NCBI RefSeq assembly: GCF_000243255.1
Contig: NZ_CM001436.1
Location: 62,692 to 126,691 of the forward strand
Direction: 5' to 3'
Length of the DNA: 64,000 bases
Source: Methanoplanus limicola DSM 2279
Lineage (GTDB): Archaea; Halobacteriota; Methanomicrobia; Methanomicrobiales; Methanomicrobiaceae
Shown: in pieces, positions 1 through 64,000 of the stretch
How the letters are laid out: each line of letters opens with the position of its first letter
Position numbering within the stretch: the stretch's first letter is position 1
Notes under the pieces: generated by a model
The model's database searches: none
Told to the model about the DNA's origin: nothing
What the model saw: only the letters and a program-made list of their open reading frames with translations
Translations under genes and position numbers: made by a program

Positions 1-262
1 TGAGACAAAGAGAAGAAGAAGTATGCAGATTGCATTCAATAAAACACATGGGATCACACCAAAAACTATCATAAAACCTGTAAAAGAGAAAGAGACAGAG
101 ATCACGGATATAAAACATATACCAAATTCAGACATACCAAATGTCATCATCGAACTTGAAGCCGACATGAATATTGCAGCGGAATCACTGGAATTCGAGC
201 GTGCGATACTTCTGAGGGATAAAATAACAGCACTCAGAAAGAAGCTTGAAGGTGGACAGTGA
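1..262 (+). CDS. uvrB: UvrABC system protein B, C-terminal end (partial)
   Basis: Only the last part of the gene is present; its reading frame enters from the left edge (first full codon at base 2). The visible protein has the RRR..QIAFNKTHGITP segment typical of the end of the UvrB helicase core, then a C-terminal UVR domain (IIELEADMNIAAESLEFERA...LRDKI) that pairs with the similar domain of UvrC. UvrB loads onto damaged DNA with UvrA and positions UvrC for nucleotide excision repair in the cytoplasm. Many methanogens carry this bacterial-type system. An internal ATG at 23 is not a real start because the homology continues upstream of it. Confidence 0.9.
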   Translation, partial: ETKRRRSMQIAFNKTHGITPKTIIKPVKEKETEITDIKHIPNSDIPNVIIELEADMNIAAESLEFERAILLRDKITALRKKLEGGQ

Positions 263-292
263 TCTCTTCAGGACCCGGATTTTTGGAGATTA

Positions 293-934
293 CTACAACA
301 GGTCACTATAAACCTCATCCCTGACCATCTTCAGCCCGTCCCTGAATTCATCAATATACTCCTGCATTGAAAGGCTCCCTTCCGGAAAAGGACAGTCAAT
401 GTCATACATTTTGTCAATCATCGGATCAGACGGCAGGAGGTGCATCTCAGTTCCGGAAATCCGGCAGGCTTCAGCCATTGCCTTTCTGAAAGGGCCTATG
501 CAGTATGCAATCCTTATCCGGTAAGTCTCCTTCGTCTTCCCAAAATATTCCAGAAGTTTTCCAACCTCAATCTCATGAAAGTCCTGCTTCACCTTATCAT
601 CTGTGCACTTTCCGAGCATATAATGATAATTGGCAAAAGGGTACATCAGTTCAAGTTCTGACGGGACAACCCCGCATGTACCAAAGATAACCTTATGATA
701 CTGCTCCGGCTGTAAAACACCGTCAATAATACCCTGAAAAAGCCTGTGACTCGGGCTTTCGCTGTATGGTTTTCTGAGGGCGCAGGGGATAAATATCGCA
801 ATATCCTTATTAGCCACATCATATTCATCAATAATATACCTGTGGGCTTCATTAAATTCCGGTCTGTAAAAGGGAGGATCATAGATCTCAAACTTTCTCC
901 CTTTCCGGTCTGTGACATATTCTTTCTCCGGCAT
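293..934 (-). CDS. Stand-alone ArcS-core (DUF5591-like) protein
   Basis: A 213-aa protein convergent with uvrB. Residues about 50-65 read PCALRKPYSESPSH, which fits the PC-X3-KPY-X2-S-X2-H signature of the archaeosine synthase (ArcS) core that I know from that family. ArcS adds lysine to preQ0 in the D-loop of archaeal tRNA; full ArcS also carries TGT-like and PUA domains, which are absent here. The protein is therefore either a minimal ArcS-type enzyme that needs a partner encoded elsewhere, or a relative with another substrate. No signal peptide or membrane segment is visible. It seems to be a single-gene unit. The motif match is direct; the substrate is inference. Confidence 0.7.
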   Translation of the reverse strand: MPEKEYVTDRKGRKFEIYDPPFYRPEFNEAHRYIIDEYDVANKDIAIFIPCALRKPYSESPSHRLFQGIIDGVLQPEQYHKVIFGTCGVVPSELELMYPFANYHYMLGKCTDDKVKQDFHEIEVGKLLEYFGKTKETYRIRIAYCIGPFRKAMAEACRISGTEMHLLPSDPMIDKMYDIDCPFPEGSLSMQEYIDEFRDGLKMVRDEVYSDLL

Positions 935-1099
935 ATTATTCAGTCAGTCTGTTAATATTTGGTTCCAAAAACTGATAAAGATAGATAAATTATACCACCT
1001 GAAACAGTATTATTATGTATTGTCCCATATACCTTCCTGAAAACTAAAAACCAGAAGAAGAGGAAAACTCCGGATTCCAGCCTTCATTCTCAGAAATTC

Positions 1100-1543
1100 T
1101 TAGATCTTCTCATCCGGAAGGATATCCACAAGAATAATCTCGTACTCCATATCCTCACCGGCCATCGGATGGTTGCCATCTACCTTAAGGTATTTTCCGG
1201 ACGACTCAACAACTTCCACAAGCGCCTTTTTGCCGTTTGGGAGAGTAATATTCACCATATCTCCTTTTTCAGGATCACCCACAAGGTTAAGATGCTTCTT
1301 CTTCATCCGGAAGACAAGCCTGCTGCTGTAACTGCCATAAGCCTTCTCAGCCGGAAGACTAACTGTTTTCTTATCTCCGGGTTTCATGCCTGCAAGAGCC
1401 TCCTCAAATACAGGATTTATTTTGCCCTCACCAAGACGCACCTCCTGTGGATCGCCCTCAAGAGATGATTCAAATACTTCGCCTTCCGATGTCCTGCTCG
1501 TAAAATGAACAAGTAAAAGGTCTCCTTTCTCTGCCCCTGACAT
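1100..1543 (-). CDS. FKBP-type peptidyl-prolyl isomerase, cytoplasmic (SlyD-like)
   Basis: A 147-aa protein with the FKBP core: DLLLVHFTSRTSEGEVFESS at the N-terminus, the AGMKPGDKKTVSLPAEKAYG segment, and an inserted flap domain followed by the typical NHPMAGEDMEYEIILVDI ending of archaeal short FKBP/SlyD proteins. It catalyses cis-trans isomerisation of prolyl bonds and acts as a folding helper. No signal peptide, so it is cytoplasmic, in contrast to the lipoprotein paralogue just upstream. A TATA-like box (gttatatatc on the minus strand, about 1565-1574) lies about 26 bases before the ATG, so the transcript is probably leaderless. Confidence 0.9.
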   Translation of the reverse strand: MSGAEKGDLLLVHFTSRTSEGEVFESSLEGDPQEVRLGEGKINPVFEEALAGMKPGDKKTVSLPAEKAYGSYSSRLVFRMKKKHLNLVGDPEKGDMVNITLPNGKKALVEVVESSGKYLKVDGNHPMAGEDMEYEIILVDILPDEKI

Positions 1544-1564
1544 CCCACTATCTTAGGACAGTCA

Positions 1565-1574
1565 GATATATAAC
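1565..1574 (-). promoter_or_regulatory. TATA-like box of the cytoplasmic FKBP gene
   Basis: Minus-strand gttatatatc, centred about 26 bases before the ATG at 1543. This is the usual archaeal TATA-to-start distance, so transcription would begin at or next to the start codon. No Shine-Dalgarno sequence is visible, which agrees with a leaderless message. Confidence 0.5.
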
Positions 1575-1729
1575 AGAAACGGCTGAGGAAAAACGCTGAA
1601 AAAAAAAGAAAATAATAATCACTCATTACGCATTTTAGAGATTAAGGACAAATTAAGAAGAATATATGGCGCAGAACTGTAAATCACCACAAATCCACGT
1701 CAGAAAAAATGATAAATGAATAAATAAAT

Positions 1730-1942
1730 ATAATTTAAATATAACTCAAACATAATTTAAATATAACTCAAACATAATTTAAATATAACTCAAACATAAT
1801 TTAAATATAACTCAAACATAATTTAAATATAACTCAAACATAATTTAAATATAACTCAAACATAATTTAAATATAACTCAAACATAATTTAAATATAACT
1901 CAAACATAATTTAAATATAACTCAAACATAATTTAAATATAA
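1730..1942. repeat. 22-bp tandem repeat, nine perfect copies plus a partial copy
   Basis: The unit ataatttaaat-ataactcaaac (22 bp) is repeated nine times without a mismatch from 1730 to 1927, followed by 15 bases of a tenth copy that runs into AT-rich sequence. The array fills the space between the stop codon of the FKBP lipoprotein (1954) and the promoter of the cytoplasmic FKBP gene. Perfect identity suggests recent expansion. There are no unique spacers, so it is not a CRISPR array. The remaining bases of this 410-base gap (1544-1729) hold only the FKBP promoter and AT-rich DNA. Confidence 0.95.
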
Positions 1943-1953
1943 TTTAATTATAA

Positions 1954-2520
1954 TTATCTCTCAACTGAAGCAAGTGTAATCTCAAAAGTCAGATTTTTGC
2001 CTGCAAGCTTATGATTTGCATCAAGAATTATTTCATCCTCTGTAATATCGGCAATTGTTACAGGGTACTGCCTGCCGGAATTATCAGAGATATAAAACTG
2101 CTGCCCTACCTCAGGCTCCTCGCCTTCAGGGAAAGTTGATCGGTCTGCCGGAAAGAGAAGAGCTTCATCATACTCACCATATGCCACGTCGGGAGTGAGT
2201 GTTACTGTTTTAACTTCCCCGGCTTTCATGCCAGAGACTGCATCATCAAAACCCTTAATCATCCGGCCGGAGCCAAGGATGAAGACAAGAGGGTTTCCTT
2301 CCTTTGACTGGTCAAATATCTCCCCGTCATCAAGTGTCCCTTTATAATAAACAGACACCTTATCCCCTGCCTGTGCTGTCACCTGTGAATTCTTATCATC
2401 CGGACCAACTCCCTGTGAATTAACCCTCTGATCAGCACCTGTGCATCCGGATGCCAGCACACATGCAAAAACCAGCAGAAGAGCCGGAAGCAGATATAAC
2501 ATAAATTTTCTCTCGGTCAT
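1954..2520 (-). CDS. FKBP-type peptidyl-prolyl isomerase, lipoprotein
   Basis: A 188-aa paralogue of the neighbouring cytoplasmic FKBP. The N-terminus (MTERKFMLYLLPALLLVFACVLASGC) is a signal peptide ending in a lipobox (ASGC), so the mature protein is probably lipid-anchored on the outer face of the membrane. The core has GDKVSVYYKGTLDDGEIFDQ, an AGEVKTVTLTPDVAYGEYDE segment and the closing DANHKLAGKNLTFEITL, with an insert-in-flap domain. It would assist folding of exported proteins. The start has an agga Shine-Dalgarno-like stretch close by. The two FKBP genes look like a duplication whose products work on opposite sides of the membrane. Confidence 0.88.
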   Translation of the reverse strand: MTERKFMLYLLPALLLVFACVLASGCTGADQRVNSQGVGPDDKNSQVTAQAGDKVSVYYKGTLDDGEIFDQSKEGNPLVFILGSGRMIKGFDDAVSGMKAGEVKTVTLTPDVAYGEYDEALLFPADRSTFPEGEEPEVGQQFYISDNSGRQYPVTIADITEDEIILDANHKLAGKNLTFEITLASVER

Positions 2521-2732
2521 AATTATCCTGATATTAATATCAACCCAGAGACCTGATTAATCAAACGGTTTGTCAATTAACCACGCCCTGCTAACGCGGA
2601 GATGGTGTCTGATTAAAATATGAATAAAAAAACAGTGCCATAAAAAAGGGGGCCATAAAATGAATGAAAACTGAACAGCAGGCAATCCTCAGCCTGGAGA
2701 AATGCTGCAACAGAATAGATATACCGGAGGAT

Positions 2733-3866
2733 TCAGGCATCAAATCCTGCATATGGATTTAACTGAATATCATTAGAAAGCCCGCGAAATGAAACTGCTG
2801 CAAGTGCCCCGATAATACCCCTGCCGCCATACAGGGATATACTGTTATCCTTCGCAACATTCCGGGCATAAACCTCATCCAGAATTTCTCTTCTTGAGAG
2901 CCGGCCAAAATCCCTCAGTTCATCGCTGATCTCAAAGCCGCATTTGAAAGCAATACCCCAGTCCTCAGAGAGGGACTCCTCCTCAACAAAACGGAGAGCA
3001 AGCTCACGTACGTGGGAAAAGACAACCGGATCGACCGCAAGCTCAATATAACTGCATGAATTCCCGGTAGTGCAGATCGAAGGATCAGGTTTAAGCATGA
3101 CCACCCGGTGAACTATAGGAATAACTCCTTTCACCTTCCGGAGATACTGAAGCAGGCCAAGTGCAAGGGCAAATGTTGCACCTCCATCCTTACTGTCGGT
3201 ATCGTCAATACCAATTATCAGATGGCTGAGAGCCTTTGTTGTCACTTCACCTTCAACAATACTGCTGCCCTCTATCTTTCTGGTCCTAACATCGACAACG
3301 CCCTCTGCAAGGCTCATCATATCTGTCAGCGAATAAGCCGGGCCGCCTATACACCGGATAGTCTGGACAATAAACTCACCGCAGGTGCCTGCCCTCCGGA
3401 GATCTGCAATACCTACGGCCGGATCAGGGAAAAGACCAATTCTCTTCATATCACCCTTATGACCTGCAACAGATGCATACTCAACAAGCAAAGTTCCCTC
3501 CCGTGTCGCCCTTGAAATCCCGCCGCCGGCAAGAGAATGATGATGCCGGCAGAATGCAGCACAACCACCGCTCCTGCATTCATGAAATATCAGAACATTA
3601 TTCCCGTCAACGGTTGTGAAAATACTCTTGCATGCCGACTGCAGCATAGTTCCGGTGGTCACATACCTCGCCGGAACTCTGCCCCTCTTCTCTTCTTTTA
3701 AAATAATACACTTTTCACTGGCAAGACGGTTTACCCAGTCCTGTACAGTACTTCTCGGAATACCTGAAGTTCCGGCAATGTCATTAACTGTAAAAAATCC
3801 TTTTTCGAGGGTAAAATCCCTCATAAATCCAAGAAGCTCACGCCTCTTCTCAAGCACACCGGCCAT
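2733..3866 (-). CDS. HTH domain fused to a TiaS/Mmp11-like GIDDTD protein
   Basis: A 377-aa protein with two parts. Residues about 1-65 look like a winged helix (FTVNDIAGTSGIPRSTVQDWVNRL). Residues from about 70 include a Cys/His-rich stretch (HECRSGGCAAFCRHHH) and then IIGIDDTDSKDGGAT, the nucleotide-binding signature shared by the tRNA(Ile2) agmatidine synthetase TiaS and methanogenesis marker protein 11. It lacks the zinc ribbon and OB domain of full TiaS, so TiaS function is unlikely; a Mmp11-type role, with unknown reaction, is the better guess. Its start overlaps the end of the homoserine dehydrogenase gene by 17 bases, so it belongs to that operon. The fusion to an HTH is the odd point. 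Confidence 0.6.
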   Translation of the reverse strand: MAGVLEKRRELLGFMRDFTLEKGFFTVNDIAGTSGIPRSTVQDWVNRLASEKCIILKEEKRGRVPARYVTTGTMLQSACKSIFTTVDGNNVLIFHECRSGGCAAFCRHHHSLAGGGISRATREGTLLVEYASVAGHKGDMKRIGLFPDPAVGIADLRRAGTCGEFIVQTIRCIGGPAYSLTDMMSLAEGVVDVRTRKIEGSSIVEGEVTTKALSHLIIGIDDTDSKDGGATFALALGLLQYLRKVKGVIPIVHRVVMLKPDPSICTTGNSCSYIELAVDPVVFSHVRELALRFVEEESLSEDWGIAFKCGFEISDELRDFGRLSRREILDEVYARNVAKDNSISLYGGRGIIGALAAVSFRGLSNDIQLNPYAGFDA

Positions 3867-4836
3867 TTAATTTCCTGATAAAGAGCAGGTCTGCAATAAT
3901 TGCACTTGCAGTCTCTACAGAACCGGCACCACGGCCGATTAATGTAACCTCCCCTGCAAGGTCAGTCTCCGCAGTTACTGCATTGAGAGTTCCGTGAACC
4001 ACAAGAGTGTGGTTTTTGGGCAGAACACGCGGCATAACCCTTAAAAGTTCTTTTTCGCAGTCAATCTCACCAATCAGCCGGATGGTAAGGTCATCCTCGC
4101 CTGCAAGCTGAAGGGATTCTGACGTGATCATATTTATGCCTGCAATTTCAACATCCTCAAGGGATTTTTTATAGCCAAGGACAGTATTTGCAAGGATTAC
4201 AAGCTTTATCGCCGCATCTATACCCATGACATCGTAGGTAGGATCAGCTTCGGCATATCCAAGCTCCCTTGCCTCCAGAAGAGCCTGACTGTATGTCAGT
4301 TTCTCATCAGCCATTCTGGTCAGGATGTAATTACATGTCCCGTTGAAGACACCATATATTCTTTTTATATCATTCCCCGCAAGGCCGTTTTGCAGTGAGA
4401 GTATGATCGGTATTGCACCGCAGACTGTTGCCTCAAACTTCAGCTCAACGCCGTTCTCATCTGCGAGTTCTTTTAGTTCCGGATATTTAAGTGCCACCGG
4501 ACCTTTATTTGATGTAATAACATGCTTACCTGATGATAGTGCCTTTCTTATATAACCAAGTGCAGGCTCTCCGGTCTCTGCATCAGTAGGAGTAACCTCA
4601 ATTAAAACATCAAAATCAGCTTCCGATATAACATCATCCGGAGTCAGCCCGATTTTTCCGCATAATCCGGAGTTTTCCTTTGCAATGAATACTGACTGGA
4701 TGTCAAGACCACTATTGTCTATTGCAGCGCTCTTTGAATCGGCAATGGCAGTTACCGTGATGCCAAGGCCCTTATCCCTGATTATTGAAGCGATTCCCTT
4801 ACCGACAGATCCAAAACCGATTATTGCAACCTTCAT
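3850..4836 (-). CDS. hom: Homoserine dehydrogenase
   Basis: A 328-aa cytoplasmic enzyme that reduces aspartate semialdehyde to homoserine, the branch to threonine and methionine. It has the N-terminal NAD(P) fold (VAIIGFGSVGKGIASII), TSNKGPVA, the GTCNYILTRM substrate loop and the EADPTYDVMGIDAAIKLVILA segment with the conserved Lys and Asp. It lacks the C-terminal ACT domain of some bacterial enzymes; instead a separate ACT protein is encoded immediately before it, the TAA of that gene abutting this ATG. That arrangement is common in methanogens and suggests that the partner gives amino-acid feedback control. Aspartate semialdehyde is supplied by asd at 56.6 kb. Confidence 0.93.
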   Translation of the reverse strand: MKVAIIGFGSVGKGIASIIRDKGLGITVTAIADSKSAAIDNSGLDIQSVFIAKENSGLCGKIGLTPDDVISEADFDVLIEVTPTDAETGEPALGYIRKALSSGKHVITSNKGPVALKYPELKELADENGVELKFEATVCGAIPIILSLQNGLAGNDIKRIYGVFNGTCNYILTRMADEKLTYSQALLEARELGYAEADPTYDVMGIDAAIKLVILANTVLGYKKSLEDVEIAGINMITSESLQLAGEDDLTIRLIGEIDCEKELLRVMPRVLPKNHTLVVHGTLNAVTAETDLAGEVTLIGRGAGSVETASAIIADLLFIRKLNGRCA

Positions 4837-5337
4837 TTAAAAGTCCTCCAGAGGCTCTATTATCAGAATATCCTTCTTCTCCGCGATATTACGCAGAATC
4901 TCAAGGGCACGCCCTATATCCTCCAGACTGTCGGATTTTATTGTCATCTTTGCAGACGTAGGCTCATTTATAGCCGGCATTACCATTGAAAGAGCACCTA
5001 CCTCTGCAAATCCGGTATCATCAATTTTCTGCACAGTATCACTGAGATCTGTATGCAGAAGATGACCGATAAGAATGAAGGACTTTCTGATAAGATGCTG
5101 TTCTTCTCCGACCCTGAGAATATTTACATTACTCTTCTTCATGAGATCAATCATCTCATCAAGCTTATTTTCCGGAAGTTCAAGCTGAATCCGGACATCA
5201 AGGGTTCCGTTTTCAGAAAGGGGATCACGTTCGTGTATCACTGATTTTATATTCCCGCCAACTTCCGATATTGGTTTTAAGGCTGCAAGGAGCTGCCCCG
5301 GCAGATCCCTGACCTCAAGCTTCATTGAAACCTGCAA
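4837..5337 (-). CDS. ACT-domain amino-acid-binding regulatory protein
   Basis: A 166-aa protein starting MQVSMKLEVRDLPGQLLAALKPISEVGGNI, a typical ACT fold opening, with a second possible ACT-like half after residue 85 (RKSFILIGHLL...). ACT domains bind amino acids and control enzymes allosterically. It lies directly before hom, with no bases between its stop and the hom ATG, so the two are co-transcribed and probably translationally coupled. The likely job is sensing threonine or a related amino acid to control homoserine dehydrogenase; this is inference from position. No DNA-binding domain is visible. Confidence 0.8.
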   Translation of the reverse strand: MQVSMKLEVRDLPGQLLAALKPISEVGGNIKSVIHERDPLSENGTLDVRIQLELPENKLDEMIDLMKKSNVNILRVGEEQHLIRKSFILIGHLLHTDLSDTVQKIDDTGFAEVGALSMVMPAINEPTSAKMTIKSDSLEDIGRALEILRNIAEKKDILIIEPLEDF

Positions 5338-5528
5338 TTTTCCTCCAACCTCCTGTTAAAAGAGTTGATCTGCAAAACTGATAAGTCTTTTACAAACAGA
5401 TTACGGAATATGGTTTATCAAAAATCAAAATCGTCCTGAACTAAGAACCCAGGAATAACTATATATACAAAAAAACAGATTAGTAGAATATCACTTATAA
5501 TCCGAAAATAATAATTAAGGAGGAAAAA

Positions 5529-5675
5529 ATGGCAAAACCAATAGAACTGGGATTAACACTCTCCGGTAGCGATGCCCGAAGATTCAATAAATATATGAGA
5601 CATCCTACTTATCCAAAAAAAGCAAGAGAAATGCTAAAAAATGCTGCAAAAAGAGCAGAATACAAAACAGATTAA
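5529..5675 (+). CDS. Small antitoxin-like protein preceding GNAT
   Basis: A 48-aa reading frame (MAKPIELGLTLSGSDARRFN... ending AEYKTD) preceded by a strong aaggagg Shine-Dalgarno at 5517-5523. It is rich in Arg and Lys in its C-terminal half and its stop is directly followed by the ATG of the GNAT gene. Short proteins with this LGLTL.G.DA.RF..Y opening are known to me as partners of TacT-like acetyltransferases in archaea. It is therefore likely the antitoxin that binds and neutralises the downstream toxin and may repress the pair. No clear HTH or ribbon-helix-helix is seen. Confidence 0.7.
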   Translation: MAKPIELGLTLSGSDARRFNKYMRHPTYPKKAREMLKNAAKRAEYKTD

Positions 5676-6203
5676 ATGGAACTCCCGGATAATATTCCCA
5701 AAGAACAGTTAATATTTTCATTTTTATCAAAAAAGGACAAATTATCAGGGTTTGATTGTTCTGAATCTGAATTAAACGAATTTTTGGTACAGGATGCACT
5801 GGACAATCAGATTAGAAAATTTTCAGTTACGCGCCTTTTATACTGGAATAACAATATCACAGGTTATTTCACACTGGTTAATGACTGTATCAGCATTGAT
5901 AACCTGGAAAATGTAGATCGTCAGGATGATATTATCTATAGAAAATATCCTGCATTGAAAATTGCACGACTTGCAACAGATAAAAATTTTGAAAATAAGG
6001 GGATTGGAACCCATATGGTTGATGAAATATTTTATATTGCATTCAAAATATCAAACAGTGTGGGTTGCAGGATATTAACTGTAGATTCAAAACAGAATTC
6101 AGTTACCTTTTACCAAAAATTCGGTTTTAAAAGGGCTACAAATTCACGTAGAGAGACAATTCCCATGTATCTTGACTTCCATTCCGCATTAAAACAGGAA
6201 TAA
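5676..6203 (+). CDS. GNAT acetyltransferase, TacT-like toxin
   Basis: A 175-aa GNAT-family protein. It has the FDCSESELNEFLVQDAL opening, the ALKIARLATDKNFENKGIG acetyl-CoA-binding segment with the R/Q-x-x-G-x-G/A type loop, and the VTFYQKFGF closing motif; these are characteristic of TacT/AtaT-type toxins that acetylate charged aminoacyl-tRNA and stop translation. The ATG directly follows the stop of the 48-aa gene, so the two form one operon. Base composition is more AT-rich than the neighbours by eye, which fits a mobile toxin-antitoxin cassette. The substrate is inferred from the family. Confidence 0.8.
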   Translation: MELPDNIPKEQLIFSFLSKKDKLSGFDCSESELNEFLVQDALDNQIRKFSVTRLLYWNNNITGYFTLVNDCISIDNLENVDRQDDIIYRKYPALKIARLATDKNFENKGIGTHMVDEIFYIAFKISNSVGCRILTVDSKQNSVTFYQKFGFKRATNSRRETIPMYLDFHSALKQE

Positions 6204-6230
6204 AGAATGATCTGACAACAGAAAATTCAG

Positions 6231-7049
6231 TCAGACACTCTTCAGTTTGCTGTCAACTTTTGCAAAGAAATTTTTGCCAAGATTTATGAACAGTGCAGGA
6301 TCTTCGGACTTTTCGATGCTGACAACATTGCCGTTGTAAAGTTCCATTATCAGCTCACCGTCAATGACAAGATCAGCCGGCTTCGGACTGTCAAGTTCAA
6401 CACCAACCCTTCGTTCGATACTGATAAGATGAGGCCTTGAGGAGAGATGATACGGTGCAAGAGGCACTACCAGAAAACATTCGATTAACGGATCGACAAT
6501 AGGCCCTCCGGCACTCATGGCGTAACCTGTAGAACCTGTCGGTGTGCTTATCAGAACACCATCTGCCCTGAACCTCTCAGCCGGAACATGATCCACATTG
6601 ATTGTAAACTCCAGAATTTTTGCAGGCCGTGATGTAACAATGACAGCTTCATTAAGGGCATCGCCGACATTATAACCGTCAACCTTTACTGAAAGCCTCA
6701 TCCTCTCTTCAATGGTAAAATTTCCGGATTCGATCTTTTCAAACTGCTCCCTTGCCTCATCAGGTTCAAGTTCAGAGAGAAATCCAACATGACCCTTGTT
6801 GATGCAGAGAAGCGGGATCTGCCTGCCAATCTCCCTGACGCAGCGCAATACAGAACCATCACCTCCAATAACGACAATAATATCTGTATCAATTGCAGAA
6901 AACGGGACTCCGCCCTCTATCGAGAGCGCATCCGCCGTCTTCCGCTCAAATATCACCTGATGTCCTCTTCCGGATATAAAAGCACCAAATTCCCTTGCGT
7001 ACTCCAGAACATCCTTATTATCCGGACGCGATACAATTCCAAATCTCAT
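6231..7049 (-). CDS. nadK: NAD kinase
   Basis: A 272-aa cytoplasmic enzyme that phosphorylates NAD to NADP. It contains the diagnostic VVIGGDGSVLRCVRE (GGDGT-type) motif, the NKGHVGFLSELEP segment and the TPTGSTGYAMSAGGPIVDP motif. The ATG at 7049 is preferred over a TTG six bases upstream because homology begins at MRFGIV. It lies 27 bases after an inositol-phosphatase/FBPase gene in the same orientation; in some methanogens these two activities are fused in one protein, so the pairing is meaningful. NADP made here is the substrate of the F420:NADP oxidoreductase at 43 kb. Confidence 0.93.
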   Translation of the reverse strand: MRFGIVSRPDNKDVLEYAREFGAFISGRGHQVIFERKTADALSIEGGVPFSAIDTDIIVVIGGDGSVLRCVREIGRQIPLLCINKGHVGFLSELEPDEAREQFEKIESGNFTIEERMRLSVKVDGYNVGDALNEAVIVTSRPAKILEFTINVDHVPAERFRADGVLISTPTGSTGYAMSAGGPIVDPLIECFLVVPLAPYHLSSRPHLISIERRVGVELDSPKPADLVIDGELIMELYNGNVVSIEKSEDPALFINLGKNFFAKVDSKLKSV

Positions 7050-7076
7050 CTGCAAAACCTAAAAGCCCTTCTACTT

Positions 7077-7859
7077 TCACCTGAGGTACTCAATAACCTT
7101 ATTGTGGATACAGCCATTTGTCGCAACAAGGCAGCGCCCGTCCGATACATCATCAGAAAAATTAACCGGCCCGCCCGTCCGGCCGGTAACAACACCGCCC
7201 GCACACTTACAGAAATACATACCGGCCGCAGCATCAGTGACTCTCAACGTATCCCTTACATCAACAAACCCGTCAAGTCTGCCTGCACCGACATAGCACA
7301 GTTCAAGGGCTGATGCACCGTAAAGTCTCCAGCGTCTCACCTTTTTGCCAAGCTTCTCTATTGATGACGGGTCAAACTTCCTGCCATAGATACTGAGAGT
7401 GGCCTTCTCAAGCAGATCTGTATCTGAGACTGACACTCTCCTCCCGTCAACCTCAGCACCGGTCTCTTCAGAGGCATAAAACAGTTCACCATGTGCAAGA
7501 TCTTTCACAAATGCATGCGTTATCTCCCCTTCATACTCATAAGCAACAGAGAGGGCATAAAACGGATTTCCGGTCACTGCATTATGTGTTCCGTCGATTG
7601 GATCCAGAAATATCCGGCCCTCACCCGAACCAAAGTCATAAATCCCTGCCTCTTCACTGACGGCATACCGGCAGAGGTTATTTTCCCGGATATAATCAAA
7701 TACAATATCTTCCGCGATTTTGTCGATAAGTTTTGTCGCTGTGCCGTCAGCACCCTGACAGACGATCCTTGCGCCCTCACGGGTACCTTCAATCCCGGAA
7801 ATACCGCTGATTACCCTCTGTGACATCTCTTCACAGTGTCTTTTGAAATCTTCCTGCAT
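7077..7859 (-). CDS. Archaeal inositol monophosphatase / fructose-1,6-bisphosphatase
   Basis: A 260-aa member of the lithium-sensitive phosphatase family. The metal site is clear: EEAG at about residue 64, and FLDPIDGTHNAVTGNPFYA with the D-P-I-D-G-T signature; the second metal Asp is near RVTDAAAGMYFCKCAGG. Archaeal members hydrolyse both inositol-1-phosphate and fructose-1,6-bisphosphate, so it may serve gluconeogenesis and inositol lipid synthesis. It is upstream of nadK in the same operon. Cytoplasmic, usual length. Confidence 0.88.
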   Translation of the reverse strand: MQEDFKRHCEEMSQRVISGISGIEGTREGARIVCQGADGTATKLIDKIAEDIVFDYIRENNLCRYAVSEEAGIYDFGSGEGRIFLDPIDGTHNAVTGNPFYALSVAYEYEGEITHAFVKDLAHGELFYASEETGAEVDGRRVSVSDTDLLEKATLSIYGRKFDPSSIEKLGKKVRRWRLYGASALELCYVGAGRLDGFVDVRDTLRVTDAAAGMYFCKCAGGVVTGRTGGPVNFSDDVSDGRCLVATNGCIHNKVIEYLR

Positions 7860-7934
7860 CCTGTACCCAAACCTTTCTTTTTTCGTTGATTTTATTTAAG
7901 GTGATTTAGATATAACATATAGAGTTTGATCATC

Positions 7935-8315
7935 ATGAAAGAACAGACAGAAATTGGAAAATTAAAAGAAGGCCGCTACGTTGTAATCGAAGATGAACCA
8001 TGTAAAATTCTCGCAATTGCCACCTCAAAACCCGGAAAACACGGTGCTGCAAAGTCAAGAATTGATGCAATGGGAATATTTGACGGAGTAAAGAGATCAA
8101 TCGTTCAGCCGGTTTCAGCAAAGACCTACGTCCCGATTGTAGAGAGAAGAAGCGCGCAGGTTATATCAATAGCCGGCGACACAGTCCAGTTAATGGATAT
8201 CAAGGATTTTGAGATGTTTGAGATGAATATTGGTGCTGACAAGGCTGCAACACTTGAGGCCGGTTCAGAGATTCCATATATTTCATCACTTGGAAAGAAG
8301 AAACTTGACAGTTAA
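7935..8315 (+). CDS. eif5a: Translation initiation factor aIF5A
   Basis: A 126-aa protein with the hypusination loop SKPGKHGAAK (the second Lys is the one modified in the family) in the N-terminal SH3-like domain and an OB-fold C-terminal domain (VQLMDIKDFEMFEM). It relieves ribosome stalling at difficult peptide sequences. The ATG at 7935 is chosen over an upstream TTG at 7926 because MKEQTEIGKLKEGRY matches family starts and because a TATA-like stretch (tagatataac, about 7907-7916) sits about 25 bases before it, indicating a leaderless transcript. Agmatinase follows after five bases, linking this factor with polyamine synthesis. Confidence 0.95.
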   Translation: MKEQTEIGKLKEGRYVVIEDEPCKILAIATSKPGKHGAAKSRIDAMGIFDGVKRSIVQPVSAKTYVPIVERRSAQVISIAGDTVQLMDIKDFEMFEMNIGADKAATLEAGSEIPYISSLGKKKLDS

Positions 8316-8320
8316 ATAAA

Positions 8321-9190
8321 ATGCAATACTTTCTAAAACCTTTTTTTGCAGATGCTGAATGCGCTTACGAAGACGCTGATTACATAATATTCGGTGTCCC
8401 TTACGACGGAACGACATCATACCTTTCAGGAACCAGACTCGGCCCTAAGGCAATAAGGGAGGCTTCCTGGAATTTCGAGACATATCTCCCGGATTTTGAT
8501 CTGGACATCTCAGAGATAGCCATATGCGACATGGGAGACCTTGAAATATCAACCGTTCCTGAGATGGTCATATGCGAAGTTGAATCTGCAGTGCGTGATT
8601 TCACGGAAGAGAACAAATTTCCGGTAATCCTCGGGGGGGAACATTCACTCACCATTGGCGCACTGAATGCCATAAGGCCCGAATGCTATGTCGTATGCGA
8701 TGCCCACCTGGATTTAAGGGAGGAATTCGGCAGCACACCTTTCAACCACGCCTGTGTCACCAGAAGGGCATTCGATATGGGCGCGGAGATATTTATCATC
8801 GGTGCACGAAGCGGACCTGAAGAAGAATTCCGGCTTGCAGGGGAGAATGAAAGAATTCATCTTTACACTCCGGACGATGTCAGAAGAAGAGGCATCTCCG
8901 GAATATGTGATGAGATCATCAGTATAATCTCCGGAAGAAAAACCTATCTCTCTATTGACGCGGATGTCATAGACTGTTGCCTGACTCCGGGACTGGGGAC
9001 TCCCGAACCCTTTGGGCTTGATACCTTTGACATAAGGGACCTTGTCAGAAAGATCGGCCCGTATGCATCTGCATTTGATTACGTAGAGGTATGCCCGACA
9101 GATTCAGGTCAGACTGCTACGGTTGCTGCAAAAATTATCCGTGAATTTATTGCAGTTCACAGCATATCTGCAAAAGAAGTACAGAACTGA
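8321..9190 (+). CDS. speB: Agmatinase (ureohydrolase)
   Basis: A 289-aa arginase/agmatinase family enzyme. The binuclear Mn ligands are visible as GGEHS, DAHLD and SIDADVID, all in family order, with FNHACVTRR between. Agmatinase makes putrescine and urea from agmatine; in archaea the polyamine supply also feeds the (deoxy)hypusine modification of aIF5A. It starts five bases after aIF5A, so the operon pairs the factor with the pathway for its modification. A GGAC-AAA-GTCC hairpin followed by seven T lies about 95 bases downstream. Confidence 0.92.
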   Translation: MQYFLKPFFADAECAYEDADYIIFGVPYDGTTSYLSGTRLGPKAIREASWNFETYLPDFDLDISEIAICDMGDLEISTVPEMVICEVESAVRDFTEENKFPVILGGEHSLTIGALNAIRPECYVVCDAHLDLREEFGSTPFNHACVTRRAFDMGAEIFIIGARSGPEEEFRLAGENERIHLYTPDDVRRRGISGICDEIISIISGRKTYLSIDADVIDCCLTPGLGTPEPFGLDTFDIRDLVRKIGPYASAFDYVEVCPTDSGQTATVAAKIIREFIAVHSISAKEVQN

Positions 9191-9285
9191 GAGAAATAAA
9201 CCGGAACTCAAGAGAAAGTCCTGAAAAAACAGAATATTAATTTCAATAAATTTCAGTAATGTTCAGACCGGAATTTATACCACCC

Positions 9286-9303
9286 GGACAAAGTCCTTTT
9301 TTT
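9286..9303 (+). terminator. Hairpin plus T-run after speB
   Basis: ggac-aaa-gtcc is followed directly by ttttttt. A short stem with a U-run fits intrinsic termination of the aIF5A-speB transcript. The gene on the other side is convergent and ends at 9344, so a terminator is expected here. Confidence 0.5.
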
Positions 9304-9343
9304 ATTCCAGAGATGTCCGGGATTATCCTTAATCTGACAAAAA

Positions 9344-10111
9344 TCAGACATAACTGGACGGGATTTTAATCTCAATCTTATAGGACTGAAGCATATTGGG
9401 ATGAATTATGAAGTAATAATTGCCGAATCCCTCATAAAATTCATGTCGCCAGATGAACTCCTCAAATTCACCCCTCGCAATTGTTGCCCCGGATTCATCC
9501 ACTCCCTCAAGAAGTGCTTCCTCCGGGAAAGGAGCCTCAGTCATTGTATTAAGGACATATTCAACGCCGTTTGGCTTGTCGGCATTCATCACCTGAATAT
9601 TTACCGAAGGTGTGAGGTAAAACTGCTGACCGGCCTCTGCACCCTCACCACCAACTGATCCAAAGCCCTCCAGCGTCACATCCATAATCCAGTAAGGGTA
9701 CGGAATATTGAAGATCTGGGTTGTAGCATCCCACTGCCCGTTGATCTCGGCATATGTGACATATGTCTCATTTATCTCCTCATCGGCAGGCACATTGAAA
9801 CCAAAGTCTTTGAGCTGAGACTCCCACTGCATATTATATGTGGAGGGATCGACAAACTGCACCTCTTTAGGAGTAAGACCGTCCCATTCGGGAGTAGCTG
9901 CCGCTGTAGGTTTTACTGAAAGGGAAGGGGAATAAGGATTATCCATAGCGCCCTGCGGAACAGGGATCTGCTGTGGAACGGTAATTGTATCATTTGAAGT
10001 TTCAGGCAGGGGAATAATCGGATCTCCGTTTATCAGCGGCTTTACAACAAGAGCCAGAATAAGAACTATGGCAATTGCACCGATAAAAAATATTAAATCC
10101 TGCCTTTCCAT
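9344..10111 (-). CDS. Membrane-anchored extracytoplasmic protein, function unknown
   Basis: A 255-aa protein that I do not recognise. Residues 7-26 (IFFIGAIAIVLILALVVKPL) form one membrane helix; it is followed by a Pro/Ser/Thr-rich linker and a soluble domain with many aromatic and acidic residues, so the bulk probably lies outside the cell. No cysteine is present in the soluble part and no catalytic motif is evident. A TATA-like ataaataaaa stretch lies about 25 bases before the ATG, consistent with a leaderless single-gene transcript. Confidence 0.7.
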   Translation of the reverse strand: MERQDLIFFIGAIAIVLILALVVKPLINGDPIIPLPETSNDTITVPQQIPVPQGAMDNPYSPSLSVKPTAAATPEWDGLTPKEVQFVDPSTYNMQWESQLKDFGFNVPADEEINETYVTYAEINGQWDATTQIFNIPYPYWIMDVTLEGFGSVGGEGAEAGQQFYLTPSVNIQVMNADKPNGVEYVLNTMTEAPFPEEALLEGVDESGATIARGEFEEFIWRHEFYEGFGNYYFIIHPNMLQSYKIEIKIPSSYV

Positions 10112-10237
10112 GGAAACAATATGGTTCTGTTTTTATTTATAAGTAATTTCAGCGACAAAAAAAGTCGGTTTTTTATAATCACAACTGATTAATTCCGGAT
10201 GACCATTTACAGATGACCACCGGCACATTCAGAAACT

Positions 10238-11266
10238 TTAACCCCTAAGCTCCTCCCAGAATCTGAGAAGGCCGAAACAACCTGAGAGCATCATATCGCC
10301 ATACGGTGCCGCCTGATATGCATCCGGCAGCAGCTTAAATCTGTTAGGGCCAGTAACTGCAATATTATCTGTAAGAAGAGGCTTTCTTACCTCTGCACCG
10401 TGTCCGTTGTCATCAAATACTTCCTTCCCGGAAATTGTACCTCTCTTAAGCTCCTCAATATATTTAAGCAGACCGGCCGTTGAGAGCCTCCCCGTATGGT
10501 GCTCAAAAATACCATAAATTTCCGTGCCTTTAATCGTAAAAACAAGAGTATGCCCGTTTCCGGCATTGACAAGCACAAGGCCGGATTCAGACATCTTCTT
10601 CACGACAGGATCGCATAACGCACCCATAATTGCCGCAGGTCCGGTATCTGTTACAAGACTTCCCGGCGCCTGCTTCAGGACAGACCGCATCCTTGTCATT
10701 GAAGGATGCGGAGGATCTGACGTAAGGGAATTGAGCACCCAGTCATTCTCATCCAGAAGTTCTCTGAAGAGATTCATCCTGTATATCCTGTTGCTCATAT
10801 CCGGAGAATACCCGTGATCCTGAACTGCAAAGGCAAAATTTTTGGGATAATCAAGGGAGAAGGAGTCAAAGACACCTTTAATCTCCCTCTCCATAAAATC
10901 CCTGGTCTCAATAACAACTGCATCAGAAGGTGCACAGGACGTAATTTTAATTCCCTTCTCGCGAACTGAATCAGCATTGTCCCTTATGGTAAGTGCGGCC
11001 TCCTCAGTTGCTGTCACCCCAGTACCGGAATTAACTGCGTGCATAATCGCAGCAACACAGTCCCCGCCACCCATAGTAAAACCTTTCAGATGAATAGGCC
11101 GGCCGGTTCTCACCGCAGCCATGATCTCCTTTCCGACAATGACATTCGGGGAAGGGAGAACAAATTTCACAGAATTTTCAACGGATTTTTCCGGATCAAA
11201 AAAAAGAATATCCTGAGTTCCCTTCCCTACATCTATAGAGAGAATATCCCTGTCGATATCAAACAT
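10238..11266 (-). CDS. DUF1786 protein, ASKHA-like ATPase fold
   Basis: A 342-aa protein of the DUF1786 family, in databases often labelled 'pyruvate formate-lyase activating enzyme related'. It opens with DILSIDVGKGTQDILFFD and has LVLVNAGNGHTLVFTIKG near residue 235, which resemble the two phosphate-binding motifs of the actin/Hsp70/sugar-kinase ATPase fold; this is my reading, not a stated annotation. The start at 11266 is preferred over the longer frame (11320) because the family begins at MFDIDRD and this places it four bases after the nrdD stop. Position after nrdD suggests a supporting role for that enzyme. Confidence 0.7.
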   Translation of the reverse strand: MFDIDRDILSIDVGKGTQDILFFDPEKSVENSVKFVLPSPNVIVGKEIMAAVRTGRPIHLKGFTMGGGDCVAAIMHAVNSGTGVTATEEAALTIRDNADSVREKGIKITSCAPSDAVVIETRDFMEREIKGVFDSFSLDYPKNFAFAVQDHGYSPDMSNRIYRMNLFRELLDENDWVLNSLTSDPPHPSMTRMRSVLKQAPGSLVTDTGPAAIMGALCDPVVKKMSESGLVLVNAGNGHTLVFTIKGTEIYGIFEHHTGRLSTAGLLKYIEELKRGTISGKEVFDDNGHGAEVRKPLLTDNIAVTGPNRFKLLPDAYQAAPYGDMMLSGCFGLLRFWEELRG

Positions 11267-11270
11267 ATAA

Positions 11271-14200
11271 TCATACCCGAATTCCGCTGTCAACCGGAGA
11301 GAATACCGGTTCCTTATCATCTTCAGGCTTATATTCGGTAAACTGTTTTAAAGATACTGTAAGATCTCTTGTGAATGCAAAATATCCGATCTGGGTATTT
11401 TTACAGAGATTCATAGCCATATCCATAAGCCCTCTTGGATCAGGCCTTGCCTCCCCAAGCCAGATATGGAATATATTACCGCCGTCAACTATAGGGAAGA
11501 AGACATGTTCAATCTCCATTCTCTTTGTAAGGGTTACATCGGCTCCGGGAGAGACATGGGTGCCGTTTGTGTAGTAAACCGGAAGATCAAAGGACTCACC
11601 CAGATTTTCAAGAGCAGATTTGAGATCTCCTTTTACAACATCAGCCGCATAATCGTGGAAATTATCTTCAATGAGATCAGCCACTGCAAACCTCTGTCCG
11701 GTTGTCTCCGCAGGGGTTCTTGCAAGGGCAATGGTCATCCCCTGCCTTGATGAGATCTCCTTTGCATAAAGCTCCATCTCAGTCATTGCACGTACGGCAA
11801 GCTTAAATGCCTCGCGGTTTTCATGCAGTTCATATCCGGTATGATGCTTAACCATCTCATTTACGCCGACAATACCGACAGTATAGACCAGACCTTCAAG
11901 GTCCACCGCAACCTCACCCCTGATCTCACTGTCAGGATCGTTTGGATCCTTTGGCCTCTGCATTGCAAAGGGCATACGGCCCTTTGCGCGGATATTGTCC
12001 ATCCAGCGTCTCTTTATCTTAAAGATCTCAGTGGCAACATCCATCAGCCTCTTAAGTTCGGAGAATAATGCCTCATCGCTGCCTTCAGCCTTGTATGCAG
12101 CCCTTGGGCAGTTGACTGAGACGACCTGCCATGAACCCATCGAGAAATGCTTCCCGTCTTTAAATATGAGTTTATCATCAAAATGATCGTCATCATCAGC
12201 CATTGATGAGAACTGGTAGGCACAGCACTGATAGCACGATATACCCTCTCCGGCACCCCTGTATGCAGGAATCTGATTGTCATAATATGGTGTGCCGTAC
12301 TTGGATGCAAGTTCAAAGGTCAGCAGGTACAAATCCCTGTACGAAGGAATTCCCGGATTATTACGGTTGAACTCCTCATCCTCTTCCATGAAATCCGGCT
12401 CAATGCTCACTTCAGGCTTTGGGAAATTAAACGGCTTGCCCCAGTAATCACCCTCAAGCATGACTTCCATAAGCGCCCTGAAAAGGAGGCGGACCTCCTT
12501 CTCGAAATCACCGTAAACCTTCAGAGGGGCCTGTTCACCATCCCATATTTTACCTTTGTATATGCATGGTTTATCTTTCCAGAGTTTAGGAACGCCCGGG
12601 CTTAACTGCACTGAGGAGAAGACGACCTGACCACCTCTTGCAACCATCATCTGTGTCATCTCATAGACAAACATCTGCATCAGCTGCATAATGGATTCAT
12701 AATCCAGACCTTCAAAATATGGCGCAAGGAATGTGAGGAAGTTGTAATAACCCTGCCCTCCGGCGAAATTTGTCTGAGCACTGCCCAGAGCCTTAACTGC
12801 ATGAAGCACTGCCACTTCAGCCCTCTTTGCCGGGCCTGCAACCGAGGCTTTGGTTCCGTTTCCGTCCGGCATAAGGCCATAATAGAAGAAGTACCTGAGG
12901 TCCCAGTCCTGACAGTTATGAATCAAAAGCCCGTCTGATGCAAAAAATGTATGGCTCTCTTCACTTCCGTCACCTTTCAGGAAGAAATCATAAACATACG
13001 ACCCAGAGGGCGTATCAGGCTCAACTGAAACCACACGTTCCGGTCCGCCGGCTTTTTTGATCTCATGACAGCCTGCAATAAAATTGTCAATATGGGCCTG
13101 ACGTTCATCGAGGAATGATGCATATTCTGAGAATATTTCAACATTCTTTCTGCCCTGGAACTGAACCCGGTACAGCGTCCGGCGCCCGGAATCTTCACTG
13201 TACAGTTCTGTAATATGTGGATTTATTCCAAGTGATGTCAGAAGAAGACTAAGCTCCTGGCGAAGTGACTCAGAAGCAGTTGTATAATTAACAATACAAT
13301 CAGATTTTTCCGGCCTGTAATATGCAGATCCATCTCCGGTAAAGAGTGCTGAGAGGAATTCACGCAGCAGGGCATTATCAGCATGATAGACTATCCATGG
13401 CAGGCGTTTCTGCACACTTCCTTCAGGAATATTAAAGACAAACCGGAATAGCAGATAAACCAGCTTTCCTCCGAAATATACCTGTAGTGCACGCTTCTTT
13501 TCAACTTCTACACCATAAATTGTGGTTATATCATCAACAGGCTGTGTAACTGTTGCAAATGTATTCAGGGTCTCCGTTACTGATGCCTGGATTGCTGCTG
13601 ACTGGTGGTTTTCTGTGATAGCGAGATTATACTGTCCCTTTTCAGGGTAAGCATTGTAATTTCCTTCTGATACAAAGAAACCAAGCAGACGCATAAGATC
13701 AGGAGTAACAGGAAGAATGGCTGGGAGATCATGAGTGCTTCCGGTCGCCCCAACTGTAATACCTGATCTCTCAGCTATCCCGTAATGATTACAGAACTCA
13801 AGGTAATGCCTGATTGGCATTATACCCCTGGAATACCACTGCTTCTGGTGGGTGATGCCAAGAGCCTCTGAGATTCCCTGGAATGATTCAGCTTCACCAG
13901 CCTCCACAACAGAGGAGAAATATTCTCCGGCTCCCCGTACATAAATCCCTTCCAGCAGGTCATCGGGAACAGATGTAATCAGTTCATGAATGAGATCAAT
14001 CTCACTGACAGGTTCGCCACGGACAGAATCTGAATCTGAGATTGCATAGAGTATATCACCCTTTACTATCTCCTCTGCTTTCCTGATAACCATCCCTTCA
14101 TCTTTCTGCACAGGAATCCTGTGCTCTTTTGTGACGGACAGTGAGCGACCACCCGATGTCTTTATCCGGATCAGTTCTCCGTCATTCACCTTACGCCGGG

Positions 14201-14909
14201 TAACCTTATCCACACAGGCCCAGCCCTTCTTTGTAAGAAGTTCAAGATCATCAGTATGCAGGGTATCTCCTGAGAAGAGCAGTTCATCAGGCCGCACACT
14301 CCGGATACGGCCGGCAGATCTCATTGGAATGACAGTGCTGCCGTCAATGCAGAACGGTCTTGTGCCAAAATACTCAAGGTCATGAATGTGCATATCACCA
14401 CGCAGGTGGTAATCCGCAAGTTCCGGAGGCAGCTGGAGGAGATACTGCTCTTTGCTTATCTTGTCAGCCTTCTTCTTATGCGATGTCTCGGCATTTTCCT
14501 GAAGGTTTGCATTATCCTTGGACTCAAAACCCTTTCCGACATCAATCATATGAGCATCATAAACAGGCGTGCCCACTCTTGTAAGAACATTCCTGTATTC
14601 ATGAAGATCATTTTCAATGAGTGTAATATTCAGAATTTCCCTGATCAAAGGTCCGCTCAGAAATTTAAGTCCCATTTTAAGGATCTTCTGCTCAACATTT
14701 CTGGCAATATCCCTTGCAAGCTCCTCATCTGCTGCTTTCCCCCCATAAAACTCCTCTAAAAGAAGTGATTCCTTCAGAATCATCCGGACTATTCTCTCCC
14801 GGTCCCAGTCAATTATATGGCCGGTTGAAGTCCTGACTTTCGGAAGCGGAGGGAGAGTAAATCCATCAAGGGTCTTCTGTCTTGAGGCCCTGTTCTGTTC
14901 TCCCGGCAT
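11271..14909 (-). CDS. nrdD: Anaerobic (class III) ribonucleoside-triphosphate reductase, with intein
   Basis: A 1212-aa precursor; after removal of an intein (residues 187-665) the spliced product would be 733 aa. The extein matches class III NrdD: HIHDLEYFGTRPF joined to CQDWDLRYFFYYG, GEGISCYQCCAYQFSS and EHVFFPIVDGGNIFHIWLGE. The enzyme makes deoxynucleotides without oxygen by radical chemistry. Oddly, the protein ends about 30 residues after YFAFTRDLTV with no four-cysteine zinc site and no RxxGY glycyl-radical loop, which I expect in this family. The NrdH-like redoxin gene lies three bases upstream and DUF1786 follows, so this is a three-gene operon. No activase gene (nrdG) is in the window. 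Confidence 0.88.
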   Translation of the reverse strand: MPGEQNRASRQKTLDGFTLPPLPKVRTSTGHIIDWDRERIVRMILKESLLLEEFYGGKAADEELARDIARNVEQKILKMGLKFLSGPLIREILNITLIENDLHEYRNVLTRVGTPVYDAHMIDVGKGFESKDNANLQENAETSHKKKADKISKEQYLLQLPPELADYHLRGDMHIHDLEYFGTRPFCIDGSTVIPMRSAGRIRSVRPDELLFSGDTLHTDDLELLTKKGWACVDKVTRRKVNDGELIRIKTSGGRSLSVTKEHRIPVQKDEGMVIRKAEEIVKGDILYAISDSDSVRGEPVSEIDLIHELITSVPDDLLEGIYVRGAGEYFSSVVEAGEAESFQGISEALGITHQKQWYSRGIMPIRHYLEFCNHYGIAERSGITVGATGSTHDLPAILPVTPDLMRLLGFFVSEGNYNAYPEKGQYNLAITENHQSAAIQASVTETLNTFATVTQPVDDITTIYGVEVEKKRALQVYFGGKLVYLLFRFVFNIPEGSVQKRLPWIVYHADNALLREFLSALFTGDGSAYYRPEKSDCIVNYTTASESLRQELSLLLTSLGINPHITELYSEDSGRRTLYRVQFQGRKNVEIFSEYASFLDERQAHIDNFIAGCHEIKKAGGPERVVSVEPDTPSGSYVYDFFLKGDGSEESHTFFASDGLLIHNCQDWDLRYFFYYGLMPDGNGTKASVAGPAKRAEVAVLHAVKALGSAQTNFAGGQGYYNFLTFLAPYFEGLDYESIMQLMQMFVYEMTQMMVARGGQVVFSSVQLSPGVPKLWKDKPCIYKGKIWDGEQAPLKVYGDFEKEVRLLFRALMEVMLEGDYWGKPFNFPKPEVSIEPDFMEEDEEFNRNNPGIPSYRDLYLLTFELASKYGTPYYDNQIPAYRGAGEGISCYQCCAYQFSSMADDDDHFDDKLIFKDGKHFSMGSWQVVSVNCPRAAYKAEGSDEALFSELKRLMDVATEIFKIKRRWMDNIRAKGRMPFAMQRPKDPNDPDSEIRGEVAVDLEGLVYTVGIVGVNEMVKHHTGYELHENREAFKLAVRAMTEMELYAKEISSRQGMTIALARTPAETTGQRFAVADLIEDNFHDYAADVVKGDLKSALENLGESFDLPVYYTNGTHVSPGADVTLTKRMEIEHVFFPIVDGGNIFHIWLGEARPDPRGLMDMAMNLCKNTQIGYFAFTRDLTVSLKQFTEYKPEDDKEPVFSPVDSGIRV
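12915..14351 (-). mobile_element. Intein with LAGLIDADG homing endonuclease inside nrdD
   Basis: Codons 187-665 of nrdD encode a 479-aa intein. It starts with Cys1 (CIDGSTVIP), has a block B-type TKEHRIPV, and ends FASDGLLIHN with the penultimate His and terminal Asn; the +1 extein residue is Cys (TGT at 12912-12914). Two LAGLIDADG helices are visible as LLGFFVSEGNY and LREFLSALFTGDGSAYY, so a homing endonuclease may still be active. All splice residues are present. The site lies in a highly conserved substrate-domain segment, as is typical of inteins. Confidence 0.93.
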
Positions 14910-14912
14910 CAG

Positions 14913-15182
14913 TTAATCACCTTTTATAAGAGGAAGGACAGTATCCGCATTTACTGAACCCTCTTTAAATATCTCTGATGACGTAAGGAAAGTATCCCCC
15001 ACCTGAAGAACCGGCGCTTCCCTGACAAAGACATTGTTAAGGCGAAGTTCGGTCATATTAACGGGATCTGAGAGATCAAGTTCAGAATATTCAAAACCGT
15101 TTGCTTTAATAAAAGTCTTCAATATTTCACAATTTGGACAGATTTCAAGAGTATATACTACAATATTTAAATTTTCTCCCAA
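14913..15182 (-). CDS. nrdH: NrdH/glutaredoxin-like redoxin
   Basis: An 89-aa thioredoxin-fold protein with the redox pair CPNC at about residue 15 (VVYTLEICPNCEILKTF) and a REAPVLQVGDTF cis-proline segment. It would pass electrons to ribonucleotide reductase; in Methanosarcina a NrdH-like protein serves the class III enzyme. Translation starts at a TTG (15182), supported by a ggagg Shine-Dalgarno eight bases upstream. Its stop is three bases before the nrdD ATG. Confidence 0.85.
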   Translation of the reverse strand: MGENLNIVVYTLEICPNCEILKTFIKANGFEYSELDLSDPVNMTELRLNNVFVREAPVLQVGDTFLTSSEIFKEGSVNADTVLPLIKGD

Positions 15183-15550
15183 TAAAAAAACCTCCGGTAG
15201 ATAGCTATTACATTATTGTTTATGATGGCATAAAACCATACTCATCCGAGCCGATCAAAGGATTTATCCCTGATATGACAGAGGCTTAAAAAATATAATA
15301 TATCGCTATTTTCAGGAAATTGCGGCCGAACTCCAGAGATTAAATTATGTACAGTCTGCTGCACCGGGTTTACTGTTTACCTGATAAGATAATACTTACG
15401 GGCGGCAGGAGATCATATCAGATAATAGCCCGTTACAGGGAATTCTTCAGCAGACCGGCACTTAATTAATTTCAGGATGCCAGTGACCACCAATATTTCA
15501 CCGGAAATATTGGAATGATTCATCTTAACTGCCGCACAAATATTAATCAT
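15183..15550. other. Intergenic region between divergent nrdH and thpR
   Basis: A 368-base gap holding the promoters of the two divergent units. An AT-rich stretch near 15290-15310 (aaaaaatataatatatcg) could be a TATA region. I see no RNA gene or convincing small reading frame. Confidence 0.4.
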
Positions 15551-16102
15551 ATGACAAGGGTATTTGTGGCAATTGAACTCCCGCAGGAGATAAAGGAGCA
15601 GTTTCATGCAGTTCATGGCAGACTGAAAGAATCAGATGCAAAACTTACATTTGTAAATCCGGATATTGCACATATCACCCTGAAATTTATAGGAGAAGTG
15701 AACGAGGAGAAACTCAGTGAAATTATCACAGCCCTCAAAAAACTTACCTGTGAATCTTTTGAGATGGCCACCGGAAAACCGGAGCTGAACAGCAGGAAAA
15801 ACCCGCGCATAATATGGATTTCATGCACTGACAAGGGGGAATCTGAAAAACTCTTCAGCGCCGTTGAGGAACTGCTCAGTCAGGCAGGAATACCAAAGGA
15901 GAAGAGAGATTTTAAAGCACACGCAACTCTCGCAAGAATAAAAAAATACTCCCCGGGATTAAAAGAGATAATATATCAGAATTCAGACGGATGCTTCTGT
16001 TTCAGCCCGGACAAATTTAAGGTATCAGCAATATACCTGAAAAAGAGCACACTGACACCACAGGGGCCGGTGTACGAAGATATTCTGGAGGTAGAGTTTT
16101 GA
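15551..16102 (+). CDS. thpR: RNA 2',3'-cyclic phosphodiesterase (2'-5' RNA ligase family)
   Basis: A 183-aa 2H phosphoesterase. Both catalytic HxTx motifs are present: HITLKFIGE near residue 43 and HATLARIKK near residue 128. Members open 2',3'-cyclic phosphate ends of RNA. The start MTRVFVAIELPQE at 15551 matches the family; a longer frame from 15515 is not supported. The last bases overlap the start of the CCA-adding enzyme gene, whose TTG at 16099 overlaps this TGA; the pairing with a tRNA 3'-end enzyme fits RNA-end processing. Confidence 0.9.
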   Translation: MTRVFVAIELPQEIKEQFHAVHGRLKESDAKLTFVNPDIAHITLKFIGEVNEEKLSEIITALKKLTCESFEMATGKPELNSRKNPRIIWISCTDKGESEKLFSAVEELLSQAGIPKEKRDFKAHATLARIKKYSPGLKEIIYQNSDGCFCFSPDKFKVSAIYLKKSTLTPQGPVYEDILEVEF

Positions 16103-17475
16103 AATATTCTGATATCGAAAACAGTATACTTCAAAAGATCAGGCCAAAGCAGGAAGAGAGGGAGAGGGTTGAATCCGTAGCCCTGGAGCTGCTTGCCGAA
16201 GTTGACAGGAGCGAATATGCAACCGGGATGGTCGTAGGATCAATTGCACGCGACACCTGGGTATCAGGAGACCGGGATCTTGATGTATTCATGCTTTTTG
16301 ACCCCTCTGTCACAAGAGAAGACCTTGAGAAGAAAGGCCTTTCCCTGGCAAAAGAGATCACAGAGAAATTCGGCGCAGTTCCGGTTGAAAAATATGCTGA
16401 ACACCCCTACATCAATACAAATATCAAAGGATTTGACATCGATCTCGTCCCGTGCTACAGCATCAGATCAGCAGCAAACATCCTCAGCGCGGTTGACAGG
16501 ACCCCTTTTCATACACGATACATTAAAGAGAAAGTGACCGGCCTTACAGATGACATCCTCCTTGCCAAACGGTTTGCAAAATCATGTGGAGTGTACGGCT
16601 CAGACCATATGACAGAAGGGTTTGCAGGATATCTCTGTGAACTTCTTGTTTACCATTACGGCGGGTTTAAAGAACTCATCAGAGCCGCGGCATCCGAATG
16701 GAAACCGGGCCTGATAATCGATATTGAGGAACACAGGACAAAAGATTTTGATGAACCGCTGACCGTCGTTGATCCTGTTGATCCTGGAAGAAATGTTGCA
16801 GCGTCGCTCTCGGCATCAAAGATGGCCGAGTTCTCAGAATATTCAAGAGGGTACCTCGAAAAACCATCAGAAATCTTTTTTGAACTCCGGGAAAAAAAAT
16901 ACCTTACAAAAGAGGAATATAAGGAAATACTTGCAGAAAGAGGCACATACATCTATTCAGTTGTCTTTAAAACACCAAATGCAATTCCTGACATTATAGT
17001 GCCGCAGCTCAGAAAGAGTGTATCCGGCATTGAGGAGATGCTTGAAAGAAACGGATTTGCAGTTAACAGATACAGCGAATTTATGGGAGAGGAAAACTGC
17101 ATACTTCTCTTTGAACTTTTAAATGATAATCTGCCCGGAATAATAAAGCGGGAAGGTCCGCCGCTGTGGAACAGAGCAAATGCAGAAAAATTTTTCCATA
17201 AACATCTTGACAGCACCAGTTCAGGCCCTTATATTGAAAATGCAAGATATTATGTGGAGATTGAAAGGAAGTACAGAAATGCCGGAGAGATTCTGAATTC
17301 ACCGGAAGTTCTCCAGTCAGGGCTTGGCAAACATGTCAGAAGGTCCATAAATAACGGATATGATGTATTTTCCGGAGATGCCTGCTACAGTGATGAATTT
17401 TCAGGATTTCTGCATGATTTTTTCAGGAAATACTCACCATTTGCAGAAATTTATACTGATGTAAACAGCAGATAA
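16099..17475 (+). CDS. cca: CCA tRNA nucleotidyltransferase, archaeal class I
   Basis: A 458-aa enzyme that adds or repairs the CCA end of tRNA. The nucleotidyltransferase motif GSIARDTWVSGDRDLDVFML carries the GS, RxT and DxD elements of class I enzymes; further motifs (FDIDLVPCY, AKRFAKSCGVYGSD) follow in family order, and the length is usual. Translation begins at TTG 16099-16101, four bases overlapping the thpR stop, with a ggaggt Shine-Dalgarno at 16087-16092. Confidence 0.93.
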   Translation: MKYSDIENSILQKIRPKQEERERVESVALELLAEVDRSEYATGMVVGSIARDTWVSGDRDLDVFMLFDPSVTREDLEKKGLSLAKEITEKFGAVPVEKYAEHPYINTNIKGFDIDLVPCYSIRSAANILSAVDRTPFHTRYIKEKVTGLTDDILLAKRFAKSCGVYGSDHMTEGFAGYLCELLVYHYGGFKELIRAAASEWKPGLIIDIEEHRTKDFDEPLTVVDPVDPGRNVAASLSASKMAEFSEYSRGYLEKPSEIFFELREKKYLTKEEYKEILAERGTYIYSVVFKTPNAIPDIIVPQLRKSVSGIEEMLERNGFAVNRYSEFMGEENCILLFELLNDNLPGIIKREGPPLWNRANAEKFFHKHLDSTSSGPYIENARYYVEIERKYRNAGEILNSPEVLQSGLGKHVRRSINNGYDVFSGDACYSDEFSGFLHDFFRKYSPFAEIYTDVNSR

Positions 17476-17977
17476 ACCTTATAAAATATTTTCAGAATAA
17501 ACAGCCAGATTGCCGTGTCAGCATCATCTGCCGCCCATAACACAATTTTTCCGGAATTAACATTTATCCGGACGTTTTCAGACCACATCTAAATTAATAT
17601 TACCATTATCATTATTATACCTGAATTTTAACCTGCAAAAAGAAATCTACTTCACAGTGCCGCTTTCCGGGATACAGCAGACTCCAAAAATATATTTCTC
17701 ACATTCGGAACTGCCTGAAAATATTACGGATATTACAGATCCATAACGGAAAGTACAATATTACATCGCAGGACCATAACGGAAAATAATCCCGTAAAAT
17801 AATCCGTGGTTGAGATAAAGAGACACCCACCAGAAAAGTATATACTATTTTGAAATAATATATAGAGCTGAAAAGAACATAACAGAGAATAACAGGATTT
17901 CCTAAAAACCAATCCGGAAATGAAGATGAGTTTTAGAATTCCAATGATGAGATATTCAGTTAAACGGTGAAAAATGC
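17476..17977. other. 502-base intergenic region before the PhoU gene
   Basis: No gene is convincing here. A near-perfect dyad (tatatactattt-tg-aaataatatata, 17839-17864, 11 of 12 positions paired) and two imperfect copies of a ccataacggaaa word (about 17742 and 17770) are the only structures seen. The dyad may be a promoter or operator element for the phoU-glnA side. Confidence 0.4.
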
Positions 17978-18985
17978 ATGGAAATAAGAAAAGTACAGAT
18001 AACAGGCGGATCCTCCTATATAGTCTCTCTGCCAAAAGAGTGGATCAGAGAATCAGACATTAAAAAAAATGACCCTCTCGGACTTATAGTTCAGCCGGAC
18101 GGAACCCTCACAATAACTCCAAGACTCTCAGGCAAGACGGCAGAGAGAGAAAAAGAGTTCAATATGAAGGAGATCAGAGATCCGGATGTACTCTACAGAC
18201 TACTTATAGGCGCTTATGTTACCGGATATAACCGGATAATAATAAAAGCTCAGACAAGACTCCCATCTTTTGCCCACAGAGTCGTCAGAATGTTCATCCA
18301 GGTCTCAATAGGTCAGGAGGTATCGGAAGAGACAGAGAGAACAATTGTGATTAAAGACCTCTTAAATCCCGGAGAGATGCCATTTGAAAACATAATATCA
18401 AGAATGATCGTCATCATTGAAGGAATGACAAAAGATTCACTCTTCGCATTAAAAACCCGTGACAGCGAACTTACGGATGACATAATCCTGAGAGACAGAG
18501 ATATAAACAGACTGTACTGGCTGATCTCAAGGCAGTACAACCTCCTCTTAAAAAACGTATCACTTTCAAGAGAAATGGGGATAAATGTGGACAATGCTAT
18601 CCATTATCTCCAGGTATCAAGAGTACTTGAAAGAGTAGGCGATCAGATCGTACACATCGCAGAAAATGTAAAATCACTCCTTTACACCCCTGTTGAAAGA
18701 AAAATGATGGACTCACTCACCCAACTGTCATACGAGTCCATAAATATCCTGAATTCGTCTGTAAAATCCTTCTATAACGAAGATATAAATCTCACAAACA
18801 ATACACTGACAGACATTAAAGAATTCAGAAAAAAATGCGATAAAATATCCTATGATTTATTTGATACAAACAAACCGGGAATTGTTCCTTTTGCATACAT
18901 AATTGAAAACTTCAAGAGAGTGAGCGAGTACTCAGGAGTAATATGCGAAACATCCATTAATTATTACGTAATGAACTCAGAATAA
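17978..18985 (+). CDS. AbrB-like/PhoU-domain regulatory protein
   Basis: A 335-aa protein. Residues 1-50 (MEIRKVQITGGSSYIVSLPKEWI) form a SpoVT/AbrB-type swapped-hairpin DNA-binding domain; the rest is helical with PhoU-like segments (RVLERVGDQIVHIAENVKSL near residue 215). Archaeal proteins of this kind are annotated as phosphate-uptake regulators. A ggtga Shine-Dalgarno lies seven bases before the ATG. It stands 114 bases before glnA in the same direction, so a role in nitrogen rather than phosphate control is possible, but no pst transporter or other phosphate gene is nearby to decide. Confidence 0.8.
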   Translation: MEIRKVQITGGSSYIVSLPKEWIRESDIKKNDPLGLIVQPDGTLTITPRLSGKTAEREKEFNMKEIRDPDVLYRLLIGAYVTGYNRIIIKAQTRLPSFAHRVVRMFIQVSIGQEVSEETERTIVIKDLLNPGEMPFENIISRMIVIIEGMTKDSLFALKTRDSELTDDIILRDRDINRLYWLISRQYNLLLKNVSLSREMGINVDNAIHYLQVSRVLERVGDQIVHIAENVKSLLYTPVERKMMDSLTQLSYESINILNSSVKSFYNEDINLTNNTLTDIKEFRKKCDKISYDLFDTNKPGIVPFAYIIENFKRVSEYSGVICETSINYYVMNSE

Positions 18986-19067
18986 CAGATAAACAGATAA
19001 ATTTACCCCACAATCAAATATATAATTCTATATAGATCATATTTGAACTAAATTGGGATCCAAGATA

Positions 19068-19081
19068 GTTATAAATATACC
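19068..19081 (+). promoter_or_regulatory. TATA box of glnA overlapping a degenerate NrpR half-palindrome
   Basis: The sequence gtta-taaata-tacc differs by one base from the GGTA-N6-TACC operator of NrpR and overlaps the TATA-like tataaata. Its centre is about 26 bases before the glnA ATG at 19100, so the transcript is probably leaderless and a repressor here would block TBP. The operator reading is tentative; the TATA reading is stronger. Confidence 0.4.
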
Positions 19082-19099
19082 TTTTTTCAAGTAATAATC

Positions 19100-20422
19100 A
19101 TGTCAGAAATATCCAGAATGCTGGAAAGGATAGAGAAAGACAAAGTCAAATTTATCAGACTTCAGTTTTCAGACATCCAGGGCCAGATAAAAAATGTCGC
19201 CATACCTGCAATGCAGGCCGAAAAAGCACTAACACAGGGAATATCCTTTGATGGTTCCTCAATAGAAGGGTTCGCACGTATTGAAGAATCAGATATGCTG
19301 CTTAAGCCGGACCACACCACATACGCAGTCCTCCCCTGGAGACCGGAAGAGTCACGCGTTGCAAGATTCATCTGCGATGTCTACCGGCCAGACGGTACTC
19401 CGTTTGAAGGTGATCCAAGATACATCCTGAAAAAGACACTCGCAGAAGCAGCAGAGATGGGCTACACATTCAACACAGGTCCGGAACTTGAGTTCTTCCT
19501 GTTTAAGATGATAAACGGAAAACCAAGCATAGAATTTCAGGACCAGGGAGGATATTTTGACCTCGCCCCGACCGACCTTGCAGAGAATGTAAGACGTGAC
19601 ATCATACTGGCACTTACTGAGATGGGCTTTGAAATAGAGGCATCACACCATGAAGTTGCAGAAAGTCAGCACGAGATCGACTTTAAATACGGCGATGCAC
19701 TGAAGACAGCAGATAATGTTGTAACATTCCGTTTTGCAACAAAGACAATTGCACTTCTGAACAACCTGCATGCAACATTCATGGCAAAACCCGTCTATGG
19801 AATAAACGGAAGCGGAATGCATGTAAACTGCTCACTCTTCAAAGACGGCAAAAATGCATTCTTCGATCCTGATACACCAAATCAGCTTTCAAGAGATTCA
19901 CAGCACTTCATTGCAGGCGTACTAAACCACGCAAAGAGTATAACAAGAATTGCAAATCCGACAGTAAACTCCTACAAGCGTCTTGTACCCGGGTATGAAG
20001 CTCCGGTTTACATCGCATGGAGTGCATCCAACAGAACAGCTCTCATCCGCGTCCCGGCACCAAGAGGAAGCTCAACCAGAATAGAACTGCGCAGCCCTGA
20101 CCCAACCTGCAACCCATACCTGACCTTTGCATCCATCCTTGCAGCCGGAATAGAAGGTATAAAGAACGAGATCGAACCTCCGGCAGACGCAAGCAAGAAC
20201 ATCTTCCACATGACGGAAGCAGAGAGGAAGCAGGCACATATTGACACACTGCCAGGTGACCTCATCACATCAAACAGGTACCTTATGGAAGATGACCTGA
20301 TCTGCAGTACATTTGGAGAACACGTCACAGGAGCACTGAATTCAATCGCAGAGATGGAATGGGATTCATACAGAACAACAGTCCACCCATGGGAAGTTGA
20401 ACAGTACCTTACCAGATATTAA
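19100..20422 (+). CDS. glnA: Glutamine synthetase, type I
   Basis: A 440-aa cytoplasmic enzyme that joins ammonium to glutamate with ATP. It has the SFDGSSIEGFARIEESDM N-terminal segment, the EFFLF metal site, GSGMHVNCSLF, the Glu-containing NPTVNSYKRLVPGYEAP stretch and the RIELRSPDPTCNPYL signature. The length is that of the GSI-alpha type found in archaea. It is the core ammonium-assimilation gene of this island, next to two NrpR regulators; with glutamate synthase it forms the GS-GOGAT cycle. Confidence 0.97.
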   Translation: MSEISRMLERIEKDKVKFIRLQFSDIQGQIKNVAIPAMQAEKALTQGISFDGSSIEGFARIEESDMLLKPDHTTYAVLPWRPEESRVARFICDVYRPDGTPFEGDPRYILKKTLAEAAEMGYTFNTGPELEFFLFKMINGKPSIEFQDQGGYFDLAPTDLAENVRRDIILALTEMGFEIEASHHEVAESQHEIDFKYGDALKTADNVVTFRFATKTIALLNNLHATFMAKPVYGINGSGMHVNCSLFKDGKNAFFDPDTPNQLSRDSQHFIAGVLNHAKSITRIANPTVNSYKRLVPGYEAPVYIAWSASNRTALIRVPAPRGSSTRIELRSPDPTCNPYLTFASILAAGIEGIKNEIEPPADASKNIFHMTEAERKQAHIDTLPGDLITSNRYLMEDDLICSTFGEHVTGALNSIAEMEWDSYRTTVHPWEVEQYLTRY

Positions 20423-20731
20423 TTCACAACCTGCTGACAATAACAGACATACATCATAAAAACTATCCAAATCCGGTTCGCCTGCCGGTAATGACAAATA
20501 TTAGCCCCGGAATTCCGGGCAGAATAAATATTTTTCTGCACAGTCAAATCGGAAATATCCCCAGCACAAATCATTACTTTTTTACTTCCAGCCATAAACC
20601 CGGAGTTACCGTGTAAATTTTTTGAATACAGTTATATTAAATCCCGATCAGATCAATTAATTATAGAGAAAAAAAGAATTAAAGGATTATCACAATTTTT
20701 CATCAACAATATAAGGAGCTTTTACTACGCC
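20423..20731. other. Intergenic region between glnA and nrpR
   Basis: A 309-base gap. It holds a G+C-rich palindrome (gccccggaattccgggc, 20504-20520) that may form a hairpin after glnA but is not followed by a strict T-run, and an AT-rich promoter zone near 20634-20645. A Shine-Dalgarno-like aaggag lies near 20712-20717 before the nrpR ATG. Confidence 0.4.
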
Positions 20732-21685
20732 ATGAGTTTTGTACGATCAGAGAGGAAATGTATTGAGATACTGAGGATTTTAAAAGATTATCAGGAACCT
20801 GTCGGAGCAAAGAGGCTCTCAGAACTGATGGCAGCACGGGGATTTGTACTGACAGACAGAGCGGTGCAGTACTACCTGAGTTATCTTGATGAGGCGGGAT
20901 TTACAAAAAAAATAGGTAACCGCGGCCGCGTCCTTACAAAAAACGGGATAGCAGAATCTGAAAATGCCCTTGTAGATGAGAGAGTCGGATTCGTAATATC
21001 AAAGCTTGAAAAACTTGCTTTCCGGAGTAATTTCGACCCGGAAACCTGTACAGGAAACGTTGCATACAACCTGTCCTTTGTCCCTGAAGAGGAGGAAGAA
21101 GGAGTTGCAAAAGCATTTGACGATGTAATCGGGGCAGATTACGGATTTTTTACATCATATAAAATAATTGACAGTGATCCAAGGATACCCAAAGGACACG
21201 TCGGTTTCATTACAGTATGCAGTGTAACAATGGACGGTATCCTGCAGAAGAACGGAATTCCGGTGCATATGGCATTCGGAGGCACAATGAAAATAAGAGA
21301 TAAAATACCTGTCGGTTTTACTGAACTGATCGGTTACAGGGGAACAACAGTGGACCCGCTGATTCTCTTCATAAATTCAGGAATGACTTCAATCAGTGAG
21401 ACCACAAAGAGCGGAAATGGTATAATGCTCGCAAATATACGCGAGATTCCTGAAAGCTCCGAGGATTCAGTGATGTCAATTGCATCCTCAATGCAGAAGG
21501 CAGGATTCAGATTTCCGGTGACAACCGGCTGCGGAGTCATGAACATCAGACCGGACTCCTACAGAACCTCGATTGTGGCATATACCGGAATGAACCTGAT
21601 AGGATGCGGAATTGAGAGAGGATACAATATTAAAACCGAGATCGGTGCCGGAAATATTCCATATTCTAAATTTGAACTTAAATAG
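20732..21685 (+). CDS. nrpR: Nitrogen regulator NrpR, HTH-containing form
   Basis: A 317-aa protein with an N-terminal winged helix (RSERKCIEILRILKDYQEPVG... TDRAVQYYLSYLDEAG, residues 5-55) and one NrpR effector domain (residues about 85-317), including VGFITVCSVTMDGILQKNGIP and the STTVDPL-type FTELIGYRGTTVDPL. NrpR represses nitrogen-assimilation genes and is released by 2-oxoglutarate. Methanocaldococcales-type NrpR has two effector domains in one chain; here the second domain is encoded separately at 22041, as known for Methanosarcina NrpRI/NrpRII. It ends at a TAG followed by an unusually long open frame. Confidence 0.92.
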   Translation: MSFVRSERKCIEILRILKDYQEPVGAKRLSELMAARGFVLTDRAVQYYLSYLDEAGFTKKIGNRGRVLTKNGIAESENALVDERVGFVISKLEKLAFRSNFDPETCTGNVAYNLSFVPEEEEEGVAKAFDDVIGADYGFFTSYKIIDSDPRIPKGHVGFITVCSVTMDGILQKNGIPVHMAFGGTMKIRDKIPVGFTELIGYRGTTVDPLILFINSGMTSISETTKSGNGIMLANIREIPESSEDSVMSIASSMQKAGFRFPVTTGCGVMNIRPDSYRTSIVAYTGMNLIGCGIERGYNIKTEIGAGNIPYSKFELK

Positions 21686-21943
21686 ACCCAAACTTTTCTT
21701 AAGAAACTCCAGAGCCACTCATCTGATGGCATAATCTGCCTGAACCGGCTAACAGGTGAAATATTCCTGTCTCAGGTCGTTTCACCGGAGTGCAGCAATA
21801 TTCTGATTGCACCGCCAGTTATTGGAAATGTTCCACAAAAGGATATAAATCTGCCAATATCTGACCACAATCAGATATGGTATTTCCTGCAATACGCACA
21901 GTCCAGGCATAAGTCTGCTCAGCCCATAACAGAAAAAAAGTAA
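21686..21943 (+). other. 85-codon open frame in phase after the nrpR amber stop
   Basis: After the nrpR TAG (21683-21685) the same frame stays open for 85 codons up to TAA at 21941-21943. The translation (for example GEIFLSQVVSPECSN and ILIAPPVIGNVPQKD) looks protein-like, but no in-frame ATG, GTG or TTG is seen. The NrpR effector domain is already complete at the TAG. It could be chance, a decayed gene, or read-through sequence. I do not call it a gene. Confidence 0.25.
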
Positions 21944-22040
21944 ATTTCCCGGGCCCCAACCGGAAAAATGCCTGAAAATTTATAATCATTCATGTGAATA
22001 ACCGAAAAATATGAATGTCGCCAGGAAATCCGGAAAAAGA

Positions 22041-22790
22041 TCAGTAATCCGACAGGTAATTTATTTTACTGATATCGATCAGACCCTTCATTGACCGGAC
22101 TTCAGCACTCCTGCCGGATTCAATTATTGCCGCAACAGGATTTGTACCGCCTATCATCGCAAAACCCTGGTAATCCGGGGTGACCGGCACACCAAGCAGA
22201 GAAGTATTTGGTGCACCAACATCAAGAACACCTGTAAATCCGGATGAATTCAGTTCCTCAACAACACCAAAGACTGTACTTTCAGCTTCCATATGAAATT
22301 CCCTTATATTTCCGGTGATAGAACCGTTACCGGTTTTTATTACCTCTGTCACCTTTGTATTTCCCTGTGAGATCATTACTGAAATAGGATCTATTGTAGT
22401 ATATTCATATTTCAGCATTGCAGTAAACCGTCTGGGAATCATATTTTCAATTTCGACCATGCCACCACCAATAGGATTTATGGGGATGCCTTTTCTGAGA
22501 AGGAGAGAGTCAAGAGTCATACTGCATATTGTACATATACCGGTTTTACCCTCCGGAATTTTGTACGATTCAATCTCATCACCTTCTTTTAAAAATGAAA
22601 CTCTGTCACTAACTACAAGTCCGGCCCTGAAGGCCTCCCTGAAGATGTCGATCGCAAATTCATAGTCGCCACTCTCAATCAGTGAGAGATTATAAATAAC
22701 TGTACCGGTATTTTCAGCAGGCCTGTACGTGACTTTTGTGGCATTCTCTTCAATTTTATGATTTACAAATTTAAGCGGGGCACTATCCAT
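22041..22790 (-). CDS. NrpR effector-domain protein without HTH (NrpRII type)
   Basis: A 249-aa protein consisting of a single NrpR effector domain (GKTGICTICSMTLDSLLLRKGIP, RRFTAMLKYEYTTIDPISVM), with no DNA-binding domain. In Methanosarcina, NrpRII forms a complex with the HTH-bearing NrpRI and gives it 2-oxoglutarate response. It is convergent with nrpR, the two genes being 355 bases apart tail to tail, so expression can be set separately. The final GFAMIGGTNPVAAIIESG segment is well preserved. Confidence 0.9.
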   Translation of the reverse strand: MDSAPLKFVNHKIEENATKVTYRPAENTGTVIYNLSLIESGDYEFAIDIFREAFRAGLVVSDRVSFLKEGDEIESYKIPEGKTGICTICSMTLDSLLLRKGIPINPIGGGMVEIENMIPRRFTAMLKYEYTTIDPISVMISQGNTKVTEVIKTGNGSITGNIREFHMEAESTVFGVVEELNSSGFTGVLDVGAPNTSLLGVPVTPDYQGFAMIGGTNPVAAIIESGRSAEVRSMKGLIDISKINYLSDY

Positions 22791-22917
22791 ATTATTTCCT
22801 TTTAACTTATGATTCCTATATGATTAACATCTGCTGAATCATCACAGAATTTAGTATAATGCAGAACTTTCCGGAATGAACCGGAAAGTTTGCTTATTAC
22901 TATGAAGTGAACTATAA

Positions 22918-23328
22918 TTATCCCCCTTCAGAACTGTTGTCGCCGCTGACAGCATCACGGCTGCGGCACACACAGCCGTTCCAGATCACGCCCTGCTCGG
23001 TAAGACTGTAGATGATCCAGCGGTATTTCTGCCTCCCGGAAATAAGACCGGCCTTTTTTAAGACATTTAAATGGTATGAGAGTTTGGAATCCGGAAGTTC
23101 AAGCGCGTCCTTTATCGCACACACGCAGAGAGGCCCCCCACTCAGTAGTGCCAGTATCTTAAGGCGCACAGGATCTGTACAGGCTCTGTGCATTACAGCC
23201 TGATTTTCCGAACATCCGTCATCAGGCAGACTTCTCTTAATTCCCTCAATCCCCCCTCTTGCCTCTATTTCCTCAATGATCTCACGTGGGACATCATCAC
23301 CGTAGCTTTCATAATCAGCAGAAGTCAT
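22918..23328 (-). CDS. ArsR-family repressor with CxC cysteines
   Basis: A 136-aa winged-helix regulator. The core RLKILALLSGGPLCVCAIKDALELPDSKLSYHLNVLKKAGL is that of ArsR/SmtB repressors; CVC sits at the alpha-3/4 sensing position and a second CVC lies near the C-terminus. These cysteines could bind metal(loid)s or form a polysulfide link as in BigR/SqrR. The ATG at 23328 is chosen because a TATA-like ttttatatct lies about 27 bases upstream; a TTG at 23349 is the alternative. It is divergent from the YeeE/YedE pair, which it probably represses together with itself. Confidence 0.8.
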   Translation of the reverse strand: MTSADYESYGDDVPREIIEEIEARGGIEGIKRSLPDDGCSENQAVMHRACTDPVRLKILALLSGGPLCVCAIKDALELPDSKLSYHLNVLKKAGLISGRQKYRWIIYSLTEQGVIWNGCVCRSRDAVSGDNSSEGG

Positions 23329-23400
23329 TTCAAAGATGTTAGAAACCAAAAGATATAAAATGTCTGAATACAGAACTACATTTCAAGGATGTTTGAAATG
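23326..23400. promoter_or_regulatory. Two palindromic operator-like sites between arsR and yeeE genes
   Basis: A perfect inverted repeat catttcaa-N6-ttgaaatg lies at 23379-23400. An imperfect copy, catttcaa-N6-tagaaac, lies at 23326-23346 and covers the arsR start. The sites flank the TATA-like box of arsR (23351-23360). The arrangement fits cooperative autoregulation by the ArsR protein. Confidence 0.6.
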
Positions 23401-23484
23401 ACTCCTTAACAGGACAACTCCGGAAAAAATTCCGGTACTGATAAATCAGGCCAAAATATTTATTCAGAAAAGAATAAGGAAAAC

Positions 23485-24012
23485 TTGATCGAAATGCTGG
23501 AAATTCTGACAGCAGAGCAGTGGTCCCCCTACATCGCCGGCGCAGGCATTGGCGTATTAAGCTGGATATCATTTGCTTTTGCAGATAAACCGCTGGGATG
23601 TTCTACTTCATATCTCAGAACATTCGGAATGATAAGAGGTCTGTTCAGAAGAGGAAAAAGAGAAGATAATCCGTACTATGAAAAATTTGCACCAGTCATA
23701 GACTGGCAGGTTATGCTTGTCCTCGGGATAATCATAGGTGCATTCATCTCTGCATGGACATCCGGTGCCTTTACCATATCCATGGTGCCGGATATGTTTG
23801 CGGTCAGATTTGGCGACAACGCTCTTTTAAGAGCAATCTTCGCTGCTGCCGGCGGAATACTTCTTGGATTTGGAGCAAGGTTCGCAGGCGGATGCACAAG
23901 CGGACACGGCATATCCGGGATAACCCAGCTGAACATCACAAGCATTCTTACCGTCATATTCATGTTTGCCGGAGGAATTGCCACGGCGTTCATTATCTAC
24001 GGGGTGACCTGA
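23485..24012 (+). CDS. YeeE/YedE family half-transporter, first subunit
   Basis: A 175-aa membrane protein with about four helices. Conserved cysteine motifs of the DUF395/YeeE family are present: KPLGCSTSYLRT near residue 35 and RFAGGCTSGHGISG near residue 138. Family members such as TsuA move thiosulfate or other reduced sulfur compounds across the membrane through these cysteines. This protein is about half the size of TsuA and is followed two bases later by a second half. Start is TTG 23485 (aagga four bases upstream); ATG 23494 is possible. Confidence 0.85.
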   Translation: MIEMLEILTAEQWSPYIAGAGIGVLSWISFAFADKPLGCSTSYLRTFGMIRGLFRRGKREDNPYYEKFAPVIDWQVMLVLGIIIGAFISAWTSGAFTISMVPDMFAVRFGDNALLRAIFAAAGGILLGFGARFAGGCTSGHGISGITQLNITSILTVIFMFAGGIATAFIIYGVT

Positions 24013-24013
24013 G

Positions 24014-24568
24014 ATGCTGTCGGATTATCACAAAAACAGGACTTTTCAGCTTGCTTTGGGACTGATAACAGGCGTGGCATTTGGAATATTCCTGCAAAAA
24101 GGCGGTGTCACATATTATGATATAATTATGGGTCAGCTGCTTCTGACAGATTTTACGGTTGTCAAACTTATGGTGACCGCAGTTCTTGTCGGTATGCCTG
24201 GTGTTTACCTGCTAATCCATATGGGGGGTGCAAAACTGCATATAAATATCGGTTCTGTATCAACAGTTATAATCGGCGGGCTGATCTTCGGCGCAGGGTT
24301 TGCAGTACTCGGATTATGTCCGGGCACCGTGGCAGGTGCACTGGGACAGGGTTCTGTTGATGCCTTCTTCGGTATAATCGGCATAATGCTTGGAGCAGGA
24401 CTATTTGCACTGATCTATCCTAAGATCAAAGATAATCTCCTGAATTACAGAAAGGTCCAATACACAACCCTTCCGGAGATGCTTGGAATAAAACCTGCAT
24501 ACCTCATAGTAATTATACTGATTCTTGGGGCAGGCTTTATATATGCTCTTGAGAACTTAGGATTATAA
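24014..24568 (+). CDS. YeeE/YedE family half-transporter, second subunit
   Basis: A 184-aa membrane protein with about five helices and the second-half family signature GLCPGTVAGALGQGS near residue 100. It begins one base after the stop of the first half, with ggtga as Shine-Dalgarno inside that gene, so the two are made together and probably form one channel, like the PmpA/PmpB pair of bacteria that is controlled by the sulfide-sensing ArsR-type repressor BigR. The sulfur substrate is not known from the sequence. Confidence 0.85.
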   Translation: MLSDYHKNRTFQLALGLITGVAFGIFLQKGGVTYYDIIMGQLLLTDFTVVKLMVTAVLVGMPGVYLLIHMGGAKLHINIGSVSTVIIGGLIFGAGFAVLGLCPGTVAGALGQGSVDAFFGIIGIMLGAGLFALIYPKIKDNLLNYRKVQYTTLPEMLGIKPAYLIVIILILGAGFIYALENLGL

Positions 24569-24607
24569 TATCTTATAAAGTAAATCTAAAAATTAATGGT
24601 GAAAAAA

Positions 24608-25339
24608 ATGGCTGATGAAATGAGAACAAAACTGGACTATGAAGCGATATCAAAGACACTTATTGACAACCTGCACCTCAGGATTAAACCTGTTGCAGTC
24701 AAATTCGCAAAATCAGAGGATGCAATTCCGGAAAATGTCCCGGAGATTGAAGAGGCTGCAAGACACTGCCAGATGGTTGTCTCGGCAGGCAAGGAAGACA
24801 AAATCTTCTATGCAAAACCTGACAAACACCTCTGCGCAGGCGGTGCATGGGCACTTGGATTAAAAGAGCTTACACCAACACTTCAGAGCGGCGAATTCTA
24901 CTACAAACTTGGAAAGTTTGACACATGGGCTGCATGCAGCAGAACAATATCAAGCATACCACGCATAAAAAATCCTGTGGGAGATGAACCTGTAACCTAC
25001 GCATCACTCTATGCCCCGCTTGACAAAACACCCTTTGACCCTCATGTTGTTGTTGTAATTGCACAGCCGATTGCACTTCTGAAATTTGCACAGTCATCCC
25101 TTTATCATACCGGAGGAAGAATTTATTCAGAATTCTCAGGAATTCAGTCCGTATGTGCTGATGCATGCGCACAGCCTTACATGACAGGAAATTCAAATGT
25201 CTCGCTCGGATGTGACGGTTCAAGGAAGTTTTCAGGAATTGACGATGATCTCATGGTTATGGGAATTCCGGTTGAAAAACTTGACGAGCTTGCGACAGCA
25301 CTTCCAATAATTACCGGAGCTGCCGGGTCAAAGAAATAA
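24608..25339 (+). CDS. DUF169 family protein
   Basis: A 243-aa soluble protein of the DUF169 family, common in methanogens and sulfate reducers, with no established reaction. Conserved Cys residues occur in RHCQMV, HLCAGGAWALGL, WAACSRTI, and the C-terminal SVCADACAQPYMTGNSNVSLGCDGSR stretch; such a pattern could bind metal or a cofactor. The ATG at 24608 is preferred because ggtga stands six bases before it; an ATG at 24596 is in frame. It is third in the operon with the two sulfur transporter halves. A run of seven T at 25347-25353 may end the transcript. Confidence 0.8.
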   Translation: MADEMRTKLDYEAISKTLIDNLHLRIKPVAVKFAKSEDAIPENVPEIEEAARHCQMVVSAGKEDKIFYAKPDKHLCAGGAWALGLKELTPTLQSGEFYYKLGKFDTWAACSRTISSIPRIKNPVGDEPVTYASLYAPLDKTPFDPHVVVVIAQPIALLKFAQSSLYHTGGRIYSEFSGIQSVCADACAQPYMTGNSNVSLGCDGSRKFSGIDDDLMVMGIPVEKLDELATALPIITGAAGSKK

Positions 25340-25464
25340 ATTCAACTTTTTTTAGATCTCTGTCAGGGAACAGAAATCTCAGAACCTGTAAATTATTATT
25401 ATTCTGCCCGATTACAAAACTGCAGAATATCGCGGGCAATGAAAAAAAGTAAAATATCTGATAT

Positions 25465-26481
25465 TTAAGCTCTTGAAAGCTTTGCACGTGAGAGTTTTTC
25501 AATCAGCCCAAGATTGATATCTCCGGAAATCTCAAGCTTTCCGCTCATAACAGCATTTGATACAAAACCCTCTCCGGTATCATTCCGGATGACAAGCGTT
25601 GTATAGTCAGGCTCTGAGCCGACAGAACCGGCTGAGAGATCAGACATAAGACCTGTAAAGTCTGTGCAGATCCTGCACCCTTCCTTAATACAGCCGTCAA
25701 GTTCTGCAAGAGGAAGGTCAACAACTTCCCCGTCAGTGGTAATCTCAAGCTTACCCTTAACATCCATCCGTCTGATCTGCCAGGGTTCAATATTCATATC
25801 AGTCTTCAGTTTACCCTCCATCAGCCTCTCATAATCAAAAGACTCAGTGCAGAAGAGACCGATAATAAGGCGTATGGCATTGCCAAACGGTTTTACAAGA
25901 TCGTTTGTGCTCTCCTTCATCAGCCTTGCAGCCTGAACAACACACGGAGTTCCGACAATTGCAATTTTAGAATACTTTCGGCCCACAACTGCTTCATTTA
26001 ATGCAGTCAGAACAGGGACATGCCAGTTGTATCTGCTTCCGGCCTTCATAAGGATAGCCTCCTTAGAGGTTATCATCACAGAGTAAGGCTTCCTTGTCCA
26101 GCCATCTTCTGAGACAGTGATAACCGCGTCAATTGTACCGCGCTCAAGTCCGTCAAGGAGAATTGCAGAGACTGCACCGCCGCTCTGTTTTCCGGTAATT
26201 TCAAAGGAGGACCTTGCCGGGACAATCCTTCTGTATTCTCCGGTTACATCTTTTGGGATTTTGACATCGTCAGTTCTCGGGCATACTGCATAGCATGCTC
26301 CGCAGGGAACGCAGTCAACAACCTCTTTACAGTATCCTGTGTTAACCGGACTATCGGATCCGTCATCTGTTGAAAAGACAATTGCATCAGCAGGGCATAC
26401 TGCAATACAGGCGCCACAACCGGAGCATCTGCCGGTATCCCACACCTCAGCCTTCAAATCTTCATAATTCTTTCTTTTCAT
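25465..26481 (-). CDS. FrhB-like F420-binding subunit of glutamate synthase
   Basis: A 338-aa iron-sulfur flavoprotein-type subunit. It opens with two [4Fe-4S] ferredoxin motifs (CSGCGACIAVCPADA and CVPCGACYAVCPRTD), followed by the FrhB/FdhB domain found in F420 hydrogenase and F420-dependent sulfite reductase, with EGCRICTDFTGLMSDLS near residue 275. The ATG at 26481 starts just after the preceding stop, with a ggagtga Shine-Dalgarno; a longer frame overlaps the upstream gene. As last gene of the glutamate synthase operon it probably feeds electrons from F420H2, replacing the NADPH-binding small subunit of bacteria. That role is inferred from family and position. Confidence 0.85.
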   Translation of the reverse strand: MKRKNYEDLKAEVWDTGRCSGCGACIAVCPADAIVFSTDDGSDSPVNTGYCKEVVDCVPCGACYAVCPRTDDVKIPKDVTGEYRRIVPARSSFEITGKQSGGAVSAILLDGLERGTIDAVITVSEDGWTRKPYSVMITSKEAILMKAGSRYNWHVPVLTALNEAVVGRKYSKIAIVGTPCVVQAARLMKESTNDLVKPFGNAIRLIIGLFCTESFDYERLMEGKLKTDMNIEPWQIRRMDVKGKLEITTDGEVVDLPLAELDGCIKEGCRICTDFTGLMSDLSAGSVGSEPDYTTLVIRNDTGEGFVSNAVMSGKLEISGDINLGLIEKLSRAKLSRA

Positions 26482-26488
26482 AAAAATC

Positions 26489-27238
26489 TCACTCCCAGCA
26501 GTACTTATTTGCAAAAGGCCTGGCACTTGATGGTATAATCTTGACAAACGAACTGTTCATCACTTCTTCCGGATCCGCATCAAAGAACCCACAGAAATTC
26601 AGAATAAATGGCTTTATTACTGCCATGTCCTCTTCATCAGCAGCGACAACTTTAGCCCCGATTCCGGCTTTGACATCTTCAGGAGCAACATTTCTGAGAT
26701 ATATTGCACCGCCGTGAATTCCGCTGCCAACACCTCTGCCGTCAACCGGACAGTCCTTACCAAGGCCAAGAACGACCAGAATTCCGCCGGCCATATATTC
26801 TCCGAGGAAGGATCTTGCCTGACCGCCCACGACAAGAACCGGTTTTTTCTCCATATATGCCTTCATATGGATTCCGGCACGGTAACCGACATCATCACGT
26901 ACATAGACTTCACCGCCCCTCATACTGTGTGCAACAGCATCACCGGTGCTTCCGTGAATGATAAGCCTTCCACCGTCCATTGTATTGCCAGGTGCATGAT
27001 CGGCATTGCCATAGACGTTTATCTCCGGTCCGTTCATGAACATTGAGAGATCACCACCGGGTACACCGTGGATCTCAATATCAATGCCGTCACACTTAAG
27101 GCCGTTTGCTATGAAGCGCTGCCCGCATACATTATTTAAAATAACTTTTTTGACGCCAGAAGCAGCGGCACTCCTGATCATCTTATTAAGCGGAGTATAG
27201 TGAATGCCGTCTGCATCAATTACAAGTTCTTCTCCCAT
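26489..27238 (-). CDS. Glutamate synthase GXGXG (alpha subunit C-terminal) domain protein
   Basis: A 249-aa right-handed beta-helix protein. It carries the repeated Gly pattern of the GXGXG domain (GGDLSMFMNGPEINVYGNAD, GRLIIHGSTGDAVAHSMRGG) that forms the C-terminal structural part of bacterial GltB. It has no catalytic residues of its own and holds the complex together. The start follows the FMN subunit stop within three bases, with aggtg as Shine-Dalgarno. One of four co-transcribed subunits. Confidence 0.92.
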   Translation of the reverse strand: MGEELVIDADGIHYTPLNKMIRSAAASGVKKVILNNVCGQRFIANGLKCDGIDIEIHGVPGGDLSMFMNGPEINVYGNADHAPGNTMDGGRLIIHGSTGDAVAHSMRGGEVYVRDDVGYRAGIHMKAYMEKKPVLVVGGQARSFLGEYMAGGILVVLGLGKDCPVDGRGVGSGIHGGAIYLRNVAPEDVKAGIGAKVVAADEEDMAVIKPFILNFCGFFDADPEEVMNSSFVKIIPSSARPFANKYCWE

Positions 27239-27240
27239 AA

Positions 27241-28752
27241 TTATGCACCTATCATCTTTACATCAAGAACGTCCATGATCCCTTCATCAAGCATATAGCC
27301 CCTTAGGCGGTCACGGTTTCCTCTCAGGCTCTCAATCGAATTGATTCCGGCAGCACCCATAAGCTCTGCAAGCTCAAGTGTCCACCCGTTGATCAGGTTT
27401 GCAACATTTACAGCCGCCTCGTCAGGGTTTAGCCGGCTGACAATCTCCGGTTTCTGGGTTGCAATACCCCAGGGGCAAAGCCCTCTGTAGCATGAACCGC
27501 AGACACGGCAGCCCATTGCTATGAGTGCAGCAGTACCGATGTAAACCGCATCTGCACCAAGTGCAACAGCCTTTGTAACATCAGCGCTGTCACGGATACC
27601 ACCGCTTGCAATAACTGAGACCTCATTTCTGATGCCCTGATCTCTAAGGATCTTATCAACGGTCGCAATTGCAACCTCAACAGGCATGCCCACATGGTCA
27701 CGGAAGACCCTCGGTGCAGCACCTGTTCCGCCCTTAAAGCCGTCGATAACTACAGCATCAGCAGATGAACGGGCAATTCCGGCTGCGATGGCAGCCACAT
27801 TATGAACCGCGGCAATCTTCACAAAGACCGGTTTTTTCCATTCAGTAGCTTCCTTTAAACTCCTTACAAGCTGCACCAGGTCCTCAATACTGTAAATATC
27901 ATGGTGGGGCGCAGGACTGATTGCATCACTGTGAAGCGGAATCATCCTTGTCTTTGATACGTCTTCAGGAACTTTCTCTCCCGGAAGGTGGCCGCCGATA
28001 CCCGGTTTTGCACCCTGTCCGATCTTAATCTCAATTGCTGCACCCCTCTCAAGGTAATTGATATCAACGCCAAAACGTCCGGATGCGACCTGGACAATCA
28101 TGCTGTTCTGGTAAGGATAGAGGTCTTTGTGAAGGCCACCCTCTCCTGTACCCATGAATGTCCCTACACTGCTCACAGCCTTTGCAAGCGCCTTCTGGGC
28201 ATTGAGTGAAATTGCACCATAACTCATATGGCCGATCATGACCGGAGTTTCAAGCTTCAGATTTGGAGCAATCTCTGTGTTAAGATCGTAATCTCCGGAA
28301 TTATTCTTTTTAACATTTATCCGCTGAGGTTTCTTTCCGATATATGTCCGAAGTTCCATCGGCTCTCTTAACGGGTCAATACTTGGATTTGTTACCTGGC
28401 AGGCATCAAGAACAAGCCTGTCAAAAATTATCGGATAATCAAGAGCATTACCCATCCCGGAGAGAATGATCTTTCCGCTCTTTGCCTGATTGTATATAGC
28501 CTCCCTGGCTTCCCTTGTCCAGAGGGGATGACTCCTGTAGTCATTGGGCTTCTCCTCAAGGTCAATGGCATCACGCGGGCACATGGCAACACATCTGTGA
28601 CATGCCGTGCATTTTCTGGAGTCAGAGACAATCTTCTGCCCTTCCCTTCTGAAAACACCATATGAACAGTTTTCAATGCACCGTTCACAGAGCATGCAGC
28701 GGTCGTTGTCAACCGTTACTTTGAACTTGACAGGAACACTTCCGATACTCAT
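27241..28752 (-). CDS. gltB: Glutamate synthase FMN/Fe-S catalytic subunit
   Basis: A 503-aa subunit. Residues 1-70 contain two [4Fe-4S] motifs (CMLCERCIENC and CTACHRCVAMCP), followed by the FMN-binding TIM barrel (MIGHMSYGAISLNAQKALA, GAKPGIGGHLPGEKV, DGFKGGTGAAP) and a Cys-rich iron-sulfur segment (CRVCGSCYRGLCPWGIA). It turns 2-oxoglutarate plus ammonia from glutamine into glutamate. The start overlaps the stop of the amidotransferase gene by four bases. The split form with added ferredoxin domain is the archaeal type. Confidence 0.94.
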   Translation of the reverse strand: MSIGSVPVKFKVTVDNDRCMLCERCIENCSYGVFRREGQKIVSDSRKCTACHRCVAMCPRDAIDLEEKPNDYRSHPLWTREAREAIYNQAKSGKIILSGMGNALDYPIIFDRLVLDACQVTNPSIDPLREPMELRTYIGKKPQRINVKKNNSGDYDLNTEIAPNLKLETPVMIGHMSYGAISLNAQKALAKAVSSVGTFMGTGEGGLHKDLYPYQNSMIVQVASGRFGVDINYLERGAAIEIKIGQGAKPGIGGHLPGEKVPEDVSKTRMIPLHSDAISPAPHHDIYSIEDLVQLVRSLKEATEWKKPVFVKIAAVHNVAAIAAGIARSSADAVVIDGFKGGTGAAPRVFRDHVGMPVEVAIATVDKILRDQGIRNEVSVIASGGIRDSADVTKAVALGADAVYIGTAALIAMGCRVCGSCYRGLCPWGIATQKPEIVSRLNPDEAAVNVANLINGWTLELAELMGAAGINSIESLRGNRDRLRGYMLDEGIMDVLDVKMIGA

Positions 28753-29801
28753 CTTCTAAGCCTCCCGATTACAGGTTCTCCGGCTGAAGGCATCCAGACA
28801 GAATCAAGAACAGGCTCCATTATCCTTATTGGCGCTTCTTCACTTGAAATATACATACGGTCACCATACTCTGCGGCTACCATCGGCCTCAGTTTAATCC
28901 TGTCCGTAAATCCCATTATGCTGTCAGAATTAGCAACCACGATGGCAAAAGGTCCGTTCATAAGTGCTGAGCCGTATGCCATCCTCAGAGCCGTATAAAG
29001 CTCTTTTTTACTTATGCCCATACTGTCTATCTCATCCCAGAACGGGGGTGCAAGTGCCTTAACTGCCAGGTCAACAGGCAGTTCATGCTTTCTGCCAAGG
29101 AGATCGAGCAGGTATGCAACAACTTCAGTATCTGTAAGCATTGTGCATTTGTAACCAAAGCTTTCAATGTAACGTACATTTGTGCCGTAAGATGTTATTT
29201 CACCGTTGTGGACAACACTACAGTCAAGAAGGTTGAAAGGATGTGCACCGCCCCACCATCCGCCTGTATTTGTAGGGTACCTGTTATGTCCAAGCCAGAT
29301 ATAACCTTCATAATCCTCAATCCTGTAAAAGTCAGCAACTTCCTCAGGCCAGCCAGATGCCTTAAAAATACCGACATCTTTGCCTGAGGAAAAGATCAAA
29401 GCTCCATTAACAGTAGTGTTAACAGTATTGATTATCCTGATTACCGCATCCTTCTCGTTTGAAATACCGCCGCTGATTAGTGAAGCGTCCGGTCTGAAAA
29501 AATACCGCCAGGGGATCTGGGTCCTCTTAAGCCTTGACTGCTCATATGTAGGTATCTCCTCAGAATGCTCTATATGGCCCCACTGTTCAAGTATAGCCTC
29601 AACCGCAGATTTTGACTCTGCAAGATTGTCATAAAAGACATGAAGGGCATAATAGTCCTTATAATCAGGGTATGCACCGTAAACTGCATATCCTGCGCCC
29701 TCACCATTGCCACGCTCATTCATCTGTGCGAGGGCTTTTTTTATCGCCCCGCCATCCATAGACGAACCAGAACGGTCTATTACGCTGATAATTCCACACA
29801 T
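28749..29801 (-). CDS. Glutamate synthase glutamine amidotransferase (class II) subunit
   Basis: A 350-aa subunit. The chosen ATG (29801) gives Met-Cys-Gly-Ile-Ile, exposing the catalytic N-terminal Cys of class II glutamine amidotransferases after Met removal; a TTG six bases upstream would bury it. The GHNRYPTNTGGWWGGAHPF and VVHNGEITSYG motifs are those of the GltB amidotransferase domain. It releases ammonia from glutamine for the FMN subunit. First gene of the four-gene operon, divergent from amtB. Confidence 0.93.
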   Translation of the reverse strand: MCGIISVIDRSGSSMDGGAIKKALAQMNERGNGEGAGYAVYGAYPDYKDYYALHVFYDNLAESKSAVEAILEQWGHIEHSEEIPTYEQSRLKRTQIPWRYFFRPDASLISGGISNEKDAVIRIINTVNTTVNGALIFSSGKDVGIFKASGWPEEVADFYRIEDYEGYIWLGHNRYPTNTGGWWGGAHPFNLLDCSVVHNGEITSYGTNVRYIESFGYKCTMLTDTEVVAYLLDLLGRKHELPVDLAVKALAPPFWDEIDSMGISKKELYTALRMAYGSALMNGPFAIVVANSDSIMGFTDRIKLRPMVAAEYGDRMYISSEEAPIRIMEPVLDSVWMPSAGEPVIGRLRR

Positions 29802-29845
29802 ACTCAATCTATCCGCCGATTCTGATAATTGATATTATACGAATT

Positions 29846-29865
29846 GCTAATAAACTTGGATTAGC
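29846..29865. promoter_or_regulatory. Inverted repeat in the glutamate synthase promoter
   Basis: gctaat-N8-attagc lies just downstream (minus strand) of an AT-rich TATA-like stretch at about 29867-29877, placing it between TATA and the expected transcription start. It does not match the GGTA-N6-TACC NrpR site, so another regulator may bind. The rest of the 452-base divergent region (29802-30253) holds the amtB promoter and NrpR site. Confidence 0.4.
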
Positions 29866-30207
29866 CAAATATATATTAATATGTAAACGGAAGTTTCTAT
29901 CCGGCCAATCCGCATATGTTATAACTCATCTGGAAAGGCACCACATATCACAGAATATTTTGACATTATTTAGAGAAATAATCAATTCTTAGCGATATTT
30001 TAAAGATAATATCTGTCATACCGGCGATCTTCTGAAGCTGATTAACAGAATCTCATATGTTATCTTCAGATATGATAAATTATTTCTGGAAATTTCACAA
30101 ATATTGTGATCTATATAGATAAAAAGTAAATGTTTAAATATGGTAGAACATAACTTCTATCTGTCAAATTACAACAAAAATTACTAATTCAGGATATGCA
30201 GTGAAAG

Positions 30208-30221
30208 GGTATGTACATACC
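30208..30221. promoter_or_regulatory. NrpR operator before amtB
   Basis: ggta-tgtaca-tacc is an exact match to the GGTA-N6-TACC palindrome reported as NrpR operator in Methanosarcina. It lies 32 bases before the amtB ATG. Both NrpR-type proteins are encoded 8-9 kb away in this window, so nitrogen-limited expression of amtB-glnK is expected. Confidence 0.75.
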
Positions 30222-30253
30222 TGCCTGCATAATGCCGGAATGGAGATATAAAT

Positions 30254-31773
<1,520 letters not shown>

Positions 31774-31830
31774 ACAGCTTTAAGAGATGCACCATAAAAA
31801 ACCGGAAATAATTCCTCCTGCAGATGAACT

Positions 31831-31890
31831 AAAATCAAACCAAATCAAACCAAATCAAACCAAATCAAACCAAATCAAACCAAATCAAAC
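31831..31890. repeat. 10-bp tandem repeat, six copies
   Basis: The unit caaatcaaac is repeated five times from 31841 to 31890, preceded by a copy with one changed base (aaaatcaaac). It lies 58 bases after glnK. No spacers, no reading frame. It may be simple-sequence slippage. Confidence 0.9.
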
Positions 31891-31947
31891 TTTTTTCCGG
31901 AATCTTTACTTCACTCAGAATCACAGCTGATTCAGATATCTTCCCGG

Positions 31948-32072
31948 ATAATTCAGAACCTACAATATAATTCAGAACCTACAATATAATTCAGAACCAA
32001 CAATATAATTCGAACCAACAATATAATTCAGAACCAACAATATAATTCAGAACCAACAATATAATTCAGAAT
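31948..32072. repeat. 19-bp tandem repeat, six copies plus a partial
   Basis: The unit ataattcagaacc[t/a]acaat occurs six times; the first two copies have t and the later ones a at the variable position, and the fourth lacks one base. The final copy is cut after 12 bases. The array lies in the 738-base gap between glnK and the HTH-FHA gene; the remainder of that gap (32073-32511) shows only AT-rich promoter-like DNA. Confidence 0.9.
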
Positions 32073-32511
32073 GATTAATAATAAAGTGCAATAATAAATT
32101 ACAGACGTCAGATCAGACTTACAGGATAGGATAATGCCGGTAATTCTTCACAGCGGCCAATATTATTCACTATGATTTTTCAGATAACCTGTCCGGTTAA
32201 ACCAGCATCACCATATAACCTGGAAGTTAAACCCGAGTATTTACAGATACCATCCGGGTAGATATTCTGCCACAATTATTTTATTATGAACCGGAGAATT
32301 ATTGAGATCAGTATGGTAAACCATATCCGGCCGCGTAATCGGATCTGGAAAATATGATCAGGAAGCATCCGGCTTCAGAAGTTATCAGCAAAATGTGCAG
32401 AATCAAATTATAATGAATAAAGCCGGCCGGACCGAATTTACAATAAAAATCAATTGTTCAGCCAACAGTTATAGAGAATAAATTATACACCATTACAGAC
32501 AGGGAGTGAAA

Positions 32512-33294
32512 ATGTCAGCAGGAAAAAACCAAGAGACCGTCTATCTTGAAAATGACGATGAATTTTTGGAAGAGCTTTCAGATTATCTCGATGTACTTTC
32601 AAACCCCACAAGGCTTAAAATTCTTAAAGCCATTGAAAATGTCCCGAAAGACATACGCGAAATATCATATGAAGTGGGTGTATCATATGAAAATACAAAA
32701 AAGCATATTCAGAAACTGAATACAGCCGGAGTTATCAGGAAGGAGACAGGTATCAGCAGCAGGTCATCAAAGGGCATCCATCCGGTATGGAAATACTCAC
32801 TTATGCCCGGAGGGCTGGATTCAGTATTCAGTAACCTCCAGATATTTTCATGCTTCAGCCTTACACCTGGAACTGAGCATATCAGTGAGAGGGTAAACTC
32901 ACTTAAAGAGGAGATTCTTGCAGGAATAAGGCCTGACAATCCTGCCGTAATAATAATAGGAGGACCTGAGGACGGGAGAATCTGGCCGGTTGAAGAAACC
33001 AGGACAAGGATCGGACGTGCAGACAATGATTCGACATACGCAGCAGAGAAAGGAGATATAATCGTATCAGAGTTCCATTCTGCTGTATCACGGATCTCAA
33101 AACCCCACTGCCGTATAATACGTGAGAATGACAGATGGTTCATCGAGGATATAAAAAGCACAGGCGGGACATATATTAATGGAGAGGAAGCAGAAAAAGA
33201 AATAAGGACGGAGATCTATGACGGCAGCACCATTGAACTCTCAAGGAGTACAAAAGGCGCAAAGATGATCTTTTGTGCAGGCAAAAAGATGTGA
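32512..33294 (+). CDS. Winged-helix transcription regulator fused to an FHA domain
   Basis: A 260-aa protein. Residues about 20-95 are an ArsR-like winged helix (LDVLSNPTRLKILKAIE, EISYEVGVSYENTKKHIQKL). Residues about 145-255 form an FHA domain: RIGRADND, ISKPHCRII (the S-x-x-H phosphothreonine contact) and STGGTYINGEE. FHA domains bind phosphothreonine peptides, so the DNA-binding part is probably controlled by a Ser/Thr kinase; one is encoded by the next gene on the same strand. The ATG at 32512 has an agggag Shine-Dalgarno; an upstream GTG (32506) is less likely. No other copy is in the window. Confidence 0.85.
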   Translation: MSAGKNQETVYLENDDEFLEELSDYLDVLSNPTRLKILKAIENVPKDIREISYEVGVSYENTKKHIQKLNTAGVIRKETGISSRSSKGIHPVWKYSLMPGGLDSVFSNLQIFSCFSLTPGTEHISERVNSLKEEILAGIRPDNPAVIIIGGPEDGRIWPVEETRTRIGRADNDSTYAAEKGDIIVSEFHSAVSRISKPHCRIIRENDRWFIEDIKSTGGTYINGEEAEKEIRTEIYDGSTIELSRSTKGAKMIFCAGKKM

Positions 33295-33390
33295 TAATGC
33301 CATAAACATCACTGGTAATCCCTCAAAAAACATTATCCTCAGACAATATAACATATCATTTATTATCCATGTGCAGGCAGAATCCGGCAC

Positions 33391-33583
33391 ATGAAAAACT
33401 CCTATGAAACAGTGCACTGTTTCATTCATCATCTGTGAACCGGCTGGTTCATGAAGAACTCCTATGAAACAATACACTGTTCCGTTCATCATCTGTGAAC
33501 CGGCTGGTTCATGAAGAACTCCTAATGAAACAATACACTGTTTCATTCATCACCTGTGAACCCGCAGGCTCACGAGTGACTTT
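33391..33583 (+). repeat. 60-bp hairpin-bearing repeat, three tandem copies
   Basis: Units at 33391-33450, 33451-33510 and 33511-33571 share atgaa.aactcctatgaaac, a palindromic middle and ctgtgaacc..ggttc. In unit 1 the stretch 33405-33424 is a perfect 20-bp palindrome. A second hairpin (tgaacc-N4-ggttca) lies in each of the first two units. The third copy continues into gtgacttt (to 33583) and has an inverted relative at 44951-45014. The array lies between the HTH-FHA and kinase genes. The rest of this 487-base gap (33584-33781) is AT-rich with no other signal seen. Confidence 0.9.
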
Positions 33584-33781
33584 CTGTACCCTGAAAAGGC
33601 AGGTAAGGGCAGCATTTATTGCAGCAACAAATATTTCAAAATAATCTTAAATATATCAATACACAATAAATAATAACAGACTCTCCGGCGGAAAACTCAT
33701 CAGACAAAATTCTGAAGGAGCCATAATATTCGGTATAACCCCTGATTACAGAAATCTGCAGGAAATCTGATAAAAGGAAAC

Positions 33782-35521
33782 GTGATGGATCCGGATAAAA
33801 ATAAAAAAAGCAATAAAATAATTTTAATCTTACTGGTAATATCATTAGTTCTACTGTTAAATCCGGTCTGTGCAGAAAAAAATGAATCCTCTCCATTAAT
33901 TGCAGATCATAGTCCTGATAATGATCAGTTAAATATTTCACTATACCTGGAGCAGTCCGGGGGCAATGAGGCAATAAACTCTTATAAAGACAGGATAAAC
34001 GAAATTTTAGATTCTGATAACAGGTTAGAGACAGATTATGCAAAAGAAGAGAATCAGTCCGTAAACCTGAGTGCCACAGATACAGCAGAAGAATATACTG
34101 ACAGATACACAGTCAGATTCTTCTCAAACATCTACTTTATTCTGATCCTCTTTATATCGGCATGGATTGTATTTCTTGCCCACATAGCCGGAAAAGAATC
34201 ATCAGAGAGATATATTTACAACAAAAAGCCATTTCTCACTGCATTTTTGATACCCGCATATACGATTCAGGGACTTTACCTCTTCTTCATCACCATTACA
34301 ATGACCTCAGGGCTGGGACTTGAAGAGATCGGAGGTACAGGTCCGCTTGAAAACTTCTTCCTGTCATGGATCTACCTCTCACTCTCACTGGGATATATTT
34401 ACATGGCATATTCAATAATAGAGAAGAAAAACGGAATATTTGTCTGGTACCTGACAATGATTCTGACATTAATTCTCCTGTCCGCAACACTCATAATAAT
34501 TTACCCGGATTCAGAATTACAGATCTATACAACGGTTGCAGCCGGAATTACCTCATTATTGATTAACACCTCATACTTTGCAATGATAAAGAGATACCCG
34601 TCATTCAACCCTAATGATACGATAATCACAGGTTTTAGTGATAAAAAATATTCTGAATATTTCAGTGATAAAAATCTGATTAAAGATCAGAATACCAAAT
34701 TATCATCATTCCCGGATATTTTAAAAGAGCGGTATATGCAGGATGAATTTGTCGGAAGAGGGGGAATGGCAAAGGTCTTTAAAGTAAAAAGGAGAAAAGA
34801 CGGAAGAACTGTAGCCCTGAAAATTCCGATATATCTCGATGAGAAAACCGGCATTAATCTTTTCAGGGAGATGAATATATGGAAAGATCTTGACCACAAA
34901 AATATAATCCATGTCTTCGATCTGAACATACTTCCGGTGCCATTTGTGGAGATAGAGTATTTCAAAGATTCACTTGCCGGTATGAAAAAACCGGCTGATG
35001 AAAAAGAATCTGCCGCCATAATATCAGGAATTGCGGAAGGTCTCTCCTATGCTCATAAAAGGGGAATAGTTCACAGGGATATAAAACCCCAGAATATACT
35101 GCTTACCAGAGATAATATTCCAAAGATTGCCGACTGGGGGCTTGGAAAACATATACTGGAGAATACTGAAACAGGCACAATGGCATTCTCACTCCATTAT
35201 GCAGCACCTGAACAGGTATTGCCAAAGAAGTTTGGCAGATGTGACAGAAGAACTGACATATTCCAGTTATCTGCACTGTACTATGAGCTAATCACCGGAC
35301 ATCTGCCGTTCTCCGGTGACGGAATAGGAGAGTTTACCGCAGCAATAATAGCTGAAGTGCCAAAACCTCCTTCATATTACAATCCGGAATTAAAAAAGTA
35401 CGATGCCTTCATCCTGAAAGGTCTCGAAAAATATCCGGATAACAGGTACAGTTCTGCTGAGGAGTTTATATCTTCCCTGAAAGTCATCGCAGAAAGCAGA
35501 GAAGAAATGACAGAAGATTAA
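33782..35521 (+). CDS. Membrane Ser/Thr protein kinase (Hanks type)
   Basis: A 579-aa protein. Residues 12-31 are a signal-like hydrophobic segment; residues 32-112 would lie outside; five further helices follow (about 113-137, 151-176, 192-213, 219-241, 248-268). The cytoplasmic kinase domain (about 315-570) has the glycine loop GRGGMA (325-330), Lys347, HRDIKPQN (431-438), DWG (451-453, in place of DFG) and APEQ (475-478). All catalytic residues are present, so it should be active. It follows the HTH-FHA gene on the same strand, whose FHA domain is a likely reader of its phosphothreonines. Start GTG 33782 or ATG 33785. Confidence 0.88.
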   Translation: MMDPDKNKKSNKIILILLVISLVLLLNPVCAEKNESSPLIADHSPDNDQLNISLYLEQSGGNEAINSYKDRINEILDSDNRLETDYAKEENQSVNLSATDTAEEYTDRYTVRFFSNIYFILILFISAWIVFLAHIAGKESSERYIYNKKPFLTAFLIPAYTIQGLYLFFITITMTSGLGLEEIGGTGPLENFFLSWIYLSLSLGYIYMAYSIIEKKNGIFVWYLTMILTLILLSATLIIIYPDSELQIYTTVAAGITSLLINTSYFAMIKRYPSFNPNDTIITGFSDKKYSEYFSDKNLIKDQNTKLSSFPDILKERYMQDEFVGRGGMAKVFKVKRRKDGRTVALKIPIYLDEKTGINLFREMNIWKDLDHKNIIHVFDLNILPVPFVEIEYFKDSLAGMKKPADEKESAAIISGIAEGLSYAHKRGIVHRDIKPQNILLTRDNIPKIADWGLGKHILENTETGTMAFSLHYAAPEQVLPKKFGRCDRRTDIFQLSALYYELITGHLPFSGDGIGEFTAAIIAEVPKPPSYYNPELKKYDAFILKGLEKYPDNRYSSAEEFISSLKVIAESREEMTED

Positions 35522-35541
35522 AAAGGGACAGCCGGAACTCT

Positions 35542-36411
35542 TCACCCTGAACAGTCCCAACTGAGATGTGCTTTAATTCCGGTCTCCTTAATTATGTACC
35601 TGCCGTCTTTATATTCTGCAATATCTTTCAGATAACCGGCAATCATTTTCCTCCCGGAATCATCCGTAATTTTTAGTTTATTGGCATAAAATGAAATAAG
35701 CTCATCCAGACCACCAAAATAATTGTCAGAGACAAACTTCCGGCATGTAAGATCCGGGTAAATTTCAAGCTGGTATAACACAGACATAATGAGATCTGCC
35801 TTTGGTACAGGTACATACTCCTTACCATGAAGCCTCTTCCACAGGGCACACCTCATATGCTCCCAGGGCAGAGGGCCGGCATGATTAAATATATGTAAAG
35901 AACCACAGCAGACACTGCTCATTTTTACCAGTGAATCCTTCAGATCCTCCATGCCAAGAGAAAAGGAAGAGATGACAAGATCATACTTTCCCTCTAAATC
36001 CTCTCCGGGAACGATATCCTCCCACCTCTTCCGGACAAGATCATAATTGGAGATGCCCTGTGCAGCAGCCCTCTCCTCAAAAACCTCAGCCATAACTCCG
36101 GAAGGCTCTACAGCAGTAAGATGTGAGCAGACTTTTGCAATTTCAAGTGAAACAGTTCCAGGTCCCGCACCGATATCAAGAACTCTGTCATCCGGTTTGA
36201 TATCAAGACATTCCATAATCCACATAATTCTCTCATTGTCCTGAATTTCATCTGACTTTATGAACCTGTAAACACTCTCCCTGTCTTCCCAGTGAGAAAC
36301 ACAGTCCGCAGTTCCCTTTGAAGAGTTGTTCAGGCGGACTGCATTCCTCCAGATCCCGTTGTAGTCCGGATATATGCCCTGAGCCTCATAGCCCCCCTCA
36401 GAATCGGCCAT
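35542..36411 (-). CDS. SAM-dependent methyltransferase, class I
   Basis: A 289-aa protein with the nucleotide-binding motif VLDIGAGPGTVSLEIA and acidic post-motif (AVEPSG), followed by DLVISSFSL. This is the class I methyltransferase fold; the substrate is unknown. The ATG at 36411 overlaps closely with the stop of the upstream amidotransferase-like gene (TGA at 36413-36415), so translation is probably coupled. A longer frame to 36495 inside that gene is not supported. It is convergent with the kinase gene. Confidence 0.8.
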   Translation of the reverse strand: MADSEGGYEAQGIYPDYNGIWRNAVRLNNSSKGTADCVSHWEDRESVYRFIKSDEIQDNERIMWIMECLDIKPDDRVLDIGAGPGTVSLEIAKVCSHLTAVEPSGVMAEVFEERAAAQGISNYDLVRKRWEDIVPGEDLEGKYDLVISSFSLGMEDLKDSLVKMSSVCCGSLHIFNHAGPLPWEHMRCALWKRLHGKEYVPVPKADLIMSVLYQLEIYPDLTCRKFVSDNYFGGLDELISFYANKLKITDDSGRKMIAGYLKDIAEYKDGRYIIKETGIKAHLSWDCSG

Positions 36412-36412
36412 A

Positions 36413-37204
36413 TCAGAACCCGCCCCCTTCGGAGAGCCGTGCAAAATTTCGGATGATCCAGACATTCCGGACCTCCGGGTGGAAAAGAATTCCATATACA
36501 GGTTTTTCCCTGTGCCTGATTATCTCCGGATAAAATTCCGGACAAAACCCCCCGGAGGAGAAGGATGAACCTGAAATTCCGGACGGTTCAGATGAATCAT
36601 TCCGGTCTCCGGAGAAAGCAAGCGGTATGAAATCATCAGGCATCCCGGGCATACGTGAATGAACCTCATAACCCTCAAACTCATAGACCGGACTGCCGGA
36701 ATTACCTGACAGATCAGAATTATCTTCCGGAGAGCAGTTTTCTGATGCAGCAGAGGAAGTATTTTCATCATAATTCCCTTCAGCCATTTCTTTTGCCAGC
36801 GCTGCCACCTCACCCGACCTTATAATCTCTTCCGGAATATCACAAAAAACCGGATCTGTCGGTGAGAACCTGACCCGGCTCATTCCAATCTTTTTAAGGT
36901 CTCTCACCTCTCCGCCGTATGCAGAAGCAACAACCTGCATTCCGGCACAGATTCCGATTACAGGTTTGTCATATTCCCTGACAGTCTGCATAAGAGATGA
37001 ATCCTCAATAAAGAGATTGTCCTTCAGGGCAGTACCGCAGAATATCACAGAGGAGTATTTTTCGGGAATTTCTCCGGATAGTTCTGAGTAATGAAGGACA
37101 TCATATTCAAAACCGCAGTCCTCAATGATTTCACAGACCGGATTTACATATTCATAATATGAGAGAGAATCCTTCCGGTAGCAGAGATCAGCAATAAGAA
37201 TCAT
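36413..37204 (-). CDS. Class I glutamine amidotransferase-like protein
   Basis: A 263-aa protein with the nucleophile elbow VIGICAGMQVVASAYGG near residue 90 and the His-Glu pair FHPEVRN near residue 245, the triad of class I glutamine amidotransferases. Between them is a Ser/Gly/Asn-rich, low-complexity insert of about 45 residues and another of about 20, unusual for the family. ATG 37204 has a ccggagg Shine-Dalgarno. It would supply ammonia to a partner enzyme; the downstream methyltransferase and the upstream ATP-dependent amide ligase-like gene are the neighbours. Partner unknown. Confidence 0.8.
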   Translation of the reverse strand: MILIADLCYRKDSLSYYEYVNPVCEIIEDCGFEYDVLHYSELSGEIPEKYSSVIFCGTALKDNLFIEDSSLMQTVREYDKPVIGICAGMQVVASAYGGEVRDLKKIGMSRVRFSPTDPVFCDIPEEIIRSGEVAALAKEMAEGNYDENTSSAASENCSPEDNSDLSGNSGSPVYEFEGYEVHSRMPGMPDDFIPLAFSGDRNDSSEPSGISGSSFSSGGFCPEFYPEIIRHREKPVYGILFHPEVRNVWIIRNFARLSEGGGF

Positions 37205-37294
37205 ATGGCCTCCGGGATTTAGTCCGGGCAGTAACATAGCACCGAATATGGTCGCAGCATAGGCATCCGGTATTCAGGAAAAAAACGCTGATGA

Positions 37295-37981
37295 TCATTT
37301 ATCCTCCAGATGTGCCGATGTTATTGAAAGTGTGCCATTGTAATTTCTGTAACTGCACGAGGACTCATCAATGACAATTCTCTTCTTAAAGAAGGGCGCA
37401 TCACATACAAATGACTCATACTCCCCGCCTTCACCCGTGAGTGTTATATGATACCTGTCCCTTATCTTCTTCAGTTCGGCAAGAGTTTTTCTGTCAATGA
37501 CCCTGCCGGGCCACTTTTCATCAAACGGGCAGGAGTAAACTCCGGCAATTATCACCTCAAAACCATCCTCAATCAGCGAGTTCATATATTTTTCCTGGTT
37601 TACATACCAGAGCGGATTAAAGCAGAAGAGGTCCAGTTCATCACAGATCTTCTGAACACGCGATGCCTGATAAACCGACATTACCGCTCCGGTTACAATC
37701 CCCTCAATGCCGTAATTGTCCATGGCAAGAGAAACTGCGGCTTTCAGATCTTTTAGTTCCTCCTCCTTCTCACCCGCAGTTTCATATCTTAAAAGGGGAA
37801 TTCCTGCTGCCTCCGCCTGCATCATAGTCAGGTCGATATTGGGGGTGTGAAACATATAACTCTCTTTATTGGAGGACCTGAGCGTTATCAGGCATGAGAC
37901 CTCCTCCTTTAAGAGTGCCATGTGGCACGCATATACTGAATCTTTCCCGCCGGAAAAAAGGACACCAAGTTTCATCTTCAT
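37295..37981 (-). CDS. dph6: Diphthine-ammonia ligase-like PP-loop ATPase
   Basis: A 228-aa protein with the PP-loop LGVLFSGGKDSVYACHMAL and the family segments GIEGIVTGAVMSVYQASRVQ, LFCFNPLWYVNQEKYM and TLTGEGGEYESFVCDAPFF. Archaeal members of this ATP_bind_4 family perform the last step of diphthamide formation on elongation factor 2, using ATP and ammonia. The gene precedes an amidotransferase-like gene that could deliver ammonia, although such a link is not established. ATG at 37981 or 37975; the exact start is not decided by a Shine-Dalgarno. Confidence 0.87.
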   Translation of the reverse strand: MKMKLGVLFSGGKDSVYACHMALLKEEVSCLITLRSSNKESYMFHTPNIDLTMMQAEAAGIPLLRYETAGEKEEELKDLKAAVSLAMDNYGIEGIVTGAVMSVYQASRVQKICDELDLFCFNPLWYVNQEKYMNSLIEDGFEVIIAGVYSCPFDEKWPGRVIDRKTLAELKKIRDRYHITLTGEGGEYESFVCDAPFFKKRIVIDESSCSYRNYNGTLSITSAHLEDK

Positions 37982-38164
37982 GAAAAATTGATTTTATCAA
38001 TAATTATCTCTGCCGGAAAAAGCATATCTGAATGATTTTACTCAAAAAAATTTTTACTGCTTTTTTCGGGTTTTCCGATTTTTACCGGAGATCTTTCTGA
38101 ATAATAAACAGAATTAAAAAAAGAAGAAAACAGGTGATGTGATCTCAGAAATTATGAAAAATAA

Positions 38165-38926
38165 TCAGAAATAATCTGAACTCACCCCGGCTGTTCTGAG
38201 CACGACCTTATCTGATCTGTCGGCTGACAAAACGCCGTAGTCCATCCTAAATTCAACAAGATGGCCTCCAAACTTCCGGTCCTCACTTATGAAATGGAGA
38301 TGAAAGCCTTCTGAGGTGAGGTCTGCCATATAAGAAGGATGGAAATACCCTACAGCAGTACCCTTAACACCGGTTCTTTCAAAAAATGCCTGATTATCTG
38401 TGGAAAGAACCTCTTCAAGAGGCCTGTAAGGCTCATCCTGCCCCTTCACGCTCCTCGTCTTAACCTCGCTGAAATAACCGTCAAGCCTGACAGCATATAT
38501 CACTGAACGATTGCTGTCAGATTCAAACCTGTCTGTAAGCAGTTCTTTCATGCCGGAATAATTTTTTGGACTTTCAAGAGCAAAGGCAATATCAGGACTG
38601 AATTCCTTAACCTCGGCAAAAGAGGCGGTCTGGCTTCCCGAAACCTCACCTACTGTTCCGTTGCAGAATACCTGATAGTATTCACCATCGACTGCAACCA
38701 TCTCACCATTAAGGCGGTCAAAAGTACCAAGTCCTGTATCTCCATGCAGCATAACATCAGAGTAGGCAAATGTACCGTTATAATCACCTTTCAGCAGTTT
38801 ATCAAGCGGAGAAAAGAGATAAACAGAGTCATCGTTATTTACAGAAGGATCGTACGAAAGGGCAGCAAAAATGAAAAATATCAGAGCAACCGCAAAAACA
38901 AACCCAAGAATATAATTTTTATTCAT
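38165..38926 (-). CDS. Acetolactate decarboxylase with N-terminal membrane anchor
   Basis: A 253-aa protein. Residues 4-24 (NYILGFVFAVALIFFIFAAL) form a membrane helix or signal peptide; the rest matches acetolactate decarboxylase (AlsD/BudA): LHGDTGLGTFDRLNGEMVAVDGEYYQ, VIYAVRLDGYFSEVKTRSV, GTAVGYFHPSY and GFHLHFISEDRKFGGHLVEF with the HxH...H zinc ligands. The enzyme turns acetolactate into acetoin and CO2. Export of the catalytic domain is a recurring feature of this family, but its use in a methanogen is unclear. No acetolactate synthase gene is nearby. ATG 38926 or 38938. Confidence 0.88.
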   Translation of the reverse strand: MNKNYILGFVFAVALIFFIFAALSYDPSVNNDDSVYLFSPLDKLLKGDYNGTFAYSDVMLHGDTGLGTFDRLNGEMVAVDGEYYQVFCNGTVGEVSGSQTASFAEVKEFSPDIAFALESPKNYSGMKELLTDRFESDSNRSVIYAVRLDGYFSEVKTRSVKGQDEPYRPLEEVLSTDNQAFFERTGVKGTAVGYFHPSYMADLTSEGFHLHFISEDRKFGGHLVEFRMDYGVLSADRSDKVVLRTAGVSSDYF

Positions 38927-39145
38927 TACCAAAACCATCCGGACATTGTGAAAATTATCTGAGATAATGCTGTAACAGATATTGTAATCAGAGGTATTAC
39001 AGTTACAGGTTCTGTCCGGAGATTAAATATCCGATTCGTTGCAGGCAGCAGGTGTAAGCCGCCCAAAAGGAGAACATAAGAATCCTTAACCTGCTTAAAT
39101 TCTGAAAAAAAAGTCTTTCAGAGAATATCCATAAACTGATACCCA

Positions 39146-40834
39146 TTATGAGATCTTCCGGATGATCTTATCTTTTCGCGCCTCAAGTTTCCCGATATTC
39201 TTCTCTGTTACAGATTTTTCTCCGGTAACAGGGTCAAAACCGAGATAGTACATAGCAGTTGAGCGCGTCCCGGGTGTGGGCGTGAAGATCTGAAACTGCC
39301 TGCCTTTCAGGTTGTTTTTAAGCAGAAAATCCGCAGTATCAGAACCCTCCTTATCACCCTCACCCGGATGCCCCACTATGACATAAGGAATAACATACTT
39401 CCTGATACCTTCCTTTTTCGTAATCCGGTTAAATTCGGATAAAAATCCGCAGAAAACTGCTGTAGCCGGCTTATTCATAAGTCTGAGCACTTTATCGGAT
39501 CCGGATTCCGGAGCAACCTTCATCTGACCGGAGATATGATTATTCAGCATATCCTCAAGGAATCTTTCATCCATAAGGCAGGGGTCAAACCTCAGTCCGG
39601 AATTGACAAATACATGCTTAACGCCTTTTATCTTTCCTGCATCCTTCAGAAGCGCCAGATATTCAGAATTTCCGGAGATAAGATTTCTGCACCCGGAACC
39701 ATCCTTAAGGCAGTCATGGAGAGTGCAGCCGCCAGTAATGCACTCTGCGCCGTACATATTTGCAGAAGGGCCGCCGATGTCCGTTATTGTTCCCTTAAAG
39801 TAGTCCATCGCAGCAATTTCCCGAACCTCACTGAGTATAGATTCACGGCTTCTGGATACTATTTCAGAACCCTGGTGAGAGGCAATCGAACAGAATGAAC
39901 AGTTCCCAAAGCATCCCCTGTGAGAGGTTACAGAGTATTTGATCATCTCAAAAGCCGGAATATCATGAAATTCCGGGTGAAGTTTTCTCATGAACCGGCT
40001 TTCATAAATAAAATCCAGTTCTTCCCTGCTGATTCTCCGGCGGGGGTACTGGATGATGTACCTTGAATCCTGCTTCTGGAAGAGCACCTTATCATCACGG
40101 TTCTTCTCAAACAGAAGATGGGCCTTCGCAAAATCATCTTTTGAGTTTTTTGCATCCTCAAAGGAGGGCAGAATTACCGGATCTTCATAGCCTTCAGTGC
40201 TTCGCACAGCAACCGCAGTATTCCCAATCTGCATATCTTCGACTGAAATTCCGGATTCAAAACCCCTGACAGCATCCAGAAGGGCATATTCACCCATACC
40301 ATAGATGAGCATATCAGCTTTTGAATCAAAGAGAATACTCCGCTTTACCTTCCCTGACCAGTAGTCATAATGGGCAGTCCTTCTTAGCGAAGCTTCAATA
40401 CCGCCGATTATAACCGGTTTTTCCTTACATACCGATTTTATCTGGCTGCAATAGACATTCAGAACCCTGTCAGGACGGATGCGGTACTTCCTGTCCTCAC
40501 CTTTCTTTGAAAAATAGGGGTTACCGCCCTCACAGAAGAGATCTTCATGCCTCGGCTTCTTAGTTGCCGTATAATTCAGCACCATCGAGTCCATCTGGCC
40601 GCCGGATACTGCAAAGGCGATACGCGGAACACCAAGCTTAAGGAATGATTCAGGATCGCGCCATTTCGGCTGTGACAGTATGCCCACCCTGTAACCATTC
40701 CTCTGGAGAAACCGCCCCAGAAGTGCCATGGCAAAAGACGGATGATCAGCATAGGCATCCGGAGTTACGATGATTACATCACACTCGTCGTAACCGGACT
40801 TTTTCATTTCATTTAAAGAAGACGGCAGAAACAA
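39146..40834 (-). CDS. YgiQ family radical SAM protein
   Basis: A 562-aa protein with the radical SAM cluster motif CFGNCSFCSI (C-x3-C-x2-C) near residue 312, preceded by the B12-binding-like N-terminal region (DVIIVTPDAYADHPSFAMALLGRFL) typical of YgiQ, and a C-terminal FTPTPGTRSTAMYYLGFDP segment that is a family hallmark. The length is close to the family norm. The reaction is unknown. A second Cys group (CITGGCTLHDCLKDGSGC) may hold another cluster. Single gene. Confidence 0.9.
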   Translation of the reverse strand: MFLPSSLNEMKKSGYDECDVIIVTPDAYADHPSFAMALLGRFLQRNGYRVGILSQPKWRDPESFLKLGVPRIAFAVSGGQMDSMVLNYTATKKPRHEDLFCEGGNPYFSKKGEDRKYRIRPDRVLNVYCSQIKSVCKEKPVIIGGIEASLRRTAHYDYWSGKVKRSILFDSKADMLIYGMGEYALLDAVRGFESGISVEDMQIGNTAVAVRSTEGYEDPVILPSFEDAKNSKDDFAKAHLLFEKNRDDKVLFQKQDSRYIIQYPRRRISREELDFIYESRFMRKLHPEFHDIPAFEMIKYSVTSHRGCFGNCSFCSIASHQGSEIVSRSRESILSEVREIAAMDYFKGTITDIGGPSANMYGAECITGGCTLHDCLKDGSGCRNLISGNSEYLALLKDAGKIKGVKHVFVNSGLRFDPCLMDERFLEDMLNNHISGQMKVAPESGSDKVLRLMNKPATAVFCGFLSEFNRITKKEGIRKYVIPYVIVGHPGEGDKEGSDTADFLLKNNLKGRQFQIFTPTPGTRSTAMYYLGFDPVTGEKSVTEKNIGKLEARKDKIIRKIS

Positions 40835-41073
40835 GAATTAAACCCTCACATTTTGAAAAAAACTCCGGAAAAAACAGCCGGAATATATTATATATCTGTA
40901 TTAAAGGCTTTAATCAGCAATAATACCAGTTATTACTGCATTAAGCCCTGCCGGATTATCTGATAAGTGGAAGGTATAATTATCTGTCCGGAAAAAATAT
41001 CCTGCCGGAAAATTCCGGCATTATATTACAGGGATCACATTATCAGGAAAATATCCGCAGACGGAGGAGAAGA

Positions 41074-42666
41074 TCACTCCAGCAGAATATCCAGTGCTTC
41101 ATCACGGTATGACTCCATGACATATGATATGCCGGAGACTTCCGCTGCTTCAGGAGTCAGTGCCATAAGATCATTCCTTGATATTGTACCCAGGTTAAAA
41201 TTTCTGCTTCCTGCCATTATCTGCTGCATTCCGGTCTTAAACCTCTGAGTATATGTATAAAGGGCAACTGCGCCAAGAGGTATCTCCTTAATACCCTCAC
41301 CATACATCTCCTTAAGTTCTTCATAGCAGACAAAGATCTGTTCGACGCTATTTCCGTACCTGGACACCGTCTTTGGAAGTTCTCCCTTATCAAGCCATTT
41401 CCCGATATTTTTACCCACCATTCCGGGGATCATAAGCGCACGGCCCATACATACAGCTTTAAAGTATGGCGCACCCATACAGAGCGCCTTAAAAGCATTC
41501 GCCTCATCTGCAAAACCTCCTGCGATTGCAAGGTCAGGAACGCGGAATCCTTTAGCTTCAAGCTGTTTTGAAAAGTCATATGCAAGTGACTGGAGATAGA
41601 AGGTCGGAATACCCCATTCATTCATCATGGGCCAGGGACTCATGCCGGTCCCGCCCGGTGCTCCGTCTATTGTCAGAAGATCAATCTTTGCCTCCGATGA
41701 ATAGCGCAGTGCCATTGCAAGCTCCTTCATGGAGTATGCTCCGGTTTTAAGGGTGATACGCCTGAATCCCAGGTCACGCAGGCGGTCAACCTCCTCAAGG
41801 AAACCCTCTTTTGTAACAAAACCAAGCCTTGAGTGGCGCTCAAATTCAGTTATAGCGCCCGCCTTATATGCTTCCTGCACTTCATGCCTTGTTGGATCAG
41901 GGAGTATAATATAACCTCTTTTTTTAAGCACAAGAGCACGTTCAAGTGAATCAACCTTGATCTCACCGCCTATGCATTTTGCACCCTGGCCCCATTTTAG
42001 TTCTATCGTCTGAAGCTCATGTTTAGATGATACATACTCGGCAGTGCCGAGCCGTGTGTCCTCGACATTGAGCTGTACAAGAATCTCACCATAGCCATTA
42101 TGGAATTTGTTATATGTCTCAATTCTCCTGTCCATCTCCGGAGATGATGAAACCTTATTGTTCTTGTCAAGCTGAAGTTCAGGGTCAACACCACAGACAT
42201 TTTCTCCGCATACAAGTGTAATTCCGGATATTGCAGCACCTACCGCAAAATGTTCCCAGTTGACACGGGCAATCTCGGTAGAACCCAGTGCTCCGGTAAA
42301 AACGGGAACTTTCATCGGAACCTTTAGATCCCAGCCATATTCAGTCTCTGTGTTTACATCCTCAAAAACTGCTGTATCCGGGCTTGCAGTAACACCTTTC
42401 AAAAGCCCTTTTGCACCGGCAGCATAGCCATGGATGTTTAAATGTGAATAATCAACAGGGTAATCCTTATCTGCACCGGCCGTCACCTCCCCGTAAGGGC
42501 CGGGATAGAGCACTTCACGGCCCCTGAAAGAAGACAGCCAGATATCACAGTTGCCTTTACATCCGTCAACACAGCGTGAGCACATTCCGGACATGGGAAC
42601 AACATTTCTTGAGCGGGTCGATGTATGCACGGCATCATCTGAATTTGGGGTTTTTAAATTTGCCAT
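41074..42666 (-). CDS. FMN-binding glutamate synthase-like protein (orphan)
   Basis: A 530-aa flavoprotein with an N-terminal Cys cluster (MCSRCVDGCKGNCDIW) and the FMN TIM barrel of glutamate synthase (WGQGAKCIGGEIKVD, LTIDGAPGGTGMSP, CMGAPYFKAVCMGRA). Unlike the operon at 25-30 kb it has no amidotransferase or GXGXG partner beside it. Such stand-alone proteins are widespread in methanogens; they may use free ammonia or another substrate. A ggagg Shine-Dalgarno precedes the ATG. Its reaction is not established. Confidence 0.85.
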   Translation of the reverse strand: MANLKTPNSDDAVHTSTRSRNVVPMSGMCSRCVDGCKGNCDIWLSSFRGREVLYPGPYGEVTAGADKDYPVDYSHLNIHGYAAGAKGLLKGVTASPDTAVFEDVNTETEYGWDLKVPMKVPVFTGALGSTEIARVNWEHFAVGAAISGITLVCGENVCGVDPELQLDKNNKVSSSPEMDRRIETYNKFHNGYGEILVQLNVEDTRLGTAEYVSSKHELQTIELKWGQGAKCIGGEIKVDSLERALVLKKRGYIILPDPTRHEVQEAYKAGAITEFERHSRLGFVTKEGFLEEVDRLRDLGFRRITLKTGAYSMKELAMALRYSSEAKIDLLTIDGAPGGTGMSPWPMMNEWGIPTFYLQSLAYDFSKQLEAKGFRVPDLAIAGGFADEANAFKALCMGAPYFKAVCMGRALMIPGMVGKNIGKWLDKGELPKTVSRYGNSVEQIFVCYEELKEMYGEGIKEIPLGAVALYTYTQRFKTGMQQIMAGSRNFNLGTISRNDLMALTPEAAEVSGISYVMESYRDEALDILLE

Positions 42667-43033
42667 AACTTCTCCTCCGGTTCTGTCATCTGTTGATTAC
42701 ACTCAGAACATATAATAGTTAATTCTGAATATCCGCAGGATGAAATCATAGCGGATGACAGAGATCTGACTTACCCATCCGGCAAAACACTGGCACGGGT
42801 AATGATCGACAATAAACTACTTCTTTCTATCATTATTTAATGATATCTATATAATCCATATAGAACGAAATAAAATAACAGAATATATAATATTCAGCCT
42901 GAAGGAGACAAAGATAGAAGATACAGCCAATATAACCCATAAAATACAAAATTTAGCCGGATTAAAAAAATATAATATATTAAGATTTAAAAAATAAGAT
43001 ATTAAGATTTAAAAAAATATAAAATATTAATAA
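42667..43033. other. AT-rich intergenic region
   Basis: A 367-base gap between two minus-strand genes. It holds the promoter of the flavoprotein gene (TATA-like attatatg near 42705) and, at 42985-43030, two to three imperfect copies of an atattaagatttaaaaaa word. No gene seen. Confidence 0.4.
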
Positions 43034-43687
43034 TCAGAAAAATTTAATTCCGACATCCTTCATATTATTGTACTTTGCAATATTCAGGATAAGGGGGGTT
43101 AAACTCTCAACAACCGATGACATCTCAAGAGGTCCGCCGTCAAGCGCCTTTAATTCGGAAATACTGTTTACAAGCTCCATTACAGTTTTTTTGGCATCTT
43201 CATCATCACTGCATACCACAACTGAATAGTCCAGTTTTTCACTCAGTCTCTTCCATTTCTGTGCAGAGATGTTATTGAATGCCGCAACTATACGTGAACT
43301 TTCCGGAAGGAGGCGCTTTATCTCAAGTGCTGCCGAACCTTCTGCCGGCGGATCGAAATAGAAGTGATCTTTCTTTGATATCGGATTTACAGGAGTGATT
43401 ACTATTTTATCTTCAAAACCTGTAAGTCCTGCCAGTGTGGATTCCAGATGCTTGTAATTTACCGAGAGAATGACAATATCACCATTATCAACTGCCTCCT
43501 GATTGGTTGCCCCGGCGCATTTTGCATCCAATACTCCTTTCTCAGCCAGATTATCGGTGAGAGATTTACTCATGGTGCAGGCCTTATCTTTTTCCCTGGA
43601 ACCGATAATTATCTCATGTTCATGTGAAAGACGGTGTGCAAGACCTTCCCCAATATCTCCTGTTCCGCCAACAATTCCAATTCTCAT
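43034..43687 (-). CDS. fno: F420H2:NADP+ oxidoreductase
   Basis: A 217-aa cytoplasmic enzyme that moves hydride between coenzyme F420 and NADP. The N-terminal RIGIVGGTGDIGEGLAHRL dinucleotide motif and IIGSRE loop bind NADP; VNPISKK, FNNISAQKW and LDGGPLEMSSVVESLTPLIL match the family. The length is usual. A TATA-like tctatttatt lies about 28 bases before the ATG. It links methanogenesis-derived reduced F420 to biosynthesis and is a good marker of an F420-using archaeon. Confidence 0.93.
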   Translation of the reverse strand: MRIGIVGGTGDIGEGLAHRLSHEHEIIIGSREKDKACTMSKSLTDNLAEKGVLDAKCAGATNQEAVDNGDIVILSVNYKHLESTLAGLTGFEDKIVITPVNPISKKDHFYFDPPAEGSAALEIKRLLPESSRIVAAFNNISAQKWKRLSEKLDYSVVVCSDDEDAKKTVMELVNSISELKALDGGPLEMSSVVESLTPLILNIAKYNNMKDVGIKFF

Positions 43688-43760
43688 TCCTTATTGTTGA
43701 GAATTGAAAGAATAAATAGATAATCTGAAAAAATGAAAAAAAAGAATATTCTGAAATTAT

Positions 43761-44651
43761 TCACTCTTTGATCTGCTTCAGAACTTCTTCCATTACATCA
43801 TCAACGTGCTGCCAGGTGATCTTATTCTGCTCAGTACCGTCACGCTTTACAATGAACGGTTTTCCTGAATCACCTGCTTCACGCATCTCTTTGTCAAGCG
43901 GAATTGAACCAAGATACGGCACATTAAGCTCTTCGGCTGCTTTTTCTCCGCCACCTCTGCCAAAGAGATCAACAATTTCCCCACAGTGAGGGCATGTAAA
44001 CCCGCTCATGTTCTCAACAATACCAAGAACCTTAAGACCAATTTTCTCAACAAACTTTACAGACTTTGAGGAATCAAGGATTGCAACCTCCTGCGGAGTT
44101 GTAACGATGACTGCACCTGCAATATTCGGCGCAAGCTGAGCAACAGCAAGAGCCTCATCCCCCGTTCCCGGAGGGAGATCAACCACAAGGAAATCAAGTT
44201 CGCCCCAGTCGGTCTCTTCGAGGAACTGCTTAATTGCAGTGTTTTTCATAGGTCCGCGCCAGATAACCGGGCTGGTCTTATCCGGGAGAAGAAATGCCAT
44301 TGAGACAACTGAAAGATTTCCTGTAATCTTTACCGGTGAGATCTTCTTGCCGTCCATGGATGTCAGCTTTTCATCCTCAATCCCAAGCATCTTGGGGATA
44401 TTTGGCCCATGAATGTCCATGTCGGCAATTCCGGTGGCGTAACCTTTGCTGGAGAGCGCCATTGCAAGATTTGTCGATACAGTGCTCTTGCCGACTCCCC
44501 CTTTTCCACTCAGAACAAGAATGACATGCTTTACATTAATATCCACTTTCTGCTGAATTCCTGCCGCTGTCTTCTTTGGATCGCTGCATCCTGCTGCTGA
44601 CGCGCAGCTGCTGCAGTTTCCGTCACATTCAGTACTATTATTATCTGCCAT
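43761..44651 (-). CDS. Mrp/NBP35-type iron-sulfur carrier ATPase
   Basis: A 296-aa P-loop protein. The N-terminus has a Cys group (CDGNCSSCASAAGC) as in NBP35; GKGGVGKSTVSTNLA is the deviant Walker A motif, and FTCPHCGEIVDLFG supplies the CxxC that bridges a [4Fe-4S] cluster in the dimer. It assembles or delivers Fe-S clusters in the cytoplasm. ATG 44651 is chosen because of the ggag Shine-Dalgarno eight bases before it. Confidence 0.93.
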   Translation of the reverse strand: MADNNSTECDGNCSSCASAAGCSDPKKTAAGIQQKVDINVKHVILVLSGKGGVGKSTVSTNLAMALSSKGYATGIADMDIHGPNIPKMLGIEDEKLTSMDGKKISPVKITGNLSVVSMAFLLPDKTSPVIWRGPMKNTAIKQFLEETDWGELDFLVVDLPPGTGDEALAVAQLAPNIAGAVIVTTPQEVAILDSSKSVKFVEKIGLKVLGIVENMSGFTCPHCGEIVDLFGRGGGEKAAEELNVPYLGSIPLDKEMREAGDSGKPFIVKRDGTEQNKITWQHVDDVMEEVLKQIKE

Positions 44652-45121
44652 ATTTTTCTCCAAAAAAATTTCTTATAATCTAATATTGAATTTCTTTTAA
44701 AAATAAAGGTATCAATTTCTGCACAGACAATTCTAAATTATTTTAAATATGGGAGGTAACTTCAAATCAACTCTCAAAAACACGCATTCATAAAATGTAA
44801 AAAAATTCAGTAAATATTGCCCCGAAAAATACTGCATAAAACCCGGAAAACATAAATTCAATCAGGCATAATGCCTGCCGTCAGCAGAAAAAACAGATTA
44901 TTCAATAAATTATATAGTCATAGACAATTGCTGCACAAAAACTGAACAAAAAAGTCACCATGAGCCTGTGGGTTCACAGATGATAAATGAAACAGTTTAT
45001 TGATTCATAGGAGTAGATTCAACAGCTAATAAACAGAAGCGCCAGCAAAAAACCACAGAAATAAACAATATCGGGAGTATAATACTCAGGATATAAATTT
45101 TCGTAACAGAAGAGTAACAGA
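44652..45121. other. Divergent intergenic region upstream of mrp and the HD gene
   Basis: A 470-base AT-rich region. It holds one inverted copy of the hairpin-bearing repeat element (44951-45014) and otherwise only promoter-like AT-rich DNA. No small gene was convincing. Confidence 0.4.
44951..45014 (-). repeat. Dispersed copy of the 60-66 bp hairpin element
   Basis: The reverse complement of this stretch matches 33518-33583 with, by my hand alignment, six mismatches and two single-base gaps over 66 positions. It keeps the ctgtgaacc..aggctca hairpin and the actgtttcat half of the palindrome. It lies about 108 bases before the HD-domain gene. Occurrence at two loci 11 kb apart in opposite orientation marks it as a dispersed element. 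Confidence 0.85.
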
Positions 45122-46345
45122 ATGAACAACCGCCAGAATATAGCTCCGGAAATACAGTCAGATTCGGCCATAAAGGAAAGTATAGAGAAATACTACTCAC
45201 CATATGCAACCCTCAACTCCCATGCAGTACGAAGAAAGAAGAGATACCCTGAAGATATAAGAACTGAATTTTCCCGCGATTGTGACAGAATTATTCACTC
45301 ACGGGCATATTCAAGATATATCGACAAAACACAGGTGTTCTATCTTGTATCAAACGATCACATAACGCACAGGGCGCTGCATGTACAGATTGTATCAAGA
45401 ATAGGCAGAACTATAGGCAGAAGGTTAAGGCTGAATGAAGACCTGATTGAGGCTATCGCCACCGGACATGACATCGGGCACCCTCCATACGGACATACGG
45501 GAGAGAAAATACTCTCTGAACTCAGTGAAAAACATGGATCTAAAAAATTCATGCATAATGTGCAGAGTGTAAGATTTCTTGACCTGATTGAAGATTCTGA
45601 CCTCACACTTCAGGTACTTGACGGAATATTATGCCACGACGGAGAATCAAACCAGGGAAGGCTCTCATACAGCAGATATTCCTCATGGGAGATATATGAC
45701 GAAAAACTGTCTGATGCACAGAAAGACGGCCATAAGGGCAGTCATCTCTATCCTTCCACACCGGAAGGCTGCGTGGTCAGGCTGGCAGATACCATAGCAT
45801 ATATCGGAAGAGATATCCAGGATGCTATAGAAATCGGCCTTCTGCCCGCAGATGTGAGTCTTCCCGACAGTGCCACTGAAGTACTTGGATGTGACAACCG
45901 GACGATTGTAAACAGCCTGATTATGGATCTGATAGAGAACAGCAGAGCAGGCAACCAAAATTCCGTCAGGGTGCCTGCTGACAGGTACGATGAAGATTTG
46001 AACACAATAGGCTATTCGGACAGAACAGCAGGCGCTCTCAGGGAACTAAAGGAATTTAATTATAAAAATATATATAACAATAAAAAACTCACATCGCAGA
46101 AGAAAAAGATTGAATTTATGTATGAATTTCTCTTTGAGACCTATCTTGATGACCTCGAGAACGGGAATAAAAAATCCAGGATTTATAAGGAGTATATAGA
46201 AACAGACGGTAAAAATCCTGATTATCTGAGAAATGCGTCCCCTCCGGAGATAGTCTCGGACTATATAGCAGGTATGACGGACGGCTATTTTGAGAGGAGA
46301 TTTACCGAAACTGTAATTCCAAAGAGAATTATCGGGAAATTCTGA
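45122..46345 (+). CDS. dGTPase-like HD-domain phosphohydrolase
   Basis: A 407-aa protein of the dGTP triphosphohydrolase family. Metal ligands are visible as THRALHV, GHDIGHPPYGHTGE (the HD pair) and ADTIAYIGRDIQDAIE. Members cleave dNTPs to nucleosides and triphosphate, controlling nucleotide pools; some restrict phage replication. Length and motif order are usual. It lies alone, with the dispersed repeat element upstream. No clear Shine-Dalgarno. Substrate is inferred from the family. Confidence 0.9.
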   Translation: MNNRQNIAPEIQSDSAIKESIEKYYSPYATLNSHAVRRKKRYPEDIRTEFSRDCDRIIHSRAYSRYIDKTQVFYLVSNDHITHRALHVQIVSRIGRTIGRRLRLNEDLIEAIATGHDIGHPPYGHTGEKILSELSEKHGSKKFMHNVQSVRFLDLIEDSDLTLQVLDGILCHDGESNQGRLSYSRYSSWEIYDEKLSDAQKDGHKGSHLYPSTPEGCVVRLADTIAYIGRDIQDAIEIGLLPADVSLPDSATEVLGCDNRTIVNSLIMDLIENSRAGNQNSVRVPADRYDEDLNTIGYSDRTAGALRELKEFNYKNIYNNKKLTSQKKKIEFMYEFLFETYLDDLENGNKKSRIYKEYIETDGKNPDYLRNASPPEIVSDYIAGMTDGYFERRFTETVIPKRIIGKF

Positions 46346-46544
46346 ATTATCTGACAGATAAAGGACAATTGAATATCAGGGCTTTCCGGAAAATTTCCGC
46401 ATAGACAGATTGTTCCACCATCCGGAAAATAAAGAATAAAGGAAGAGAAAACAGAGAAGAAAAGAAGAGACAGCACAGAATGAGAGAAAATAAAATTCAG
46501 TAAAAGCAGAGCAAAAAAGTAAAAATTTCTTCAGGAATTAATTA

Positions 46545-46895
46545 TTATTCCGGATAATTATCAGATTCAATAAGATAGCCGGATTTTTCTTTCATCATAT
46601 AGACGCAACGGCAGATATCACATATAGTAACAGCTCCTTCACCACTGATAACACCTTCCGCCCACGAATCTATAATTATGCTGAGCTCCGCAGAGATCTC
46701 AATATCCCTGCATCCTCTCTTTTTATTCAGATACTGCGACACTGCTGAACGGGAAATACCCATCCACTTTGCTACTTTAACCTGTGGAATACCACGATCA
46801 TGCACAAGCCGGCAGACTAACTCAGCTCTTATGTAAGGGAGATAATCTCTGACGATCTCATCACAGGTCGTGATATTGCAGACAGGATGCTTCAT
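46545..46895 (-). CDS. XRE-like HTH regulator with C-terminal cysteines
   Basis: A 116-aa protein. The HTH is GIPQVKVAKWMGISRSAVSQYLNKKRG (residues about 35-62). The C-terminal part has a CDICRC motif and the N-terminus has C-x5-C, so a metal or Fe-S cluster may be bound. Archaeal proteins of this type (COG2522-like) are predicted regulators without known targets. The start overlaps the stop of the upstream wHTH gene by four bases (ATGA), so the two are co-translated. Confidence 0.8.
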   Translation of the reverse strand: MKHPVCNITTCDEIVRDYLPYIRAELVCRLVHDRGIPQVKVAKWMGISRSAVSQYLNKKRGCRDIEISAELSIIIDSWAEGVISGEGAVTICDICRCVYMMKEKSGYLIESDNYPE

Positions 46896-47155
46896 GCTGT
46901 AGCCGCTTCAGATGAATCCTCAGTAAGAATTTTCTTCTGGTAAAGAACCTGACGGGCATCACGGAAATTGAATTTTTCAATGATATACCCATTCTCTTTC
47001 AGGCGCTTTAATGCGTAGCGTATGGTTCTCGGGGCAATTTCTGCCTCTTCAGTCATGTCCTTGAATGTTCTGGGCTCGCCATCTTCAAGCAGGTTGAGAA
47101 CCGTTCTTGCCGATGGAGGGAGCCGAACTTTGTTCACACCGTTAACAACTGTCAT
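46892..47155 (-). CDS. Small winged-helix DNA-binding protein
   Basis: An 87-aa protein that is little more than a winged helix (RTVLNLLEDGEPRTFKDMTEEAEIAPRTIRYALKRLKENGYI, then a basic wing). It is MarR/TrmB-like. First gene of a two-gene regulator operon. A TATA-like gttatatatg lies about 29 bases before the ATG, so the message has little or no leader. Target unknown. Confidence 0.82.
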   Translation of the reverse strand: MTVVNGVNKVRLPPSARTVLNLLEDGEPRTFKDMTEEAEIAPRTIRYALKRLKENGYIIEKFNFRDARQVLYQKKILTEDSSEAATA

Positions 47156-47333
47156 AGACCATAATTAACACTAATATCATATATAACTTTCGCAAAAAAT
47201 GAGGAAATAACAGTAAATTCCGGAGTAAAATCTCTGAACGGTGCAGTATGGTATATCCATGTAATGATCCATACAGATATTAATTAATTATTACACGGTG
47301 CATTAAGCCACAATATGAGCAGATCTGCAAAAA

Positions 47334-47495
47334 TCAGAAAAGCGCGAACACCAATGAAATAATTCCCGACAGACATCCGGCACAATTAAAGCTAAAAGCA
47401 CCCTTAAAAATTAAATAAATGTCAATATTCATTAAAATTATAGCGTTGAGAAATCCGGCGCAGAGAAGAATCACAACGGGGTGCCGCACCTGCAT
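47334..47495 (-). CDS. Possible 53-aa membrane protein
   Basis: A short frame starting MQVRHPVVILLCAGFLNAII and ending SLVFALF, with two hydrophobic segments. A TATA-like agaaatatttta stretch is centred about 26 bases upstream of the ATG, which fits a leaderless gene. No Shine-Dalgarno and no recognised family. It lies in the 406-base gap between the HTH pair and the peptidase gene; the remaining bases of the gap look empty. Confidence 0.35.
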   Translation of the reverse strand: MQVRHPVVILLCAGFLNAIILMNIDIYLIFKGAFSFNCAGCLSGIISLVFALF

Positions 47496-47561
47496 CAGAA
47501 AGAAATCATAGTAATTAATAAAATATTTCTTAATTACAACAATTCATCAGCAACTACAGAT

Positions 47562-48728
47562 TCAGCAGTACCTGCGGATTAACTCCCTGTAAACATCAAC
47601 CGATCTGCGAAGATTTGCAACAGACACTTTTTCATCAATTGCATGAAGAAGATCAATCTCCCCGGGACCATATTCAAGGGCACAAAAACCTGCCTGACGG
47701 AGAAACCTTGCATCAGTGGCTGCCCACTGTACAAAAGGAAACGATCTGCAACCGTAAACACTCTCAATAGAAGAACAGGTCTTTTTTACAATATCTGACT
47801 CATTTCCTGTAACAGACGGATCAAAGCACTCCAGAACTTCAACATTGGCAGAATGTGCATGATCCATAATCTCACAGATCAGATCTTCAGGGCTGCACCC
47901 CCATGGAATTCTCATCTCAAGATCAAGCGAACACTTCTCAGCAACAATATTAGTCTTCTCTCCGCCCTTAATCTGACCGGGATTATATGTTATTCTCCGG
48001 AGCACATTTTCTATCCCGGAAATATCAAAGATTTCCCCTAACAGTGAAACAGAATCACCAATCATATCTGAAAGTTTGGCCCCTGCATCAAAATCCCGGT
48101 TGCCAATGTCCCGGATAAAAATCATAAGATCAAGGGCATTCATTATTGCGCTCTCACCTACATGAGGATATAATGAACCATGACCAGGCTCACCCATGAA
48201 GTCAAAATTAATCCTTAACAGTCCTTTCTGCCCGATTGAAGGATTAAGTACCGGAGTCGGTTCAGCTATAAGGCAGTCACAGGGTTCAAAAAATTTCTTC
48301 TCAACAATATGCCTCATACCATATCTGCCGCCGTTCTCCTCATCACAGACAAAGCAGAGATTTGCACAAACCCTGCCCTTCTTATCATATTCCTTAAAAA
48401 AAGCAGAGAGAAGGGCCGCACAGCCACCCTTCATGTCAGTCGAACCGCGGCCGTGAACAAAACCGCCGTCTATATCCCCGCAGCAGGGATCTCTCTTCCA
48501 GCGATCCGCAATCGCAGGGACAACATCAAGATGCCCGGCAAGAAGAAGGGGCATCTCACCAAAATCAGTCAGGATATTATCCCTGCCACCCTCATTTTCG
48601 GTAATTACATACGGGATATTCCTCTCATCAAAGAGTTCTGCAATGAAAGAGACCGCACCCTCTGTGTTCCCCGGAGGATTTTCTGTATTGATCTTAACCA
48701 GCTCAGAGCATAAACTTTCAACTTCCAT
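47562..48728 (-). CDS. M20 family metallopeptidase / deacylase (ArgE/DapE type)
   Basis: A 388-aa zinc enzyme. Ligands and catalytic residues are visible: LLAGHLDVVPA (His, Asp), GRGSTDMKGG (bridging Asp) and VCDEENGGRYG (catalytic Glu and ligand). The family includes succinyl-diaminopimelate desuccinylase and acetylornithine deacetylase. Because the window carries dapA, dapB and asd, a DapE role is possible, but the gene is 6 kb from that cluster and substrate cannot be told from motifs. A hypothetical gene lies 44 bases upstream in the same direction. Confidence 0.85.
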   Translation of the reverse strand: MEVESLCSELVKINTENPPGNTEGAVSFIAELFDERNIPYVITENEGGRDNILTDFGEMPLLLAGHLDVVPAIADRWKRDPCCGDIDGGFVHGRGSTDMKGGCAALLSAFFKEYDKKGRVCANLCFVCDEENGGRYGMRHIVEKKFFEPCDCLIAEPTPVLNPSIGQKGLLRINFDFMGEPGHGSLYPHVGESAIMNALDLMIFIRDIGNRDFDAGAKLSDMIGDSVSLLGEIFDISGIENVLRRITYNPGQIKGGEKTNIVAEKCSLDLEMRIPWGCSPEDLICEIMDHAHSANVEVLECFDPSVTGNESDIVKKTCSSIESVYGCRSFPFVQWAATDARFLRQAGFCALEYGPGEIDLLHAIDEKVSVANLRRSVDVYRELIRRYC

Positions 48729-48772
48729 AGCACAGACACCAAAATCTTCAGTATGACAGTTCCTGTCCGCTA

Positions 48773-49285
48773 TCAGTTCTGACGGGAGTTCATAAACTCA
48801 GTAAACAGCAGATCAAGTGAAGCTCCTTTGTACATGCTCCTGATGAACTGGTTTGAGAAGAATTCATCAATCCACCTGTTAAACATCCTCACCTCAGTCG
48901 GCTGGTTTGAGTCCGGATTTATTGATATTCTGAAACTCCTGTAAGCCGCAGGAGTACTTTTATCATATATAGCCTGCCACAATGAAGGCAGTTCATCAAA
49001 TTTATCCCGGTGATTCTCCTTCATCCAGTTTATGAATTCGGGGAAATAAGCGCGATCACCTTTCTTCTCCTCATCAATCCTCCAGCGCATATACTCCATA
49101 TTCATCTTATTCCTGACATTGTGAAAATTAAAGGAGAGAATACATACGGAATAATCTATATGTGCGATTGAATCCATGAAATAGAAGTATAATACCGGGT
49201 TAAAATCACTTACGGACTCAAGAACCAGGGATTTGCTGTATAATTTATCCAGAACATGATTATATTCATTCTTTTCAGTTAGCAT
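48773..49285 (-). CDS. Hypothetical protein, 170 aa
   Basis: I do not recognise this protein. It is soluble, rich in aromatic residues (FNPVLYFYFMDSIAHIDYSV; NMEYMRWRIDEEKKGDRAYF), and lacks repeats, signal peptide or known motif. Its composition is protein-like and its frame is long. It ends 44 bases before the M20 peptidase gene in the same direction and may share its transcript. Confidence 0.7.
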   Translation of the reverse strand: MLTEKNEYNHVLDKLYSKSLVLESVSDFNPVLYFYFMDSIAHIDYSVCILSFNFHNVRNKMNMEYMRWRIDEEKKGDRAYFPEFINWMKENHRDKFDELPSLWQAIYDKSTPAAYRSFRISINPDSNQPTEVRMFNRWIDEFFSNQFIRSMYKGASLDLLFTEFMNSRQN

Positions 49286-49570
49286 AACTACCAGTTAAAC
49301 CGCCGTTAAAAAATAATTTTGCAAAAAGATCAGATAACATACACCTGCCCTGCGGATAATTTAAACAAGAGAACCGCCATCAGGAAAGGTACCCTGATCC
49401 GGCAGCCTGATTTTAACGGAACATAATTTTAAAAATCAGGCAGAGATAAAAAGCGCGTTCATCCCATAAACCGTAAAAAACTTTATTCTGCATCAATCCT
49501 CCAATATGATGATTTAACAAAAAAGCAGAATATTATCCATTCTGCCAGATTATACAGATTATAAGCCAGA

Positions 49571-50452
49571 TCACCTGAAATAAGGCTCTCTTATACTTGC
49601 AGCCATGAGAAAGGCCTTCCTCATTTCATCCTCAGAAAGACCCCTGATATTTATATGATTATCATGCCTGAGCAGGCATGGTTTAAGATAACCGTCCGAA
49701 GTCACCCTCAGGCGGTTGCAGTTTGCACAGAATTCCTTATTGTGCATAGGGCGCACAACCTCAATCTCCGCGCCGTCAAGGCAGTACTTTTTCCGGTGGT
49801 GCATCCGGCGTGTGATTATCAGTTTTGAACGCTTCTGGAGGTCTTTTTCAAGTTCATCGACATTTGTAATTGAATCAGGATCTTTGAAATCCATCAGTTC
49901 AATAAACTGAAGAATTATCTCCCGCCTGCCCCTTGCAAAGTCCACAAAATCTTCAAGTTCGTCATCATTTACGCCTTTAAGCATGACAACATTGATCTTT
50001 ACAGGCGTAAGTCTGGCCTCAATGGCAGCCTCAATGCCTTCAAGAACATCAGACAACATATCCTTACCGGCAATCTCCCTGTATTTATCCGGATTTAAAG
50101 AGTCAACACTGATATTTACCCTTGAAAGTCCGGCATCCTTCAGATCGTGCGCAATAGGAGCAAGAAGAGTACCATTTGTAGTCATTGAAGATTCCATAGA
50201 ATCGGGAACCGCAGAAACAATATCACAGATATCCTTCCTTACAGTCGGTTCACCCCCGGTTATCTTCACACTGCTTATTCCAAACCCGGATGCCACATTA
50301 AATATATTTGATATCTCTTCAAGTGACATCTCCGCGCCCGGATTATCCTCCCCTTCACGGTGGCAGTACATACAGTCAAGATTGCACCGGGGAGTGATGC
50401 TGATTCTCAGATTTGAAATCTTTCTGCCGTAATTATCAGTCAGTTTCTGCAT
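49571..50452 (-). CDS. moaA: GTP 3',8-cyclase
   Basis: A 293-aa radical SAM enzyme, first step of molybdopterin synthesis. The N-terminal cluster motif is CNLDCMYCHREGE, with VKITGGEPTVR following; the C-terminal cluster motif FCANCNRLRVTSDGYLKPCLL is the second [4Fe-4S] site of MoaA. The gene overlaps the end of rlmE by 17 bases, so translation is probably coupled. It supports molybdenum or tungsten enzymes such as formylmethanofuran dehydrogenase. Confidence 0.95.
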   Translation of the reverse strand: MQKLTDNYGRKISNLRISITPRCNLDCMYCHREGEDNPGAEMSLEEISNIFNVASGFGISSVKITGGEPTVRKDICDIVSAVPDSMESSMTTNGTLLAPIAHDLKDAGLSRVNISVDSLNPDKYREIAGKDMLSDVLEGIEAAIEARLTPVKINVVMLKGVNDDELEDFVDFARGRREIILQFIELMDFKDPDSITNVDELEKDLQKRSKLIITRRMHHRKKYCLDGAEIEVVRPMHNKEFCANCNRLRVTSDGYLKPCLLRHDNHINIRGLSEDEMRKAFLMAASIREPYFR

Positions 50453-51044
50453 TTATCTTTCCGTTGAAATTTCTTGCAATAATATATACTTCAGTACTCC
50501 CCCTTCTTGATGCCTTTGTCCGGTAAACCTTTACTGCATAGAAATTCTGTCTTATCTCATTAAGAAGTTCCTGAAACATCTCACCCTGAAAAGATTTTAT
50601 GATTAAGTTTCCGCCCGGCTTTAAAATCCGGCACGCAAAATGAAGTGCCCCTTCATTAAGCCCGATCGCTCTTGCCTGATCATATGACTTATTGCCTGCA
50701 AACTGCGGCGCGGCATCACAGAGAACAATTCCTACATTATTCTCACCAGTCAGAGAGATAACCTTATCCTGAATCTCTTTTTTAGTAAAATCACCTTTAA
50801 CTGTATGCGTCCCTTCTACGGGAACTATGGGATTGAGATCAATGCCGATGATCACTCCGCCTGTGATGCCTTTTACGAACTGCAGCCAGCTTCCGGGGGC
50901 CGCACCAAGGTCAACCACATTGTCATCCCCGCGTATCAGCCCGAATTTTCTCTGAATCTCTTCCAGTTTGTAAGCAGCTCTTGATCTGTAACCTTCGCCT
51001 TTTGACCTGCGATAGTACTTATCTGCTCCCCATTGAGAACCCAT
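50436..51044 (-). CDS. rlmE: 23S rRNA 2'-O-methyltransferase (FtsJ/RlmE)
   Basis: A 202-aa SAM-dependent RNA methyltransferase. The K-D-K-E set is visible: YRSRAAYKL (Lys), DLGAAPGSW (SAM), CDAAP (Asp) and LIIKSFQGE (Lys). It modifies a U in the peptidyl transferase region of 23S rRNA in the family. First gene of a pair with moaA, divergent from the PCNA gene 105 bases away. Confidence 0.93.
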   Translation of the reverse strand: MGSQWGADKYYRRSKGEGYRSRAAYKLEEIQRKFGLIRGDDNVVDLGAAPGSWLQFVKGITGGVIIGIDLNPIVPVEGTHTVKGDFTKKEIQDKVISLTGENNVGIVLCDAAPQFAGNKSYDQARAIGLNEGALHFACRILKPGGNLIIKSFQGEMFQELLNEIRQNFYAVKVYRTKASRRGSTEVYIIARNFNGKINAETD

Positions 51045-51149
51045 TGTCCGTATTTATCCTCCTTTTTTTAAATATCAAAGTTCAAACATTAGATATAATT
51101 AAAAATTATGCTAATCTAGTTTATAATAGACTTTGTAAAGGGGAAAGAA

Positions 51150-51893
51150 ATGTTAAAAGCAGAAATAAACACAGATGTCTTTAAAGAGGCTATTGATGTA
51201 ATCGCCGCCCTGGTAACAGAGTGCCGGCTGCACATAAGCCCTGATGGAATAACCACACGCGCCGTTGATACGGCTAACGTTGCAATGATCTCTTTAACCC
51301 TCAGTTCAGGAGCTTTTACATCCTACGATGCAACCGAAACCGAGATCGGTCTCGACATCAACAAGATGAAAAATATTCTCGGAATGATGGGAAAAGATGA
51401 GATACTCTCACTTGAACTTCCTGATGACGGTCACAAAATGGAGATGGCATTCGGTGGATACAAGTACTCAATCGCCCTTCTGGATGTAAATACAGTACGG
51501 AAAGATCCAAATCCGCCATCAATTGATCTTCCGGGAAAAGCAGTATTATCAGGTTCGGACTTAAACAGCTCAATAAAAGCGGCATCGCTTGTATCAGACA
51601 AGATTGCCTTTGGAATAAATCCGGAAAAGCCCACCTTCTTCATGGAGGCAGACGGAGATACCGACCACATCAACCTTGAGCTTGAAAAGGATCAGCTTGA
51701 ATCAATCACACCGGCAGAAGCAAAATCACTCTTCTCTCTGGATTATCTGCGCGACATGGGAAAAGTCATGAGCAGGTCAGACAGAGTAGAGATAGATATA
51801 GGCTTAGACCACCCTGTAAAATTCGGCTTTGAGATTGCGCAGGGCAATGGAAAAGTTGAATTCCTTCTGGCACCCCGTATTGAAACAGACTGA
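51150..51893 (+). CDS. pcn: DNA sliding clamp PCNA
   Basis: A 247-aa clamp subunit that trimerises around DNA to hold polymerase. It has the MLKAEINTDVFKEAIDVIAAL opening, DTANVAMISLTL, the EIGLDINKMKNIL region and KVEFLLAPRIETD as C-terminal tail. An aaagggga Shine-Dalgarno precedes the ATG and a TATA-like tttataata lies further upstream. The primase large subunit follows two bases after the stop: a replication operon. Confidence 0.96.
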   Translation: MLKAEINTDVFKEAIDVIAALVTECRLHISPDGITTRAVDTANVAMISLTLSSGAFTSYDATETEIGLDINKMKNILGMMGKDEILSLELPDDGHKMEMAFGGYKYSIALLDVNTVRKDPNPPSIDLPGKAVLSGSDLNSSIKAASLVSDKIAFGINPEKPTFFMEADGDTDHINLELEKDQLESITPAEAKSLFSLDYLRDMGKVMSRSDRVEIDIGLDHPVKFGFEIAQGNGKVEFLLAPRIETD

Positions 51894-51895
51894 AA

Positions 51896-53041
51896 ATGCC
51901 TGTCGAATTTGACAAAAAAGATCTGGCAAAATATCCTTTTTTAAAAGAAGCACACGACCTCGTCAGCAGCAGCGCGTATTCACTGGATAACTTCCTTAAA
52001 AGCCGCACGGGAACTGAAATCTCAAAACATGCTGCTGAAAGAGTGAAAAAGGCTATAAAACCCCCTTACTTATTTGAGAATATACGCAACGAATTTCCGG
52101 AAGGCGAGATCATGGCATATGCCATCTCAAGAGTGATTGTCTCCTGTATGAAAGAGAGGGCAGTTATAGATAAGATCTGCCGCTATGAATCTGAAAAAGC
52201 ATATTTTTACCTTCAGACTGAAGAGAAGGAGAAGAGAGATTACATCTCCCAAAGCATGGGAATTGACCCGTTCTCTGATGAAATTCCGGTGCACACATAT
52301 GTCATGCTCGTACCAAACCTCAGAGATGCAAAATGGCAGCTTGTAAACCGTGAACTTAACAGAGGGATGGTCAGGATCACCAATGAAGAGAAAGCTGAGC
52401 TGTTAAAGGAGAGAATCAGAACAGTACTCCACCAGCAACTCCCTTTTCCGGTGACAGATTCCATATGTGAACTTTTAAAAACGGCAACTGAAGAAATTTC
52501 AGTAAATTATAAGCAGACCATATTTGAGCAGTTCGGCAGCCTGGATGAAGGTTCCTTTCCGCCATGCATGAAAGCAATAATTGCAGCAGTATCTGAAGGG
52601 ACAAATATTCCGCATACCGCAAGGTTTGCCGTGACGGCATTTATGCACACAATCGGAATGGACCTCCACCAGATAGTAGAAGTCTATACGAGGGCACCGG
52701 ATTTTGACGTACAGAAGACAATGTACCAGGTAGAGCATATCTCCGGAAAGGGCGGCACAGAATACAATCCTCCCGGATGTGCAACAATGAAAACATACGG
52801 GCTGTGCGTAAACCCCGATGCCATATGCAAAAACAAGTCCGTCACCCATCCGCTGTGGTACTATAAACAGAAGAAAAAGATGTCTGCCCAGAAGAAAGCA
52901 TGGAATGAGAAGAGAGGCAGTTTACAGAGAAAAGAGTCCGCCGGAAAGACAAAATCAGGAAACACAAATAAAAAATCTAAAACAGGGCAGATTAAACCAA
53001 AAACCGAAAACAAAAGCAATAATAAAAACAATAATTACTGA
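51896..53041 (+). CDS. priL: DNA primase large subunit PriL
   Basis: A 381-aa subunit of the archaeal primase. The C-terminal iron-sulfur domain has four cysteines: FPPCMKAII, PPGCATMKTYGLC and AICKNK. With PriS it starts DNA and RNA primers. The last 60 residues form a long Lys/Gln/Asn-rich tail (residues about 320-381), longer than in most family members and probably disordered. Two bases separate it from pcn, so both are made together. Confidence 0.93.
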   Translation: MPVEFDKKDLAKYPFLKEAHDLVSSSAYSLDNFLKSRTGTEISKHAAERVKKAIKPPYLFENIRNEFPEGEIMAYAISRVIVSCMKERAVIDKICRYESEKAYFYLQTEEKEKRDYISQSMGIDPFSDEIPVHTYVMLVPNLRDAKWQLVNRELNRGMVRITNEEKAELLKERIRTVLHQQLPFPVTDSICELLKTATEEISVNYKQTIFEQFGSLDEGSFPPCMKAIIAAVSEGTNIPHTARFAVTAFMHTIGMDLHQIVEVYTRAPDFDVQKTMYQVEHISGKGGTEYNPPGCATMKTYGLCVNPDAICKNKSVTHPLWYYKQKKKMSAQKKAWNEKRGSLQRKESAGKTKSGNTNKKSKTGQIKPKTENKSNNKNNNY

Positions 53042-53259
53042 TAAAATAGCTGCTGACAGAGTACTACATTCAGAAATCAGGACCGGAATCTGACATAACG
53101 CTAAATTCAGTAAAATAAATATTGCCGGAATGATGAATAATCATATTCAGCAGATCTATATTCGGAAGTTCTATATTAAAACAGACCACAATATAGTTTT
53201 TTTGTGGATAATAAACCGAAAATATCCACTCTTAAAATCCATTATCTTCTTAATCCCGT

Positions 53260-53448
53260 TTATTTTTTTACCGGAAGTGCACCTGACATGTAAAACCCTC
53301 CGGCTGTCATAATAACAATAAACAATATTATAGAAGCAATAACTGCATATCCGCCGGGGATGAAGACCGGAAATAACGCAAGACTGACAATAAGTACAAT
53401 TAAACTTACAACCGCGATTGAACAATCCATAACGACCTGCTGATTCAT
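53260..53448 (-). CDS. Small membrane protein, 62 aa
   Basis: A frame with two membrane helices (AVVSLIVLIVSLALFPVFI and AVIASIILFIVIMTAGGFY) and a short C-terminus ending VKK. A TATA-like cttattttac lies about 27 bases before the ATG, in favour of a leaderless gene. Function unknown. An overlapping 97-codon frame on the same strand is judged a shadow because it has no such coherent composition. Confidence 0.5.
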   Translation of the reverse strand: MNQQVVMDCSIAVVSLIVLIVSLALFPVFIPGGYAVIASIILFIVIMTAGGFYMSGALPVKK

Positions 53449-53565
53449 AAAAATAATCTTTCATTCAAAGGTAAAATAAGTCACCCATATGTAACCTGAC
53501 TCCACCCCTTCCTGAGAGGCGCAGGGATCATATAATATCTGCTTAAACAAAAATTGCATGAAAGA

Positions 53566-54117
53566 ATGAATGAAGAGAGAGAAGAGATATTTTTCCGGTT
53601 AAAAAAAGCGTTAAAAATCCTGAAAGAGGATTTAAAACCGGAAATTATACCTGAATCAGGGATGACCATCGCCTTTGCACAGGAGAATGCAACAGATGCA
53701 AAAGAGGTTTTTGGACTCCCCGAAAGAATAACAGTATCTGAAGAAGGGATGCGATTTCCTTCCGGAATTGTAACGGGCGCGGATGAAGAGATCTCAGCAG
53801 CGATACTTACAGTAATGAAATATGACAGGTCAGTAAGATCTGCGGCAAATATCAGATATTCAGAAGAAATAACTGAAGCAGTTCTGGATTACTTCCCGGA
53901 GGCAGGGTCTTTTGATCCTGACACCCGGCCGCTGCCGGCTTTATCTATGGACTGGGGCGTTGCATCATGCTGCTTTGAGGATGACATTCCCGATGTTATT
54001 TTTAACCGTGAAAGCGCATTAAGAGAGGGCAGGATACTGGTTCTTGGTGAAGATCCTGTAGAGATAGTCAGAAATATTATTAATCTTCAAAGGCGCATAA
54101 ATAATAAAAACCAATAG
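53566..54117 (+). CDS. Stand-alone ThiN-like domain protein
   Basis: A 183-aa protein resembling the C-terminal ThiN domain of archaeal ThiDN: AAILTVMKYDRSVRSAANIRYSEEI, SMDWGVASCCFEDDIPDVIFNRES and LGEDPVEIVRNI. ThiN condenses the pyrimidine and thiazole phosphates to thiamine phosphate; stand-alone or HTH-fused copies can be sensors. Without the ThiD kinase part it is either a separate synthase or a ligand-binding protein. ATG 53566 is preferred to an upstream TTG (53554). It ends nine bases before the S17e gene. Confidence 0.75.
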   Translation: MNEEREEIFFRLKKALKILKEDLKPEIIPESGMTIAFAQENATDAKEVFGLPERITVSEEGMRFPSGIVTGADEEISAAILTVMKYDRSVRSAANIRYSEEITEAVLDYFPEAGSFDPDTRPLPALSMDWGVASCCFEDDIPDVIFNRESALREGRILVLGEDPVEIVRNIINLQRRINNKNQ

Positions 54118-54126
54118 GTAACTAAC

Positions 54127-54318
54127 ATGGGAATTAAACCGACATATATAAAGGCACTTGGCCAGGAACTTCTGGCAAAGCACGGTGAGAAGTTTACAAA
54201 CGATTTTGACGCAAACAAGCAGGCAGTATCTGAAGTTGCGATTATCAGCTCAAAGAAGGTACGCAACAGAGTAGCCGGAAATATCACAAGAAAAGTAAAT
54301 AGGAAGAGAGTCATATAA
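54127..54318 (+). CDS. rps17e: Ribosomal protein S17e
   Basis: A 63-aa small-subunit protein: MGIKPTYIKALGQELLAKHG and NRVAGNITRKVNRK are the family signatures and the length is normal for archaea. It starts nine bases after the ThiN-like gene and is followed seven bases later by dapA; the S17e-dapA order recurs in euryarchaea. Confidence 0.95.
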   Translation: MGIKPTYIKALGQELLAKHGEKFTNDFDANKQAVSEVAIISSKKVRNRVAGNITRKVNRKRVI

Positions 54319-54325
54319 GTACACC

Positions 54326-55201
54326 ATGTTTGAGGGTGTATATCCAGCATTAATCACTCCTTTTAAGGACAATTCCGAAAGAGATCTGGATCTCGACGGA
54401 TTGTCTTCCAACATTGAATTTCTTATCTCCAGAGGAGTTCACGGGGTAGTGCCCTGTGGATCAACCGGAGAATCAGCAACTCTTACTTTTGAAGAGCATG
54501 AGGAAGTTATCGGCCGGACGATTGAGGTCGTAAACGGGCGCGTGCCGGTTCTTGCAGGGACTGGCTCCAATAACACCTCCGAAGCCCTGAGATTTACCAA
54601 AGCAGCGAAGGATCTCGGAGCAGACGGTGTTCTGGTACTAAGCCCTTATTACAACAAGCCAAACCGTTCAGGCCTTGTAAAGCATTATACAAAACTTGCC
54701 GATCTTGACATTCCGGTAATTGTGTACAATGTGCCCGGAAGGACAGGCCAGAACCTTGCCCCGGACCTGATAGCTGAACTTGCAAAGCATCCGTCTATTG
54801 CCGGAATAAAAGAGGCTTCAGGCGATATTGTCCAGATGTCAAGAGTTATTGAGTACACGGCTGATGAAGATTTCAGTGTCATATCGGGTGACGATGCAAT
54901 GAGCCTTCCGCTCCTTGCGCTCGGAGGAAGCGGAGTAATCAGCGTTGCAGCAAACATCATGCCTGAACCGATGGTTGCCATGTATGAAAAGTTTAAGTCC
55001 GGAGATCTTGCAGGTGCAAGGGAGATCCATTACAGGTTATCGCCGCTTATCAGGTCAATGTTCATAGAGACAAATCCGATTCCGGTGAAGGCTGCATCCG
55101 GAATTCTTGGCATGGCCGCAGGACCTCTCAGACTTCCGCTTGACTACATGGAAGATGAAAAGGTCAGCGCACTTAAGGAGGTGCTTTCACATTATGACTA
55201 A
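54326..55201 (+). CDS. dapA: 4-hydroxy-tetrahydrodipicolinate synthase
   Basis: A 291-aa aldolase-type enzyme that condenses pyruvate with aspartate semialdehyde, the entry to lysine synthesis. Motifs: GSTGESATLTFEEHEEVI, VYNVPGRTGQNL (catalytic Tyr) and GIKEASGDI (Schiff-base Lys). Full length. Its end overlaps the dapB start by eight bases. Confidence 0.96.
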   Translation: MFEGVYPALITPFKDNSERDLDLDGLSSNIEFLISRGVHGVVPCGSTGESATLTFEEHEEVIGRTIEVVNGRVPVLAGTGSNNTSEALRFTKAAKDLGADGVLVLSPYYNKPNRSGLVKHYTKLADLDIPVIVYNVPGRTGQNLAPDLIAELAKHPSIAGIKEASGDIVQMSRVIEYTADEDFSVISGDDAMSLPLLALGGSGVISVAANIMPEPMVAMYEKFKSGDLAGAREIHYRLSPLIRSMFIETNPIPVKAASGILGMAAGPLRLPLDYMEDEKVSALKEVLSHYD

Positions 55202-55961
55202 AATAGCAATATGCGGTGCACTGGGGCGCATGGGTAAGACCATTGCAGCCATGATAGATGAAGACCCCGCACTCGAATTTATCGGCGGTGTGGATGTCGG
55301 AGAAGGAACCCTGTTCGGCAAAAAGGTTGTAAGCTCAGAGAACATTGATGATTTTCTGGCTGAGGAAAAGCCTGACGTCCTGATTGACTTTACCATTGCC
55401 AATGCCGCAGTTAAAAACATCCGGGCCGCATCCAAAGCAGGCGTTGCAGTTGTAGTCGGCACAACAGGCTTTTCTGAAGAGCAGAAGGAAGAGAACAGGA
55501 AGAATATTGAGGGCACAATTCCGGCAGTAATCTCAACCAACTTCAGTGTCGGCGTAAATATCTTCTGGAAACTTGTCCGTGAGGCTGCAAAACAGCTCTC
55601 AGATTACGACATTGAGGTCACTGAAGCCCACCACCACTTCAAAAAAGATGCACCAAGCGGCACTGCAAAGACAATCCTTGAGATAATCAAAGAGGAAACA
55701 GGAGACCGTGAGGAGATGTACGGGCGCGAGGGTATGGTTGGTGCGAGAGGAAAAGAGATCGGAGTGCATGTCATCCGGGGCGGCGATATAGTCGGTGATC
55801 ACTCGGTGATGTTTGCAGGCAACAACGAGGTAATCGAACTTTCACACCGGGCATATGACCGCGCAGTCTTTGCACACGGAGTTATAAGGTCCGCAAAGTG
55901 GATTGCAGGTAAAGAACCGGGCATCTATACTATGGATGATGTACTCGGCCTCATCAGATAA
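55194..55961 (+). CDS. dapB: 4-hydroxy-tetrahydrodipicolinate reductase
   Basis: A 255-aa NAD(P)H enzyme, second step of the diaminopimelate pathway. It has KIAICGALGRMGKTIAAMI (dinucleotide fold), VGTTGFSEEQ and EAHHHFKKDAPSGTA (catalytic His and Lys). The ATG at 55194 lies within the end of dapA; aaggaggtg at 55174-55182 is the Shine-Dalgarno. A longer frame from 55107 is discarded. Confidence 0.95.
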   Translation: MTKIAICGALGRMGKTIAAMIDEDPALEFIGGVDVGEGTLFGKKVVSSENIDDFLAEEKPDVLIDFTIANAAVKNIRAASKAGVAVVVGTTGFSEEQKEENRKNIEGTIPAVISTNFSVGVNIFWKLVREAAKQLSDYDIEVTEAHHHFKKDAPSGTAKTILEIIKEETGDREEMYGREGMVGARGKEIGVHVIRGGDIVGDHSVMFAGNNEVIELSHRAYDRAVFAHGVIRSAKWIAGKEPGIYTMDDVLGLIR

Positions 55962-56344
55962 GCAATCAAAGGATTTGAAAAATAAATCTGTATCATAAAT
56001 ACAGTTTTTCAGAAAATCCAACTATTTTCAGAGCAGGAATATTACCCGGCGAAAAGCAGAATATCCTGAGTCATATCATCACTCCGGAATTAAAGAATTC
56101 ATTGACATCCGGCTTTTGAGTAAACCGGAAGATGATCATAAATAATCATAACCCGGACTTTGCAGAAGCAGAGAATATGCGCATTCACAGAAATGAAGAC
56201 ATACCGGCAGCATAACCGGCTGCCTATATTTAAATAAAAGGCACACAGCACTGCCATGAATGACAAGTCAGATAATAATGTTATGAAATTCAATCGAATC
56301 TCTTTTATTTATCCTGTACAAACATAACACCGAGGATAAATATT
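55962..56344. other. Intergenic region between dapB and ferredoxin gene
   Basis: A 383-base gap. It contains AT-rich DNA and a likely promoter for the ferredoxin gene (cttttatttatcc near 56303-56315). A 64-codon minus-strand frame at 56099-56293 is not convincing. Confidence 0.4.
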
Positions 56345-56518
56345 ATGGTAGCAAAAATTGACGCTGAAAAGTGCACAGGATGTGAAACCTGTGTCGATGT
56401 CTGTCCATCAGAAGCAATCAGAATGGAAGACAACATAGCCGTTGTTGATGAAGATCTCTGTGTGGACTGCGAAGCATGTGTAGATGAATGTCCGGCAGAA
56501 GCAATAAAGATGGTTTAA
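56345..56518 (+). CDS. 2[4Fe-4S] ferredoxin
   Basis: A 57-aa electron carrier with two complete cluster motifs: CTGCETCVDVCP and CVDCEACVDECP, followed by AEAIKMV. Low-potential ferredoxins of this size serve many redox enzymes of methanogens. It has a gaggat Shine-Dalgarno-like stretch near 56331 and lies 49 bases before asd, inside the lysine cluster. Its partner there is not obvious, since none of the neighbouring enzymes is known to use ferredoxin. Confidence 0.93.
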   Translation: MVAKIDAEKCTGCETCVDVCPSEAIRMEDNIAVVDEDLCVDCEACVDECPAEAIKMV

Positions 56519-56567
56519 GGGCTTTAGAAAAACCCTATATACAAACCAGACAATTCTCTTTTAACCC

Positions 56568-57584
56568 ATGATCAATGTAGGAGTACTTGGTGCAACAGGT
56601 GCAGTCGGACAGAGATTTGTACAGCTGCTTGCCGCACACCCGTGGTTTAACCTTAAAACACTGACTGCATCCGAGAGGAGCGCAGGAAAGAGTTACAGGG
56701 AAGCCGTTAACTGGAGACTTGATGTTGCAATGCCTGAAAATATGGGCGACATTGTTGTCTCAAAAACATCGGTTGATAGTGTAAAAGATCTCGATATAGT
56801 CTTCTCGGCACTTCCTGCCGAACTTGCAGGCATTCTTGAGACTGAAATTGCAGACTCCGGGGTTGCAGTATGCAGCAATGCCGCATCCCACAGGATGGAT
56901 GCAGACGTCCCGCTTGTAATTCCGGAAGTGAACCCGGACCATCTGGGCCTTATAGATGTCCAGCGCGACAGAGGCAGAGACGGCTTTATTGTGACAAATC
57001 CAAACTGTTCAACAATTGTTATGACAATGGCCCTCAATCCAATCAGGAAAAGAAATTTTTCAGATATAAGGGTTGCAACTATGCAGGCCGTATCAGGAGC
57101 AGGATTTGAAGGAATTGCAGCAATGGCAATTTATGACAACGTAGTCCCATACATTGGATCTGAGGAGACAAAGATGGAGACCGAGACCAAAAAAATTATG
57201 GGCCACTTCAACGGCTCAGAGATAGAGTATTCTCCGGTTCAGGTAAGCGCCTCATGTCACAGGGTGCCTGTCATTGACGGGCACACAATGGCAATATGGG
57301 CTGATACAGACGACCCTGCAGAAGAGATCATAAATGATTTCAGAAACTACAGGGCACCTTTCAGCAACCTGCCGACACAACCGGACAAATCGGTCATCTA
57401 TCTGGATGCCGTGGACAGACCACAGCCAAGGCTTGACAGGAATTCAGGCAACGGGATGTCAGTATCTGTCGGAAGGGTCAGAGAAGGTCTCCGGTTCATT
57501 GCAACGGGGCATAACACAATACGCGGTGCTGCGGGGGCCTCAGTATTGAATGCCGAATTGATAGCAAGCAGAAAATATCTCTAA
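56568..57584 (+). CDS. asd: Aspartate-semialdehyde dehydrogenase
   Basis: A 338-aa enzyme that makes aspartate semialdehyde for lysine, threonine and methionine. [19 protein letters not shown] binds [14 protein letters not shown] contains the catalytic Cys; [12 protein letters not shown] carries the substrate-binding His/Arg. It is of the archaeal/fungal type. It provides the shared substrate for dapA (3 kb upstream) and hom (4 kb mark). Confidence 0.95.
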
Positions 57585-57605
57585 ATTGATGGGAGAGTGT
57601 ATCTT

Positions 57606-57878
57606 ATGACTGACAACACAGTGTTCGTAGGTAACAAACCCGTAATGAATTATGTTCTTGCGGTTGTTACCCAGTTCAATCAGGGAGCAGATCATGTGGC
57701 TGTAAAGGCCCGGGGTAAGGCAATATCACGTGCAGTAGATACAGCTGAAATTGCAACAAACCGGTTTTTGGAAGGCGTTCAAAAGTCCGGGATCATAACA
57801 GGTACAGAACTTGTGGATACTGAAAGTGGCCAGACCAATGTCTCAAGCATTGAAATCACCCTTTCCAAAATTCCATAA
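57606..57878 (+). CDS. albA: DNA/RNA-binding protein Alba
   Basis: A 90-aa chromatin protein: [21 protein letters not shown] opening with the Lys that is acetylated in relatives (GNKPVMNY), [17 protein letters not shown] and [11 protein letters not shown]. It coats DNA and binds RNA. The start at 57606 is preferred over an in-frame GTG (57597); a ggga Shine-Dalgarno lies near 57590. It follows asd within 22 bases. Confidence 0.95.
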
Positions 57879-57939
57879 AACCTTATTTTAACTATCCGAC
57901 CAGAAAGCCTATATCAGTAGTTTTAGAATATCTATTGTA

Positions 57940-58404
57940 ATGAAAAAATCAGGATTGATAATACTCTGTCTTATTCTTACATCAATACTGATAAGTCCGG
58001 CATATGCCGGAGACAACAGATACAGCTATATAACATTTGAATCTGTAAATATGCAACTTGAAGAGGACAGAGCAGTACTTGAGATCAACTATTCTGTCGA
58101 AGATGCAATACAGTTCATTGTATTACTCCTTGGAAAGGCAGACCTTAAAAAGAAACTTTATGAGGTTTTCCCGTTTGAGAACAGTAAATTCGAATCTGTG
58201 GATATGAACCGTGCAGTACTGGTTATGAACTCTCCCTCACTTAACAACGGAGACGGATCACTGTGGTTTCCAAAAAAAGAGGTCGGTGCTGAAATTCCGG
58301 AGATAAATATCAAAACACCAAGATCGACCAGAAGATTCACCAATACTTCTGAGATACCGGGGATAGGATACTTCGCAAAACCAATAGAAATCGCCATAAA
58401 GTAA
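57940..58404 (+). CDS. Secreted protein, function unknown
   Basis: A 154-aa protein with a clear signal peptide (MKKSGLIILCLILTSILI, cleavage after AYA). The mature part has alternating hydrophobic and charged residues (YSYITFESVNMQLEEDRAV) and an Arg/Lys-rich stretch KTPRSTRRF; no family recognised. Single gene after Alba. The 268-base gap after it holds only AT-rich DNA. Confidence 0.7.
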   Translation: MKKSGLIILCLILTSILISPAYAGDNRYSYITFESVNMQLEEDRAVLEINYSVEDAIQFIVLLLGKADLKKKLYEVFPFENSKFESVDMNRAVLVMNSPSLNNGDGSLWFPKKEVGAEIPEINIKTPRSTRRFTNTSEIPGIGYFAKPIEIAIK

Positions 58405-58671
58405 AAGAACATTCAGGTAAAGAGATCTCTTTTTCCACATCAAAAATTTTAAAGCCCGGAAATTTAACCATCACCATTTTTCTGACAGATATTACGGTCA
58501 GGGAAAAATATCCTGAAAAGCCCCTTATACTCCATCAGTAGACGGTCAGAGGCAAACCGACAGTCTGAAAAAAGACAGTCACAGCGAAGGGTTGAAAAAA
58601 ATCCCTCAGTTAAAAGCCCCGGGACATCTTTGAATATGAGATAAATTATATGAACAGATTCAGTAAAGCTG

Positions 58672-59793
58672 TCAGAGTTCATCCTTCTCAACTGCACTCT
58701 TAAGCCATCCGGATACGTACTTCTGAAGATATACCCCGAATGCCGCAGATATAAGACCTATGACAGTCGTATAAACTATCAGTCTGACACCGTCAACTTC
58801 AAGAACAGGAAAGTCCATACTGCTGCCGACAGAGAGGGCATAGACACTTGCACCATATGCAATAATACCCACGGCTCCAATGAAGAAAGGAACTGCAATA
58901 ACCCGCCCCAGAGCATTTATCTCATTGAGATAAACATCAATTATCTTGCCTATGGAGGCTGTCAGAGCAGCTATTGTGAAATAGCCAACAGAACCATAAA
59001 CAAACGAGAGAAGATAGAATAATAACCCCTGGTCAGGAGTGTACCATTCAAGAAGACTTGTAAGACCTATAATAACTCCTATTGAACCTATAAGAAGTGC
59101 GGATATGTATGCAACAAAAGTAACTCTTCCGCCTACAAAGGATTTATGAAGGGAATTTACAGCATAACCAAAATATTCATCAATTCCAAGACCCTTGAAG
59201 AGCAGATAGACACCAATCACACCAACAACTATCACTATTGCAATCTCAGGACTTCCCAGAAGGTTTGCCACGGCATACAGAAGCATCGCCAGACCTACAG
59301 GTACAAGAAATGTCCTTGCAATCTTAGGGTCGTCCAGAAGCTTTCTGATTATGTAATATGTTCCTTCAAGATTGGGCATCTGTTTTACAATCACCCTCTG
59401 AACACTTTTGACATCTACAGAAGCCTGAATTATTGGGAGAACAAATTCATCCTCTGCGCCGTCCGTAACAATTATACATTCAGTTATTTCATTATCCCAG
59501 ACTATCTTTCCGAGATCATGGGAGATCCTCCTGTCTCCGTCTATCATATTGGTATGATTTCCGCCAACTACTGCCACAAATACATTTTCGCCTCTGGCAG
59601 ATAGTTCGTCATAGGTTTTTATCGCCTGAAAAATCGCATTAACATCCGAATCTTCAGGATCGGCAAGTGCCAGGCGGTTAGCTGCATCAAGACATTTCTC
59701 TCTTCCAACCGCAGGCTCATTAACATCAGCCTTATAGCCGATATCATCATCACGATCGACACACAATATAAGTGTCCGCTCGTCAGGCATCAT
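58672..59793 (-). CDS. DUF373 family membrane protein
   Basis: A 373-aa protein of an archaeal family. The N-terminal domain (RTLILCVDRDDDIGYKADV, VAVVGGNHTNMIDGDRRI, CIIVTDGAEDEFVLPII) is cytoplasmic and Asp-rich, and the C-terminal half has about six membrane helices. It may bind nucleotide or metal, but the role is unknown. ATG 59793 or the next codon. Single gene. Confidence 0.85.
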   Translation of the reverse strand: MMPDERTLILCVDRDDDIGYKADVNEPAVGREKCLDAANRLALADPEDSDVNAIFQAIKTYDELSARGENVFVAVVGGNHTNMIDGDRRISHDLGKIVWDNEITECIIVTDGAEDEFVLPIIQASVDVKSVQRVIVKQMPNLEGTYYIIRKLLDDPKIARTFLVPVGLAMLLYAVANLLGSPEIAIVIVVGVIGVYLLFKGLGIDEYFGYAVNSLHKSFVGGRVTFVAYISALLIGSIGVIIGLTSLLEWYTPDQGLLFYLLSFVYGSVGYFTIAALTASIGKIIDVYLNEINALGRVIAVPFFIGAVGIIAYGASVYALSVGSSMDFPVLEVDGVRLIVYTTVIGLISAAFGVYLQKYVSGWLKSAVEKDEL

Positions 59794-60011
59794 TTAAAAA
59801 TCAATTTGAATCTATAAATAATTGCCTGATTAATGAAAGGAAAATAAACATTCAACAAAACAAATAAAAAAATAAAATTATATTCTGAACCACCCGGCAG
59901 CAGAAATCATGAGACAAATATAAAATTCAGTATCAGAATAAAAAGATGCAACTATGTAAACAGCAACAGAATACAGTCAGACAATATCAATCCGGTTATT
60001 GAAAAAAAACT

Positions 60012-60232
60012 CAGTAATAACTGCCTGATACATCATCCGGAGAAAATAAAGAACAGAACAGCAGTGAATTCAGTAATAACTGCCCGATACATCATCCGGA
60101 GAAAATCAGCACAGAACAGCAGTGAATTCAGTAATAACTGCCAGATACATCATCCGGAGAAAATAAAGAACAGAACAGCAGTGAATTCAGTAATAACTGC
60201 CCGATACATCATCCGGAGAAAATAAAGAACAG
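60012..60232. repeat. 59-bp tandem repeat, about 3.8 copies
   Basis: Unit starting cagtaataactgcc.gatac and ending cagcagtgaatt: copies at 60012-60070, 60071-60128 (one base shorter, agaaaatcagcac variant), 60129-60187 and a truncated copy 60188-60232. Variable bases sit at one place (t/c/a after actgcc). It fills most of the 517-base gap between the DUF373 and coiled-coil genes; no reading frame or spacers. Confidence 0.92.
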
Positions 60233-60310
60233 ACAGAATAAAATAAGTAAAATTTCGATAATCATTCAGGAAAGATCATACACCATATGATCACAAAAAA
60301 ATTATAGAAA

Positions 60311-61180
60311 TTATAATAATTTTGAGCGCTGGAGGAGCAGAATATCATCAGTTGTGAGCTTCTCACCGGCTCTGAACTGCTGGAATACCTGTTCTGCTTC
60401 CTTTCTTACAGCTTTCTGTTCCTTTGTAACCTTTGTCTTTCTTGTCTTCTTGCGGAGTCCGCCGATTACCTTATCGTAGTCACGAATCTCCTTCTGGCAT
60501 GCTATGAACTTATTATGCTCTTCATCAGCAGCTTCCTGGGCCTCAACAAATTTTTTGTGTGACTCATCTGCTGCTTCTCTGGACTTATCTGCTTTCCTGT
60601 AGCACTCCACCATAAGATCATGGTGTTTCTGTGCAAGTTCAGCACTCTCTGTCACTTTGGCATGAAGATCGGATGCTTCTTTTCTGAGATCGCGTGCTTC
60701 CTGGAGTTTTGCGTGAATCTCCTTGTTCTGCTCGATCTCATCCTCCTGATCTTTTATACCAGCCCTTAGCTGTTTAATCTTCTCAATTAATTCACGCTCT
60801 TTTTCCGGGCTGAAGACTTTTGTCTGCTGCTCCATCTCAAGGCGTTCAATCTGTTTGTGAAGTTCTTTTATGCCGCGGTTGTTGCTGATTCCGCCGTGTT
60901 CCTTCTTAAATGCATCAATATCCTCAAAGAGAACATTTGCCTTGTCATTAAGAACATTTCTCTCCGCTTTCAGAGTGTGTACAGAATTATTTGCTTCATC
61001 ACGAAGTTCTTTGTTCTTCTGCGCTTCATCTACACACTCTCTGGTCTGGGCATTTAACTGGTTGCGCTCACGTGCATACGTGCTTGCAAGTGCATTCAGT
61101 TCATTTCTCTTCTCTTTATGCTCTTCAGACTGCTGGAGAACTACTTTTCTTTTATCAATAAGCTCATTCAACATGCTCAA
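60311..61180 (-). CDS. Archaeal coiled-coil protein (COG1340-like)
   Basis: A 289-aa protein that is almost wholly a charged coiled coil (EHKEKRNELNALASTYARER; EMEQQTKVFSPEKERELIEK near residue 116). The central ETIEKIKQLR-like hairpin region (about residues 112-135) and the C-terminal FQQFRAGEKLTTDDILLLQ match a family found across euryarchaea with no known role. It starts at TTG 61180 with a gaggt Shine-Dalgarno five bases away; ATG 61174 is the alternative. Confidence 0.85.
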   Translation of the reverse strand: MSMLNELIDKRKVVLQQSEEHKEKRNELNALASTYARERNQLNAQTRECVDEAQKNKELRDEANNSVHTLKAERNVLNDKANVLFEDIDAFKKEHGGISNNRGIKELHKQIERLEMEQQTKVFSPEKERELIEKIKQLRAGIKDQEDEIEQNKEIHAKLQEARDLRKEASDLHAKVTESAELAQKHHDLMVECYRKADKSREAADESHKKFVEAQEAADEEHNKFIACQKEIRDYDKVIGGLRKKTRKTKVTKEQKAVRKEAEQVFQQFRAGEKLTTDDILLLQRSKLL

Positions 61181-61254
61181 CTCTTACCTCAGTTCATCAC
61201 TCTGTGGACTCCTTTGGAGTATACACACAGCTGACAGGATGGATCGATTGGGTA

Positions 61255-61407
61255 ATGAAAATTAACGAAACAAAAGACTTTTTCCGGGCCGTTTTCGGAT
61301 CCGTGTTCATCACGCTGTTCGTCGTGTTCTACTCCCTATTCCACCAGGGGACTCATCTTACCCCTGTCAAACTGTTTACCCATTACGGATATCACAGTGA
61401 TTTCTAA
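61255..61407 (+). CDS. Possible 50-aa membrane protein
   Basis: A frame starting MKINETKDFFRAVFGSVFIT with one membrane helix (about residues 12-30) and a short basic tail ending HSDF. It is divergent from the coiled-coil gene. There is only a weak gggta before the ATG and no clear TATA box; an upstream GTG at 61204 is in frame. No family recognised. Confidence 0.3.
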   Translation: MKINETKDFFRAVFGSVFITLFVVFYSLFHQGTHLTPVKLFTHYGYHSDF

Positions 61408-61901
61408 TTATTGAGCGGTTAGAGGATATAAGTGTATCGCAAATGATCCCAACATATCTGCCAGACATAAAAGAGCTGATAAAACCATAACGACAGGAAT
61501 CAGAATATTATTCTGAGTAGTTCAGGCCATAAAATTCAGGTCAAAAAATATACAGCAGAACAGCAGACGATTTTTCCCGGACAGACAGAGCAGGGCCACA
61601 GACGACAGAAGAAAAAGAACAGAAAATTAACTTAAAAGAAAAGAACCGGAAACCGCAATACTAAAGTCCGGCTTATTTCACATACGCCGAAACAGGCACA
61701 GATAAACATCCCTGCCGGAGAAATACAGCAGTAATTCAAAATTTGTGAACCACGCAGATAAGATAATTTAAAGATATACCGGTAACTGAATGAATCTCCG
61801 GATTAAAAAAATATTGGCTGAATTTCCGGACGCCCTTATTGGCTGGGTTGGTTATTGAATGCGGACCGGAAATTCACTGACGGGAATATTTTTGCTATCT
61901 T
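61408..61901. other. Intergenic region downstream of ftsZ
   Basis: A 494-base AT-rich gap. I looked for a short secE-like gene, which often follows ftsZ in archaea, and did not find one. No repeat or RNA signal seen. Confidence 0.4.
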
Positions 61902-63098
61902 TCAGCGGATGAAGTCGATGAGTCCGCCACTCGTCTGTTCATGTGCCGCCCTTGCACCTGAACCTGAGAGAGGCCTTCCGGCACGCCTGCTGTTTCTCTC
62001 AAACGGCCCTTCTGCAATCTGTGAGAGGCCCTGCCTTGAAGAACCTGAAGAACCCGATGATAAAACTCCGCTTCTGCCCAGAATCTGCGCACTCTTGACT
62101 CCGGTCATGATGGCCATGACTCTCACCTTACCCTCATAGTCATTGTTGATACGTGCACCCCATATAACATCAGCATGCGGATCAAGCTCATATGTAAGTG
62201 TGCTGGCAATATCCTCTGCGTCTGAAAGTGTAAGGTCACTTCCACCAGTGATATGAATAAGACCTCCGGTTGCACCGCGATAATCTATGTCAAGAAGAGG
62301 GTGGTTTAGACATTCATGAACAACGCTCTCAGATTTGTTCTGCTGCTTGCTCTCTCCGACAAGCATAACAGCAACGCCGCCCTTGCTCATAATTGCCCTC
62401 ACATCAGCATAATCTATATTGATCAGTGATGGTTCAGTGATAGTTTCCGATATTCCTTTAACGGTCTCGGCAATTAGCTGATCCATGACTGAAAATGCCT
62501 GTCCAAGCGGAAGATTTGGAACAAAGGACATAAGACGGTTGTTGTCCAGAACAATGACTGAGTCAGCCGCATTTGATAACGCTTCAAGACCCTCCTCGGC
62601 CCTGATAAGCCTGGCTTTTTCAACCTGGAAAGGGTAACTGACCATGCCGACAACAATTGCACCCTGATCCTTTGCGATCTGAGCAACCACCGGTGCAACA
62701 CCCGTACCAGTACCGCCGCCCATTCCGGCTGTAACAAATACAAGATCTGCATCCTGAAGCAGTCCTTCAAGAGTAGTCCTTGCCATCTCTGCCGCACGCT
62801 TTCCGACATCCGGAAAACCGCCGGCACCAAGACCTTTTGTGAGTGACTTACCTACCAGAACCCTCTTATCGGCCTGGATCATCTCAAGGTGCTGTTTATC
62901 AGTATTGACTGCAATTGTTTCGGCACCACGCACTTTCATGTGATAAAGCCTGTTAATTGTATTGTTGCCTGCACCTCCACAACCGACAATTACAATTCTT
63001 GGCTGACCAATGAAATCATCCTCTCCAATTACTCCGCTTCTTCTGCTGTTCTGATCACTCTCGGCATGTTTTAATGCCTCGTTAATTATGCTCTGCAT
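61902..63098 (-). CDS. ftsZ: Cell division protein FtsZ
   Basis: A 398-aa tubulin-like GTPase that forms the division ring. [18 protein letters not shown] opens the Rossmann part, [16 protein letters not shown] is the tubulin signature, NVDYADV-type [12 protein letters not shown] is the T7 loop. The N-terminal extension (residues 1-32) and the Gly/Ser/Arg-rich C-terminal tail (from about 345) are of archaeal FtsZ1 type. Upstream lies a ribbon-helix-helix regulator gene in the same direction, 103 bases away. Confidence 0.95.
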
Positions 63099-63201
63099 AC
63101 AATAAACCTCCTAAATACCTCAATTTTATTTAAATACATGGAGAGAAGTCCGGTTATCCGCCGAAAAATCATAAACCCCTGTATATTGCTACTTTATTTC
63201 C

Positions 63202-63381
63202 TTACATTTTAAATGATATCTGTTCGCTGTCCATGATTACCCGGTTTGCATGTTTCTCTATCAGTTCACGAACAGAATACCTGATTGCCTCAGAAACCGT
63301 CGGGAATTCGCCTGCCTCCACAAGTTTATGAAGCATTGCAACCTGTTGTGAGGGCAGTCTGATTGTAACTCGCTCCATCAT
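63202..63381 (-). CDS. Ribbon-helix-helix (CopG-like) regulator
   Basis: A 59-aa protein: ERVTIRLPSQQVAMLHKLVE, then GEFPTVSEAIRYSVRELIEKHANRV. The beta-strand with alternating T/R residues followed by two helices is the MetJ/Arc fold. Such genes stand before ftsZ in many methanogens. The ATG at 63381 is preferred as family members begin MMERVTIR; an ATG at 63414 is in frame but lies inside an operator-like palindrome. Likely autoregulator and possible ftsZ regulator. Confidence 0.85.
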   Translation of the reverse strand: MMERVTIRLPSQQVAMLHKLVEAGEFPTVSEAIRYSVRELIEKHANRVIMDSEQISFKM

Positions 63382-63394
63382 TGAAACCAACTGC

Positions 63395-63455
63395 GTCCGA
63401 CATTTGGCAGACATATGTCAGCCATGAGTCTGACATAGAGCACCCTCATGTCAGA
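63395..63455. promoter_or_regulatory. Operator-like inverted repeats upstream of the RHH gene
   Basis: A near-perfect 18-bp palindrome ggcagacatatgtcagcc (63406-63423; 16 of 18 positions symmetric) and an inverted repeat tctgacat-N11-atgtcaga (63429-63455) share the half-site t[c/g]tgacat. A further half-site, ccgacat, lies at 63397-63403. They fall downstream of a TATA-like aaaataaatt (about 63460-63470). This is a layout expected for cooperative binding of an RHH repressor to its own promoter. Confidence 0.65.
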
Positions 63456-63587
63456 TTCAAATTTATTTTTCAGACAATGAAATCATGCTACTGTATTGTA
63501 TTTAAACTTTATGAGTTGGACATACCGGCATTTCAAAAGAATATTTAGCTATTATAATACAATATTAGCCTGAAAGGAGATATTTTT

Positions 63588-64000
63588 TTGAGAGACAATT
63601 TCCCGAACAAGGTAATTCACGGAGGCCTTCTTCAGCTGGGACCGGATAATTATAATAAATATATAACAGATTACAGCGCGAGCATAAATCCCTGGCCGCC
63701 CGAAACAGGATGGAAACCTGATTTTAAAAGAATAAAAGACTACCCGGATGATACATACACCAGATTAAAAGAGGAGATTTCAGCATACCACAGAGTTAAA
63801 ACAGAAAATATAGCTGTTGGAAACGGATCAGTTGAGATAATAAGATCACTCTTTAAGGCCGTATTAAATCCGGGAGAGAACGTCCTGACAGAGAGGCATA
63901 CCTTTGGTGAGTACCGGTTTTCCGCAGAACTTGCAGGCGCATCATGCATACATGATCCAGAAACACCGCACAGATTAAGAGTGATATGCAACCCCAACAA
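63588..64000 (+). CDS. Class I/II aminotransferase, CobD/HisC-like (partial)
   Basis: The first 137 codons of a gene that runs off the right edge. The N-terminus VIHGGLLQLG and DYSASINPWPPE resemble threonine-phosphate decarboxylase CobD, which makes the aminopropanol part of cobamides; RLKEEISAYH, AVGNGSVEIIRSLF and LTERHTFGEYRF are shared with histidinol-phosphate aminotransferase. The HGG..D.S.SINP pattern favours CobD. Start is TTG 63588 with an aaggaga Shine-Dalgarno eight bases upstream. The PLP lysine lies beyond the window. Confidence 0.8.
   Translation, partial: MRDNFPNKVIHGGLLQLGPDNYNKYITDYSASINPWPPETGWKPDFKRIKDYPDDTYTRLKEEISAYHRVKTENIAVGNGSVEIIRSLFKAVLNPGENVLTERHTFGEYRFSAELAGASCIHDPETPHRLRVICNPN

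Follow-up and report, generated by a model that had tools for sequence, protein, structure and literature searches.

A 64,000-nt stretch of the genome of Methanoplanus limicola (hereafter the window) encodes a winged-helix protein fused to an FHA domain and, downstream on the same strand, a membrane Ser/Thr kinase. The locus raises the question of whether the two proteins form a signaling route from the membrane to promoters or are unrelated neighbors.

A regulator and a membrane kinase inherited as a unit

The upstream gene (32512..33294, + strand) specifies a 260-aa HTH-FHA transcription regulator; its ORF opens with a GTG at 32506, the best start is the ATG at 32512 and the stop lies at 33294. 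The first-pass annotation had described an ArsR-like winged helix fused to an FHA domain, and both domains are recovered by Pfam above their curated cut-offs, namely HTH_5 (32602..32742, + strand; 2.8e-7, 30.7 bits against a cut-off of 22) and FHA (33004..33240, + strand; 4.8e-13, 49.8 bits against 20.7). The HTH part has PDB sequence matches to ArsR and SmtB proteins, and all 71 relatives share Y59, N61, K64 and H65, which belong to SYENTKKH in the region of the recognition helix. The AlphaFold2 model (mean pLDDT 80) matches FHA domains and EmbR among PDB folds, the top matches including GarA, EmbR and the FHA domain of DgcB solved together with the phosphorylated peptide from its own N-terminus. 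The FHA domain has its G-R, S-x-x-H, S-T-G-G-T and N positions; G168, R169, R194, H199, D213, S216 and N223 are invariant in the 71 relatives and position 196 is S/T in 69 of them, with R169, S/T196, H199 and N223 being pocket and fold residues. The third canonical pocket position (the N of S-x-N-G-T) is Gly in 64/71, a point against the scheme proposed below. The HTH-FHA proteins keep the main phosphothreonine-binding residues.

The downstream gene (33785..35521, + strand; GTG at 33782, ATG at 33785, stop at 35521) specifies a 578-aa kinase (Pfam Pkinase, 2.2e-39). In its AlphaFold2 model, an N-terminal hydrophobic, signal-peptide-like helix (residues 4-26) is followed by an outside segment, five membrane helices (99-141, 150-176, 188-213, 219-239 and 245-266; 34076..34579, + strand) and a cytoplasmic Hanks-type kinase domain (34733..35452, + strand). 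By hydropathy, nearly all paired kinases likewise begin with a hydrophobic segment and carry membrane helices ahead of the kinase domain. The full Hanks-type catalytic set (Lys, Glu, HRD, Asn, DxG, APE and Arg) is invariant in 66 relatives, as seen at Lys347, Glu363, His431, Asp433, Lys435, Asn438, Asp451, the P-E-Q of APEQ (476-478), Asp492 and Arg555; the Asp451 motif reads DWG, not DFG. Pfam, the model and the 66-relative alignment hence agree with the earlier description of a membrane kinase with a signal peptide, an outside segment, five helices and all catalytic residues. It is an RD-type kinase with a conserved activation segment, and its closest solved structure is PknB. PASTA repeats, which mark the PASTA-type PknB/StkP kinases, are absent from all 66 kinases, and the ectodomains of the paired kinases are NosD/beta-helix, PEGA or unassigned.

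Absence of the pair from related genomes had been named beforehand as an outcome that would refute a functional link; instead, across 60 related genomes, 71 of the 73 HTH-FHA genes are followed directly by a kinase in the same orientation, and in the remaining two the contig breaks off. Both genes occur in 44 of these genomes, and none has the HTH-FHA gene without the kinase. A further set of 81 named loci, which overlaps the first in part, gives 70 pairs. For nine of the 11 unpaired loci, the end of the contig or of the available stretch alone explains the missing kinase; one (L164) has a cut-off kinase and the last, the one true exception, carries a PP2C phosphatase gene instead. The gap is at most 60 bp in 47 of the 70 pairs, with 16 of these 47 touching or overlapping, and a PP2C gene is added at 20 loci. 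The trees of regulator and kinase correlate at r=0.645, against at most 0.20 in permutations and a mean of 0.32 when partners are swapped within genomes (0 of 2000 swaps reach the observed value), an agreement also expected from plain co-inheritance of adjacent genes; each regulator tracks its own kinase.

The pair is present twice in the M. limicola genome, where the second HTH-FHA copy is 42% identical, and it recurs in several families, at a number of unrelated places in their genomes, so that it forms a unit conserved across the order Methanomicrobiales. Since the domains score far above threshold and the pair is found twice here and across the order, the observation is not due to chance. 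That the genes are neighbors by accident or through the synteny of one lineage, with separate functions, might be suggested by the 487 bp and the dispersed repeat that separate them in the window, and for this reason their co-transcription here is not assured; nonetheless, this reading is contradicted by the 71/73 pairing over several families and positions, the overlapping genes and the paralog-matched trees, and is highly improbable. Among 393 genomes of the phylum, no HTH-FHA protein was detected outside Methanomicrobiales at E<=1e-12, and the other FHA loci inspected outside the order have other architectures. Related genomes retain the gene order amt-glnK, pair, diphthamide synthase; as further copies of the pair are found at other places, we read it as ancestral synteny and rejected a link to nitrogen control through the upstream Amt-GlnK.

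An invariant threonine and a predicted operator

The regulator has a disordered N-terminal tail (residues 1-13, pLDDT below 50 in the AlphaFold2 model) of variable sequence, in which Thr9 (codon 32536..32538, + strand) is the sole invariant residue: it is Thr in 71/71 regulators and never Ser, and therefore fits an FHA ligand. The residue after it is I/L/V in 69/71 and that at +3 is I/L/M/V in 51/71. A conserved Thr with a +3 preference is common to the tail switches of DgcB, OdhI and GarA (PMC6733907). As in the HTH-FHA proteins, this Thr lies in a disordered tail at the N-terminus and has a hydrophobic residue at +3; in those switches the protein's own FHA domain binds the tail when phosphorylated. 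They differ in controlling enzymes or a GGDEF domain and not a DNA-binding domain, and self-binding is here a candidate mechanism. We predict Thr9 to be the phosphoacceptor and FHA ligand; as a ligand it is better supported than the phosphothreonines of the kinase proposed by the first-pass annotation, which may nonetheless play this part.

An inverted repeat, TTKAACC-N4-GGTTMAA, emerged only on pooling all operons; an alignment of six upstream regions of window-type orthologs had shown no obvious conserved block. The predicted operator upstream of the HTH-FHA gene, TATAACCTGGAAGTTAAA (32214..32231, no strand assigned; PWM score 18.7), is the only match scoring at least 15 in the 64 kb, and two of the five perfect matches to the degenerate pattern in the 3.2-Mb genome fall at the two HTH-FHA loci. 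In the closest relative (L037) and a further locus (L042), it is similarly placed. Matches scoring at least 14 occur in 39 of 125 upstream regions and in no shuffles. When families are held out, 26/86 and 11/39 regions match, and none with a reversed PWM in either case. Outside the training regions, 29 sites are found in 732 kb where 0.67 are expected. The exact pattern occurs 81 times in the 44 genomes with the pair and 3 times in the 16 without (a control pattern, 3 and 0 times), being about ten times commoner where the pair is present (Mann-Whitney P=1.7e-5, relatedness within families overstating the independence of the genomes). The operator lies within 400 bp of only about one-third of HTH-FHA operons; many operons whose kinase is short, of the Methanoculleus type, are without it.

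TATA box positions peak exactly 26 bp after the operator; the window copy lacks a clear TATA box at +26. In archaea, sites upstream of BRE/TATA accompany activation (PMC4158304), and by this analogy the placement suggests activation. Further copies of the operator precede genes for ABC exporters and small exported proteins, the candidate targets being LolD/MacB-type and ABC-2 exporters, small lipoproteins, and secreted and membrane peptides, as judged from six-frame ORFs, some of them doubtful. To go by this list, the regulon probably consists of envelope genes. An Rfam scan of the class B loci returned no family.

Three 60-bp repeats lie between the two genes (33390..33570, + strand), with a palindrome, ATGAAACAGTGCACTGTTTCAT, and an operator-like core, TGAACCGGCTGGTTCA, at 33436 and 33496. 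They belong to a dispersed repeat found at about 45 places genome-wide and are hence not locus-specific; the 22-bp palindrome, absent from the second HTH-FHA locus, was rejected as an operator. As the dispersed repeat in the genus carries the same core inverted repeat, some operator matches may be decoys or coincidence.

A proposed phosphosignaling module and its rivals

We favor, with a probability of about 0.6, a one-step membrane-to-promoter module in which the kinase phosphorylates its HTH-FHA partner and a contact between tail and FHA domain sets DNA binding. In this scheme, where we infer the phosphorylation, its threonine, the FHA ligand, operator binding, the sign of regulation and the cue, the kinase would use its outside segment and membrane helices to sense a cell-surface or envelope signal, then autophosphorylate and phosphorylate the regulator, most likely on Thr9. 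The FHA domain, whether of the same or the partner subunit, would bind phosphorylated Thr9, and this contact would set a dimer whose two winged helices would bind the operator upstream of BRE/TATA and probably activate transcription of the module's own operon and of nearby or scattered envelope genes. Where an operon also encodes a PP2C, the phosphatase would return the switch to its resting state. The functional link from kinase through FHA to DNA binding is partly supported, with the invariant candidate phosphothreonine and the shared operator as its backing.

FHA proteins can also bind a kinase instead of their own tail. The FHA domain could thus dock on autophosphorylated threonines in the activation loop or juxtamembrane region of the kinase, as the first-pass annotation supposed and as in EmbR/PknH, bringing the regulator to the membrane or to the active site to be phosphorylated elsewhere, with Thr9 conserved for some other role such as DNA contact or dimer packing. 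The RD-type kinase with its conserved activation segment would suit this arrangement, and FHA mutations abolish EmbR phosphorylation by PknH (PMC4601284), yet it fits poorly with a never-Ser threonine as the one invariant tail residue, and we regard it as unlikely though well worth considering. Much the same weight goes to a repressor (or autorepressor) role, in which the HTH-FHA protein would leave the DNA on being phosphorylated: repression is the mode of most archaeal DNA-binding regulators (PMC4158304) and of ArnA (PMC10470591), and sites occur at the module's own promoter, whereas their fixed distance upstream of TATA, and not over TATA or the start, is the arrangement of archaeal activators (PMC4158304). 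It is more doubtful still that the operator belongs to another regulator of these operons, with the HTH-FHA protein binding elsewhere. The operons lacking a site and the three sites in genomes without the family would agree with this, but site counts follow the presence of the HTH-FHA gene, sites are concentrated at several classes of HTH-FHA locus and an inverted repeat of such length fits an ArsR-type dimer.

Relation to known systems

The favored reading, in which the phosphorylated regulator acts at the operator, finds its closest parallel in EmbR/PknH of Mycobacterium tuberculosis, where a winged helix with a C-terminal FHA domain is likewise under a membrane Ser/Thr kinase; an archaeal counterpart of PknH/EmbR is the best reading of the module by analogy. 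PknH, a mycobacterial kinase, has a single TM helix; the paired kinases of Methanomicrobiales have one or five and varied ectodomains. EmbR phosphorylation promotes promoter binding, with cell-envelope genes as targets (PMC4601284). EmbR differs in its OmpR-type/SARP DNA-binding domain and its BTA (TPR-like) domain, in place of which the Methanomicrobiales family has an ArsR-type HTH and a short linker, and in being phosphorylated elsewhere than on an N-terminal tail, unlike our proposal for Thr9. A Pfam scan of the window protein found the ArsR HTH and FHA domains and no BTA domain, setting it apart from SARP regulators, and in the PDB sequence search EmbR aligns with the family over the FHA part only.

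Among archaea, ArnA/ArnB with ArnC/ArnD/ePK1 (Sulfolobales) and ST0829 (S. tokodaii) are examples of FHA proteins that take part in transcription control under Ser/Thr kinases (PMC6509490, PMC10470591). ArnA differs in fusing a Zn-ribbon to the FHA domain, where the window protein has HTH_5 at its N-terminus, and in working with the vWA protein ArnB; the Arn system has neither an HTH-FHA fusion nor an operon with a multi-TM sensor kinase. Clusters of Zn-ribbon-FHA, vWA, kinase-FHA and PP2C-FHA genes in other Halobacteriota (L267-L269, L272) similarly bring FHA, kinase and PP2C into one archaeal locus, but have soluble parts, lack HTH-FHA proteins and lie outside the order.

As in two-component systems, a membrane sensor kinase adjoins a dedicated DNA-binding partner, with paralogous pairs per genome; there the parts are a His kinase, which is bifunctional, and a receiver, here a Hanks-type Ser/Thr kinase and an FHA domain, with PP2C in some operons. 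The wider proposal of an archaeal counterpart of two-component systems has roughly even odds: it would comprise paralogous pairs of sensor kinase and HTH-FHA protein (with PP2C at times), confined to Methanomicrobiales among the genomes sampled, with a phosphothreonine-FHA tail switch, a common activation-placed operator and an envelope/export regulon including a region of about 1 kb, downstream of the class B kinase, where very small membrane peptides are encoded.

The pair looks like a compact route from surface signals to gene expression. With sensor, switch, regulator and DNA site within a few kb, membrane-to-promoter signaling in a methanogen becomes directly testable with purified parts, and a candidate phosphosite, operator and targets can be named for many otherwise unannotated envelope genes. 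The earlier statement that no archaeal pathway of such make-up has been described appears to hold for the family and not for the principle, which is known from EmbR/PknH in bacteria and from the kinase-controlled, promoter-binding archaeal FHA proteins ArnA and ST0829. What appears undescribed is the lineage, the make-up (ArsR-type winged HTH, FHA and a one- or five-TM kinase, sometimes with PP2C), the operator and the regulon, no description of the system having been found in the open-access literature on FHA in these genera. Archaeal Ser/Thr kinase signaling to transcription has been detailed mainly for Sulfolobales, and the pair adds a widespread euryarchaeal system. Among archaea, FHA proteins have been stated to be conserved only in Crenarchaeota (PMC10470591), which the Methanomicrobiales genomes with HTH-FHA proteins contradict.

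Conservation of the regulator–kinase pair

The HTH-FHA regulator gene runs on the forward strand of the window from an ATG at 32512 to 33294 and encodes a winged helix of ArsR type (HTH_5) joined to an FHA domain at the C-terminus, each above the Pfam cut-off. The kinase gene follows on the same strand from a GTG at 33782 or an ATG at 33785 to 35521; in its product a hydrophobic helix at the N-terminus, an outside segment and five membrane helices precede a Hanks-type kinase domain. Both genes agree with the description given in the first-pass annotation. AlphaFold2 models of the two proteins are confident for the folded domains and not for their relative placement (pTM 0.59 each). A search of the PDB by fold, started from the regulator model, recovers FHA structures that include GarA, Mycobacterium tuberculosis EmbR and DgcB together with its own N-terminal phosphopeptide. 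By sequence, the kinase is nearest to PknB. Nearby, tandem arrays lie between glnK and the regulator gene (31832-31890, 10-bp unit x 5.9; 31948-32071, 19-bp unit x 6.6), and an alpha-acetolactate decarboxylase with a signal-peptide-like N-terminal segment is encoded on the reverse strand at 38165-38938 (Pfam 1.6e-61).

The M. limicola genome, a single 3.2-Mb contig, encodes just two FHA domains, each within an HTH-FHA protein, and both genes have a related kinase gene downstream on the same strand. Conservation in related genomes had been named at first pass as the check on this pair, and the pair is kept: of 73 HTH-FHA genes in 44 of the 60 relatives searched, which are not independent samples, 71 are followed on the same strand by a strong Pkinase match that starts within 2.1 kb, and the remaining two are at contig ends. 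These genes account for the FHA matches of the order, and every one of the 60 genomes that has the FHA protein also has a strong kinase. Among named public genomes, a set that partly overlaps these organisms, 70 of 81 HTH-FHA genes are paired; nine of the 11 unpaired ones lie at contig ends, most of them followed by a protein that begins with a signal-peptide-like stretch before the contig breaks off. One locus (L164) carries two HTH-FHA genes (5001-6566 and 8936-10780), one a true exception followed by a PP2C gene in place of the kinase, the other with a degenerate-looking HTH and a cut-off kinase.

The gap between regulator and kinase genes is often below 60 bp, or the genes overlap. The regulator and kinase-domain trees agree with r=0.645, a value reached in none of 2000 trials that swapped partners among loci of the same genome and thereby preserved species history; hence, these trees indicate that each regulator has retained its own kinase. 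The 70 paired kinases extracted span 364-956 aa, and in nearly all of them hydropathy gives an N-terminal hydrophobic segment, one or several (about five) membrane helices and then the kinase domain. Their ectodomains include NosD/right-handed beta-helix (21/66) and PEGA (4/66) domains as well as short or unassigned segments, and a PP2C-family phosphatase gene lies immediately upstream of the HTH-FHA gene at 20 loci. The pairs look like several sensor types feeding a single output. A second M. limicola PP2C gene occurs away from the HTH-FHA loci, near a divergent kinase-like gene (G000:C1:500272-501765).

A candidate switch at Thr9

An alignment of 71 regulators has 19 invariant columns, including Thr9, which stands isolated in a variable tail that is disordered in the model. 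Position 9 is never serine, and it is followed by I, L or V at +1 in 69 of the 71 and by I, L, M or V at +3 in 51. FHA domains bind phosphothreonine rather than phosphoserine and read the +3 position. GarA, OdhI and DgcB employ N-terminal tails of this kind (PMC6733907). We infer that the kinase would phosphorylate Thr9, which would then be bound by the FHA domain of its own or of another subunit. The main rival is the docking of the FHA domain onto the kinase itself, the alternative raised in the first-pass annotation, in which phosphothreonines of the kinase are the FHA ligand.

A predicted operator and its candidate targets

Pooled upstream regions of 126 operons yield an inverted repeat, AACC-N4-GGTT, refined to T-n-K-AACY-N4-RGTT-M-n-A, which is probably bound by the HTH-FHA protein. 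A matrix trained on one family matches 26 of 86 upstream regions of other families, and the reverse training matches 11 of 39, with no match for the reversed matrix in either case. Beyond the training regions, 732 kb of these loci hold 29 strong sites against 0.67 expected. Exact matches to the pattern number 81 across the 44 genomes that have the family and three across the 16 that lack it (reversed-pattern control, 3 and 0). In M. limicola, a looser pattern gives five matches, equal to the control count (5); two of these are at the two HTH-FHA loci (94905-94922, or window 32214-32231, and 3177738-3177755).

A TATA box (TTTATA) starts 26 bp downstream of the operator in 11 of 20 occurrences, with at most two at every other position, and in many promoters a weaker second repeat, half or whole, comes about two helical turns further on. 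In archaea, sites upstream of the BRE/TATA go with activation and those downstream with repression (PMC4158304). The operator is within 400 bp of only about a third of operons, and at +26 from the window copy there is no clear TATA box. This genus also has a dispersed repeat, about 60-70 bp long and found at about 45 places in the genome, window 33390-33570 among them. It consists of a palindrome (ATGAAACAGTGCACTGTTTCAT), a second stem (GAACC-N4-GGTTC) identical to the operator core and a T run; this core may be a decoy, a terminator-like element or a coincidence.

Target genes were called from six-frame ORFs rather than by a gene finder, so that some may be wrong. Besides HTH-FHA or PP2C genes, sites precede an operon for a CARDB/NEW-type secreted protein and a LolD and MacB exporter (six loci with the first gene); wherever the locus was read throughout, this operon closes with the HTH-FHA and kinase genes. 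Sites also precede a HEAT-repeat lipoprotein gene divergent from the PP2C gene (five loci), a small lipoprotein gene downstream of the kinase (five loci), genes for ABC-2 transporter ATPases (three genomes: L047, L250 and L260) and genes for other signal-peptide proteins. The theme common to these predicted targets is export and the cell surface, by which an envelope-sensing role of the module is favored. In PP2C-type (class B) loci, an operator and TATA box directly after the kinase open a stretch of about 1 kb without long ORFs (L036, ~2300-3760; L038, 9131-10300; L040, 8600-9800; L046, 8271-9400). This stretch is 76% identical between M. limicola and its closest relative, has no Rfam match, and in relatives holds very small ORFs, one of them for a hydrophobic peptide of 28-30 aa.

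Relationships and distribution

The likely way of working resembles that of EmbR/PknH, as judged here from sequence, but the HTH-FHA protein is not a member of that system, since its DNA-binding domain belongs to a different family and it lacks the BTA domain. It also differs from ArnA, a Zn-ribbon protein with a vWA protein as its partner. We found no description of a kinase–HTH-FHA system in the open-access literature searched. Across 393 genomes of the phylum, the family is confined to Methanomicrobiales at E<=1e-12; within the order, among the 60 relatives, it is absent from one family (f6) and a few genera. The named loci include Methanoculleus, Methanofollis, Methanoregula, Methanolinea, Methanospirillaceae, Methanocalculus and Methanomicrobium, and one HTH-FHA contig carries the label Thermoplasmata, perhaps through a binning error. 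Other FHA domains are rare in the phylum (10 genomes), and the ones inspected have different architectures; for example, in L267, L268, L269 and L272, from other Halobacteriota, Zn-ribbon-FHA, vWA, kinase-FHA and PP2C-FHA genes cluster in an ArnA/ArnB-like or TerY-P-like arrangement.
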